A DNA stretch of 64,000 nucleotides, taken from positions 1,080,154-1,144,153 of the forward strand of contig JAJEKV010000074.1 in assembly GCA_021234155.1 (NCBI GenBank). Direction: 5' to 3'. Shown piece by piece: positions 1 to 64,000 of this stretch (position 1 is the stretch's first letter; the number at the start of each line of letters is the position of its first letter). The notes under the pieces were generated by a model, which made no database searches, was not told the DNA's origin, and saw nothing but the letters and a program-made list of their open reading frames with translations. This DNA comes from Isoetes taiwanensis. Lineage: Eukaryota > Streptophyta > Lycopodiopsida > Isoetales > Isoetaceae. Position numbers and translations under genes: made by a program.

Positions 1-1632
1 GAGTTAAACTTTTCAAATTCTATTAGCAACCAATAAAGTCTGCACAACCATTTTACTTTTGGGTTAAGGTATTTCACGCATGCATGGTTTAGAATAAGAT
101 TTTGGGTTAAGGTGCTTTTCTGTTTTTTGCCATTTTTGACCTTTTTTTGAATTTTGTTGCATGTTTTTTGGGCTAGGTTAGAGCCTGATCTCAGTAGTCG
201 GGCACTAGAATCCCAGACTGCACGGTCCTATAGCCACGAAAACTGCTGGAGTGATGCGTTGTACCAAAGATCATAGTTTGTCTTGCTGGCAATTTTGTTC
301 TTAGAAATCTCATAGCCTTTGATGTGGAATATAAGGGTCCAATACAAAAATGCAAAAGGACCGATAATGTACGCAACCAATATTGTGCACGCAACATGCA
401 AAAACCTCAAACGCTTCATCCGGATAATCTGTCTTCTCTTCATCCCATGCCCTCGGTTGCATCCAGTTTCAAATATCAACAAAAAGGTCAAAAAATCGAT
501 CAAAAGCTTGAGAACAGTGCCGTTTTAGCCGACAAACATAAAACGCAGACAAACCGATATATATATAGAAAGCCTTTTAAAAAAAACACAGGCAGACTGG
601 TATAGATGGTATAACGTGGCACTGTTCGAACAAAACAAAAAGAACCTTAAAATCATAGATGGAACCCATCCATACAGATCTAATGCTCCGGCAGATACCA
701 ATAAACATCTACACGGTGGCACCGCTCCCCAGGAGATGGAAGCATTTTTCTGCATTATAAAACACTAGAACTTTTTAAACAAAAATATCATCTGTTGCTG
801 ATAAATCGTGACGGGCAGAAGGCACTTAACAGAAGACAAGTTAGCCAGACAACATCTTTGAATTGATAAAGAACACAAGTAGCCTCCTATTAACCCGCAG
901 GAACTGAATGCATAAGCACTAGGAGTCTCATAAGGGAGAAACCCTCTAATTAAACAAAATATATATAAAACAAGTAAATTCAGCATACACTAAACATTAA
1001 CAGGAACATTATTCCAAATCACCCAGTTACCATAATACTACAGCAGTGGTGATATAAGAAGACTGGTGTCACCAAGCCAGCTCCAGCATCTGGCAGCAAT
1101 CACACAATTACTTGATAATAAGCATCATAAAGCTTGCAATCAAGTGAAAGACATACTTTTGCTGCTAAATTACATAGTGCAGCCTGTCTTGCCAGGACTA
1201 TTCAGCTACCTGCCTGACTTCAACCAACTTGGGAACACTTAAAAACCAGCTTGCATTTGCTGATTTTTTCTTCTGCCTTCATCTGCCATATGCATTCCAA
1301 TACCGTTCTGTTACTCATAATATATATAGTAGCACAATAAATGTCAAACTTTGATTCTAGACCATAGATTATGTCTTCTCAATGACAAGGTAAAAAAAAG
1401 GTTGAGGAAACCTGTCACAGTATGGCACAATTCTTTTCTGCTGCTCAAGAAAATGGAGCTGTTCCTCTTCCTTACACAATAACATTAAGTATTGCAACCA
1501 CAACGTGGCAATGTGAACTAATCCACTTGCAGAATTGTACCTGACATTTCATGCATCAAGTTCATCAGCAGCAGCAGCAAGAAAATTTCAGTTAATTTTC
1601 ACCAGTTCTTAAAGTCTTATCTTTGTCAAGTG
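1..1632. other. No gene recognised; 3' flank of phosphatase-like gene
   Basis: This AT-rich stretch has only short, overlapping open frames without a recognisable domain. Its right end probably holds the 3' untranslated region of the minus-strand phosphatase-like gene. I see no RNA gene or mobile-element ends in it. Confidence 0.5.
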
Positions 1633-2481
1633 TCAATAAGAGGGAACCACAAGAGGGCACATCCAAGTGCCCATGCCCCCCTTTCTGCAAACCCCAGCTT
1701 CTGTAGTTTTTTTACATTGGCTTTTCACCATTTTCTCTGAAACACCATAACATCCATTATATTGCAATGCCAAGCCTTGCAGAAACTCGCCAAGGTACAT
1801 CAGCACGCCATCTGCACTATCTCCTAGGAAAGGGGGCACTGCAATTCCACATTCAACTTGCCAGCAAAACGAAAGAGGTTTGTCATCTACAATAATCACC
1901 TTAGAAAGACCCCTTCCTAGCCGCGACAAATCTTTAATGTAACCATACCCTTCAATTGCAGTGCATGCATCTCTATACAGCCTGTGCTTGATGAAACGCC
2001 TTCCAGGATCTAACTGGTCCAATATCTCATCTGCATAATCCTTCTCTGCTGCAGTAAATATGACAAGCTCAAAGAATACATCCATTCTCTCTAAAAACTC
2101 ATGAACCCAGGGTCTAAAATATACAATACAGGAATCAAAAGGCCGATGAATTAGAGTTTCATCCAAGTCCAAAACCAGGGTAGGCTTGGATTTACCTCCA
2201 ATCAGCTGCTCTTGTGGCAACAGCGGCCAACATGATTGGGCAGAAGTATTATGTTTAACAAGTCTATCATATTTCTTCTTTTTTAGCCACCTGATAGATT
2301 CATCCTCATCCTCCACAGTCAGATCTTTTCTTTTCCTCTTGGTTATCTTCTTTTTCCTAGTACACAAGGAAACTAAGGCTGTAAGGATACTTAACCTGCT
2401 AACTTTAGCCAGAAAATTGTCGATTTTACATCTCAGCTTCCTATTGCCTCTGCTCCGATGCTTAAACCTAGTCTTCCCCAT
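1633..2481 (-). CDS. FCP1/SCP-like (NIF domain) phosphatase
   Basis: This 282-residue protein belongs to the HAD-superfamily CTD-phosphatase group (FCP1 homology/NIF domain), whose members remove phosphate from serine in the RNA polymerase II C-terminal tail or other nuclear targets. The hallmark DLDET nucleophile motif is at residues 105-109, IFTAA at 141-145, YIKDLSRLGR at 171-180 and the acidic IIVDD at 186-190, so all catalytic blocks are present in order. The first 75 residues are very basic (CTRKKKITKRKRK around 40-52), which suggests nuclear targeting. The C-terminal 40 residues are not conserved-looking. The frame is uninterrupted and needs no intron. The start was chosen because it follows a TATA box by about 55 bp and precedes the basic leader. 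The exact substrate cannot be told; TIM50-type or small CTD phosphatase-like relatives are alternatives. No neighbour appears functionally linked. Confidence 0.9.
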   Translation of the reverse strand: MGKTRFKHRSRGNRKLRCKIDNFLAKVSRLSILTALVSLCTRKKKITKRKRKDLTVEDEDESIRWLKKKKYDRLVKHNTSAQSCWPLLPQEQLIGGKSKPTLVLDLDETLIHRPFDSCIVYFRPWVHEFLERMDVFFELVIFTAAEKDYADEILDQLDPGRRFIKHRLYRDACTAIEGYGYIKDLSRLGRGLSKVIIVDDKPLSFCWQVECGIAVPPFLGDSADGVLMYLGEFLQGLALQYNGCYGVSEKMVKSQCKKTTEAGVCRKGGMGTWMCPLVVPSY

Positions 2482-2534
2482 CGCCCAGGCCAGCTCTGTT
2501 TTCAGTAGTGCTTTTTAATCTCCATAGATCAGGG

Positions 2535-2548
2535 ACATATATATACCC
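2535..2548 (-). promoter_or_regulatory. TATA box of phosphatase-like gene
   Basis: The minus strand reads GGGTATATATATGT about 55 bp upstream of the start codon of the phosphatase-like gene. Placement is right for a plant core promoter with a short leader. Confidence 0.6.
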
Positions 2549-2784
2549 AAGCCATCCAAGGTCGCCACGTAATTTAATCACAACCATTGATTTATTGAAA
2601 AGGTTGGTGGGAAGCGAGACCATTGAAAATATCTAAGATACTAAATATCAAACAAAGTAGAAGTAGGGTCGCCTTGTGGCCTGCATTTTATGCTGCCACA
2701 TGGCATTCCCTACATCGCGGAATGGAAGTAGGGATGCCCGTTCCACTTAGTACAACAGCCTGTCAGGCTCTTTGTTATATTTTA

Positions 2785-3552
2785 GGGAAAACTACCAAAA
2801 TGCCCCTATGAGTTTATGTAATTACCAAAATGCCCTTATGAGTTTTAAAATTACCAGAATGACCCTCATTCAAATAAATATACAAACAAACTATCAATTT
2901 GCCACTACATAGCAAACTTAATTACCAAAATACCCTTGCACACTAAACTTAATTACTAAGTTGCATTTCATACTAATTTTGATCAATCTACACCAAATTT
3001 AATTATCAAAATGTTAAAGTTAGTTACCAAAATACCCCTATGCAGTCTATTGTGACACTTACAAGGAGCCAGTATTCCTTGTGATTTTAGCATCGATGAT
3101 GCTATAATGGGAATGGACACAATGCACACAGTTGTAGGGCTTCAATTTAGTAATGATTGTGACTTTTGTAATTTGTTTGTTGAATTCAGAATTCTATTCT
3201 TGAGGCATTTAGTGTAGATTTAGGATTGGTATGTAAGGTCATTTTGGTAACTAAGTTTGGTGTGTAGGGGTATTTGGTAATTAACTTTGGTGTGCTTATA
3301 AGGCTTTTGGTGATTAAGTGTGGTGTTAGATTGATCAGAATTGGTATATAATGGCATTTTGGTAATTAAGCTTGGTGTGTAGGGGGTATTTTGGTAATTA
3401 AGTTTGGTATATAGGGGCAAATTGGTAATTTGTTTGTGTGTGTATTTTATACAATGTATTTATTTGAGCTAAGGGCGTTTTGGTAATTTTGAAACTCATA
3501 AGGGCATTTTGGTAATTATATAAACTCATAGGGGTATTTTGGTAGTTTTCCC
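2785..3552. mobile_element. Non-autonomous MULE-like fold-back element
   Basis: Both ends are inverted copies of GGGAAAACTACCAAAAT, and the inverted similarity continues inward for roughly 280-320 bp on each side, leaving a loop of about 160 bp. The arms are built from repeats of AATTACCAAAATNCCC. The perfect 9-bp sequence TATATTTTA flanks the element (2776-2784 and 3553-3561). A 9-bp target duplication with long terminal inverted repeats is the signature of Mutator-like elements. No transposase is encoded, so it would need an enzyme from elsewhere. Confidence 0.85.
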
Positions 3553-3694
3553 TATATTTTATTTTTGCAGGTATGGAGCTGAATTGGTTAGATTTTCGTT
3601 TAAGTTATAGATTTCTTGCAGCCACTGCAGTTCAGCTACGCGTTCATTGGATCTGATGTAAAAGCCCTTTGCTTGATTTGAAGTAAAGCCCTCT

Positions 3695-3810
3695 GCCATC
3701 TGAAGCTTTCCACAGACTCTGAAGCTTCTCGGAAGCCCCCTGCCGGATCTAAAGCTAAAACCTCTGAAGCTTTCTTGATCCGAAGATGCAAACTCTGAAG
3801 CTTTCCACAA
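3695..3810. repeat. Degenerate CTCTGAAGCTTTC minisatellite
   Basis: About four imperfect copies of CTCTGAAGCTTTC occur in 116 bp just right of the fold-back element. No gene is apparent around it. Confidence 0.5.
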
Positions 3811-4050
3811 ACAAAACCTGTCGAATCTTGCAAACACTCTTCAAAATGATAATGGATCCAAGAACACTCTTAAAGAATACTATGTAAAAAAAAAAAAAAG
3901 TTCCCCTACTTTTATTTTGTAGGGGAATGGCAGTTTGTTTGCCATTCAGGCACACGGGAGACTCGCTCCCATATGCATTGCCTTATAATAAATTTTGTTA
4001 TATCTTGTGTCCTTTCATGTTCCAAGGTAAAAAAATTTATCACTAGCATT

Positions 4051-4084
4051 TTAATCTAATCTAATCCAATCTAGTCTAATCTAA
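4051..4084. repeat. TAATC pentanucleotide microsatellite
   Basis: Six to seven units of (TC)TAAT with small variants lie in tandem. Confidence 0.7.
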
Positions 4085-4580
4085 AGAACAGAGAAATTGG
4101 ATCGCCAAAATGCTTCTATTTGTGCCATGTACCTACTTCCTCCAACATGAAATTGATCTTGGCATCATGATTCTATTGCCAGACAAGAAAAATCAATAGA
4201 TGGTGAAGAACTCAATTCCCTACAGCAAAATAGGCTGATTTTCACCAATCTGCATTGGCTCTCCAGCTTCTCTGTTGTATGAAACAAAAGTTGTTCCCAC
4301 ATTCTGGCACAGTGGAGACATGCTCCCGCTGTCGATCGCAAGGCCCCTTCTATTGTGGCAGAATGGGGGCCGCAACTTCCGTTCAGTATATACAAGAATT
4401 TGTTGCAACAGCTTTTGTCACCATTGTACTATTTTCTAGTTTAGAATAGATTAATCGTTGAAACTAAAACAATCACAAAAAAGGGAATATAAAAATGTTG
4501 AAAATGTTAAAAGTAGTTCAAGATGATTCTACTATCTCATAGCATAGGAAGGAAGTCACAGATAAATATTTGAAAAAAGA

Positions 4581-4667
4581 AATGCCACATCTAGGCATCT
4601 CCACTAGACATAAAACCAGAATACAATGCCACATCTGGGCATCTCCACTAGACACAAAATGAGAATA
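4581..4667. repeat. 44-bp tandem duplication, third copy at 5777
   Basis: Two adjacent copies begin AATGCCACATCTRGGCATCT and continue with CCACTAGACAYAAAA. A third copy lies at 5777-5826, about 120 bp past the recombinase end of the DIRS-like element. The arrangement might represent terminal or internal repeats of that element, but this is not established. Confidence 0.65.
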
Positions 4668-5776
4668 ATGTTGAAGATTAATGAAGATTAAAAAACCTCG
4701 CCCTTTCGGTTTTCAAGGAAAAGGCTTGACCATAATAGCGAACTAACCAATAGGAATTTAAACTGAACAGGTACAACAATAGCTGAACAAATCTGATCAA
4801 GATAAAACATGAAAATACATGCTCTTCTCCACAAAAAGTCCAGTCGAAACCTTCAAAACTATACTCCAACCATCATAGTGGACCGCGCCTGTGCATAAAT
4901 GATACCCTAAGCATACTCCAAGCCGAGGGGATGTGCTTATATAAAGGGGGGTATACCATATGCATACAGAGGGTGACCAAAGACACCCATGTATACGATT
5001 TTTTGAAAAGCAAATTTGACCCCTTTCTTATAAAATTTACCGCAAGTAGCGACAAAAAAACCCCCTAGCTCATACGTATACTGTGAAAATGGGTCCAAAA
5101 AATCCCCCTACGAGTCATTCGGGCACATTGTATGGCACCCACAATTCCTCTTGACTCCAAGTCAACTTGGTGGAGTTAAAGAAGACACTCTGCCACATAA
5201 ACCAACCCAACAAAACAAAAAGCGTGGGTTTCATCACAATAATGTAGCACAAATCATAAGACACGAGGGTCTCCCAACACTGGCACGAGGGACTACCAAC
5301 ATTGGCACGAGAGCCAACATTCCACAATCTCAAAACACAACTAGCATGAGGGCCACAAATCACAACCAAGTGCATTGGCACGAGGCCCTTCTCACACACT
5401 AGGTGTCAAATGAGCAAAGTATAGCCAAATAGTCAGGGGGTAGATGAATAATTGGATCAATGAGGAAGTGGAATGGAACAAAAAGATTGAAGGCTTTCTA
5501 AATCCAACAAATAAGCACTAAGCATTTTGGGGGGGTGGTTGGGTGGGTGGGTATCGAAGACCAAAGCAGGAGCATGGAAATGAAGATGCATTGATGGATA
5601 AAGGGGAAAAGGCATGGAGGGGTATAAAGCAGAGGACTAACTGTCAGGTAAACCTTAATGACTAGATAAAAATTGGCTTTTGACAAATATACTTATCTTC
5701 TTATCATTATACGAAGATAAATTCAATTATCAAAACCAAGAAAGGGAGAAATAAAAGAAGAGACAAGCTGAAAGAA
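4668..5776. other. No gene recognised
   Basis: Short open frames only. The octamer GGCACGAG recurs three times between 5281 and 5390. This may be the terminal part of the neighbouring DIRS-like element. Confidence 0.4.
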
Positions 5777-5826
5777 AGGCCACATCTGGGCACCTCCACT
5801 AGACATAAAACTAGAATACAATGCTG
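5777..5826. repeat. Third copy of the 44-bp repeat
   Basis: It matches the pair at 4581-4667 with a few substitutions (GGCCACATCTGGGCACCTCC). Confidence 0.65.
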
Positions 5827-5949
5827 AAGAACACAGTGGAGTGGGAGGAGGAAGGCAATAGAAGTTCCACAGAGCTAGGATCAGAGGGACCCAAACCTAA
5901 GGATCGAGAAACCAACAGCGCTGAAGAGACGGGCAAACATAGCCATCCT

Positions 5950-6679
5950 TGGCTAAATCAAAGCGTCAACATCCATGAGCTTTGAAGATTTTGTCTAGAA
6001 TGTTGAACTGCTGAAGTTGCACCTCCTCTTCTTGTTGAAAGGGTGCCAAAGATCTTCGCATCCTCTCTAATGGCAGAAAGGCAATGCTTAAACTAGGATC
6101 TCAAAGTGGTATAAGACACAGGTTTTCGCCTCAAGAAACACCCTTTATGTGTTATGCGAATGCCTCTATCAAGTGGCCACCAGCAGGACCATCCACATGA
6201 ACAAAGTCACACAAATATAGCAACCTCTCCAAAAGAGCCACAGGGCAATGAGGACCAGGAAGGTGGGCAATAGTGACCCAAGCTGCCACACCCGTTTGGT
6301 AAGTCTTAGAGGAATGGATTAAGAGGCTCGCATGGGTATCCATTGAAATCAATATCTCATTCCAAAACAAAGCCAAAAGTTCTTTGTTGGTAGGAAGGCC
6401 ACAAAGGCAAGGACAATAGAAGTGCATTTCATAACATCTAGAAGACAAGCTAAGGGGGCAAGCAAACTTGTCAAAGAGTTTATGAACCATATGATGCAAA
6501 CTAGGTTGTTTTTTCTGGATCAACGGGGTGGACGGGGTGGACAGTCTCCTAGCAACATCTCGAACAGGGCCAACTAGGAGGTGGTCGGTAGGTTTTGAAT
6601 ACCCGACGAGAAGAAGATGGAAATCATTAGAGGCAATGGTGGTACTGACACGGCCTGACGGGTTCAGAAAGGATGTCAA
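5950..6679 (-). pseudogene. Tyrosine recombinase of the DIRS-like element
   Basis: The recombinase carries out strand exchange to insert circular cDNA in DIRS elements. A 176-residue open frame (6152-6679) contains the family-like block CPVALLERLLYLC. After a frame break the minus strand continues with LSTRRGGATSA (about 6010-6055), which fits the conserved H-x-L-R-R-G-G-A-T box holding the second catalytic arginine. The histidine of that box is replaced by leucine, and I could not place the nucleophilic tyrosine. With at least one frameshift and these losses it should be inactive. Confidence 0.72.
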
Positions 6680-7275
6680 AAGCGTAGTAAAAAAAAAAAG
6701 GCAAATCGTAGGAGGACAAGTGGGGAGGAAATCACGGCCCTTAGCTCTGCACCAATTCTTGGAAAGGGACCAAGCATGCTGATAACCCCTTAAAGTGCTG
6801 ATCTAGAACACAATAAGAACTTCTGGAAAGCATCCTTCAACTCAATCACGTGAAAATCACCATCCAAAGCATTCCAAAACTCTGAACAAGAAATCTTTGC
6901 ATAAACAAGAAATTCACCTAGTTAGTATTGACGATCCACAAAGCAATAACATGACTTTTTGATTTGCCGCACGACAGCATCAAATATGGACTCATACTAA
7001 GATCTCGCACGCCAATACAAGTGATCCACAATAGATCTATCCCACTCTCTAGCATCATTGTGTAGCAAAGGCCACCACAGCTGACTCCCAATGGAAAATT
7101 ACCAAAGTACAATTGGCTTGGCAGGCTTTAGCGAAAGAGAAGGCTTTCAACATCAAAGAAGGAGGGGAAAAACATTATCTATTTGTTCCATGCCAAGACT
7201 GGGCAAAAGTATCAGGTGGACAAGGGTCTCTTGGAATAGGATGCCAACAATTAAATTTAGGAAGCAAATGATTAT

Positions 7276-8480
7276 TCAAAATAGCAAAGGATCCCAATCA
7301 TGATGGCCCCAAGCTAGGTCAATGATGCAAAAAACTAAAGGTATCAAACCGTAATCATCAAAGTCTTTCAGCTTAGACAAGTAATCGGCCCACTGGTTGA
7401 GACTAGGGGGGATCCACACAGGTTTGAGGATGATGCTATGGCGAAAACAAAGGGTGACAATTTTGGGGCATAAATAGTGGGGAGTCTGGACTTGGGAGCC
7501 CTCTTTACTCAAAATGTAATAAGAATTTAGAGAGCCCCCGTAGACAAAAAGACATTTGCCATCGTAGTTTTCGGCATGGATCCCAAAAAAATGGGCCAAG
7601 CTAACAATTCACGATCAGTAGAAGATGAAGATTGCTCTAACTCATCAAAGAACCCATTGAAATTATTGCACATAGTAGAGTCATGTACCCAACCCCAACC
7701 CTTGAGCGAGAGCATCATAAAATAATAAAGACATGCTCCCAAATGTACACAGAGTTCAGCAGATCAAACCACTCTGTCCATGCATTAATTTCAACTAAGG
7801 CACGGGGGCACAGACACACAACTTGGGAGCAAATATTAATGGAGGCATAGATATACAAAAGATTGAAGCTAAGGAGTTTGCAAAAGGGACCAAAGACAAC
7901 CTTGAAAGATGCAATCATATCCAAAAGCAACGCAAATCATTGAGCATGTACTTGTAGTACCTGAAGTGAGCAACCTGTCTAGCTCTAAGAACTTCTAACG
8001 ACGGCGCAATTGAAAGTAAACATGTAGACGATATTTATGTGGAGCTTTGCAAATTCAAAAGTTTGCAAAATAAAAGTACGCATCTAGAAAAAAAGGAAAC
8101 TCATCTACATAAGGGATGCATCGAATACACTTTGCTCTAAAATGCTTCACCATCTGGCAGATCAACTTTGTAAAAATATAGCAAGCAGTGGAAAGGCCAA
8201 AAGAGAGAGCCATGAACATATAGAATTTACCTTGAAATTGAAAACCCAAATAAGGCCAAACTGAAGGATGCATAGCAACATGGTGATAACCAGAATGAAG
8301 ATTAGGGGTAACCACGACATCATCCCTCTTCACCATTGAAGACAACTCATCGATGCCCTCATACTTAGAAGGTCTCTGCCCCAAAACTTAGTTTCCACCG
8401 AACGTATCAAATGGAGTTTATTTGCAGCTTCTGGAACCATTCCCAATGGAGAGCAAGCTCCTACAAACCCATTACCTCGA
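7276..8480 (-). pseudogene. Reverse transcriptase and RNase H of the DIRS-like element
   Basis: The reverse transcriptase is seen at 8055-8384: SGYHHVAMHP, YLGFQFQGKFYMF and FGLSTACYIFTK match the DIRS/Ty3-like palm. The catalytic YxDD is altered to YVDE. The thumb/connection follows at 7715-7930 (PRALVEINAWTEWFDLLN). RNase H pieces follow at 7527-7742 (ELEQSSSSTDRELLAW) and 7276-7599 (WADYLSKLKDFDDYG, then DLAWGHHDWD). Upstream, 8390-8480 holds a shifted piece of the fingers region (VPEAANKLHLIRS). Pieces lie in different frames, so several indels have occurred. The reverse-transcriptase identity is solid; assignment to DIRS rests on the linked recombinase. Confidence 0.8.
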
Positions 8481-10022
8481 TGTTTTCATGTCAATATATG
8501 CGGAGTGCGCGAGCACACTAATGGCTGAGATGGAGCTTCTGTTTAATCTCTTGCTAGCATTTCTCGTGACAAATTATTAGGACATGGTGCTTCATGCCAG
8601 CACTCTGCTTAAATCGATGCTTATCCACCTTACGCAATGATGAACATCGTTATCGTGGTTTGACCAATGTTCCTTAATATTGTGGCTAGTGAATAAGAAC
8701 TTGTGCTGCTTTTGACGTCCTGAGAAGGAGTGTGTGGATTGTAACATTTTCATAATAATAATATCACAGTACCTTTTTGTTGATCAACTTTTGCAGTTGT
8801 GCATCATTTGTTTGTTACCTTTGAGGCGCCTAGCTCGGAAGGATTGTCAAGGCAATCTTTCTGAGCTGTGCTTTGCTTCTCTATTGTCATAGATCCCAAG
8901 TTTAAAAGGATTGGTGTTATTGTTTTAATTAAACTGCTTTCTTATACCTTGTATAGGTAGACCAACAGAGTTAGCCTCATCATGTAGTCCGGCATCAATA
9001 GCTCCATCAAGTAGCCCAGCAACAGTAGTTATGCCTAGTTTTATGGAATACCAAAATGTTGTAGAAAAGAAGAAAGTGCTTGGTCTAGTATAATCAGCGG
9101 GTGGTAGAAAATACCAAACTATTTTAGACAAAGAAAAGGATCCAGCCCATAGGTCAGCTATGAGGAGCCAATGCTCAACAATTTTTTATGATCGGGCATG
9201 GAGACTACAGGTCGAGATGCGTCTTCTTTTCAACATCTTACTGGCATGACCCATGTCGGATCACCAGGATGTCGTATTGGAGGCTCACTATCAGCTAAAA
9301 GACTTGACAAGAAAGAAATTCATATAAAATCCATCCGGATTATCCCGAAACTTATTTAGCTAGTATCTATATGCATGCTTACCAGTATAATTATGGAGTA
9401 TAAAACATTTTCTAAGCAATAAAATATTTTTGGAATATCCCATGCTTGCTCTCACTTTCAAGGATTGCAATTGCAATTCTTGGAAGCTTAAACCTAGATT
9501 TCATTCTTAATTTTCCTTCTTTATTGTTGTGTTTTCAAGTGTTGCTAAGCCTAGTTAGTTGCTAGACTACATTTTCTCAAGGCACAATAGAGAGTTTCAG
9601 ACACTCTTGTTATCTCCCTTAGAAGGAGCAGGTTTTCCTCTACCTCTTTCTGGATGCCTCTTTGGGTCAATGGAGCTTAATCACTTGTTAAGTTCCCTTA
9701 CATAGAAAACCACCAAAATATGGTCTTTCTAATGGTGGAAGTCAAATGCAATATGCTACAACTTTAAATGTGAGAAGGTCCCCTAATTTCAAGCCAAAGT
9801 GCTGCCTGAGCTTTGTCCATCCATAGAGATAGTAAGATGTAATTCTCAAATGCCAATTATGCATACCAGAGGTAAGCTTTTCTGCCGCAATAGATGAAGA
9901 AGCTGAATAGCACTATGGCTTGAAATTAGGGTCTCTCTCATTTTTGAAGTTGTAGCAGATTGCACTAGGACGTAACAAGATTTCCAAGCACTCTAAATTA
10001 TTATTTCTCTGGAAAAATATAG
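8481..10022. other. No gene recognised; two similar short segments
   Basis: No long frame is present. Segments near 8521-8605 and 9207-9292 resemble each other and could encode similar peptides (EMELLFNLLLA and VEMRLLFNILLA), so they may be remnants of a duplicated coding sequence that I cannot name. Confidence 0.35.
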
Positions 10023-10023
10023 C

Positions 10024-10165
10024 TAACACAAACCCCCCGTAACCCCCCGTGTGAATATGCACCCAAACCAAAGGGGGTTTAAGGGGGATTTTAATTTAAA
10101 TGTGTCAAATACAATAGTTTGTGTTAATAATGTTAATGGTAGTTGTGTATTCATGGTTTGTGTTA
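10024..10165 (+). mobile_element. Small TIR element with TAACACAAACC ends
   Basis: The 11-bp inverted ends TAACACAAACC and GGTTTGTGTTA enclose a 142-bp sequence containing GAATATGCACCCAAACCAAA and runs of G. A longer relative lies in the opposite orientation at 37089-37290. I see no clear target duplication. It has the size and form of a MITE. Confidence 0.55.
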
Positions 10166-10199
10166 ACTAAAAAAAAATTGGCCCCTTCGGGGCCTTAAG

Positions 10200-12300
10200 G
10201 ATGGTGTAGGGGTGTAGATATAGACATTACCTAATACTCTAATGATGGATGGTATATCATAGCCTCACAAATCTAACAAACTAGAGGTGCTCAAATTATG
10301 GAAACAAAAACATTGCATATAATTAGACATATAATATTCTACCACAACACTTCAAATCCATAGGCTAGCTTCCAAAAACAATTTACCCAAGTTTTTGTTT
10401 ATCCAAGTTTTCGTTTGAGAAATTGATGAACAAATAACATCACCATATGAGATTATTCGCAATCATATAACCTGAAGGCGGCCTAATAAAGTAGGCATAT
10501 CAAAACACTATTGCAACTTTATATTTCAAGATAGCACTTCAAGATCCAAAAGTATAGCGTAACATAAATAGATGTCCTAAAGTCTTGATGCTCATATTAT
10601 ATGCTTAAACTTAAACTTATCTAGTGATGCATGTCTCTCATGCCTCCAACTCTCTTAGTCAGATAAATTTATAGAATGAAAGTATTTTGTTCTGCAATAC
10701 ATGGGTTAGATTACATTACTCTCGATGCCAGGAAATCAAATCAGGGCTGGGCATTTCCTTGCAACCATCGCATCCATATCTAAATATAAGCTTCCAAAAT
10801 GAAGTAAATGGCAAATAGTTACACGTGGACACCTGCAATTCCTTAAAGCATGTTTGCTTTACAAAGGGCGGTTTTAAACAATTCAGCTGCCAAAAACAAA
10901 TGCAGTTTGAGATTGTTATGCCACATAAAAGAAATAGCCATTAGCTGGCCATACAGCTCCATTCTAACAAAACCATATCATTAGTTCAAAGCACCATCCA
11001 ATCACACATTCAAAGTGATACACTCACCAAATGTACCATCTGCTTGCTCCAACATTCTATAATGGCTCCCCTTGATCTTAGGCATACAAGATAATCAATA
11101 TAATTTTCAGCACAATATATGTGACAACGAACAAGAATCAAATGAATTATCTGCAAATGTGAAACAAATTTGATTGTCTTCTTAATATGCTATGTGTTAA
11201 AATTTTATATCGTCTCCTCCAGGCTTCCGTACTTGCTATACATGTTGAGATTGCTATACATGCTGAGACAGGCACTAGAAACAAGAACATCTCATTGCAA
11301 CCCAGCAGTAGCAATGTAACAATGCATTTGCTTGCCTTCTTCCAATGCAGTGCAAACATTCTTGTGCATTCTTGTCCTGCATCCTATTGGAGCTCAGATG
11401 TTATCTTAAAAGTCCCTGGCAATATTAGTTTGGAGGCCTGTTGCATCCAAATTACAATGATGAATTAAAGCAGATCATCTAAATCACAATGATGAATTAA
11501 GTGCATCTAAACTTATGAATCCAAGCTTATCTATAGAAGAAATTCCCCTCCCGCTGACGAATTTGGAGATGAGAAATTCTGCAATGATTTGCAATGCTCT
11601 TAGTAGTGCAATGATTTCCGCTTTCTCTTAGTTAGAGAACGAGTCCATATATAGAGGGCTACTCATGGTCTTTGAATTGAATATAGACTACATTCGGAAT
11701 GGACTCATGCACAAAACCTGATCTTGGACAACCTTCCTCGGAAAGATCATGTATAAGCTCTAGCTTATAGTCTTCTCATAGAACATAATACTGATATATC
11801 TGGTCCTTTCCATGTTCAAAAACTGATGCAATAAAAGAATACATTCTGCCTATTTCAGTTGGTCGTTTGTCTACCTGTTGTTGCATTTATTCTAGGTAAA
11901 CTCTACCTTCCACAAGATCTATCTATATTTTTCCTTTAAGATCTTTCTAATGCACAAGATAACCACAAGCATAATGGAAAACTGAGGAAACAATGAATCA
12001 ATGGCAGCATGAACATACCTAATTATGAGCTTGGGTTAACTGACCTTGAAGCCTCATGCAAAATTTGGGAACCCACTACCCCGCCAGCATTAGTGACATT
12101 AGCATCACTGCTTCCAGTTCGTCTCAGGCCTGGCTCTGGCATGATGGCAGATGCTTGCCTTGTAGTAAACGACTGATTTTGGCTGGGTTTATGATTAATT
12201 AAGGCTGCTTAACTACAAGAACTGCCAGTATGATAAGAGAGAATGGGATAAGAATTAGAAAGCAGAAAGGTAGGATTTGCCATTGAACAACTTATAACAG
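10200..12300. other. No gene recognised
   Basis: AT-rich sequence with only short frames on both strands. No domain, RNA gene or element end was recognised. Confidence 0.5.
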
Positions 12301-12301
12301 A

Positions 12302-12393
12302 AGTTTGAATGAAGACCTCGTTCTGGCTCATCCTAAAGCAGGGAACAAAAGTTTGAATCAATACATCCTTCTGCCTCAGCATAAAGCAGGGGG
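12302..12393. repeat. 48-bp diverged tandem duplication
   Basis: Two copies start AGTTTGAAT and end TAAAGCAGGG, with several differences between them. Confidence 0.55.
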
Positions 12394-13059
12394 ATGGTCA
12401 CGGAAGAGCCAAGGATGCATATATCTGAAGAGAAAAAAGGGAAATCGTCATTATGCCAAAACACTTTTATGCAGATGTGGAGAAGAAGGGCCGAATGTGC
12501 TGGATTGGTAGAAATGGGAGCTAGACGAGAGCTATTTAATTTTTCTATTTGTCGTTGGCACAAGATCCTGGAAAACCCGAAACTTAAAAGGACAAAATAA
12601 AGTAGAGGAAAATAAAGCGCATGCCTTTCCTTAACCGGAAGAGCCCACGTTCCGGTTCAAAATGTTCGTTCTCCTTTCTTCACTTTTGAATTTGCCATAA
12701 CTGCCTCAACTAAAGCAAAGGTCGAAAGCCCCTTTGGCACCTACTATCTTTTTTGTTTGCTGATAAAGAAATATGGCAGAACTGGATCCAACTGTACGAA
12801 GCTACCTTCCTCCAGCGCATCTGCTCTTTCATATCCTGCCCAGAGTAAGCCTCCCTTCTTGCCTCAGTCTGCATTCTGTTTGCAAAGAATGAAAAACCCT
12901 CACTACCCTATCTGTCCTCGTTATATCTTAGAACCATGATATGATGGTGCCCCCAATCATATAAATCTCAAGCGTATCATCCCATGGCCTCTTGATGCTC
13001 GCCCAAGCAGCTCGTTAAAGAAAACCCTATAGTAGAAGGATTCGTTGCTTGGATGCATA

Positions 13060-13320
13060 TTCAAAAAGAAAAACAAGGGCAACACTCTTTTTTGATCTTA
13101 AGCCAAGTAGAGAAGCTTCTCCATTCCTGAAGGGATTAAGTTCAGCTTGGAAAATCATAAAAAAACTATTTACGCTTGACATCAACAAATTCGAAGCAGA
13201 AACTTCCCCTCCATGGTGGGTACCAGTGGTTTTGCACAACAAACAGGGCCCCTTAGGCATGGTGGCTGATGCAAGGCATGGTGGCTGATGCAAGGATCGT
13301 AAAAAGGTGGAAAAATTTGT
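13060..13320 (+). pseudogene. Fragment of the 17.8-kb LINE family
   Basis: This stretch encodes EASPFLKGLSSAWKIIKKL and FEAETSPPWWVPV, close to the C-terminal part of the reverse-transcriptase ORF at 21405-21620 of the larger LINE. The similarity stops shortly after KRWKN. It is a short fragment without its own 3' end and carries a 19-bp tandem duplication (13256-13293) that breaks the frame. The open frames that follow (to 13740) were not recognised. Confidence 0.75.
13256..13293. repeat. 19-bp perfect tandem duplication
   Basis: GGCATGGTGGCTGATGCAA is present twice in direct succession inside the LINE fragment; the relative at 21.6 kb has one copy. Confidence 0.9.
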
Positions 13321-13740
13321 GTATGGAAATAGTGCAAGCTGTGCCACATAAACGAGGGAACAAACAAAAGGATTTGTATCTCACGTCAATTGAGAAGAAT
13401 AAGGTGGGTGAGCAGATGAGGATAATAATATACATGTGGGAAGGCAGTACTGACAAGGTTGATGACGCTATTATATGCTCGGTGGAAGACACCACCCAGC
13501 ATCAATTCATGCACTATGTCTTGCACTAGAAAATTACGACCATGCTATGATGACGACAAGTTCAGGAAATCTAAAACCGGAAAAAAGGATCACATTGCTA
13601 GAGGTTTTGATTGGCCATTGCCCTCTTATGAAACCTTAGAAGCTGCTAGTCTTAAATGCAATAGGGATATACTTCTCGAATTTCGTGCATGCAGAAGGTT
13701 TTCGCTAATGACAAGAAACTATCAAACTGCGCCATGAGGA

Positions 13741-15436
13741 CCCAAAAGGATGACAAAATACCCACACAAATGGACAACACATGGCTAACTGCAAGGTGCA
13801 AGGATATAAACAGGGAATTACTTGTGAAGAAATCAGAATCTAGTCTCAGCCCATAGGTGCCTTCTTCGTCAAAGTTGATTCCATCTTGAAAGCACAAGTT
13901 GCCCGAATCTTCAAAGGATAAGTCACCTGATTTTAGGCAAAAATCCTGTTCTGAAAGAAAGTAAGGGCATAAGCAAAGTGTCTAAAAAAAAGAAAAAGTG
14001 ATGACTCTGCTTCAGCATCTACGCATTCGATCGCACATTCGACACCAATAGTTAAAGTCACGTTTAAGGGACCAAGAAAGGCACATCTCAATAATCCAAA
14101 ACAATTGTTGCAGATTGTTTCCTATATTGCTATAACACCCATCCCAGCATTATATTCTTAGCCAGAGGAGTTGGAGTTTAACCCAGCCTATGAAAACAAT
14201 TGGCAGACAAAATAGCATTGAAGTAAAGAAGGTACTATCCAATGGGTGTTTCCTGGTTAAAAAACTGTTAGCATATATTATTGCTCCCCTTTACAAGACA
14301 GACAGGACTAGATCTAATGATCATGTGCATACTCTGTTGAGATCTTTCAAAGACTCCCCACACGAGCAGATCTTGTTTATTCCCACGATAGGCCCAAAAA
14401 AAAAAAAAAAAAAAAAAAGAGATCCTGTACAGTTAATGGGACAAAAATAGTATATCACATCTGGCAATTATTCTATGGCGGTAGCTCAAATCCCTCAAAT
14501 TCTTTGTGAAATGGTCAGTTCCGACGAACAAAAAGCTGAATTTTCGAAAGTGTATGCAAGAAGAAGGGTAAAGTTCTTGAATGGTGACTTGAATAAAATG
14601 GAATAACTGTCTGTCTATCGAATGAAATGAAACCATTGCTAACACAGTATACAGGGAGCCTCTTATTGAGAAACTATGACAACTCAGAAATCAGCATCAA
14701 GCACTCGGCTAACCCATGCAAGGAAAAGCTGAAAACTGGCTGGTATGTTAGTAGTGTCTTATTTGTGTATTTTATAGCTTTAGAGGATTGCCATCACAAT
14801 TCTCTCTATTATGCTTTGCTTTGTTCATCAGGATCGCCTAGGATCTTCCTAAGCTATTCTTATAGGAATTCCATGAAGATGCAATGCCCACACTGAAAGT
14901 TAAGGAGCCGAAAGAAGAAAAGCATTGGATCTTTATGCCCGATGCGATATAGTCTAAGATTTTGGCGATGGCGAGGAAGTGGGTTAAGGAGCAATTGGGC
15001 GACAATCAAGATAATGTCTCGAATAAACTGACAAAAAAATTCTTTAAACAAGACTTTTTTTCTTTGAGGGGCATGTTTGACACTGGGATGAATCATCTAA
15101 TGGATAAGATGTTGGCAAATGTTATTTGAAAACTAAGACAGATTACACGGAGGTTTGTCCTTCAAAAACCCTTCATGGCGGAGATTTTTTAATCATGTAC
15201 AATAATAGGCCAACTGTTATTTGTTGTTTGGTCTCTGTGTATGATAAAGTTCAATTCAATTTCTAATGAGCCCTATTATTGAACATAGAAAATATGATTG
15301 CAGCCATTGCTTCAACAGACATTTCAATGATGGCAAATACACTTTTTGATATCACTTGGATTCATGACTAGTGGTTTTAGTACTTTTAAAATGGCTGACG
15401 AACATCAGTTACACAAAGACCATTACGCCCTACATA
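13741..15436. other. No gene recognised; poly-A tract at about 14396-14419
   Basis: Short frames only. The A-tract could mark the 3' end of a degraded retroelement, but no upstream homology was recognised. Confidence 0.4.
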
Positions 15437-17818
15437 AAAACTACTATCTATAATTTTTTAGAACGCTTATTGAATTGGCAGTTTTATGGAATATGATATG
15501 AACTTCAATAAATCTAGAGGTATAAGATGTCTTTTCGAGATTGCACCTGATAGTTTGTCCCATAGAAGATCCAAGTATTGAGACCTCGAAGTTTTCCAAT
15601 GGAAGCAAGAATACTTCTATTTGGGTGATGCATTGGTGCATCCCTACGACATGTAATAACATATATGGTATGATTGTAAAACGAAGCTGTCACTACAAAT
15701 GACATGTTGATATGATAATATTACAATCAGATCACTAATAAACAAAGGAGACGCAACTTCTGCATCATTGCTTAGTAAAATTACTCTTTTTAACATAGAT
15801 TCGACCTCCATGGCTAACCTCCTTGATTTCATGATAAGCTTCACGAAAAGCTAAAAAACTTAAGGAGCCCGAGGCCCCAATGAATTACAAAGTATTATCG
15901 GCATTATATTGAATAAACAACAATCCATATCACTTTGTTGTTTGCTTGATCCGGACCTCGATTATGTGCAGCTGCAAACAACATAGTAGTTCTTGCAGTC
16001 CATTAAAAAATACAAATAGAATTAAAAAGAAAGATGCATTAAAGTCATACCCCAAACATACCCAACTTTATTTAGCAGCTTCATTGTTTCGAATTCAATG
16101 CTAGATCCACAAACCATATAACAGGTTGAAATAGTATGATGCTAGGTCACTATTTTGATTTGCAAGTAAGCGCCATCTAAAATATATAGTCAGCCGACTA
16201 CTTGAGCTTCAATGAATAAAGTAGGAATGAGGAATTTTCTTTTCGCTAATAGAAAAATGATAAATCCATCAAAAAAAAAAGGGGAACTTCAATTTTTTTT
16301 TAAAAAAGAAAGAGAAGCAAAAAGAAAACAAAATCCAACAGACCTTATTGGCAGTCAGAATACGGGTGCTCAAGTTCAAAATCGAGCTACAGCAAGAACA
16401 GTCTAGACATTCCTTGCAATATGAAGCAATAGTCCATTGATAAGATCTGATATTTCTTTTGCTCCTTGCATCGAATCATACATACAATCATCTTAATGTT
16501 CACATTTTTTATTATTGGAGTATTTGACATGGTAATTACAATTTACCATGGCTAGGATCTCAAGATTCTTTGTTTCACTGGCTAAGATCCACCTATTTGA
16601 GTTTTGCATGCAAATAGAATATGAAAATATACCAAAAGATAAAACTACAACCGCTAGATCTTTTGCTCAAAAGATGCCGCAAGTTGCCAAGCCCCATGCT
16701 GTAGTTAATGCATTGTCCCATTAGCAGGCGGTAAACCAATAAATATAAGAAAATGGCAACATATGCCATGCTCAAAAGGTATACGTAGAGTCCTTCATCC
16801 ATTAGATTATGCCATATAAGGGGTTAACAAGGACTGTTGATGGGAGTTCTTTCACATATTGCTATAAGGAGGAGGAGGAGGAGGAGGAGAGATTTTCGAG
16901 TTATTTAAAGCTCTCCATTAATTTCAAAAAACAGCTCTGAATTGGAAATTGTCTTAGCTTCTGTATAATTCTCATTTTGCTATGATTTAATATTAATTTA
17001 TTCTCAGACATCATCATTATAGCAAATTTGTCATTCTACATGAGAAAATGTACTCTCCACAATTCAAATATATATATGAAATGTAATAGATATATGACTC
17101 CAGATGTTATTGCTACTTTACCCACATACCAGTTAGCATTATTATTTGTAGCCCCCATTTCAATCACGAACAATGAAAACATCAGAATAAGACATAATCA
17201 AAGCAGTGATGAAAACAAAGCAGGGCCGCAATCTTATACGAGCCGCCATCTAAACCGCAATGGTCCCCACTAATAAAGCGTCATCTACATGACCTATAAT
17301 CTGTGAACATGAGATCTAGAAAGCATCGAAGTGGAGGCTCCAAAGCCTTCGATTCTTTATACGAAGGATGGTTACTCATCGATAGATTTGCGTATGGCGA
17401 ATAATATCTCTTCAAGAGATTAGTATATAAATCAAAATATGTTGTTTCCATGAACTTTATAATACACTAGATAGTACATGTGATGTGTCTATACTTACCA
17501 AATGTGCATGAAATAAACCAAATATATCATCCATATAGCATGTCCCTTCATGATTTAAATACCATATAACTTGATGCATTTTGCTATATGCACAATGCGA
17601 ACATTTAACAATCATTACCATAAGCAAATTTCACCATAATCAACATGTAAATTGCATATCACGAATATTGAGCACATCTTTGATTTTATCGAAATGTTCC
17701 AAAGACGATAACAAAAAGAAATCAAGTTATATTTAACCAATCATTGTGAAACTACAATTGGGAGAGTGGTCGACTTTAGCATCCCATCAAAATCACCCGC
17801 ATTGTTATAAATGTCTTA
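15437..17818 (+). repeat. Segmental duplication, copy 1, left part
   Basis: Many blocks recur in the same order about 10.5-11.5 kb to the right. Examples are TAGGATCTCAAGATTCTTT at 16553 and 28012, and the block around TTGTAGCCCCCATTT at 17146 and 28562. Divergence and indels are substantial, so the duplication is old. A GGA microsatellite lies at about 16867-16890. No intact gene is seen in the block. Confidence 0.75.
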
Positions 17819-18327
17819 CAAATGTATATTGCCCATAACGTTTGAAGCATCCAACAATTCATCTGCAACTTACGGGGCTTTCGCTCCGCATGAGGTAAAC
17901 TATGATCTTTGCTATTCAATTTCAAATTCAACCCCATTAGTTGTAGCTTCTGCCACTGATCAAGCCCTCTTAGAGAGGGCTAAAATCAATGCATTAGGGA
18001 TTGTCACAACACCTAAAGAAATGGCCCCAATAGTATGTGTGAATGCATATGGGGCAATCCAAAAACTGAAAACCGCAGTAGTAGGGGCAGGAAAGGGTGC
18101 TCCTGTTAGTCTGGCTGGCCGGCTCAGTAATGGAAGACATAGAGATAGATGGAAATGGAAAGGATAGACAAACAGATGATAAACTAGCAGAACTAAGGTA
18201 CAAGTCTGCAGCATCTATAGAAGCAATAGAGGATCTCAGCACACATGAAGAGATTAGGCCTACCTCAACATGAATCGCTAAAGGCATTGGGAGTAACTTC
18301 TTCCTCATCCCTTTTTATAGCGAAGTA

Positions 18328-18735
18328 GTGGTAGATAAGATGGTGTCTCGAGCAGTAGATTCTTTCATGGGGGACTACATCTTATATCAGTGCTACTCAC
18401 CCGGCTTCTCTCCCCATCAAATCTCGGCCATCAAAATCCCATGTTGGTTAGAGATCGAACACTTACCTCCAGACATGTTGGTACTTGAGGTCTTAAAAGC
18501 TAACATAGTGAGAGCATATATTTCACATTCCAAAGGTCCAAAGATTTGTGTGGCAATCCTGGCAATGGCAGGCATACCCAAAAGGGTTGTAGTTAAAAGT
18601 GGCAAATGCTCTTTCAAGTTTCCTCTGAAACTGACCAATAGATGGGAAATATACAGAATGTTCCCAGATATAAAAATTGAAGGGCTAGAAGAGAAACCCC
18701 AAGTCAGGTCTAAAAAAGCCGGGACTCCCCAATGA
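18328..18735 (+). pseudogene. LINE ORF1-like (DUF4283-type) piece
   Basis: The 135-residue frame resembles the nucleic-acid-binding ORF1 of plant L1 elements: LPPDMLVLEVLKANIVRAYI and GIPKRVVVKSGKCSFKF fit the DUF4283 style in which a rigid substitution-tolerant fold precedes a zinc knuckle. The knuckle itself was not found. The preceding frame 17811-18167 may be its broken upstream part; its ATG lies in the target duplication, so the native start is gone. It would bind the LINE RNA in an intact element. Confidence 0.5.
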
Positions 18736-19336
18736 CAAGCATCGACCGGCCCTAATGATCCTCCCACATCCAATGGTGCACTAGTCAATCATCTCGTCAC
18801 TCTAGTAAGTATCCCCCCAAGCGCCTCTAGCCAGGGAGGTGAGAACCACTGCTCCAACAATGTGGGTTAGCCATCACAACCCCATAATCCCATAAGTTTA
18901 CCAAAAGCAGAAGATCATTCACGGGAAGTGGTAGGATCCAGACAAAAAGGGAGGACCAGAAACATTGCTCGGAGGAGCGGTGCTCCCGGTCAAAACCTCT
19001 TTTCCAAGCATCTTCTAGTACTCACATTGTCCCAGGGACAAACAATCCTTTCTCTCAGTACATTTTGGAAGTAACAAATGCAGAGAATAGAACGCTTTCA
19101 GAAAAGAAAGGAGAGATTGAGAGAGATATAGTATTATATGGGGTACTGGATGATATCGAGAGAGTCATCCCTTCAAACAAAAATAAGTGGGCAGATCTAA
19201 TGGAAGAGGAGGATAAGGTGGATGAAGATCCCCCTATTCTAACAAGGAAAAAAAATAAAATGGAAACAGGAACAGGCACAGAAGCAGAACAATTGGATAG
19301 CACCAAAAGGAAAAAGGGTTGTCAAACTTCCCCTAA

Positions 19337-19990
19337 TGAATTATAAAATTCTCAGCTGGAATATTAGAGGAGTAAAATCCTCTGAATACAAGAAGAGCAG
19401 GTTAACAAGTGCCATAAAGGGGATTAACCCAGATGTGATATGCTTGCAGGAGCATAAGTGTAAAAATGAAGAAATACAGAGTTGTTCAAAGTAATAGGTT
19501 ATGAATATGTGGGTGTTGCTGCAGTAAAGAAAATCTCTAGTGGAGGGACCTTTATCGCGTGGAAAAAAGATGTAAAAGTATGTGATTCATAGGTAGATAG
19601 ATTTGAAAGATGGTCCATAATTTTATGGCAACAAGAAGGTAAAGTGTGGGGCTTGGTGAATGTTTATGCCCATAACAACCCCAGAGGTAGAGGCGCCCTA
19701 TGGGCCATTCTTAGGCACAAATTAAAAGGTTTTGGGAACTAGGTAGCTTGGATTATGGTAGGAGATTTCAACATGGTGGAGGCAGCTATGGATAGACAAG
19801 GGGTATCATCTGAAGTCGTGCATGGGTTTGAGAAAGTCCAGTGGTGTAAAATGTTAGAAGATATAGGCTTGATGGAAGTAGATGGCGATGGTGTAATGGA
19901 TGAGTAGGTACGGGAAGGACCTATGCAAGACATGACAGATGCTACATCAACGATGAAGCACTCTCCATCCTTCCAAACCTTCATAGATCC
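19337..19990 (+). pseudogene. LINE APE-type endonuclease domain
   Basis: The sequence starts YKILSWNIRG and continues with DVICLQEHKC and VGDFNMVEAAMDRQG, the asparagine, glutamate and GDFN active-site blocks of apurinic-type endonucleases that nick the target DNA in L1 retrotransposition. The C-terminal SDH block was not found. Stops and a frameshift interrupt it. Confidence 0.85.
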
Positions 19991-20199
19991 AATCTTCTAA
20001 AAAATGCTGTCTCGGTTCACAATCCACAGGTGATATCTACTCAGATTTGCCATTAGAACTTTTAAAACAACATCCAAATTCAACACCAGATACCTGAATG
20101 ATCCAGAATTTGTGGGGGCTTGCAAAAACATATGGCAATCAGCTTTTAGAATGGATTCTGGATGGAAACCATGATAACGGTCCGGGGCAATTTAAAAAA

Positions 20200-21150
20200 T
20201 TATGCCAAAGATTTCATCGCCTTGGTACCCAAGTGTAAGGAGCCAAGCACAATTAATGCTATCACACTGTTGTCTACATTTTACAAAATCATAGCCAAGG
20301 CTATGGCAGAGAAGATCAAACCAATTCTAAGGAAGGTAGTCACAGGCCCAATCTGACTTCCTTCCGGGTAGGAGCATTATGAGCAATGTGGAGGCAACTT
20401 TTGAAGGGTTGCACTTGGCCAGAAAAACAGGTCAAAAAATAGCCTATCTAAAGCTAGATTTCACCAAGGCATATGACAGCATTAGATGGAATTTTTTGCA
20501 TAGAATGATGCTCAATCTGGATTTTGTGGGGAATTTTTTACAAAAGGGGTAATGAAACTTCTGAGATCTGCTCAAGTCCGCAGTCTTATTTCAAGGAGAA
20601 CCATCTCCAATATTTGACATTAAGAGGGGCATCAGGCAAGGTTGTCCCTTGGCCCCCTTCCTCTTCAATATAGCAGCAGAAGCTCTCTCATAGATTTTCT
20701 TGCAAGCCTCTGGAGACGATCTCATTCAAGAACTAGAAATGTGGGATGGTTCTCAACAAATCTGTAACCAGTATGCAGACGACTCATTTTTGTTTATAGA
20801 GGCAGAGGAAAATAACTTGTCATGTGCAGGCTAATTATTGGCCACCTTCTTAATAGCTTCAGGTTGCCTCATAAATTGGAATGCTCAGTGCAATGGCCTT
20901 TGGAGAACAGGCATCCTACAGTTTTTGAAAGTTTACCATGGAAAATTACCCCCGAGGGCGAAAACTCCAGCTTGTTAGGAATCCCAGTGAGCATGAACAT
21001 CATCAATGTACAAATATGGGACGAAATGCTGCTACGCCTTCATAAATGCCATGGAGGATTACTGTGGAAAAACGTGTGTTAAGTAATATGTATGTATACA
21101 TGTCATCCATTCTACTTGCTTCTAGGGAGAAGGTGCAAGAATTAGAAGGG
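20200..21150 (+). pseudogene. LINE reverse transcriptase domain
   Basis: Blocks in order are FYKIIAKAMAEKIKPIL (about 20281), LPGRSIMSNVEATFEGLH (20365), YLKLDFTKAYDSIRW (20445), RQGCPLAPFLFN (20631) and QYADDSFLF (20772). The catalytic YADD and the LDFTKAYD aspartate are retained, but the blocks are spread over frames with stops. This is the L1-type enzyme that performs target-primed reverse transcription. Confidence 0.9.
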
Positions 21151-21192
21151 TTGATTCACAACTTCTTCTAGGGAGGAAACGAAGAAGGTGCA

Positions 21193-22090
21193 GTGGTCAA
21201 AATTGCTCGGTGGAAATGCAAGAGGGATAAAATAGAAGGGGGAATTGGTATGTTTGACATAGTATTACAGAGCAAAGTATTAATAGCCAAATTCATATGG
21301 ATGATCCTGCAGAAAAGGGTGAAGTCTCCATGTATGCACCCCATCATCCAGGCTCTCTCATTTTCATGCAAGCATAGTAAGCCCCCCGTCAAGGTATCGC
21401 TCCCATGGTCACTTTTCTTTGATCTTAAGCCAAACAGAGAAGCCTCCCCCTTCTTGAAGGGACTTATTTCGTCTTGGAACGCCATAAAGAAGCTATTCAC
21501 GCTTGACATCAGCAAATTTGAAGCAGAGACCTCCCCTCCATGGTGGATACTAGTGGAAATGCACAATAAACAAGGCCCTTTAGGTATGGTGGTTGATGCA
21601 AAGATTGTGAAGAGATGGAAAAACTGTGGTATACATTCTTATGCTCAATGGTATATGGGAGAGCAATTAGCCAGCTGGGTAGCTTTTTAGGTCCGCTTCC
21701 ATTTTAAGGAGGCAGATAAAATAATTTGGGAATGTGTGGCTACAATACTCCCAAGCACAATGTGCATAGGAGATCATAACCCATGGGTCGTGCATCCTTC
21801 CATACAACAAAACAAGTTTGTGAAGTCATGTTACAGTAGTTTGAAGACTAAGGAGTTACCTCCAGTATCTACCAAGTGGGAGCTAGTGACAACCTTAAAA
21901 ACATCCGGAGAAACGCTTGGTTGAAATACCTTCCTTCATGAATCAATGCCTTTCTTTGGCAAGTGATCCATAGGGTCCCAAGGGTTAATCATCTAGTCTC
22001 CAAGTGGGACAATAATGTGAGCCCACTCTGCCCCTCGTGTAAAGAGGAAGAGGAATCCATAGAACATTGCCTGGTGGAATGTGAGATGTT
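21193..22090 (+). pseudogene. LINE reverse-transcriptase C-terminus with zf-RVT
   Basis: The frame at 21193-21690 is the post-thumb region and includes the block shared with the fragment at 13 kb. At 22027-22085 the sequence CPSCKEEEESIEHCLVEC forms the CxxC...HxxxxC zinc knuckle (zf-RVT) that typically closes plant L1 ORF2. Confidence 0.75.
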
Positions 22091-22527
22091 GCACTTGTAG
22101 TCTAGATAGCTTTGAGTAGTCTTTAGGAACTAAGGAATTGCTATTGGGTATTCTCCCTCCAGAATGGTATCCCATGAAGAAGATGCCCTTCCACATAGGG
22201 CCTGGACAATTTGGTCAATATGGAAAAAGGGGAACGCCCTAATCTTCAATGAGAACAGGAGAAATTCATATCATCAAACCAACTACACATGGTACTAGAA
22301 AGACTAGAAAAATACAGGTTAGTGTTTGAAAGTGAAGAAGAAGTAAAGGAAGAAATATGGGGCGGATATTTAAATCTACTCTAGGTCAGAAAAGAGAATA
22401 ATACAAGTTGGAGCCATGTAGCTATTTCCATCTCATATTCGTAGATGGGTGCACCCCTGCCATGTGGCTTTGTATCATTCTCTCTAAATAAATAAAATTA
22501 TTTTTATCCCTAAAAAAAAATGTCTTA

Positions 22528-22870
22528 AGCAGAAAAAAAGTCTTGTAGAGCACAATCTTACACGTCTGTTTCTGACGAGAAGTGTTCATCATTGATAGTC
22601 TAATACCAAGATAGTATGGACCCCAAGAGTGGTTGATAGCCTCCATATGAAATGGCATTAAAGGCTCGAGAAGCTGAGTTTTAAGGACAGAGAGCAATAA
22701 AACGAAAATAGGTGTGAAGTGAAGATGTAAAGTTTAGGGTCGAACACGGAATACGTGTGTCAAGATGGGAATGCTTGAGCAAGGAGTCCTTATATATACT
22801 TCAATGTGTGAGCTATTCTAGGGTTGGCAAAGATGAGGTGAGAATAAAAATGAGGTTGTTGTGGAATAGG
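22528..22870 (+). repeat. Segmental duplication, copy 1, right part
   Basis: After the LINE, similarity to the right-hand copy resumes: GGCTCGAGAAGCTGAGTTT at 22662 matches 29420, and the sequence stays collinear to about 22870, equivalent to about 29750 in copy 2. Copy 2 then has a TGAGGG array and an ERF gene, neither of which is found here. Confidence 0.75.
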
Positions 22871-22924
22871 ACTTCCCTTAGTACGCACATCATGATGCAT
22901 AGAGAACCCATATAATACCCCTAA

Positions 22925-23018
22925 TGCTTCCTATTTGTCCCATTGGGGACTCTCTGTATCTTTATTATTATTAATAATAACAAAAAACACACTCTTACCC
23001 TTAAAAAAAAAAAAAAAA
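22925..23018 (+). mobile_element. Possible short LINE 3' end
   Basis: GGGGACTCTCTGTATCTTT, AT-rich trinucleotides, then ACTCTTACCCTT and an 18-base A-tract resemble the 3' end and tail of plant L1 elements. It would be an extremely 5'-truncated copy. No target duplication was verified. Confidence 0.4.
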
Positions 23019-25936
23019 AAACCTTTTAAATCTGTCACCAGACTTCCATCCTTAATACTCTTTGCAAGAATATCAAGTCTGCAATTAGCAGCCCAAGAAA
23101 ACATACAGGTAATATTTTCTTGGCCAAGACTAGGCTTAGTTGTTTAAGATATCAAATACTTCAAATCATATTCTATGCCTATATTCTTTTTTCTGGAGAC
23201 AATAAGTCAAAATCTTATATTCCATATCTTTCAATATTACTTTTTTCCGAAACAATAAGCCAGAAACATGTATTCTATTCTATTCTATTCATATGTTGCA
23301 TTATGAAAAACACCTTATCATGTCTAAAGAGCATTACAGCATAGCAGATGATTTATTTTCTGCATACATCTCTTACATTTGCCATAGGCATCTAAATACA
23401 TTTTCGTTGTAAAGCACCATCTCATTTAGAACATTCTTACTTGAAGTCTCGTAAATACCTCCAACCATAAGCTTGAGAGAAAATAGAGAAATTCACCAAA
23501 GCATGGAGCAAGAAACCTGGTTACCTGCAGTGAACCAGCCAAAAATTAGCCTAAGAAGGGTAATTATGACAAAGACCGGTAAGCTATAGGTTATCTTGGG
23601 TTATCCCTTCACCATGCATAAAAAGGCAACATGAACATGCAAAATTAATAAGAAAACCATCGATCTGGTCATACGCTATACCATCTAGCTTCATGTAAGT
23701 CTATAATCGATATGGCTATTTATGCAAAATTCAAAGTCTTTTACCTTTGCCTAAACTTCGTGGAATAATTTAGCCTTGTAGATCCTTGTAGATCTGGTTC
23801 TAAGAGCCCAAAGCTCAAAAACATCAAACATTGGAAGTCCCTAAGGTATTAAACCAATCCTAGATCAAATGGATCTAAGGTTGCTTTCTTCATATATAAA
23901 AAAAATAAGAGCAACCAGCATTTTTCGATACATTATACCACAAACCCACTATATATTTGCAAAGATATCATCCCCAACACACCATCATTAGTTCAAGAGC
24001 AAAGATCCCAAGGTATTAAGACTTGCGATCTAGTTTTAAAGCCCTCTTAGCTAAGCTTAAAAGCTCAAAAGCATCAAATATTGGAAGTCCCTACAATCAT
24101 AAACCATTTTCCGAAGAAGCAATACTCTATCAAATGAATCAGGTTTATTTTCTTAAAATCAAAACTAAGAGCAAAGGCCAAAGCATTTTCAAGCATATTA
24201 CAATAAAACCCAGCTTATATTGTGAGTGTAGCATCACGCAAATAGCATAAAGAAATCAATAATCCTAAATAGAACCTCGATTGTATTGCGCTCCGGGGGA
24301 TAACTCCGGTTGACTCATTTGTTCATGGCGGCATATGCCTCGTTGCCTTCCTAATCTTCCGTGCCATAGCTCTAAAAATCTCCTCAATCCTTGTTGGCAC
24401 GATCGGGACCGACCATGCCTTTGAACGAAATAGAGTGCAAGGAAAACCCTCTTCATAAAAAAATGGTGAAAGCCCTCTCGTATTTTAACTCCCAAATTTT
24501 GCTTCGACAGATTGCCGATTAACTCATATATGTTAATGCCATCTGGATTGGCTAGTTAGGCGAATCCTAGCCTATGTATATATCTAAAACCTAGAATCCA
24601 TCTTTTGAACCCTAGAATCCATCTTAGCTGTTCAAATCTTAGCTATTAGTCACAATGATACCCAAAAATAAAACATCCACATTACATAAGCTAAAGCTTT
24701 AACGTCTCCCAACTTTTCACAATTTATATGCTTCTTCATTTCTTCTTCGTATGGATATGCTTCTATCCTTTTAACACTTATTTCTTTTTATGGTAGAACC
24801 AATATATTTACCTCTCTTTTCTTTGCAAGTCGCCATCCTTAGCTTTTTCTTTTTTCCAAGTGGTCATAAGACTATAAGAGGTAAAGTATGTCACACATGT
24901 GCATGCAACAAAGCTTTTGCATAGGAAGTAGCAAGTGGCAACTTGCATGTAACGAGGACATGCCTTTTCCAAAAATGCAACAAGGCTAATGCAACCTCAA
25001 ATTTAAAGTACCAATATGAAATAACTCTTTCCCATATGTTAACATTTCTAACAAATAAATGTCTTTGTTATTTTTACTTTAATAAAAAAAAAAAAAAAAA
25101 AAAAGAGAGAAATAAAATAAGAATGAATAGATGAGGGAGACAGTGAGATTGGTATAAAAATGAGCATGAGGGATACATAATAGCAAGACCAAGTGTGTTC
25201 CATTCTTTTTCTTTTATTTGCATGTTTGATAGCCTAAATACTAGAGCACAATGTGCCTCATTCCAATCTTATGGCATATGCCTTCATTTGACTTCAAATT
25301 ATATACCATGTTTATAACGAAGAAGCAACCCTACATGAAAGCCATACTACATATATGCAAGACATAACATCTTATGGCTTTATTCCTAGATCTCATTTGC
25401 TATGGAGCTTTATCACTTTGAATCTAACCGATATACTTATTCATTTTTTGGCAAAGTAATATGGGCAATGTAGCACATTCCATCAATAATATATTGGCAG
25501 CATATGGTGTGCAAGTTGAGTTTATTAAGCACATAATATTTACTGTATATTTTTAGTAAAATCTAATAATATATTAGTTAGAAATCTTAAACTTCATGTC
25601 AAGGACTTTGTAGAGGAACATGTATTGGATCCTTGGTGATGCAATCTACTTTAGATTTGTACACTACAGATTGAGTTCAAATAAAGAAACCTGAATTAGC
25701 AAGTGGTGCAGTTCTGTCAGAATAGACTACACCTTGCAGAAATGGCAAAGGGTTTCACTTGGAATTTTTATTTCAATTTTATTTTATGTTTTATCTTATA
25801 TTTTATTTTCAAGAAATGTCGCACCGTGATGCCTATGCAAAGCGTCTAATGTTCATTGCATTGCAACGTGATGTTGTCGTAGTGCGACATGATGTCTCAT
25901 AGATGTCGCTAATCGGCCACTTTGTAGTTGTGATAG
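23019..25936. other. No gene recognised; diverged 250-bp-spaced repeat
   Basis: Segments at about 23790-23960 and 24035-24215 are diverged copies, sharing ATTGGAAGTCCCT at 23830 and 24079. A 22-base A-tract lies at about 25083. Open frames are short and unremarkable. Confidence 0.45.
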
Positions 25937-26132
25937 GAACTATCTATAAATATTCCAAATGTTTATTAGTGAAATTGGAGCAGCATTATGGAATATGTTG
26001 TACTTCAATAAATATGGTTCGCACAAAAGATTCAAGTATTAGATCTCAAAATTTTGAAGCTAATTAGGAAGCAAGAATCCTCCCTTTTGGATGTCGCATT
26101 GATGCATCTGTGCCACATGTAATAAAATGGGT

Positions 26133-26446
26133 GGGCATAAGCATGATACAAGTGTCCACTTTTGGAATCTGCCAAAGTACCTACACTAGGTACTTCAAGA
26201 CTGGGTACTGTTTCCGTGTTCTTTTCATCAAATCTAATTCAAAAGATCAAAATAAAATCAAAAGCAGTTGTAGTTCAAGGTTAAGATAAAGGCAACATTA
26301 TTGGAGGCCAAAATGAAGGCCGTCAATTTAACACTGATTAGTTATTAAGACAATAAACAAGTACCCAGTACCCAATGTTTCTTTTCTAGGTCGTTTTATA
26401 GTCCCTAAATATTATTTTTTGCAGATACAGTTGCATGCTTATGTCC
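26133..26446 (-). mobile_element. MITE, same family as 62761-63082
   Basis: Ends are GGGCATAAGCATG and GCATGCTTATGTCC in inverted orientation. Inside, CAAAGTACCTACACT and AAGTACCCAGTACCCA match the copy at 62.8 kb in reverse orientation along most of the length. No coding capacity is present. The target duplication is unclear. Confidence 0.75.
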
Positions 26447-26999
26447 AAGTCCTTGATGAATTTTTGCCACATTAGGGGCGGGGCTGTAAAAAGAAGATAT
26501 CCCCATGAATCATATGTTTGCATCTACAAATACATTAATTTATAAAGAAAGGGCAAGTTTGGGAATAATCTAGTTTTTGTAGTGACCTTTTCTAAACCCT
26601 GACATCTCTTATCAAGGAATCATATACTGAGATAGTGCTTCGAGTGAGTGTGATTTTCATTATTTTGCACCTGTATGCATCCGTGCTCTTGGACATTCCA
26701 TCTGAAGAACCAGCATCATGTTTCTCCTTCCAATAGGCTTTAAGTCACTGCAGACCCATGGCTAGTGTAGGCTAGATTCAAAAGTCAGGTGTCTCCCACG
26801 TTTGCCACCTCCTGGCAATAGAGTATATGCCATTTCAAAGTGACACATTGCAACATATTTCTTGGATGAGGACTAGATCTGGAACTATGGACTTGACTCT
26901 GAGAGTCTAAGTCGTAAAGGCTTTGTGAGCCCATAACGAATCTTCCCAAGTGGCAAGAGATATCACTAGGCCCATATTCCACTCCATAATTATAAAATA

Positions 27000-27890
27000 A
27001 TGAATGTGCCTGATAAAAGCTCTGCTTTGTGGCAGTTTGTTCTATGCCATGCCATAGAGTTCCTTTTAATCTGCCATCACTCGTAGTGAGATATAAGTAT
27101 CCTAATATATGGTGATCGTGAACTTCACTTCAAAATATTTGTATGCTTGTACCCCATCTACATTTTGACCATGATAAGTGAAGCGAGTTTTCTATGTTGT
27201 CTAGAAGATGATATGGGAAGTACTTTGATCTTTGCCAACTTGACTTGCATGCTTCTTAGTATGTTCGTATGTTGTTGCATACTTGTTGGCATGTGAGCTA
27301 ACAAGTCCACATCATTTACATATATCAACTGCCTAATGTAATTAGCAAGTTGCATTCCTCTCCATCCATATTGGTCATGCCAATCCTCCAGTTGATCAAT
27401 CAATATGCAGTCCAAATAGCATGGGAAACAAGCTTTCTGTGGGATGTGTGACTGCGATAATTTATCCTACCCCTTCTCCCTAAGCATAGTTTTTAAAGCC
27501 TTTACAAAATCGGGGATCCACGTTGCAGCGATAGAGATCATGTGGCTTATTTATGATGTTCCATAGTAGGATGTGCAACGTGAAAATCATCAATACTGGA
27601 ATGATTGATTCTAAAACCTATTTGTTCAAGTGCCCGTACCCCTGTCTCCTCTACCTATGATGTCAATTGCTATTCAAGAATCCTAATGAGCAGTTTTCTC
27701 AACAAAGGACTGATCATAATTTTGCAGTAAATGGCAAGACAATGTTTATATATTGGAACTTATCTGCTGACGATCCATTGCGTGGAGAAGCCTTCATAGA
27801 TCTTCTTTGCTAGCAGCTGGGCACAAGTCTCTGCTTTATCATAATCTATATGGAGATGAGGCACACATGAGGTGGCTTGACACTAGATTT
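27000..27890 (-). pseudogene. Remnant of a LINE reverse transcriptase (second family)
   Basis: On the minus strand IRQLIYVNDVDLLAHMP is a decayed form of the LLYADDVVLLAH block of non-LTR reverse transcriptases, followed by VKLAKIKVL (normally VNLAKTKV). Upstream in shifted frames are pieces of the earlier palm (ISPLLRKLLIRILE). The catalytic YADD has become YVND. The left edge of the remnant near 27810-27890 resembles the sequence at 50700-50800 of the second LINE, so both probably come from one family. Confidence 0.65.
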
Positions 27891-29195
27891 GTGTTGGTTC
27901 CTAATCTAAGGGGTTGATGATCCGAATCGAGCTCATCATCCATATTGTGTACTACATGTATGTGTATTTGGCATGGCAATCAAAGTAGGCAATCATTTAG
28001 TTTATAGTGGGTAGGATCTCAAGATTCTTTTTCTTGATGGCTAAGATCCATATGTTTGGATTTTTTTTCTATTCTTGCATATAAATAAAGTATGTAAACG
28101 TACCAAAAAATTACAATTACTAGATCTTCAAATATGCTTAAAATATGCCACATTATGCCACTGTGCGGCTAACAATTTGTCCCCTTAACAAGAGCAATCC
28201 AAAAAAGATAAGAAAATGGCAACATACACTATGACACGTGGTATATTTAGTCCTTCATTCATCAGATTATGCCATATAAGGGGTCAACAAGAATTGTTGA
28301 TCGGATTTTTGTCACATATTGCAATATTTTATAAACATACAAGAAGCATAGCGATTTGAAATTCCACATTACTTTCAATTTGATTTAGGATTCGCCCTAC
28401 TTTATACATATTCACTACATATGAAACCACGTTACACTTAATTTGTTTCTTGATTCTAATAATAAATTCAAATTGTTGTCGTAGTAGAAACAATTGTATC
28501 CTATGAATCAAATATCACATGTATGACTCCACTACTTTGCACATGTCAACTAGCATTATTGTTTGTAGCCCCCATTTATGGCAAGTTTGCAAGCAAGGAC
28601 AATGAACTTAACAATGTCTTATAAAGCATAATTAAAGCAATAATTAAAGCAATAATGAAAACAAAGCATAGCCGCAATCTTATATGAGCCGCCAGTTTAA
28701 CTGCAATGGTCCCCACTTGATAAGAGTGGAAACGATGAACATAAGATCTAGAAAGCATCGAACTGGAGGCTGTAAAGTCACTTCTTTAGTTATTTATACG
28801 AAAGACGATCACTAATCTATAGTTAATTATGGTAGTTAAAAAATGTTTAAAAGATTGGTACAAATCAAAATATGTTGTTTCAATCCAGTAACTTCGTAGA
28901 ACACTGGATTGTACATATTACATGTATAAATTCTTTCCTTACACGCTACATGAAATAAACTATCATCTATATAGCAAATTCTGGATTTGAACACCATATA
29001 ACTTGATACATTTTGCTATGGACAACCCAAGCTTGTGAATACAAAGATTACGAATTTGTAACAATCATTAACATAAATGAATCCCACAATAATCAACAAG
29101 TAAATTGCATATCACGAAAATTTGAGGACATCCTTGAGCTTATAGAAAGATGCGAGAAGGAAAAGACGATAACAACAGAAAGAAATCAAGTATCT

Positions 29196-29510
29196 TTAAC
29201 AGATCATTGTAAAAGTACAAGTGTGAGAGTGGCCAACTTTACCATCCCAAAGAATAGACCACAATGTTACAAATGTCTCAAGCAGAGCAGGAGTCTTATA
29301 GGCCACAATGGTACACATGTCTCGAACTGAGGAGGAGTCCTCATGATCGACAGGTTTGGTACCAAGAGAGTATGGCCCCCAAGGAGTGTAATAGTCTCCC
29401 ATATGAAATGGGAGGAGAAAGGCTCGAGAAGCTGAGTTTGAAGGACAGAGAGCATTGGAAATTGGGACAAGTGGCAGAAGTGAAGATGTAGAGGTTGAAG
29501 GCGAGGACAC
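29196..29510 (-). other. Exon-like frame shared by both duplication copies
   Basis: This 104-residue frame (ending LPFHMGDYYTPWGPYSLGTK and onward) has a diverged counterpart on the minus strand near 22540-22700 (FHMEAINHSWGPYYLG). Partial conservation of frame in the duplicate suggests it was once coding, perhaps a first exon, but I do not recognise the family and the duplicate is interrupted. Confidence 0.25.
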
Positions 29511-29625
29511 AGAGCAGGTGTCTAAGTGAAGATGTAGAGGTTGAAGGCGTTGAAGGCGAGGACACAGAGCAGGTGTCTAAGTGAAGGTGTAGAGGTTGAA
29601 GGCGAGGACACAGAGCAGGTGTCTG
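29480..29625. repeat. Three-unit minisatellite (46/55 bp)
   Basis: Units start GTGAAGRTGTAGAGGTTGAA at 29480, 29526 and 29581. The second has an extra GTTGAAGGC. The duplicate locus at 22.7 kb has only one diverged unit. Confidence 0.85.
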
Positions 29626-29763
29626 GTTGGTGTCGAGATGGAGAATGTTAGAGCAAGGGGGCATCCATATACACTTGAGTATGTGAACTATGCTAAATCT
29701 ATGGTACAAAAGCAAGGGGTGGCGAAAATGAGGGTGAGGATAAAAATGAGAATGAAGATATAA

Positions 29764-29764
29764 G

Positions 29765-29797
<33 letters not shown>

Positions 29798-29873
29798 AAA
29801 AATGAGTGTGAGGGTGAGGGAAGGTGAGGGTGAGGGTGAGGGTGAGGGTGAAAAATGAGTGTGAGGGTGAGGG
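29764..29873. repeat. (TGAGGG)n array next to ERF stop
   Basis: Two blocks of TGAGGG hexamers separated by TGAAAAATGAGTG lie directly beyond the ERF stop codon, so they would be in its 3' untranslated region. The unit differs from the plant telomere repeat (TTTAGGG). Confidence 0.9.
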
Positions 29874-29874
29874 A

Positions 29875-30597
29875 TTACATAATAGCAGGACCAAGCGTAA
29901 GGCAAAAAGCGGCATCAGATTCTTTACACAGAGTTTGAGAGAAGGAAAAGGAAGGCTGTGTTCTACTAACCGAAGGCCCAATTCCTAGCGTTAATCTGAG
30001 CTCCGGCAGCACCTCTTCAAGCTCGGGCTTCACAACAGAGGGCTCGTAATGCAGATTTTCTTCGTCTGATCCGACCGGGGCCAAACTAAGCTGGAAATCC
30101 GACGGCCAAATGGGGTCGTCTGGGAAGTTGAGCTTCGCCCTTATTCCTCTGAACTTCACCGCTGCAGCATCGTATGCTCTTGCCGCATCATCTGCTGTGT
30201 CGTATGTTCCCAGCCAAATTCTGGTCGCCTTCTTTGGATCCCTAATTTGTGCAGCCCATTTTCCCCATGGCCTCTGCCTTACGCCCCGAAACTTCTTCGG
30301 CTTCAAAACTTCCGCATTTGCTACTGCTAACGCTGCGTTTCTTTCCCTCCTTTTCCTCTGCCTTGTCTGTTCCCCTGCATTGTAGAAATTTCTATTCAGA
30401 TCACAGATTTCTTGCCCTAAAACAACGATTTTGAACCCTAAAAACAGAGAATTTTTGCCCTTTTCATGTACCACTACCCTGAACAAAGATAACAAATCTA
30501 TAACATGCAGAGAAGTAGTTTCACAGACCTTTAAATTTGGAGAAATCTTCCTCGCTCGTTCCTGATTGCTCAGACGGGCTACAGGAATCGGCGCCAT
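29875..30597 (-). CDS. AP2/ERF-domain transcription factor (ERF type)
   Basis: The product is a DNA-binding regulator of the ethylene-response-factor family. The single AP2 domain spans residues 103-159: [19 protein letters not shown], then [18 protein letters not shown] and KLNFP. WAAQIRD (rather than WVAEIRE) marks the ERF rather than DREB branch. A basic RQRKRRER at 80-86 is a probable nuclear signal. Near the C-terminus LRLTL (200-204) fits the LxLxL form of the EAR repression motif, so it may be a repressor. As drawn the frame is 240 residues. Residues 25-74 look like translated intron: a GT at 30524 and an AG ending at 30375 would remove exactly 150 bp, keep the frame and give about 190 residues. 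The gene ends against a TGAGGG array. Subgroup assignment is uncertain. Confidence 0.92.
30375..30524 (-). other. Possible 150-bp in-frame intron of ERF gene
   Basis: The T-rich segment starts GTGAAACTAC and ends TACAATGCAG. Removing it joins a split codon as tryptophan and preserves the frame. The better-looking donor four bases upstream (GTCTGT) would break the frame. Transcript evidence is needed to decide. Confidence 0.45.
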
Positions 30598-31300
30598 GCT
30601 TAGAAAGCGAAGAATCCATATTACAGGACCAAAGCAAGCGGATTAATGCCGGAATAAAAAGCTATATTGTCAAAATCAAAACAGCTAGAAAGGAGAAGTA
30701 GCTATTCCGGTAGATCAGAAAAATCTATGGTGCGCCTCGTGATCCGAAGAGAGCGTGTTCTGTCTTCTCTGTCTGGAGGCAGCCACCATAGATATAAGAA
30801 GTCGATATCTGACAGGGGAAACGGAGGGCTGGGATTGGTGGGCATTTTTGGGGTGGGCGGATCTGGGCCGTTGGGGGTGTGTGGAAGAACGGGAAAAGGT
30901 AGGCTGGGTATATTCTTGTGTATTCATATAAGCTTTTGCCGCCATTGTAAGTTGTCTTGTAAGTTGTCTTTGAAAGTTCTTTGTAGTTGTCTTTGTAAGT
31001 GGTTTGTAAGTTGTCTTTGTAAGTTGTGTGTTGTTGGGTACCTCAACACTAAGGAAGTTGGGAATATAAGGCCCCCATTTGGTTTGTCGGATACTGCTCG
31101 TCGCCCGGCCGCACTTTTGCGAGCCTACTGTTGCCCACTTACAATTCAATCTCATCGTCCATAGCCCTCCCCCACTTGGCCCCCTGTAGCTATGGCCGCC
31201 ATTGTAGCAATGACCGCCATTTTCGAGCTCTTGGTTCCAATCAATACTGATCCCTACAGTCAAGTCCCCTTTGTCACCTGGTCTTTACGAATCGATGCCG
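30598..31300. other. ERF upstream region with TTTGTAAGTTGTC minisatellite
   Basis: The ERF promoter should lie here. Between about 30949 and 31030 the sequence TTTGTAAGTTGTC is repeated about five times with variants. The long frames on both strands lack recognisable domains and are probably non-coding. A TATA box could not be assigned. Confidence 0.5.
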
Positions 31301-31555
31301 TATGGGGTAATTCCAAGCCTTCCATCTCATTTGTCTAGTACTTTGAACATGTACAAGTTTGTATGTTTGCTCTGTAGGTGGTGGGGTATCTGATGATGAT
31401 GACAACTGAATTGACAACAACAATTTGAACTTGACCTGGTTAAGCATGCAAGTTTACTACAATACTGTATCAAATGACGGCAAGGGCACATCTATTAATG
31501 GCCGCATAAACTAGTTGTCCATCACGTTCAAGTGTTTATGAGTAGGTAAATGGTG

Positions 31556-31669
31556 TGACGGTAAGAAGAAAGGTGGCTAGGTGGATGGCTGCTAAAGTAA
31601 TGTTTCTGTATGTTTTGACGGTAAGGAGAAAGGTGGCTATGTGGATGGCTGCTAAAGTAATGTTTCTGT
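31556..31669. repeat. 60-bp tandem duplication
   Basis: TGACGGTAAGRAGAAAGGTG and the following 40 bp occur twice with only a few differences, so the duplication is recent. Confidence 0.9.
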
Positions 31670-33224
31670 CTTCCTCAATTGTGACGTTTCTCCAGTATTT
31701 CTCCAGCATATTTTAATACATAACTTAAACATGTTCGCTTGGAAACAGTAACAAAAACAAATGGCGGCAACAAATATATTTAACAAGAAGCAGCATATGA
31801 GGATATGCATTTCAGTTGGAGGATTTACTTTAAATAGAAAAAAAATCATCGGTATCATTAAGATAATCGGATCTTATTTCACTTAATCCCATGTTAGCGC
31901 ATTGACTAGTGCATCTTAAGACTTTTTATTTGGATTTTTATGCACAGAAGGCATAAATATATCCCCCACCTCCACTGACTATTTATTTGTGCATACACTT
32001 AAGTTGGCATCTTCAACATGACCAAGAATGAACGGTCAAGCCATGTTCGTGATAAAACATGTGAACAACTACTTTAGAGGAAGATATTTGATCATACAAG
32101 TTCGATCCTCTTGAGGTCCATGTGCTAAAACACATCACACAACTTGTTGAACAAAACTCTTAGAATAAGTTATCATGTGTTGATTGATATCAAGTTGTAA
32201 GTGGAACACTAGAATTCTACCTATAAAGATTGACAATTGGTACAGGTAGCACAGAAAATATCTCTTTTTCTTCTCTCTTCTTTAGCTTTTATTTAAGCGA
32301 GGAGTGGGTGGGTAGGTGTGTGGGGATAGGTGGGGGCACATATTTCATGCCACTTGATTTAGGAATGGGACCAACCTAGGTATAATCTTACCAAAGGTTT
32401 TATTGCCACATGAATTCAGGACTGGAAGCCTAAAATATGTTGTCATGTTAAATCATGGGTTTGTTGCAACCAAGCTATCAACTAGCTGCCCACTTACAAT
32501 AGTATTACAGAAGCAATTGTACCTATTGAGATAAATCAATGTACTGAGCGTGACATTGTTCCATTTCCTTGATATGCATTTGTGTAAATAGGGTCAGAGG
32601 AAAGTTGCAGTTTGAATAAAAGATAGATTAAATGAATGGCATTGAAATCATGCTTGGTTTACCACAAACCTATAATAAGATAAGATAGATAGATGGGTAG
32701 ATAAGGGCATGTTTCTCTTGAATATCTACTCATTGTCTCAGTTAGAAGTGAGAGCTAAAGTTGCAACACGAGATAATAAATATAGACATATGAGATATGG
32801 CACCCTATTCTACCATTTGAACAAGGTGTTTTATCATACACAATAAGGATGTCTTTTATTATGGTGCTACCTAATTAATCCACAATTAGTCGTACTTTGA
32901 ACCCTCCTTGTGAGTAACATATTAGCGTGTTAAAAAAAAAAAGATAGAAAAGGGTAGAAATATGTGCCAACAAGGAAATGGTAAATATGTCTAAAGAAGT
33001 CCTTTACAAGATGGTCACAAGTGCATGCATCAAGATGTGAATTTTCCCTCAATATTATAAACAATTCCATCTTGGGACCATGAGTATTTCGTCTTGATTA
33101 TTGTATTATTGTTGTTATTATTATTGCTATTTTGAAGGCATTTCAATAGAGTCGTTACATGCACACAAAAAAATTAGTGCAACAGAGCTGCCTATTGCAT
33201 GTCGTTGAATTGATACACAATAAC
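31670..33224. other. No gene recognised
   Basis: AT-rich intergenic sequence. Only short frames occur, and no element ends were recognised. Confidence 0.5.
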
Positions 33225-33491
33225 AAATCGTTGAAATGATTGATTTGTCAAAATTAGAAATTGCTTCAGTAAGGTCTTAAATTGCTACCAACAAGGTCAT
33301 GGATTCAAACTTTGTTGTGGTCGTTGTGAACTTAAACACGACTCGTCGCCTATCGTAGCGAGCTTGTTAGACCCCCCAAGTTGTATAAATTGGATGAGTT
33401 AAGGTTTAAAAGGCCACACAGCACCACGAAGAGACATAGTTGCCTCAGTTAAATCCCCCTCCAGGACCCCCTCCAGGACCCTCCAAAAAAA
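33225..33491 (+). mobile_element. SINE candidate
   Basis: GGTCATGGATTCAAACT resembles the pol III B box (GGTTCGAANCC) of tRNA-derived plant SINEs in its usual context (CAAGGTCATGGGTTCGAA). About 190 bp later the unit ends in CCCTCC followed by nine A residues. The A box is weak and I could not confirm a target duplication. A possible distant relative lies around 50160-50400. Confidence 0.45.
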
Positions 33492-33835
33492 AATGAGGTG
33501 GTAAAACAATAGACTTCTCGAAATGATAATGGTCCTATTCAAATTCAAACCGAGTCTTTCCTTCTAGGTTCAATGTATGCGCATAAATGCTCGAGAAATA
33601 TATAAAAGGCATTGCACTAGTTTAAGTTAAATGTCTAGTGTGTGCAAGTGGCAATTTATTGTGTGCATATGGCATATTCACAATACATGTTCCAATTAGA
33701 GCGACGTAGAATGCTGCAAATTTTTTTAACTCTATTGTAGTTAAAAGGTCAAGTAAAGATCAATTAATAACAAGTCTAGTCTCAACCGAATGTATACCAT
33801 TTGCTATACAACATCAAGACAATTTGCTACTCTTT

Positions 33836-33958
33836 GGGACGCATAGATTCTTTTAATATTTACTACTAGCTCCATAAATTAAACCAGGAATATATTAATT
33901 GTCTTGGGACGCATAGATTCTTTTAATATTTACTACTAGCTCCGTAAATTAAAACCTT
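33836..33958. repeat. 70-bp-period tandem duplication
   Basis: GGGACGCATAGATTCTTTTA and the following bases to TAAATTAAA recur at a distance of 70 bp with one or two changes. Confidence 0.9.
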
Positions 33959-33959
33959 C

Positions 33960-35000
33960 ATGAACAATATGGCATATGCAGGAAGAGCAAGAGATGTCGA
34001 ATCTATTGGTGTAGGATTGTGTTCTGCTTTACACTACAAAGGATGTCTAGACTGCTTTTGTTGTAACTCAATTTTGAAGAATACCATATTCTGGCGGCCA
34101 ATAACTGCAAATTTGGCAATTTTTCTATTAGCTCTAAGGCGTTTATCCAAGTACCTGGACGAAGTTACAAAGATATGCTTTTTATTTAGCAGCAGGTTGT
34201 TATTGTGAACTATCTGGAAAAGATGGAGGCTGGTAGTCTTCAAAGGTTTGGATGTGGCAGATGACCATGTTCTCCAATATGCTCAAGGTAGCATTACTAG
34301 GTCTTATCATTGTTCTTCACTTGCCCCTCGTAAAAGGCTCTTGATCTTTGAGGAGTATTTGGATGTGCACTCTTATATGTAAGCAGGTTGTTTACTCAAT
34401 GGATCCCTACTTATCCCCTGAGATTTTATTCCTGTCTTTGCAAGTTTAAAGCACAATTTCATTATATATGGACTTCTTGTAAGTCCATATATATCTCAAA
34501 TGTTCCTAAGTGTGTAGAATAGAGGGTGTACAGTACAACATAAGTGGATATAATAACATAAAATGTGAGACTTGTATCCAAAATTAATTTATTAGATATC
34601 ATTTACAACAGATGGAGCATATAACATTATGACTAAATGTACAGTAATGCAGCCTGAAATTGGGCAAGTGCCCAATTTCGACTTACATCTAAGCCAAAAT
34701 ACTCGAATAGATAACAAACTATTCTCAAAAGTCAGGTTGCTCTTCATTTGGCAGAGTTCTTCCAGGTTCTTCAAACTTTGCTTGAGCTTATTGTGCAGCA
34801 TCTTTCATACTTTTCATCATCTCCATGAATTCTTGGAAGCCTAATGGTTCATTTCCTTCGTCTTCTACCTCATGAAGAAGCGACTTCTCGATCTGTCAAG
34901 ACTCTCGTACCCATTGATTCTGCACAGCAATAGATGTTTGATTAGAACAAAAGGTTCTGCCAATAAAAAAAAACAGCCATTTAAATACCTACAATTCTAA
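33960..35000. other. No gene recognised; hairpin at 34464-34492
   Basis: A perfect 12-bp stem (ATATATGGACTT and its complement) with a 5-base loop lies at 34464-34492. It is not followed by a T-run. Frames are short. Confidence 0.45.
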
Positions 35001-35011
35001 GACAAATTTGC

Positions 35012-35012
35012 T

Positions 35013-35044
<32 letters not shown>

Positions 35045-35800
35045 TTTGGAGGGTGTTGCCATGCATGGCAAAATGTATTTCCAAAAGGACCAAATCGGGC
35101 GGGCGCCTTGCATGGCAAAACATTTTCCCCCAAGGACCAAACTGGGTGGGCGCCCAATTTGCCCTAGGGGGGTGGGGGGTATTGCCTTGCACGACAGAAT
35201 GTTTTTTCGCAAGGACGAAACTGGACGGGTGCCCAATTTGCCCTGGGGGGGTGTTGCCTTGCAAAAAAACTTCCCTCCCAAGGACCAAACTACTTATACA
35301 GATGGGGCTCCCAATTGGATGCCCGCCCAATTTAAGGGCTCCGTGGCAATGTATAGGTTTTTGGCATAACTCTTGTATTCAGACTCTATTTTTCGCGCTT
35401 GTTAGCTCTTGGAAAGCTTGTCCAGAGGGCCTTTCAAATATACTACTCACACAAATGGGGCTTTTAATTGGGCGCCCGCCCAATTTGAGGGCTCTGTTCT
35501 GGCAATGTATACAATTTTTGGCATAACTCTTGTATTCGGACTCTGTTTGTGTGTGAGAGAGAAGCACGCCCGCTTTTACCTTTCCGCCCACAACTGTCAC
35601 GATTGAAATTTAAATTTTGAATGTGGGTCCATTGCGGTCCCCATTTCCCCTCCCGCCCATGATTTAAATTCAAATTTTAAATGTGGGCCCTGTTGTGTTT
35701 CCCATCTTCCCTCCCGCCCATGATTTAAATTCAAAATTTAAATGTGGGACCCGCTGCCCTTCGCAAGTGATTCAAATTCAAATCCCTCCCTCCCCTCCCC
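35012..35800 (+). repeat. Composite repeat block with GGGCGCCC-centred motif
   Basis: A long T-tract is followed by three diverged units with the consensus GGGYGGGCGCCCAATTTG (near 35092, 35145 and 35223). The motif recurs in reverse at about 35310 and 35468, within two copies of a 95-bp unit ending GGCATAACTCTTGTATTC, spaced 153 bp. From about 35600 to 35790 a unit of about 60 bp (CCCGCCCATGATTTAAATTC) is repeated three times, then a C-tract and an A-tract. The ATTCRGACTC and TTGGAAAGCTTG phrases resemble LTR sequence. No gene is present. Confidence 0.75.
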
Positions 35801-35829
35801 CCCCCCCCCCCCAAAAAAAAAAAAATATG

Positions 35830-37088
35830 AATTATATGATACCTATGCAGAGTAGTATTGGGCATTTTACTATAGGGCGATCGGCTCCATCACTACCTTG
35901 GCGACTGCATCTATCAGCATGTGGGCGGGTGCCTCCATCTACAATTTACCATGCCATCCACAAGAAAAACATGTGTTTCTTGATATTCTGCAGAGTTCTA
36001 ATCTCTATGCCCGTGATTCGGACAAGCTTATTTGGTCCCACAACTAGCAAATGCCCTTTGAGTTTGTGACATTGCAAGGGTTGTAGAAGATGGTTTATCC
36101 TATGCACTATGAGTTTGTAACATTGCAAGAAGCTTTTCATGCATGCATTTATGGCATATCCAGGTTATCTTAATACTCCCATCTTTCTTTTTTTCTCTCT
36201 TGTTTGGGTTTGATGACATGTTCGATCAATATGAACCTCTTACACTACAGTTTCTATTAGGTCCAAAGTTGCCAGGCAAGTTGTTTGGTGATCCAATTTG
36301 GAGCTTTTGCGCCGAAACATGCCAGACGACCAATAACAGGGGGTTTTCTTTGTGTTTTTGTACGCTTTTCACTAAGGTTTTCCTATGATTTCGTGATTTT
36401 TCGGCCGGGTTGGGCACATGAAGGGCTTGAAGGGCGCATGTAGTGCAGTTTCCCTGCCGGCAACACATTTCTTATCATAACTTTTAATCCAGAGCTCTGT
36501 TTCAGATGATTTTTATTGCGTTGGAAAGCTCTCTCCGAGATCTTTTTGATAGTATATGATATGGATATGTTTGGTTAAGTTATCTATGCTAAAACAGCAA
36601 TTTTTCGGCCGGGTTTGGTAGGCTTTCACATCCTACCAAACCGATTAATACAGATTGCGCTTATTGATATTGTTTTATGGCTCATTCGAATGAAGCTTGC
36701 AAAAAAAAATTACCATGCATTTTTAGATTTTGAGGCGCTTATTAAGCAAATTCCAAGGCTTCTAGATCCTTGTGCTAACAAGCAGAAAAGTTTCCCACTT
36801 TGGTTTCTCACCACAAGAATCCATAGAGGCCAAAGGCTGCTGTTAAATTCCAGTTGAAAAATGTTTGTGTATGGGTGTTGCAAACTTTATGACTTTCAGA
36901 ATAATGAGATCAATCTGCTCTATCTTTATAGTAAGTTTTACTTATGTTCTATTTGTTGTATTGTGATGAAATTCAAAAGCTACAAAGATGAAAGCCTCAA
37001 ATGAATTCTAGTTTTTTCTGTTTGAATTCTAAAATTTTTGTCACACCGGGGACGTCCCTAGAATCTAGAAGGTCAAAAATTTTTTTGC
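35830..37088. other. LTR-like sequence, no gene
   Basis: TTTTTCGGCCGGGTT is repeated at about 36398 and 36601, and GCGTTGGAAAGCTCTC occurs between them. These are typical of degraded LTR sequence, but no ends, primer site or pol domain were found. Confidence 0.35.
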
Positions 37089-37290
37089 AACACAAACCAT
37101 TAACATCCAACATATAAAAATTAAATCCTCCAACACATAACAACCAACACATAACAACCATTGACATTAACAACCAACACATAACTATCATTGACATTAA
37201 TTAACACAACCATTGGATCCAACACATTTCAATTAAAATCCCCCTTAAACCCCGTTTGGTTTGGGTGCATATTGACACGGGGGGTGACTC
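37089..37290 (-). mobile_element. Second copy of the AACACAAACC small element
   Basis: Reverse-oriented relative of 10024-10165. It shares GGTTTGGGTGCATATT and the run of G, plus the AACACAAACC end at 37089. Its middle is expanded by tandem units of about 20-30 bp based on AACAACCAACACATAAC. The right terminus is diverged. Confidence 0.55.
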
Positions 37291-37484
37291 CGGGCAAAGA
37301 GAGCTATTGGATAGGCATATTCATCCCTTATTCCTTAATCTACACCGTACGTAAAGTTCCTCGTTTGTGGGGTATGCAAGTGCAAAATTTGCTATGCTGT
37401 ATAACAAGATTCACAAAATACTATAAGATTTCAAGCGGAATACTATATGGTGTTGATTTCGTACGTGCAAAATACAATTATTGA

Positions 37485-37515
37485 GAGCCCAAATAGGGCG
37501 GGCGCCCAATTTGTG

Positions 37516-37549
<34 letters not shown>

Positions 37550-37550
37550 T
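37485..37550. repeat. GGGCGGGCGCCCAATTTG motif plus A-tract
   Basis: One copy of the GGGCGCCC-centred motif at about 37496 is followed by a 36-base A-tract. Confidence 0.7.
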
Positions 37551-38840
37551 GTTGCGCACGGAGGGTTGCCCTCCATGGCCGGAGGGTGACGTGGCTTAAA
37601 TCATACTTCAAAGTCATGTTTCCACAATCAATCAAAATTGCTACTTCAAAATAATAGAATACCTGATACCATGACTTTTGGGGAATTGGTCTGAAGAAAT
37701 CTTTGGTGCTTGGCATGGAACAAGTATTGCAGAAGCATAAGGACAAGTTTAATAGAACAGAGAATGGAAATACATGTTGTTAGCATAGAGATGAGAGAAC
37801 TCCTTGAAGACCTTTGATCTATTTTTTGTGCTTGGGAGAAGGAAAACATAGAGCATTGTTGTGTGAAGATGCTGATGTGAATGAAGTTAAAGAAGTAGTG
37901 TATGAATCATTCTCCCTTTATAATTATGATGTTTTGGTCAGAACATTGTGCATATTCAAATATATAAGACTTACAACCCTGGTTTAGACCTTTTTACACT
38001 GCATCCTAAAATATGAATGCCACATTTTATATATGACATTTTTTGTGACCCGTGATCAAAAAATAAGTTGTTCTTATATTGGAAGATGGATGTTGTAGTC
38101 TTATATAAGTATCAAATACTAGGGTAAGTCCCCCGGTATTAGAAAAGACTCCATTGCCCTTAAATGGAACCACTCAACTTATTTAAGTCTAAATGAGTCG
38201 TCTTAGTGTCTTTTGCTTAAGTGGCAGACTTCTATGATTGTCATAAGATTAAGACAATAATATGAAGAGGGTGCTTTGGCCGAGGAAAAATCTCATTGAT
38301 TTAGTACTTTGGTACTGGGTGATAGGGAAGACATAGAGCATATGAATGGGTAGGTAATGGAGTAATAGATGGGGTTTTAAATTGCATAGGGTTTAGGGTA
38401 TTAGTTGCTAAATATGATGATTTAGTATTTCGTGGAAAGGTAGCAAATCCATTGTGTAGTCAACACAGTTGCAATTATAGTCTAGTAGACAATTGGATAT
38501 TGGAATTGTAGAGGCATGTAATTTTAGTGGGTCTATGTGGAATGAGAGGTGAAAGATGGGTGAAGATAACAACTACATGCTCATGGTATCTATGAGTTTA
38601 CAATGGATAATGTTCTTTCCAAGCTTAGAAAAATAAAGCAAGTTGAAACAAGATATACGTAATGGACCTTTTCTAACAAATTACCATATTTTCAAACCTG
38701 GCAACATGTGCCATACTAAATGTTGTCTTCATCTCGTTTTCTTCTAAAACCCCTTTCTAACTTGCCCAAAGCAACTTACCATATTTTCGAGCCTGGCAAC
38801 ATGTCCCGTACTAAAAAAAGAAAAGTTGAAAACAATACCA
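37551..38840. other. No gene recognised; 40-bp direct repeat
   Basis: TTACCATATTTTCRARCCTG and the following 20 bp occur at 38682 and 38777. Other frames are short. Confidence 0.5.
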
Positions 38841-39323
38841 CCTAATGACAAATTGCTAGAGATTCCGGGTGAGAATGAAACTGCATATCTTGGCTCTTCT
38901 GATGGATCCCTAGTTTCTTTTGAAATGGTGCACATGAACTGTTTGCACGTATCATGCAGGTAATCAATATTCGCATTTATCAATCATCAATAAAGATACA
39001 ATGAGATATTTTTGACCTAGAGAACCTAGTTCATGCCTCCTCTTGAGATGGGATCAGAGTTTGTCCTCCTACTCTGTTACTAAAATGTAAAATCTGCATC
39101 ATGTCTCCGAAGTTGAGATCAATAAAAACCAAGATAGTGAACTAAATATTATATGAGAGCAGAGGTTTTATGTGCACTGTCCGATATGTACAGTTTTGAG
39201 GTTCTTCTTCTGGAGATAGCTTGTGGAAAATATATTCTTAGTTCTGCATCTCAGACCTGAAAATACCAGTTTTTGTTGGACTGTGTTTGGCATATTTGTA
39301 GCAATCAGTGATGCCATGCCACC
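38841..39323 (+). repeat. 483-bp direct repeat, copy 1
   Basis: Nearly identical to 40610-41092; the two flank the p24 exons. On the plus strand it contains an exon-like frame (DKLLEIPGENETAYLGSSDG, continuing to a CAG/GTAATC donor-like end). I cannot name the protein. The repeat ends inside a p24 exon sequence at a 10-bp shared string. Confidence 0.95.
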
Positions 39324-40128
39324 CTCGCATTTGTTTTCTCGCTCACATCACGCATAACTGACTCTCTGATGTGGGTTAAAGAAAGAAGAAGGTTGTTAAA
39401 TACAGTGAAACCAGAAAGATACATTGGGCATGACAGCACATACCTTTCCCTTAAATAGAAGAGGTCATCTCGAATAGTCTCCACTATATCCAAAAGCCTT
39501 TGCAGCTCAAGTTCTACCCCCTATTAATAACACGCATGCATAAATCAAACTGACGAAAGTGAAACAAAACCCAAATGCTTTACTCTAGTTTTAGGCTTTA
39601 AATCCATGACGGAATAATAAAGTTAGCCAGTTGTACAAATCTTGGTCAGATACAATCACAACTATTGTAAATAACAGCACTTTGAGCAATAATATGATGA
39701 TGCATTCATAATAAGAAATTCTAAGCTGCTTGAGGAACTGTTTCATCATAATCAGGTACAATTTACACGGCTTAATCGGTACAATACATACAATGGTAGA
39801 ATTAATCTATTTACTCTTTATGTACTTCATGGACAAATGCTCAACTTTCAGCAAGGCTTTGATGGCAGAATAGAGACTTCAGAGATTATAAGTCCTGTTA
39901 AGCAAAAAAAGATCCTACCTCAATTTTATCTTTCTTGGCAATGCTTTCCCAATCTTTTGCAGCAAAACCAATTTTCCAATCAAGGTCAATGTCAACCACA
40001 ACATTTTGCTGAGCATGTGGCACCCAGAAACAAGCCAGATAACCACCATTTTCCGTCGTTTTGAAACCAAAACTAGCCTCCACAACATTTTTTTGCATGT
40101 GTAGGGTAGTCCCAAAAGGGGATGTTAC
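39313..40128 (-). pseudogene. p24-delta/emp24 family protein, internal exons only
   Basis: p24 proteins are cargo receptors of COPI/COPII vesicles between ER and Golgi. Three exons with good splice sites are seen. Exon a (40128-39919) encodes VTSPFGTTLH to AAKDWESIAKKDKIE, the second half of the GOLD domain. Exon b (39520-39444) encodes GVELELQRLLDIVETIR to YLRER, the start of the coiled coil. Exon c (from 39365) encodes ESVMRDVSEKTNARVAW. Exon c stops at RVAW, where the family continues into the membrane helix and the cytosolic COP-binding tail; here the 483-bp repeat takes over. The signal peptide and first half of the GOLD domain are also missing upstream. The remaining frames are intact, so the loss is recent or the copy is a DNA-level fragment. 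Confidence 0.88.
39403..39613 (-). repeat. 211-bp p24 exon-b segment, resident copy
   Basis: It contains exon b plus flanking intron on both sides and is nearly identical to 43202-43411. Confidence 0.95.
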
Positions 40129-40609
40129 CTGCAATGTTAAACTGGTTACTGAAGTTCTGTACACCGCCCTATCGTTTTTACTTGTAATGATTTTCACTTC
40201 AAAAAAAATAAGGCACACTTTTCAAAGACGAGGACAACATAAAAAAATCAATTTTGACTTCTTAGAACGCATCCAGTCTTGCAGCAGTCTTCATTTGAGA
40301 AGAAAACACAAATAAGATAGGATACTAACAGGAAATAATATGGGTCATCATCAGAATAACAAAAACTTGATGTGGAAAAGAATTAAATCTGCAATTGATG
40401 GTAAAACTAAGAAGATCATAATTTTCGCATCCATGAAACAAATATCATTCGTTTGAATTTGGGATATTATCTCAACAAGGGAATATGAATCCGTCACAAC
40501 AACGTGGTCATGAAAATTAGGGAAAACGTGAGTAGATCGCTCAAATGACAAAAATAACCATGGAAAACAAAGGACAATACATCTAAAAGACATACCCTGG
40601 CATTGATCT

Positions 40610-41092
40610 CCTAATGACAAATTGCTAGAGATTCCGGGTGAGAGTGAAACTGCATATCTTGGCTCTTCTGATGGATCCCTAGTTTCTTTTGAAATGTTGC
40701 ACACGAACTGTTTGCACGTATCATGCAGGTAATCAATATTCGCATTTATCAATCATCAATAAAGATACAATGAGATATTTTTGACCTAGAGAAACTAGTT
40801 CATGCCTCCTCTTGAGATGGGATCAGAGTTTGTCCTCCTACTCTGTTACTAAAATGTAAAATCTGCATCATGTCTCCGAAGTTGAGATCAATAAAAACCA
40901 AGATAGTGAACTAAATATTATATGAGAGCAGAGGTTTTATGTGCACTGTCCGATATGTACAGTTTTGAGGTTCTTCTTCTGGAGATAGCTTGTGGAAAAT
41001 ATATTCTTAGTTCTGCATCTCAGACCTGAAAATACCAGTTTTTGTTGGACTGTGTTTGGCATATTTGTAGCAATCAGTGATGCCATGCCACC
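40610..41092 (+). repeat. 483-bp direct repeat, copy 2
   Basis: Same orientation as 38841-39323. Right of it the plus strand has a short frame (AISDAMPPAYVKSCASAQQL and onward) after a TTTGTAG acceptor-like site, which might be a terminal exon of the same unknown gene. Confidence 0.95.
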
Positions 41093-41189
41093 AGCATACG
41101 TTAAATCATGTGCTTCAGCCCAACAACTATACAGTTATTGTGACGAACATCTGAAGCGATGCCATGGTCTTTCCCCATAGCTGTAAAAT

Positions 41190-42018
41190 ATTGATGCTCT
41201 TCATCAAGCAAGGCAAAGATAGAAGCAAAAGTTCATCTGTTTGATCTAATTTTCCTCCTGTATAACCTGTAAGCATTGGCTGGCCATCCCTGCATTACCA
41301 TCCTTTGCATATCCCCCAATGATTGCATCCCACATAGTAGCATCTCAATCCTCCAGTCTGTCAAAGACTTTTTGACCCTCCTCCATGTTGCCACATTTTG
41401 CAAACATGTCAACTAGCCTGGTCCCTACAATATCAGCACTGAGCCTACATGTGCTTGTGAACCCGCCTTCCCTGTTTTATGTGCTCTGTAGACCCTGAAA
41501 TAGCACATGCTTGAAAGACACTTAAGAATGCCATCTTATCTAGCATTAGGCTGCCTTTTTGTATGTATTCAAGGAGTCTTAGCACACCTAGGTGCTTTTA
41601 CACTGTGAACATAACCTGCAATCGTTGTACACCAAGACACAATATCTGAATTTGGCAACCTATTAAAAACAATAAATGCTTATGAATAAGCCTCCCTTGC
41701 ACTATGGCCTTCAAGCTGGCACATACTTTTATGACATTCTCAAAAAGATGTCTTTCCTAGATCAATATCCTCTTTTTTCATACTATTATAAAGGTTAAGA
41801 GCAAGAACATCCTTCCTGTATTAGGCATACCCTCCAATAATTACAGCTAGCGAAAATGACATCTTTATTGAGCAACTTGTTAAAGATTGTCTGTGCCTCA
41901 ACAAAGCTTCCACATTTTACTTACGTATCAATGAGGCCATTCACTAGGAAAATATTTGTTGGAACTCCAAGCTCAAATATCATGGATGCATTGGCCCATC
42001 TGTATCTGCTGTAAGTTG
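41190..42018 (-). pseudogene. PPR protein, C-terminal fragment
   Basis: The minus strand shows PPR motifs in shifting frames with stops: VPTNIFLVNGLID, VKCGSFVEAQTIFNKLL, LPNSDIVSWCTTIAGYV, then TRLVDMFAKCGNMEEGQKVF and DAIIGGYAKDGN. These are PLS-class pentatricopeptide repeats, which act in RNA processing and editing in plastids and mitochondria. It is probably the downstream part of the gene whose 5' part is at 43412-44304, now separated by 1.4 kb of other sequence. At least three stops make it non-functional. No E or DYW domain was found. Confidence 0.85.
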
Positions 42019-43201
42019 ATGCACCTATAATAGAGGAACCAATTGCCCATGTATAAGCAGCTATACAACAACCAGCTATATGCATATTATCTACTGAACT
42101 ATCTATTCTACCTATTTAACTAGAGACCAACGAGACATAGGCACAAACTATCCAGTCTAAGGGATGAACCAGCCATAAGTGTTGCATGCAACGGTAAATA
42201 GCATGTTTCGGTGTCAAAAATCATGCATGTATCTATTTCTATGGCAGTCCATTGAACTATCCAAAACAACAAAGTATTCTATTTTATCCTTCAGAGGCCG
42301 TAAATTTTTGTAAACCCAGTACCATGGTACAAATAAGATCCCTGGATGCAGACCAGTCATGACCCAATCCATTATTCAAATACATATTTGTCTCCCTACT
42401 CAACTTCGTAAATTCAGCTCTAAGGGATCCGATTGGGAAAAACTCAGCCAGTTTTATGCCAAGTAGAAGAATGACAGAAACCTATGCGTTATCCAATTGT
42501 GAAACAAGCATGCATGCAATACCTATGCACCTAGCAAATTACCTGCACAACTACCCACCACTAGCACCAGCAAAATTAATTGCCTATAAACAATCAACAA
42601 ATCTAAACTACTGCAAGCCATCTATTGCATCCGCGACTTCTTTACCAGCATTAAACTACAACCTAGTTTAACAACTTAGCAGGCAACAAGAGCACAACAG
42701 AGTCACATGACCATCCAAATACCCTAATACATCTAAAAAACTACAAATACATCTATACCACCTATTTAGCAGCCCATCTGTATCTGCTGTAAGTTGTGAA
42801 ACTCCAAGAACCACAATATGCAATCAAGCACAATCTTCATCACTATAATCCTCTTTAAGATCTCATATACTCTGGATATAACATGAGTCCACTCTCACAT
42901 GCCTTTCTGCTAAAATCCCCCACAAAAGGGGTCCAACATCAGACTCTTCAAGTCTTCTTGCATCTCTTCAATTATAGCGCCAAAAGACAGCCTCTAGAAA
43001 GCAGGGTAGTTTTCCAGTTCCACTTCTCCTACAAAAATGCAAAGAGTTGGAACTTGAAGTGGAAGAAATTTCGTAACTTCCGTAGAATGATGTTTAGACA
43101 TGGTTGAGATAAAAAGGTACAAACAGCTCAACTAGATGTTCTTAAGTCCAAGAATTGCAGATAATGTTAGTTTTGCTTAGTCCAGGAATTGCAACTCCAG
43201 A
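42019..43201. other. Sequence inserted in PPR gene; 24-bp direct repeat
   Basis: This stretch separates the two PPR parts. The 24-bp sequence starting CCCATCTGTATCTGCTGTAA occurs at 41995 and 42773, bracketing 754 bp. No coding domain or transposon terminus was identified. Confidence 0.5.
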
Positions 43202-43411
43202 AGTGAAACCAGAAAAATACATTGGGCATGACAGCACATACCTTTCCCTTAAATAGAAGAGGTCATCTCGAATAGTTTCCACTATATCCAAAAGCCTTTG
43301 CAGCTCAAGTTCTACCCCCTATTAATAACACGCATGCATAAATCAAACTGACGAAAGTGAAACAAAACCCAAATGCTTTACTCTAGTTTTGGGCTTTAAA
43401 TCCATGACGGA
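43202..43411 (-). repeat. p24 exon-b segment inside PPR gene
   Basis: Nearly identical to 39403-39613, including intron sequence on both sides, so it was copied as DNA. It adjoins the PPR 5' part exactly at 43412. Confidence 0.95.
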
Positions 43412-44304
43412 TCAATTAGAGTACTCCCAACAACAAATCGTTTTGAAATCCACTCTCAATTATCATTGCATGGAAATACCTGCCTTCTCGTATCAAATTG
43501 ATGAGGCCACACAATTTCAAGCAGCTCATGACAATGATTTTATCTGGCTTGAAGCCAGCAAGCTGCATATTTTCAAAACATCGTAAGGCAAGCTCACCTT
43601 CACCATGCTGGACGTAGCCTGAAAACATTGCACTCCAGGACACTATGTTTTGATAGGGCAAGTTGTTAAACACTTCAATAGACAAATCCAAATCATCATA
43701 TCTGGCGTAAAGATAGACCAGGCTACTTCCTAAAACAATGTCAGATAGCATTCCTCTAGCAATCATATCCTGATGGATATGCCTTCTTACGATTTTGTGC
43801 CTAGATGTTTTCAGAAGAGTTAAGAACGTGAAGCTGTCTGGATCTATGCTCTGATGCAGCATCCTATCATACAATTGAATAGCTGTATTAACATCACCAT
43901 GCTTAACATTGGCATCAATAATAGCATTCCAAGTATAAAGATCAGGTATAGACACATTATAAAAAGCTTGGTTTGCCTCGATTAAAGATCAGGTATAGAC
44001 ACATTATCCAAAGCTTGGTTTGCCTCGATCAAACTTTTATATGAAGCAAAGTTCGAATGAGATGATTAGCCAGGACAGAAATCGTACCTACACCTTGGTT
44101 TGCAATGAGAAATTGAAGTCTTCGTCCAAGCTCATGGTCTCCAATTTTCAAGCACTCCCGCATCATGTCATAGGCAAGGTCTCTTGATATAAACTGCTGC
44201 TCCTTGCAAGATGTGTTCTTATTCTTCATCGGATTGAAGCGCCGATCCCTGCCTTGCCAGTTACCCGGTTGGCTTAAGAAATGAGACGTGGAGTTCTTTA
44301 CCAT
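43412..44304 (-). pseudogene. PPR protein, N-terminal part
   Basis: The start at 44304 begins MVKNSTSHFL, followed by LAYDMMRECLKIGDHELGRR, a usual leader before the first PPR. The main frame 43955-43416 has PPR motifs: IPDLYTWNAIIDANVKHGD, DPDSFTFLTLLK, and NIVSWSAMFSGYVQHGEGEL. The SLVYLYARYDDLDLSIEVF block also fits. Between the two frames a 47-bp tandem duplication (43937-44029) shifts the frame and adds a stop, and a further one-base shift is likely near 44036. The frame fails again at LLLGVL, just before the inserted p24 segment at 43411. The gene is broken at three levels; the 3' part lies at 41190-42018. Confidence 0.88.
43937..44029. repeat. 47-bp tandem duplication in PPR gene
   Basis: AAAGATCAGGTATAGACACA and the following 27 bp occur twice, differing by a few bases. 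The length is not a multiple of three. Confidence 0.95.
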
Positions 44305-44439
44305 CTGACCGAGAGTTTACAGGAAATAGGAGGTTTGGAGCAGTCACCAGCATATCCTAGGGATATTCTAGCATATACCTAGGATATGCCAAAAACCCAC
44401 ATAAACAAGGGTTTGCCCCCCTAGGGGCAACCCAAAAAA

Positions 44440-44860
<421 letters not shown>

Positions 44861-46530
44861 AATATATCTTTCGTTGTTTTGCAGATATAAACGCAGTGTA
44901 AGAGGGGTTTGAAGTCAGGGTAATACACAATAGGAGAGGATAAATGCTCACAAATAGAGGTATGTCATCACAATACCTTTGGGGAAGGGCTTCGTATCCT
45001 TTGCAGACCCGGATGTACAGTGTGTGACCAGTTTCTAGGATTGAACACTGTGGTCCAAAAAAGGGTCCACAAATCCAGGTATTGTCCAAAAATAATGAAA
45101 TTGTGCTTCTTTACTTGTACTTGACTTTTGAATTAAATAAAGGCTGATGTCCTTCAACAGAAAAAAAAAACTTCAGCCAGCTTTGTTCAATCAAGCTCTA
45201 CTAGATTACTTTTACATTTTAAATGAAGTTTTTAATTGCAAATTAAAAGGAGGACCTAACATCATATTGTCTCAACCTATTTGCAAGTATAGTAGGGAAC
45301 TTAAACACTCAACTTTACATGGCTTGTGAATCTAGCATTGTATTTGAAGCAACAAAGATGCCATTTAGATAGGTTTGGCTCTGATGCATTTTGTTTTAAT
45401 CTATTGCAATTCTAGATGGATTGCAGGAGGTACTTTGTTCTTTGCAGATGCACATAATTGTGGTCCAGGCCAAGCAAAAAATCAAGTGATATTTCGAAAT
45501 GTTCATTCAATATAAGCAGGCAAACGCCTTGTGATTCATTGATTACATATTGCGGGCCTCAGACTCATTAATTTGTATAGCTTTCTTTGGAGTTTAGAAG
45601 GGAATCAAGAAGCATCTTTGCCAATATCACATGCTACCATGAAGCTTCGCGAGTTCTATGTTAGAGGGAGTAATTTTATCAAGAAACGTAGTAGAGGTTG
45701 ACTTTCCTTTCTTTATGAGTGATATTGTAGATGCAAACATGTGATTTGTGGGGACATCTTTTTATGGCATAGTTATCGGGACCTCTATTCCGAACATCTA
45801 TCAGGCATTTCAAGGACTTGAACGTACATTTCGATTTGATTGTTACTGGGAATACCGTTCCCATTGTTTGGAACGTTGTTCCAGATTTAAAAAAAAAAAA
45901 AAATCAACGTTAAGAATTATTTTTCCTTTTTAATTGCAACTTTATTTTTGCTGGTTTTTTTGGTCAAATCAACACTTGAATGGAGGATCGCCAAGTCAAT
46001 TGGAAAAATATAGTTTCTAAAAAGCATGGATGATGCATTGGAACACATTAAGCATTTGAGCAACACAATGGGTTTGAAATTTAACAATAACCATAGAATT
46101 TCTGTATATTTTTACACCTATATTTAGCATTAGGGGCATATAAGATCACTTTAAATCATTGAGATTGGAACAAGCAACCATTTGCTACTACTTTTAGTGT
46201 TTGTTCGCTTCCAGCTGAGTGTTTAATTCCCATTTTAAACTCTACGGTAGTTATACAAGATTAATAAACAGAAATATCTATTATGTTGCTAAAATTACAC
46301 AATCTAATATATAATTTTACTATGTATATAACATCTAGTATGTCATTCACTAATCATAATCAATTGTAAACCAACCAACAAATGAGTAGTGAGTGAGCTA
46401 CATAATCTTGTCTTGCAAATATTTCCTCATATAATTTTTTTTTTCATTTTAAGTGTTCTGTGATGTTCCCCGAACGCCAAGAAGATTTACATAATTTAAA
46501 AATGTGAATGTTATACCACTATAAGAGGAA
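44861..46530. other. No gene recognised
   Basis: AT-rich intergenic sequence with short A-tracts (45158, 45889). No domain seen. Confidence 0.5.
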
Positions 46531-46534
46531 GGGG

Positions 46535-47010
46535 GTATTAGAGTCAGTTTTAGCGTCAGACCTTAGTTATAAACTTAGACAGAAAATAATAGAAAAAAAC
46601 CCTTGAACTGGCGTTATGGATGACGCTACAATCGACTCTAACGCTCCGCCGCTTAAAACGCCGTAATTTGGCGTCAATCTTAGGATCAGTTTTGCAGCAG
46701 ACATAGAGTCATAATTAGAGTCAACCGTAGTGTTAGAATTAGAGGTAACTCTAGCATCAGCATTAGAGTCAACCGTAGTGTTAGAATTAGATTCAACTTT
46801 ACCATCACAATTAGAGTCAGCATTAGAGTCACAATTAAAGTCAATCATAATGTTAGAACTAGAGTCAACTCTACCATCACAATTAGAGTCGAAATTTAGA
46901 CAGCCTTAGCATCAGTTTGAGGATCAAAAGTAGAGTCAGAATGGAGTTTCTTTAGCATTAGAATTAAAGTCAGCCAGTTTGACACAATTAGAGTCAGTTC
47001 TAATGTCAGG
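46535..47010. repeat. Degenerate TTAGAGTCA minisatellite
   Basis: The nonamer ATTAGAGTC and variants recur about twenty times with spacing of 12-30 bp. On the minus strand 46567-46848 it gives repeats such as DSNADSNCDG and NSNTTVDSN. That reading frame is a by-product of the repeat; no start or domain supports a protein. Confidence 0.75.
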
Positions 47011-48680
47011 ATTGAAATCAATCTTTGAGTTAGTTATTGCATCATTCTATGCATCAGTCAATAAGACAGCTCATACATCAATTCACGATCCAATTATTCT
47101 ACTACCTTTTTTAGTCACATTAATTACATTAAAGGGAGGGTCGTTTAAGTTGCAAATTTATACCTTATGAACATACACATATTTTGCAACTACTTTAATT
47201 ATATTCTACTATAGCTAAAAATAAACCACAAAATATAGGTAGCAAAATCCATAATACTCCATAAAGTTCTACAAAAATTATAGAACATAAGTAGCTACAA
47301 AAACCGTAAAAACCATAGAACATAAGTAGCAAATTTCATAGTATAGTGTTGAAAAGAGACATCAAATACTGAAGATCAAAAATGTGATCTAGCAATCTTC
47401 TTGTATTTTCAATGTTTCGCCTAGCAATAAATTTTGCAATCTTCCTTGATGAAATGCCAATGTCATCCTCATGCTGATTTATGGTGGAGAAAGGAAGGGC
47501 TGACCTTAAAACCAATTACCCGCGCCACCGTCGGGGGAAGAGACCAAATTGCACAACAGAGATCAGAAAACTCGCATGTTAAAAAACAACTTACCTTAAG
47601 TGTCCGAATGTCTGCAAAAGAGAAATGGAAAATGTGTGAGACTGAAAACAGTACCTGCATAAATTTAAACAGATAAACATTAGTGCTTTGTAACTGTGCC
47701 ATCGCTCTAGTATTATCAGAAGAGCCATAGTATACGAGTTGGGCTTTCAAGATCTAAATATGAGTTGGGGTCTCTAAGATCTATCCAAAGAAATGAGAGT
47801 TTTGATTTTTAAGATGTGTAGAAATAAGTAATGAAGAAGTAGAGCTGATTTATACATTATTGACATAATTACTCTGCACAGTACACTACAATCTTTCGGA
47901 ACACATGCTATACCATGTCAGAATGCTGCAATAACCATGATGCTACAGCAGATGTACTCCAGGTCTGCCTGCAAACTTTTGCTTGTAAACAATTAGTGCT
48001 AGATAGCGGCAACAGCATTTCACAAGTAGAGTGCCAGGGAGTGAATATATTACATAAAAATGAGATACATGCAACATAAATTCTGCAAGATAGATGCCAC
48101 AAAAGAAATTTTTAAGCGAATGGCCTGCAAATGTGGCCAACAGATCTAAAGCACCCTGCAATAACAAATACATGCAACAAGTGAATGCATAAATTCTGGA
48201 AGTAAATATATGAATTTGACAAATGAATCTGAATCTATCCAACAGGAGGTTGCAAGAGGCCCCTTGTTTGCCACCACTAACTCCATTGTCGAACTCATTG
48301 TCATAAAGCAGATTCTTAACTAACTTATAATAATAACTAAGCTGTAGCAGTGCAGACTTTGTAGCAGATGATGTGTTCTTAGGATCCTTGCAACATGGCC
48401 AGTTAATTTCTATAGCAGTACATTTCTTATCTTTGCAACATGGTCAGTTAATTTCCATAGGCAGGGCTATAATTGAAATACAGTCAGGGCTATAAATCGA
48501 ACTATATAGGGTTGTAATACAGACATGGCTATTATTATAGAGCATACAGGGCTATAAACAAAATACAGGAAAGATTGAAATGAAAACAGAATATATCAAA
48601 CACTTACCTGGCTGGCTGGCTCTGGAACAACAATGCCTCTTCTTCTATGGCTCAATACCTCTTCTTCTCCACTGGAACAA
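47011..48680. other. No gene recognised
   Basis: Short frames only. Nothing recognisable on either strand. Confidence 0.5.
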
Positions 48681-48760
48681 GAATGCCTCTTCTTCTTCTT
48701 CTTCTTCTTCTTCTTCTTTTCTTTACAATGCCTCTTCTTCTTCTTCTATGGCTTCGTACC
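48681..48760. repeat. CTT trinucleotide microsatellites
   Basis: Runs of CTT interrupt three copies of AATGCCTCTTCTTCT. Serine-rich and arginine-rich frames across it follow from the repeat. Confidence 0.9.
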
Positions 48761-48989
48761 GGTATAGTGCCCAGCAGACTCAATGCAGTGCGGCAATGGC
48801 TGGCGGCAGCAGCGAGATAGAAAGTAGCAGCGTAAAAGGTAGGCTGCAGCCTGATTCCTTTACCTGGCCGCCAAAAACATCGCATCCCTGTATTCGTGAG
48901 GGAAATCCAAACCCGAGGGTTCTTAGTTTCCGAAATTGGGGACCTGTAATATCGTTTTTGTTCTTCCAATTTGCTTCGATGCCCTAAAT

Positions 48990-50690
48990 TCGCTATAGCC
49001 GTTTCTCCAAAGCCTCAAAACCGCCATTATTTGATCTCACCAGCTGCAAGCTTTGCACGATATGACATCCTGCATCACCACCGCTTTCCAGTGCCATAGC
49101 CGCATCCTGTGCCCTCATCTCTTCCCGCCTATTAATTTCCTTTGAACTCGACTATTGGCATGCCTTTTGTCTTGTTTCGTCAAAAATTTTGCAACATTTC
49201 CATTAGACTAGAATGTGGGTGCTCTTGGAGTCATGATACCAAGGCAATGCCTTAACAACATAATAGTAGCTAGGAAAGTAGCTAGGAAAGACTGTATATG
49301 ATATATATATTTGATCCCCCATCTTGGCATTTTTATGCAGCTAGTTATGTTCCCATTATTAGTTGTCTACGTGCTAAAGATGCCAAATCTAATTTTCTAC
49401 CGACATAATTATAAACAAGTTTATTTCATTTTCATAAGGTCCAATAAAATAGCACGGACGATGATCAACTAAGTATTATATAGTTGAAGCCATTGAACTT
49501 GTATGGAGAGACATGCCACAACTTCTCTTCCATTTATATTCTACAGCATGTATTTCAATGAGACGACTATGTGATTAATTAATGTTGTCTAGACTCTAGA
49601 GTTGCCTTTTATATTTTGTGATGTTAATTCATGTTCTATGTAACATTTTAATCTTGCTCAGATTAAATCCCCCCTTCTTGTCGTACAAGCACCCACGTGA
49701 GATGTTCTTAGTCTAGGAAGGCCCTCGTGCCTCGGAAAGGTCCTTGCACCTTGCACAAATTATTTTCTACTAAAATCCTTTTTGTTCATGGAATCCCTCA
49801 GTTTTTAACTCATAGGTCTCCACCATACCCTCTTTTGTAGGAGGAGTCTTCTATGAAGCGACTCTTGAGCTTTGGTGACCATCCTATCAATTGTTGTTCT
49901 ATCACTCTAGCACTATATGATTCTACACCTGAAAAGGCTGGTTGGCATGAGGATGTTCTTGTCATAGATGTTGTACTTGGAACATTTGTAAGAAATATGT
50001 GAAATTCATATCATAATCTGTAAGCAGCAACTAAATATCACATATGTTCAATGATGTGATGTTGGAAATCTATGTTGATGAAGTTTCAAGTGAAGGTAGA
50101 ACTTCATGAAGGAAAAATATTATATTAACTGCTTATGAATATTCCATGGTTCATTTGAACCATTAGAAAAACCATTAATTTTGAAGACCTAACATTTAGG
50201 TCAGCAACCCGACTTATTGGAGGCAACCGAGTTTGAAAGCTCGTCCAATAAAATATAGCCAGAGATCATTTGTATAGATAAGGTGGAGAAGGCTTCGGTT
50301 TGGAAAGGCACACAGTTAGGCAAAATCGTCGGACCTATGTGTATAACTTAAACCCAAGTTGTATAGATAGATACTATGAAAAACCATCTGCAGAGAAGCA
50401 ATTCAAGGATTGTATAAATTGCTACACTGTTTTATTCAGTCCCTAATGAATAGTGAATAGGGATATACGATTTCTTGAAAGTTAGAAGTAAATTATGACC
50501 TTTGCCTTAAGACTACTAAATTGTGATGTTTAGAACTGAGTTGAAATTTCTTATGCAAAGGGGAATCTTCATAATTTGACTTGCGCATATTGTGTGTTTG
50601 GAAATTGACTTTGGATACACATTGGAATTGGTTTGATCTATATTCAAAATTAAGTTAATATCTTGGTTTTATTAATAATTGTTTACAACA
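48990..50690. other. No gene recognised; possible SINE relic
   Basis: Around 50160-50400 GAGTTTGAAAGCTCG resembles a pol III B box and CCCAAGTTGTATAGA resembles part of the SINE candidate at 33.2 kb. The rest is AT-rich with no gene. Confidence 0.3.
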
Positions 50691-50879
50691 TTGAACCATC
50701 ATAGCATTCCCTCTAGGTCATGCTCAAGCATCCGGGCATAAGTTTCTGCATGGTCATAATCCAGGTGCAGCCGAGGCATATGGGGTGCTGAGGCAATGGT
50801 TGTCTGGTGGCCTGCCAGTCTATATGCAAGAACAAGGGCTAGTGGTCTGAGTCTATTCCTCGTCCCAACTGCTTGTTCC

Positions 50880-51514
50880 AATGCTGAAATGGGTAATCAG
50901 ATGTAGACCTTGCTTCTCTACCAGTACATAATCCATCACACTGGTGCCGCCCCCCTAGATCTCTTGTCTACAAGTGCAGCGGCTGGAAGACAGCCACTGT
51001 GCTAGCCCATTGCAAATGACCAGGTCAAAGATACTGCCTAGCAGCAACAACTGCATGCCATAACGTGTGACGTCCTTGGCCAAGCCACCTCTGTGGGATC
51101 TAGTTGCAACACATCCTCTGCGAGGGGTTCAAATTTTGGGATCTGCTCGGCCCCTGTATGTGCATTAAAGTCTCCAAGCAATATGACCTTGCCCAATTGT
51201 TTGTGTTGCTGTATGTCATCATATAGATCGACATAGGGCTCCAGGCTGTCCACATCCGAGTGGGTGTGGTAGAAGTTGCTCTTGGCATGTGAGAAGTAAC
51301 AGGCCGCCACAAAGAGAGGGCTACCACCGCTTTTCCGTGCATTCATTGAAGAGGAGCAGCGCTGGTATTCTGGCAAGTCGGATAGCATGTGTCCAGCATG
51401 CTCCCATGTTTCCATGAGGAAGATGAGGTCTATATCGGTGGCAACCAAGTTGAAAATGTCACCCTTCTGCCATGGAAAGCCCCAGCAATTCCAAGAGACC
51501 ACATGAAGGCACAA
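50880..51514 (-). pseudogene. LINE endonuclease (APE type)
   Basis: The open frame 51514-51038 starts LHVVSWNCWG and contains FLMETWEHAG and VILLGDFNAHTG, the asparagine, glutamate and GDFN active-site blocks. It continues in shifted frames with IFDLVICNGLAQWL and GGGTSVMDYVL, fitting the distal part, where the family has a conserved S-x-I/V-D-Y segment. Frameshifts begin near 51040. It would nick target DNA in an intact element. Confidence 0.85.
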
Positions 51515-51699
51515 TCCCTATTTGCTGGCAAGAGCTGCCGCTACAGATCCAATGGTGCCTGCACAAGGGGTGGCAGGAAATGTGAGGCAAGTGGGTCCAT
51601 TGGAGCAGGAGGTGTCGCTGGGATCCTATCAAAAGGGCCTCTGAGGGTTCGAGGTGCCTGCATCAGTGTTTGGTTGCCTAAAGACCTGCATCCTTCCCC

Positions 51700-53048
51700 T
51701 GACTTTTTCTAGCTCACGGTGGGCTTCCTATTGTGCAGGGGTCAGATCCCGGTCAACATACAGGGCGGTCCCCTTCAACTGCTTGCCATGACGCAGGATG
51801 GTTGTTCGCCCTTGCGCATCCCTAACTATGAAGGTGACCACCCGAGGGTGGTCAGGGTGTTGAGCTCCATGGCGGCTCGCCCTAATAATGTGTACAAGCA
51901 CCTGGAATGTCATCCGGGCCAAGATCTGTGTCTAGAGCCAAGAAATAAGGTTCTCTCCTGTCTCTTCTGTCAGGCCACCCATCACCACATTATGGCTCCT
52001 GCTGCATCCCTGCTCCTAGAGCTCTGAGGCGGTTGTGGCAGGTGCTGGTTACGGTGAGTGGGGCATGGGTTGTGGCCTGCGCTGGGGTGCTAGTGGCATG
52101 GGGCTTACTGATGGTACAAGATTGGGTGGTCCATTGATGTTTTGCGTGTTGTCGGGCATGTGGACCCGGCGCGGTCCCGGCGTGCTAGGGCTTCGCTTAA
52201 AAGCTCCGGAGCTCACCCCATCGGACTTGGTGATGCCTTGCCATTTCTTGTGTGCACTGGCACAATTGTTCATGCACCTCTGCATGGAGGCCCTTGCCTT
52301 GCTGGGCGATGACATCTTGAAGCTCCTGCACCTCCCGGTCTCGTGTCATGACCCTACTCTGGAGGACTCTCGCCTTTGCCCGGGCTTGGCTTCAAAGGCT
52401 ACCCCGACGCTTTCTCAGATCATGGTGGCGGCCTCCTCAATCTGATCGGAGGCGGAGACAGTTGCCATTGTCTCACGCTTAGTGTCCCCGGTTCAGCCTA
52501 TGGTGGTGGAGAGGGAGTGCATGCAGACTTGCAGGTCAATAAGCCCTTGCCTGTCCTATATTACGGTGGTGAGCGGAGTCCGTGCAGTTCGCATTTCAAG
52601 AAGCTTCCGCTTGTCCCGATACGCTTCATCGCGGCGAGGGTCTTTAGCTCTGCGGTCCGCTGCTCCTCTGTCGCCATTTGCCTTCTCGGCCATGGGATGG
52701 AGGATCGAGGATCCGCCTAGCTACATGCGATTGCGGCATTGTTATCCGCAACTCGCTCGAGTTTATCTCCATAGGCTCACCGTGGGGCCTGAGCAACCAC
52801 CCTCACCTTGTTGTGCCAGCTTTGTTAATTGGGTTGGCCCGGGCCTCCCTCTTCATGGAGGAGGAGGCCTCTCCCTTGTGCATGATGTCTGGACGGGACC
52901 GTTTCCGTGGAGGCCCTTCAATTTGGTTCTCCCAAGCGGCTGTCCCAAGGTAACCGCCAGATGGCGGGTGCCCGGGCAGTGACCGCCTCGGTCCGGGCTT
53001 AGGGCGAGGTGTGTCTCCTTCCAAGTCGAGGGTTGCATGCATGGCCAT
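51700..53048 (-). pseudogene. LINE ORF1-like region
   Basis: At 51922-51728 the frame ends KLKGTALYVDRDLTPAQ, a phrase that in many LINE ORF1 proteins (as in KLKGTGIYIDEDLTP) closes the RNA-binding part. It reads through a stop toward the endonuclease in the same frame. Further upstream are proline- and arginine-rich frames (52315-52049, 53048-52803) without recognisable domains, possibly the disordered N-terminal part. Boundaries are approximate. Confidence 0.55.
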
Positions 53049-53051
53049 AAT

Positions 53052-53645
53052 GTCTACCGGCTGCCACAGAAACCCTAGCCCAGAAAAGTGCCAATTTTAG
53101 CACCAAGCAAAGCCAAACATGCAAGTATCATCATAAATTGGAAAGATCTCTGAACCGTCTTTCCAATGAGCCCAGGTGCACAAATATCTGACACCAGATG
53201 TGTGAGATACAGCCCGTCGAAGTGTTTACTAGCTGCCACATAAACCTTAGCACACAGTCCGGAAAAGTGCCGATTTGAGCCCCGAAAAAAAATCAAGCGT
53301 GCAGTATCATACAACATTGGAAAGGACTCTAAACCAGCTTTCCAAGAGCCCACATAAACAAAACTCTAACGCCAGATTTGTGAGATACAGCCCGTCGAAG
53401 TGTCTATTAGCTGCCACATAAACCCTAGCACATAGCCCGGAAAAGTGCCAATTTGAGCCCCCAAACAAAACCAAGCGTGCAGGTATCATACACCATTGGA
53501 AAGGTCTCCGAACCAGCTTTCCAAGCAGCCACACAAACAAACTCGACACCGATTTGTGAGATACAACCCGCCAAATTGCTCCATCGCACGCCACGAAACC
53601 CTAGCACCCAAAATTTCAAAAGTGCCGATTTGAGCACAAAACAAA
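53052..53645. repeat. Tandem array with ~178-bp monomer
   Basis: About 3.3 monomers are present. The anchor GAAAAGTGCC (CAAAAGTGCC in the last) occurs at 53083, 53262, 53440 and 53617, giving periods of 179, 178 and 177 bp. Monomers share GAGATACAGCCCGTCGAAGT and CATTGGAAAGG. The open minus-strand frames across it reflect the periodicity. It could be a satellite or internal repeats of the adjoining LTR element. Confidence 0.9.
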
Positions 53646-53654
53646 GCCAATGTG

Positions 53655-55286
53655 ATTCCTGTGGGAATATACGCCATAAATACGCATTCTCGGATCCATC
53701 ACCATACAAGTCTACCTAGGTAGCCTTGTATGCCTCGAAGTGGCAGGTGCACATCTAAGCTAATTGTTTAACTTAGATAACCTTAGGATAAGGCCCATTT
53801 CCACATGGCCTTATCCTATTGGAGCAACAACCACACGGGCCTCATCCTAGTGGTGCCACGTGGCATCCCATGTGGACCCACACCTATATGAGCTCTAACC
53901 CTAACCCTAGACCCTTTTCTCCACCCAGCACTCGAACTTCATCCACGTGTCAAAACCCCGCTTTGAGCACCGCTCATCATAGTCTAGCTCGAGCAAAGAG
54001 TCTCCCGAAGGTGCGTGTGATCGAGAGGGAGCAAACCTTCAACCACTTAGGAGCATGGAGACGCCAAGAATGGGAGGAAGCGCCTCGGAGGAGGTAGGTC
54101 GAAGTAGAGTTCATGTTAGTTCATCCGAAGTTAGCACTCCATGGGTTAGTAGTTCATCTAGAGTAGAGCCACCCTAGATCCTTTCGTTGAACATCTTGAA
54201 CCCTAATCAAGGAACCCTAATCTTGAGTTAGCTATGTATGATTAGGTTAAGATGTTCATATGATATTGATATTGATCATGATGTGATGTATGTGATATTG
54301 GTTGATCATGTTGCTCCTCTTGTATTGGGAAGGGGGTAGAGACCTAGGGCCATATGTAGTATGCTCTAGTGTAGATCCCTTAGTTCCTATTAGTTGCTGC
54401 CTGTGCATAGGAACCCACCGGGCTATGGAAGCTATGATATGACTCAGCACTACACAAACGGGCTAGAGGCAAGATGGAGGGAGGATCCCCGCCGAGTGGG
54501 GGCTTCGGGATCCCATAGTGGGCTAGGCTTATGGTCGGTCACTGCTGTGTGGGCGGTCCATGGGTCCTGACACCTCCCCCTGGGCAATGGTGTTGCCCCG
54601 CCTCTCAAGAGTTGCAAGTGTCGCCTTGGCTCTTGTTTTGGGGGTTCGGGCGGGCACGGTCCGTGTGTCGCCACGATTCTCTAGCCGCCTCGCGGAGCCT
54701 CTAGACCCCGGAAGGGGAGATGCAACCCTTCCTACCTCGTCGACCGGGGAGATGCAACCCGGAGTAGTCCCAATGGGTGATGCCATGGGATTGCGTGATC
54801 CCAAGGTTAGAGTCATGCCACAGCCTTGATCTAGCCCATCTCAAGAAAGTATGCACAGGGAGGGGCGGATGGAGTGGTCAACCCTAGCCATTGTCTTATG
54901 CCAGCCCCCGGCCATTGTTATGATTCGATCCGCCTATCTTGAGGCCTATCCAACGGACCGACTACACCTTTACGTGTCCGGGGCCACGGGTAGGAGCTCT
55001 CATGTTTTATAGCATATGATTATGTTCTTTGCATCTATGGATATGCGATTGAGCTACCCTTCGGTAGCATATTGTATTGTATTGCTAGTTCCGACGTGTT
55101 TATGCTTCCTGGTGATAGGAGCCCATAGGGGAAGGGCACGCAAGACACCTTTCACAGAACCCTTCCCCACTTTCTACGGAGATTCCAGAGCGCGGATAGA
55201 CCTGAAGGGCTGTCAAGGTTGTTGAGCCGGATGGGGATTTCTTGTCGAAAAGGCCGGCCTGACATTTATTTAGGTGGAGTGTCACA
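53655..55286 (+). mobile_element. LTR-like block 1
   Basis: The block ends GTGTCACA and is followed by a primer-binding-site-like sequence. It starts near TGTGGGAATA (53651-53660, uncertain). Its right two-thirds are clearly related to the blocks at 59186 and 63115: compare CCACCGGGCTATGGAAGCTA with CCACCGGGTCATAGATGCTA. Estimated length is 1.6 kb, equal to block 2. Similarity to block 2 is moderate and the left third is barely alignable. Confidence 0.5.
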
Positions 55287-55287
55287 A

Positions 55288-55304
55288 TGGTAGTCAGAGC
55301 AATG
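55288..55304 (+). other. Primer-binding-site-like sequence
   Basis: TGGTAGTCAGAGCAATG differs by one inserted G from TGGTATCAGAGC, the usual plant LTR-retrotransposon site complementary to initiator methionine tRNA. It lies directly after the TCACA end of LTR-like block 1. Confidence 0.6.
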
Positions 55305-55746
55305 TTCTTGGTTGACCAAGAACTAGTAATCACCATAACCATGAAAGTAGTCTAACAGCCTATAGGGTGTGAAATAAAAATCCCTCGAAAATAGGGAAAA
55401 TTTTTTTTCCCTAGGTAGTGGGTCCGAAATTAGGTTAAGAAGTGAATGAGTCAAATCCACCTTCTAGTAAAATTGGAGTGAAAATTATGCATCTGCATCA
55501 AATTTCACCTAAAATGGGTCGAAGAATCATGCCAATCGGAGATCTGGGTGAAAAATGGCGCAAATCCATAATTAACACTTCAAACCATTAGGAAATTTGA
55601 AATTTCAAAATGTATAATACGAATTTTAGTATGTGTATTAAGAATTAACCATATACTAATATTAAGGGTACTATGGGATAATTAATAAGGGGGGGCTATT
55701 AAGTAGGCCTATTAATGGTAGGAGAATATTCCCAGGGACCCTTCCT

Positions 55747-55757
55747 TTTAAATATCC
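55747..55757 (+). promoter_or_regulatory. TATA-like box of H3-like gene
   Basis: TTTAAATATCC lies about 90 bp upstream of the H3-like ATG, followed by a pyrimidine-rich leader (CTCCACCTTGTCTCTCTTGA). Confidence 0.4.
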
Positions 55758-55843
55758 CTGACACCTCATTTTTCCCTCCAAACTTTCCTCCACCTTGTCT
55801 CTCTTGATCAGCCTTACATCACCCGTTTTCTAGACCGTCAAGT

Positions 55844-56930
55844 ATGGCTCGAACCAAGCAGACAGCAAGGAAGTACAACGAGCGACCTACACTCTCGATG
55901 GCGCACTTAGCAGGGGGTCGCCATGTCAAGAAGATCCCGGAGCACCTTCGACCTAAGCCGGGGAAGGCCTTCCAAGAAAGCAATGCCGGAAAAACCTACC
56001 ATGATGTCGGTGAGGAGGCACCTAGCAAGAGTCTTCGGCCGCCAGCACCCGTGAGAACCCGGAGAATCCCGCCACTTTGGGCCTTCTATCAACCGAGGTG
56101 GAAGAGCGTGGGAAGAGCAGCCCAAATCTGACCCAGGAGGCGCGGCCCTTCAGCCAAAGAAGAAGGGTAAGGAGAAGGCTGGCAGAAAGTGGCCCCAAGA
56201 GGGCCGCTAGGGAAGAAGAGGGAGAGAGAGCGAGCCGAGGGAGAGGGAGAGAGGCGACCAAGAGAAGAAACGACGCCCTCACGGACCGTCATCAGGATTG
56301 AAGAGCCTCCCCACGGGAAGAAGAGGGAGGTGGAAGAAGGGGAGGGCGACGAGGAAGAAGAGCAGAGGGAGGGTGCTGACCCAAGGCCACCCATCCAAAG
56401 TGGCCCGAGCCACCTAAGGTGCTAAAGAAGCGTAAGGTCAAGGAAAGTAACCGCCGGGCCGGCGAGGAGCGCCGACGCCACCTCACAGACAAGAATACCG
56501 CTTTTTGGACGGTATAACGAATCGGTAATGCCGCCGTTAACGCCCAACGCTACGGGAGGGGGCCGCCAAAGAAGAATCAGCCCTTCCGCCGCCGCCAATT
56601 CCTCGAAAGAAGCCAAAGAAGGTCCACCATGGGCCTAACTCTCCGCACGCCGAAGTTTTTCTGGAGATTAAGCACTTTCAACAGTGCACTAATCTCCTGA
56701 TTAGGAAGAAACCCTTCGAGCGGCTCATGCGGGAAGTAATGCAGGAGTTCGCCACCCACTACAGGTGACGCCGCTACACGGTAGGGTGTTGCGTAGTCGC
56801 GAGGCCGAAGCTAACCCAACTCTTCAGGAAGGAAACCTCGCGCTGATCCACGCTAAGAGGGTAAACCGATGCCCAAGGACATACACTTATTGCCGTGATC
56901 CGCAAAGGAATACCCCTTGAGGATGCAATT
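55844..56930 (+). pseudogene. Histone H3/CENH3-like gene with long broken tail
   Basis: The start ATG encodes MARTKQTARK, identical to the first residues of histone H3, and the frame runs 95 residues to 56131. The sequence after residue 10 is unlike H3. A basic/acidic, low-complexity stretch (56131-56600) follows with frame changes. At 56652-56765 the histone fold resumes: EVFLEIKHFQQCTNLLIRKK then PFERLMREVMQEF. IKHFQQCTNLLI is closer to plant CENH3 (IRHFQKQTNLLI in Arabidopsis) than to canonical H3 (RKYQKSTELLI). RRYT follows in place of RFQS, then LTQLF, NLALIHAKRV (56834-56863), MPKDIHLL (from 56869) and IRKG, all H3 blocks in the right order. At least four one- or two-base frame breaks separate them. 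If functional it would need introns or a corrected sequence; otherwise it is a pseudogene. Confidence 0.75.
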
Positions 56931-56970
56931 TTTGTAAATTAAAGTAACCGGAGCAAATTTCCCCTATAAA

Positions 56971-56971
56971 T

Positions 56972-57001
<30 letters not shown>
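56971..57001. repeat. GATA microsatellite
   Basis: About eight TAGA units in tandem, just past the H3-like gene. Confidence 0.95.
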
Positions 57002-57002
<1 letters not shown>

Positions 57003-58150
57003 CATTATTGTCCCTTGTACCACGAGGCCCGCGGACTTATGTAGCATGGGCTTGCTCCCTTACAGGTGCTACTAGCACATCATGCTGATTTACAATGTAG
57101 CCTTTTTCTCAAGGCTTGACTTTTCTCTATTAATACCGCACCCGGCTTTGGATCGGCTTCATGGCGCGTGCGGCGTCGTTATCAATCGACTTTGAGCCGA
57201 GCTTTTTTCGTGGTGTTTATGTTTTAGCCTCTCCGGGCGTTCATAACAAAACCCTTTTTCTTTGTGTTCTTCTCATGCTTTGCCGCCATCTCCCCGTGAT
57301 TAGGCCCGCCGGGTCCTCCCTTGTTTCGACTTTGTCATTATGATGTGTACGGGCTGACCCCACCTATCTTTACGTACTTATTCCCGATGCTTTCATATAC
57401 CGGCCATTTTAGCATATGATTCTCATCTTCCACTTCCCTTTGTCACAGATTCTCATATATTCCTCTCTCTCTATCCCTCGCCATCCGTCTTTTTCAATCC
57501 TCATTTCGTGACTTCCCATTCTGAATCTTGCTAGAGTGTCTCTTCGGCTTTTCCTATTATGTCGTCCTGGTACATCTGTTGCCCTATCTGTTGTCCCGGA
57601 TTAAAAACTGTCATAAGCCACATTGTTTTGCAATTGGCATTAGATAAATTGTTCCTTGCACTAGATAATTCTTTTGAAAAATTAGTAGATTAAAAAAATG
57701 CGCGAACCCTCGAAATCGGGTCACACCACACTGAACCCACCAAGGCGTCAAGGACGCGGTATGCTTTTGGCCTCCGACCGCTTTCAATTTTTACCCCAAT
57801 CCAAGCCCAATTCACGCAGGAAAAATTCCTAGTTAGATTAGAATCGTCCAAATAGTCATCCTAACATTTCTAATTTTTCTAAAATCTTCAGCAGAACTTA
57901 GAAAAGACCCAAATTGGGTCACACCGCTAGAAAACCACTGGCCTCAAGACGAGGCTTAATTGCGCGCTCTGACCCGATTTCGCCCATTTTCGTCCGAATT
58001 GACCAATTTCGACCCAACAAACTGCCATGTAGTGTTTCTTGCTTTGTCTTGCTTAGAATTGCACTTCATGGTAGCTCATTTGGACACCTATAGCCATAGA
58101 ATAGAAGTCCCCCCCACCAAGAACCCTTTATGCACCCAACCCGAAGGCGC
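57002..58150. other. No gene recognised
   Basis: Short frames only. Two similar phrases, CGAAATCGGGTCACACC at 57712 and CCAAATTGGGTCACACC at 57909, are about 200 bp apart. Confidence 0.45.
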
Positions 58151-58158
58151 CCTAAGTC

Positions 58159-58166
58159 TATAAAAG
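58159..58166 (+). promoter_or_regulatory. TATA box of the 58.3-kb gene
   Basis: A perfect TATAAAAG lies 119 bp upstream of the ATG at 58278, with a C/T-rich leader between. This favours 58278 over the longer in-frame start at 58176. Confidence 0.65.
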
Positions 58167-58277
58167 GGGCCTCATTTGTCATTTTCCCCATCTAAACCGC
58201 TGCTCCTTGGTCTTTTATGGCATTTTCTAGCTCTCTACTCATCTTCACAAATCATTTTCCATAGCTATTCCTGTTCA

Positions 58278-58682
58278 ATGGCGCCCTCAAGCTTTGTTAG
58301 ATGGTACAACGAGGCCAATCACATTCGTGATTGTCCTCCTGATCAAGTCTTCCATGTCTTTGATCATCTCTTTGATCTCCATGACACTCTGGCTAGAACT
58401 CCATACTACACCGACATCATTTGCCAATATGATCAGCAGATTCTACCCTGGGAAGTTAGCTTGCCACCTAGGGGAGGGAAATGGGTTTCCTTAGACTCTC
58501 TTACCCAAGCCATAGGTGGGGGATCCAGGGGCAAGAGTAGGCTGTGGGATAGAACCAGAAACATGCCAGACTACATGACCTGTAAGCATCATAGGCATAG
58601 ATACCTCTCAGCCCAAGCAGCCTTAGCCTTGTTCATGCAGTGCAGGCGCCAACCAAACCGTGGAGCCAATTCCAACCCTTGA
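58278..58682 (+). CDS. Unrecognised protein, probably element-encoded
   Basis: The 135-residue frame from MAPSSFVRWY has regular composition rich in H, D, Y and W (for example DQVFHVFDHLFDLHDTLAR and HRHRYLSAQAALALFMQCR), which looks like real globular protein. I do not recognise the family. A TATA box and short leader precede it. After the stop a shifted frame continues to 58911 with APDRYSRDRDH, an acidic DYEEEEEENPSWEIREARRM and DKDVLRRDLSQ, so one frameshift probably divides a longer protein of about 210 residues. It lies between LTR-like blocks 1 and 2, downstream of the H3-like gene, so a gag-like protein of an LTR element is one possibility and a captured host gene another. No signal peptide or membrane segment is seen. 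Confidence 0.5.
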   Translation: MAPSSFVRWYNEANHIRDCPPDQVFHVFDHLFDLHDTLARTPYYTDIICQYDQQILPWEVSLPPRGGKWVSLDSLTQAIGGGSRGKSRLWDRTRNMPDYMTCKHHRHRYLSAQAALALFMQCRRQPNRGANSNP

Positions 58683-59185
58683 TTTGGCACCTCTCGACAC
58701 TTCTGAGGCGCCAGATAGGTATTCACGAGATCGAGACCATGCGAGTACCTAATACTACGGCTCCACATCAGAAGCACCTATGTTGCAGATTGAGCAGGAT
58801 TACGAGGAGGAAGAGGAAGAGAACCCAAGTTGGGAGATAAGGGAGGCAAGAAGGATGGAGAGGCGTCTAGCTCTCGACAAGGATGTGCTAAGGCGGGACT
58901 TGAGCCAATAGGTATCACGCCCCTCACCCCAAAGATCATCGACTGGCGAGGGAGTACATTTGCCACCCATCCCCTCAACCTCCCCTATTGCCAAGAGGAG
59001 GGCCTCACCCATCGCGCAGCTCCTAGGCCTAATTGTACAAGAACGTGGTAGTGACTTCATCGACTACTCCTACCAAGAAATTCCAAGGGAAGTAGCCGAG
59101 CCACATTCCTATGGCCGGGGAACTATGTCTTGACATCCGGCATACCAACGTGATAAGGCGCGATGTATCGCCAAGAAGAACCCAT

Positions 59186-60782
59186 TGTGGACGCTCCACG
59201 TATTTATATGCCTTTTTAAGTATAAATACGCGACACGCCACTATGAATAATTAATGGCACACAATTATTCATAAGCTAAGGTTAGCTATGTTAATAATTA
59301 AATTATAAAGGTGGAAACCTAACCTTAAACCCTAATTCGAATTGAAGGCTTAATATAATATTAAAAGGGCCTAAAATACCAAATTAGTTAATATTAGCCA
59401 ACCCGAGTTGCCACCGCCCAAATCGATTGGGCAAGGCGGGGGTTTCCATTTTGACACCCAAATTAGGGCTTTTGTGCCCCAATTCGAATTAGGAGCAATT
59501 GGAGATGGGGAGGAGGAGCAACCGAGGCACCCTTCAAGAAATCGAGATGGAGCCATCCCAAGCCCGATTCGACTGCTAGTCTCAGAGCTTAGTGTGTTAT
59601 TCAGAGGGATAGCGCCCTCTTGGGCATTTGTTGTGTGTATTTCTTCGCTTTCTCTACGTGTTCCCTCTCGTTTTAATTGTGGGAACTAACCCTTGATTGC
59701 AAAGGTGAGTTCTCTTTATCTCTGATTCGATACTTGCTCATGAATGATGGATTGATAGTTCTTTTCATAAGTATTGCTCTTGAAACGGGGGAATTAAGGG
59801 GGGAAGAGACCTCTGAGCCCATGTATTGTAGTATGCTCCTAGATAGAGCCCTGTATTATCCCATTAGATGCGGCCTGTGTACAAGAGACCACCGGGTCAT
59901 AGATGCTATGGATTGGCTTAGCACCAAAGAAGGGACGCAGTGGTGAAGTGGGGGTGGGGTCTTGCACGAACATAAAAGGCTCCTGAGACTCCTACAGTGG
60001 GCTAGGCCTGATAGCCGGTCACGTAGAGGGCCGGGTATGGGTCTGACACTCCCTGGGTGTAGAGGTGTGACCCGTATGGGGCACCTTGCACTTTGAGTAG
60101 ATTTAGGGTGAGTAAGTCGGGTATGGATGCGGGGGTCGCTGATGCGGCACGTATTCTCTAGCTCACCCATGGAACCACTGTGATCCTGGAAGGGGACACT
60201 TCCCTGACCTGCCTCGTCGGACCGGGGCGTCATGAACCCTGGAGTAGGCTCAGCAGGGTGATACCTCGAGCCTGCGTCTCCGGAAGGCTATAGCGAAGCC
60301 ATAGCGTGAATCGACCCATCTGCAAAGTGTGCACAGGAGGGGCGGATGGAGTGGACAACCCTAGCCGATGTTCTATGCCAGCCAGCGCCAGGTTATACCT
60401 CTGTCTGCTGATCTCTTGAGGCCGAGCCGTCAGTCTATCCTCACAGGAGTCTGAACCGAGGTAGAACCTGGGGTTTGGGTGTTTTCCTTAGGATTAGATG
60501 CATATTCTTTGCCGTGGGTATTTGGATGGATGTTCCACCCTTCGTGGTGGTTATTTATATATATATTTGTGCTGTGTGCTAACATGTATTCACGCTTCCG
60601 CGACGTAGGAGCCCCATTGAAGGCGTGGGCCGAATGACCCCTCTGTGTCCTTCACTCGGGCATCTCTCCATAGATGGCCCGGGATAGACGGAGGGCCCTG
60701 CTCACGGCGAGATGGTCGCCATGGGAGGGGAAAGTCCCTCGATGTATGACCGCCGTGGGTCGATATATTCAGGAGCGTCACA
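59186..60782 (+). mobile_element. LTR-like block 2
   Basis: It starts near TGTGGACGCTCC after a purine-rich CCAAGAAGAA and ends near GAGCGTCACA. The part from 59797 is nearly identical to block 3 (63115 on) and related to block 1. No tRNA primer site follows, so it may be a 3' LTR paired with block 1, or a 5' LTR with an eroded primer site paired with block 3. Several one- to four-base indels distinguish blocks 2 and 3. Confidence 0.55.
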
Positions 60783-62757
60783 CCCCATCATTCCGTAAGA
60801 AGAATTTCAGAGATCCAAAGGGTTGTTGTACAAGCGAAGAAGGCCCAAGCTCCAGGCCCGACCAAGGCCCATGAGTATCAGAGAAGCTTCTAGCAGCATC
60901 AACTTGGAGAATGCAACTACCATGTGGAGAGACCACGAGGATCTTATGGCATTAGATATCTTCGGCGAAGCAGCTGGGAGAAGAGGTGCGGGCGCCGGGG
61001 GCGGAACCAAGGGCAAATCACTTAGGTACTATCTTCCGGCCCTTAACCAAGGCCAGATGATAGTTTTCCATAAAGAATTCAGCCCAAGAGGTGAAGAGTC
61101 CGTGGCACTCCTTATAGCACTTTCAAGCTTTTGGGCAAAGAGGTAGAATAGACGTGAAAGTAGACCATGTTATTCTCTTCAAAAAGATCTCAGAGCCCTT
61201 CATGCTCTTGACTTCGCAGGGGCCACCTCGTGGATGCCCACTTGTCGTAAGTGGTGAATGCAACTCCACTCTAACTTCCGCACACCTCAAATGGCAAGAG
61301 CATTGGAAGGAGGATCGGTGGCAAGAATCCTACAGAACGCCGGCAAGGGGATAGGATTGAAGAATGTCAAGAACTTCTTCAAATCTATGAGGAGGCACTG
61401 ATAAGAAAATTGCTTGTCAATTAAGTAATTGTATTGATATTCTCTTCAGTTATTATCATGTACTTTATATATATTAATTAATGTCTTATCATGATCTTAA
61501 CTTATAAGTGGAATTTTCATATGATTTCTTTTATGACTAACAGCAATTCAATTGTAAGCAAGAATGATTAAATGTCTAATCCAAATAACAAGTATTGATG
61601 ATTAATCCTTGCAGCAAGGAACTCCGGCTCAGGCTCTCAGGGCCAAGGCCGTCAACATCAGTGGGTACCCAGAAACCTATTTGGACGTGATCAAGATGAC
61701 AACAACGACGAAATGACGCCGGAAGCAATTAACGCAAGGCTCGTGCAGATGAGGAACCAGATGCATCAGCTGATCCACTGGGCCACCCCATTGATGAATG
61801 CCCAAGAATATGCACATGCTCCACCACCACCTCCACCGCTACCTCAGCAAGGCATCGAGGAAGGTCCACGCCCGGAGGGGCGGGACAATCGTGAAATGCC
61901 GTGAGACGGGAAGAGGAAAAGGAGAAACGTAAGAGCCCAACACCACCTAGCTCCAGCTCATCGCATACCGCATCCAAGACAGCTCTAGCTCGTAAAGTGA
62001 GTCCGACCTCCCACAGTAGAGCCGTAAGCAAGGGAAGGAAGATGATTATCAAAGAAAGTTGACAAAGCTATGAGCAATGTGTGGAAGACTAGGAAGTTGG
62101 CCGGGTTCTGGAAGGACAAAGTCGCATGGAGGCGTAAGCCCGGCTTGATGAGATGGAAGAGTTTGGCAACTCTTATGGCATGAAGGATAAGGATATAGGA
62201 AAGCTGCTCCAGCAAACTTGATAGGGGCAGCTAGAATCGGTGGAAAGGCTATGCAAAGTCCAACAAGCTCAAAAGGAACAGCTTTAGATTCAAGACCTTC
62301 AAAGAAGGCTTCGCGACATTATGTGCCTTAGGTCACATACTAAAGCGCATCCGGCAGCTCTACGATTGAACCAGTGGGTACCTTGTCAAGAGTGTAAGTA
62401 TACTGGGAATTATGTGACTCGTGGGCTCCATGTTCCCTGTCTCGTGAAGGGCAGCAGTTGAAAACTTACATTGAGGGACCGAATAAAGAAATATCAAAAA
62501 GGCTAGTCCGGAGAATCAACCCTAAGTCGATTAAGCGGCCGAGGATAAAGCCATAAGTTTGGAAGAAGCTCCAAAGAACACCGTGTGAGAGACATCGGCC
62601 TTCAAAGGAAAGTCAGGCGCAAGCATCAAAAGGCAAAGACCGAGTAAGCAATCAACAGCAACTCGCCATCAGAGGCCAACAGCAAGGAAGAGCTCAGGGT
62701 AAGAACTTTGGGGACCGTAAGCCGCAGAATGCATCAGGGGGCAGCGTGTTAAAGCGC
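60783..62757 (+). other. Internal sequence with gag-like fragments
   Basis: Frames on the plus strand include 60823-61146 (HEDLMALDIFGEAAGRRGAG and onward), 61154-61354 and 61713-61904 (MTPEAINARLVQMRNQMHQL, then APPPPPPLPQQG). A coiled-coil-like piece (LLQQT, ESVERLCKVQQAQKEQL, IQDLQRRLRDI) lies at about 62200-62320 with stops. They suggest one or two decayed proteins, possibly gag-like, but I recognise no protease, reverse transcriptase, integrase or transposase. The element would therefore be non-autonomous. Confidence 0.4.
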
Positions 62758-62760
62758 ATT

Positions 62761-63082
62761 GGGTGAAAGCATGCTAGGGTGTACCATCTAAAGTACTTTT
62801 TAGGGAGTGTAAAACTACCCAGAAAAGTACTCAGCACTGGGTACTGGGAACTTGCATAAATGCCACAATAAAGAATAAGTTTGAGAGTTAATTCATTTAT
62901 TTTAGTCTCTAATGGTATTGTTATCCTTTACTACTATAGACTGGCATGTTATTGACCTTCAATTCAAAAAAATTCACTTGATTTTAATGGAAAGAAAAAA
63001 CAAAAAGTATCAGTTTTAAAAGTACCCAGTGTAGGTACTTTTGAGGGTTCCAAAAGTGGTACACCATAGCATGCTTTTACCC
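62761..63082 (+). mobile_element. MITE with 16-bp TIRs
   Basis: Inverted ends GGGTGAAAGCATGCTA and TAGCATGCTTTTACCC, extending to 26 bp with two mismatches, flanked by ATT at 62758-62760 and 63083-63085. The 322-bp element has no coding capacity. The 3-bp duplication and GGG ends fit a PIF/Harbinger-type MITE, although that group prefers TWA. Its relative is at 26133-26446. Confidence 0.8.
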
Positions 63083-63114
63083 ATTCTAGACAGCCTGACG
63101 AAAGAGAAGAGACA

Positions 63115-64000
63115 GGGGGGAAGAGACCTCTGAGCCCATGTATTGTAGTATGCTCCTAGATAGAGCCCTGTATTATCCCATTAGATGCGGCCTGTGTACA
63201 AGAGACCACCGGGTCATAGATGCTATGGATTGGCTTAGCACCAAAGAAGGGACGCTGGTGAAGTGGGGGTGGGTCTTGCACGAACATAAAAGGCTCCCCG
63301 AGACTCCTGGCCAAAGGCTAGGCCCCGAGCCGGTCACGTGAGGGCCGGTATGGGTCTCGACACTCCTTGGGTGTAGAGGTGTGACCCGTATGGGGCACCT
63401 TGCACTTTGAGTAGATTTAGGGTGAGTAAGTTGCACGGATGCCGGGGTCGCTGATGCACACGTATTCTCTAGCTCACCCATGGAACCACCTTTGGCATGA
63501 TCCCGAAGGGGACACTTCCCCGACCTGCCTCGTCGGACCCGGGCCATGAACCCTGAGTAGGCTCAGCAGGGTGATACCTCAAGCCACAAGGTCTCCGGGA
63601 AGCTATAAGCGAAGCCATAGCGTGAATCGACCCATCCGCAAAGTGTGCCTGAGGGGGGGCGGATGGAGTGGACAACCCTAGCGATGTTCTATGCCCTAGG
63701 TTATACCTTTGTCTGCTGATCTCTTGAGGCCGAGCCGTCAGTCTATCCTCACAGGAGTCTGAACCGGGGTAGAACCTGGGGTTTGGGTGTTTTCCTTAGG
63801 ATTAGATGCATATTCTTTGCCGTGGGTATTTGGATGGATGTTCCACCCTTCGTGGTGGTTATTTATATATATATTTGTGCTGTGTGCTAACATGTATTCA
63901 CGCTTCCGCGACGTAGGAGCCCCATTGAAGGCGCGTAATGGGCGAATGACCCTCTCTGTGTCCTTCACTCGGGCATCTCTCCATAGATGGCCCGATAGAC
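63115..64000 (+). mobile_element. LTR-like block 3 (cut by window end)
   Basis: From GGGGGGAAGAGACC it follows block 2 (from 59797) with an offset of about 3.31 kb to the window end. The first 610 bp of block 2 are missing here, so the block is 5'-truncated. Phrases such as GGATTAGATGCATATTCTTT are identical in both. Confidence 0.85.

Follow-up and report, generated by a model that had tools for sequence, protein, structure and literature searches.

A decayed histone H3 reading frame in a Ty3/gypsy LTR retrotransposon copy of Isoetes taiwanensis, and its relatives in the same genome

Few known proteins are as conserved as histone H3, and mobile DNA is silenced largely via the H3 tail. The locus studied here lies in a window of 64,000 nucleotides from Isoetes taiwanensis (the whole stretch that was analyzed), where the N terminus of canonical H3 is followed far downstream by a histone fold. 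Is this a host histone gene, the wreck of one, or part of something else? The initial annotation offered two answers, a divergent CENH3 gene on the one hand and a pseudogene or captured copy on the other. Read from its sequence and surroundings, the open reading frame (ORF) is the decayed first ORF of a dead Ty3/gypsy LTR retrotransposon copy. If true, an LTR retrotransposon that keeps a selected H3 would act directly on the silencing system of its host.

The H3 reading frame of the window and its surroundings

The features of the window element are given below in window coordinates, with “type A” and “type B” denoting the two element lineages described in the next section.

53651..55286, + strand: type B 5' LTR (TGTGATTCC...GTGTCACA), about 1.6 kb, from sequence and type A analogy; its 3' end is firm, and its 5' end is inferred from analogy with type A LTRs
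55288..55300, + strand: primer-binding site TGGTAGTCAGAGC (equal to TGGTATCAGAGC plus one extra base), from a site scan
55844..56916, + strand: decayed type B H3 ORF with tail, charged linker, and histone fold, from sequence and tblastn
55844..55873, + strand: exact canonical H3 N terminus MARTKQTARK, from sequence; present in 20/20 fetched type B loci, this tail being part of the query that retrieved them
56646..56916, + strand: H3 fold remnant, from sequence and tblastn
58278..59185, + strand: first part of an ORF2 remnant (MAPSSFVRWYNEANHIRD...), up to the nested LTR, matched in tblastn by part of a type A ORF2 (E = 2e-6)
59186..60782, + strand: type A solo LTR nested inside ORF2 (TGTGGACG...GCGTCACA), 82 to 91% identical to type A LTRs over about 1.0 to 1.2 kb among the matches listed
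62108..62206, + strand: gag remnant, 51% identical over 35 residues to the gag of the type A locus L013
63114..64000, + strand: a further fragment of a type A LTR, truncated where the window stops, from LTR comparison

The ten N-terminal residues had been described as canonical H3, and MARTKQTARK does stand exactly at 55844. The histone fold, expected about 270 codons on, is recognizable from 56646 (HAEVFLEIKHFQQCTNLLIRKKPFERLMREVMQEF...), 267 codons past the start of MARTKQTARK. The frame is broken, as had also been claimed: between 55844 and 56916 we read, in pieces, five in-frame stops and at least three frame changes, and the RRYT of the fold sits after a stop. We searched the genome (1,658,258,908 bases in 1110 contigs) with the first 95 residues of the window ORF and scored the best 150 of 1296 first-look candidates. 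All 150 places matched with E values of 4e-17 or lower, the window being one of them, and most of these matches begin at residue 1. An open sibling ORF, L041, matched the window with a tblastn E value of 2e-59. Because of these 150 genome matches and the L041 match, the window ORF is far beyond chance.

Intact paralogs with the same linker were sought, and they exist. Among the 20 best-scoring type B loci, which were chosen by tail score and include the window, 4 have a single open frame that runs from MARTKQTARK through the whole fold (367 to 375 amino acids), and the long charged linker of the window ORF is also found in the open siblings. These siblings rule out a lone pseudogene. The pseudogene or captured-copy option of the initial annotation was therefore the correct one, in the form of a decayed ORF of a multicopy retrotransposon.

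The window element runs in the order 5' LTR, primer site, H3 ORF, ORF2, and gag remnant. Its primer-binding site contains TGGTATCAGAGC, which we take to be the primer site for plant initiator tRNA(Met). Such a site precedes the ORF in 19 of the 20 type B loci, window included, about 520 to 590 nucleotides 5' of the ATG and after an LTR end reading ...CACA. The ORF2 remnant has a counterpart in L049, downstream of the open type B locus L041. The solo LTR nested within the remnant is flanked by a near-exact 5-bp target duplication, CCCAT, of which the right copy has one extra C. Since type A LTRs are nested in a decayed type B element, movement of type A must postdate the insertion of this type B copy.

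Several other stretches of the window were noted. Copies of a repeated unit of about 179 bp lie at 53125 to 53541, directly upstream of the element, and a MITE-like stretch at 62760 to 63090 adjoins the gag remnant, its ends matching by eye (GGGTGAAAGCATGCTA... and ...TAGCATGCTTTTACCC). On the minus strand, we found a NIF-like phosphatase domain (1633 to 2514; E = 7e-44), an AP2 domain (29875 to 30642; E = 5e-14), and PPR repeats (43416 to 43988; E = 5e-23), each a host-type gene or a piece of one.

Two lineages of H3-bearing elements

The H3-bearing elements are present in many copies and form two lineages, A and B, with the order LTR, primer-binding site, H3 ORF, ORF2, and gag-pol; this order was pieced together from partial loci, no examined stretch spanning both LTRs with a target duplication. 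The H3 ORF is almost certainly encoded by the element. A 24-base DNA pattern for FKTDLRFQ gave 938 exact matches, a count that takes in canonical genes but misses type B as well as mutated copies, while the reversed pattern used as a control gave 0. Open frames of at least 400 amino acids were present in 36 of the 135 noncanonical rows among the best 150 of the PF00125 search, and frames of at least 360 amino acids in 37 of the 150 rows (best 150 of 1296) of the window-tail search. The closest copy pairs compared were 94 to 96% identical, so we do not claim very recent movement.

Type A was characterized from a PF00125 genome search in which 150 of 8705 first-look candidates were scored, with 15 rows being canonical H3 and 135 scoring lower. 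From those 135 rows, 20 type A loci were chosen for long open frames, and their intactness is no rate. The type A protein has a conserved N-terminal domain of about 200 residues of no known family, a linker, and an H3 fold 82 to 89% identical to canonical H3. In 20/20 loci, a long ORF has this near-canonical fold at its end or close to it, and in 17/20 the start pattern was found with no stop (411 to 459 amino acids). Three type A ORFs scanned matched PF00125 with E values of 2e-40 to 3e-42. The N-domain of L024 shares 33 to 91% identity with those of 12 others. ARTKQTARK is absent from the 17 aligned type A proteins, whose N termini are unlike that of type B. For the N-domain and ORF2, Pfam and PDB searches gave no convincing relative (best E values of 0.048 for 2 of 13 members, 0.13, and 0.2), and 3 candidate stretches for the N-domain in viral contigs yielded 0 confirmed.

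The type A LTR (TGTGACGTTCCAAG...GGGAGCGTCACA; TGTGACG...CGTCACA) begins with TGTGACG in 13 of 14 loci examined, with different flanks, and is 1,548 to 1,685 bp long in the 12 of these 14 that were measured. In 15 of the 20 loci, the primer-binding site precedes the fold by 1.6 to 1.8 kb; it lies only far upstream in 3, and 2 have none. Downstream of the type A H3 ORF are ORF2, a small ORF3, and gag-pol. Pfam matches across two frames of one locus, L013, comprise a Ty3 capsid, protease, reverse transcriptase (RT), RNase H, integrase, and a chromodomain; the chromodomain (E = 2.7e-6) is above its cut-off, and the rve core is below its own. L013, the only locus in which the chromodomain was reached, seems to lack ORF2 and ORF3. 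Subfamily A2 (L017, L018, L020 to L022, L026, and L028) has a fold with H87 and L90 and with P121 changed to T. The pairing of H87 with L90, found in 7/20 type A folds, is presumably typical of plant H3.3.

The type B protein, to which the window ORF belongs, has the exact H3 tail, a charged linker of about 230 residues, and a diverged H3 fold (about 60% identity). The fold of L041 matched H3 in a search of solved structures with an E value of 4.5e-31. In phmmer alignments, GGRPPKKQ...KKVHH of type B aligns with GGKAPRKQ...KKPHR of H3, which would by our reading place the linker within the H3 tail, past K9. The sole type B locus extended downstream, L049, lies beside L041 and has ORF2, gag, and protease-RT frames. 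Along 249 residues that extend from protease into RT, these frames share 57% identity with type A; the ORF2 of L049 has one stop, and its pol frame terminates inside RT. ORF2 is conserved, without a Pfam match, and common to both lineages between the H3 ORF and gag (examples are L024:5017-5906, L014:5335-6720, and L049:7174-8268), the identity between L014 and L049 being 22%.

Selection, age of the capture, and comparable systems

We estimated median pairwise dN/dS using only pairs with a dS of 0.05 to 1.2. For type A, the values were 0.043 for the fold (71/190 pairs), 0.127 for the N-domain (37/190 pairs), 0.235 for the linker (40/136 pairs), and 0.099 for the first part of ORF2 (57/171 pairs); gag gave 0.050 (86/153 pairs) and RT gave 0.046 (53/55 pairs, 11 loci). 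For type B, they were 0.118 for the tail (156/190 pairs), 0.149 for the linker (115/190 pairs), and 0.107 for the fold (117/190 pairs). The same codons read in the +1 frame as a control gave 1.2 to 2.3. The fold A value and the openness of 17/20 loci are biased in favor of our reading, since the type A loci had been ordered by their histone score and then chosen for long frames. The fold B value is free of that bias because the score of the tail, not of the fold, decided which type B loci were used. Both H3 folds look to be under purifying selection, with fold A dN/dS as low as that of RT. Such elements would be natural experiments on the limits of H3 change, in which the tail is replaced or is separated from the fold by about 230 residues while the protein is still used.

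Between eight host H3 loci and type A, the proportion of synonymous differences (pS) is 0.91 to 0.93 and the nonsynonymous proportion is 0.09 to 0.11; between subfamilies A1 and A2, pS is 0.85. The capture of H3 looks old because synonymous sites between host and type A are near saturation, and this high divergence speaks against a recent capture. As a clock, this near-saturation is weak, since the eight host H3 loci also diverge among themselves (median pS of 0.65), and we claim no date.

Mobile elements are already known to have captured H3. Fungal hAT DNA transposons carry H3-like (H3L) genes in Pyrenophora tritici-repentis (PMC3538342) and in Pseudocercospora fijiensis and five further genomes (PMC6710886). 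As far as the cited portions of these accounts go, the captured genes were likewise multiplied, to 26 and 784 copies, and the P. tritici-repentis H3L has tail insertions and fully matches neither H3 nor CENH3. The fungal elements have terminal inverted repeats, whereas the Isoetes carrier is a plant LTR retrotransposon with a primer-binding site and gag-pol. The fungal copies are described there as near-identical and recent (P. tritici-repentis) or RIP-inactivated (the others). What sets the Isoetes elements apart is their division into two lineages, the extra domains fused to H3, and the apparent purifying selection on its fold. A fungal-type hAT-H3L transposon does not fit the LTR, primer-binding site, and gag-pol context, and none of the 10 ORFs scanned with Pfam matched a transposase family.

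Chromoviruses of Selaginella and mosses, as presented in the portions of PMC2864245 and PMC3350952 considered here, have the same gag, protease, RT, RNase H, integrase, and chromodomain and TG...CA LTRs. Unlike them, the Isoetes elements place an H3 ORF and ORF2 before gag and have LTRs of about 1.6 kb; those portions do not mention a histone ORF. A Gypsy element of Phalaenopsis with a 2-ODD RNA demethylase (PMC9289625, in part) offers a similarly stable host-derived extra ORF with a different domain. The same source counts 15 extra domains in Gypsy elements of 121 angiosperm genomes; its section 12, which names not all 15, lists no histone. Giant DNA viruses and bracoviruses (the latter with H4) likewise encode core histones as parasites, but these are DNA viruses (PMC9145170); the main text of that review uses the words retrotransposon and retrovirus 0 times. 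The part of PMC4067079 on a Culex Helentron reports broken H4 and H15 fragments. Among the best matches in open-licence PubMed Central, we found no H3 in an LTR retrotransposon or in any plant element. The case of an LTR retrotransposon and of a plant thus appears new in the open literature searched, and a published report could exist, since subscription papers are mostly outside that search and bioRxiv was not covered.

These elements may have been hidden in the host genome, because repeats with plant-protein matches were identified for removal from the I. taiwanensis repeat library, according to the relevant part of the genome report (PMC8566536). Such elements can also be mistaken for host H3 genes.

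Possible roles of the element H3

We surveyed 20 type A folds and 16 near-complete type B folds. R69, R72, R83, C110, H113, K115, R116, V117, T118, M120, K122, D123, and L126 are kept with at most one exception per type. We take these residues to be DNA contacts and the H3-H3' interface. T107 is changed to A in 20/20 type A folds, and K56, K79, and F84 are lost in 16/16 type B folds. As the H3-H3' interface and the main DNA-contact residues are kept, we propose that the element H3 would still pair with host H4 and wrap DNA, and we regard a nucleosome-competent protein as likely. A host H3 transcript would have been captured long ago, most simply once, before the split of A and B, since both share the order H3 ORF, ORF2, and gag. 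Overall, the window holds a dead LTR retrotransposon copy with an H3 as its first ORF, the product of which would probably have paired with host H4 and acted in chromatin.

What such a protein would do for the element is a more tentative matter. The tail is replaced in type A and set far from the core in type B. The non-histone part of the protein could hold the preintegration complex on chromatin, or nucleosomes with this H3 could form on element DNA, their tail resisting host silencing. Of the roles considered, a tether or antisilencing role of this kind would fit best; it seems plausible, if somewhat short of probable. In a bolder version, which strikes us as improbable, the retroelement lineage would long have supplied its own nucleosomal H3 and built element-specific nucleosomes, and the type B ARTKQTARK with an integrase chromodomain (seen only in the type A locus L013) would close a loop in which new copies recognize element-marked chromatin. 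This chromodomain looks like group II by the definition of PMC3350952, without the cage residues Y24 and Y48, and the cited part of that paper leaves the ligand of group II open.

The H3 part could instead be a histone mimic that diverts host chaperones and the writers and readers of K4 and K9, weakening silencing, with the free type B tail as bait. The tail kept in 20/20 type B loci (recovered with a tail-containing query), its low dN/dS, and the very long linker that parts it from the fold fit such a decoy. Type A, however, has the most H3-like fold and no ARTKQTARK, and the DNA-contact residues are kept in both types although a decoy would not need them, and we consider this reading unlikely. 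Slightly less likely again is a particle protein, in which the H3 product would enter the virus-like particle and, with or without host H4, compact or guide the cDNA as a gag accessory. That the H3 ORF lies 3' of the primer-binding site and 5' of ORF2/gag, all on one strand, would suit this, but gag seems to retain a zinc knuckle of its own (zf-CCHC_2 in L013, E = 0.005, below cut-off), and we know of no case in which H3 alone, without H4, compacts DNA.

Type B might also derive from a captured CENH3 by which insertions are directed to centromeres. Type B shares HFQ..TNLLI with one plant CENH3, and the fold tree weakly groups B with two CENH3 rows (86/73, unstarred), of which one is a solved H3/CENP-A chimera. 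Long branches lead to both B and these CENH3 rows, however, and the tree includes no host CENH3. In the same tree, type A forms one clade (98/98) and type B another (100/99); a clade of A plus B was not rejected (p-AU of 0.621), yet it is absent from the free tree. The type B folds align with H3 along 92 positions without any insertion, loop 1 is not extended and has no tryptophan, and the tail is canonical. The best 60 of 177 solved-structure matches to the type B fold are all H3 chains, none of them labelled CENP-A. The divergent CENH3 gene of the initial annotation thus found no support, given the canonical tail, the loop 1 of ordinary length, and the LTR and primer-binding site upstream of the ORF; of the phylogeny it called for, the grouping leaves a CENH3-derived origin as possible, and we judge capture for centromere targeting to be quite unlikely. 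Two genome searches, swamped by H3-like places, did not reveal a host CENH3. The best match to a CENH3-like probe was G000:C930:9401508-9401651, with 69% identity over 49 residues in an open frame of 89 amino acids.

That the H3 ORF is a functionless passenger, hitchhiking with the element, is very unlikely in our view. It would agree with the 16 of 20 fetched type B loci that are not open in one frame and with the inactivated hitchhiking H3 copies of fungal hAT elements (PMC6710886, in part), but dN/dS is well under 1 in both lineages and synonymous divergence is high. An ordinary family of host H3 variant genes without a mobile element, for which about 15 canonical-scoring H3 places among the best 150 scored (8 fetched) might speak, has a negligible chance of being right, being ruled out by LTR ends, primer-binding sites, gag-pol in fixed order, and different flanks for each copy examined.

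The element-encoded H3 would have to be translated from leaders of 545 to 709 nucleotides. These held several upstream ATGs in 10/10 loci looked at, so ordinary scanning translation would be poor.
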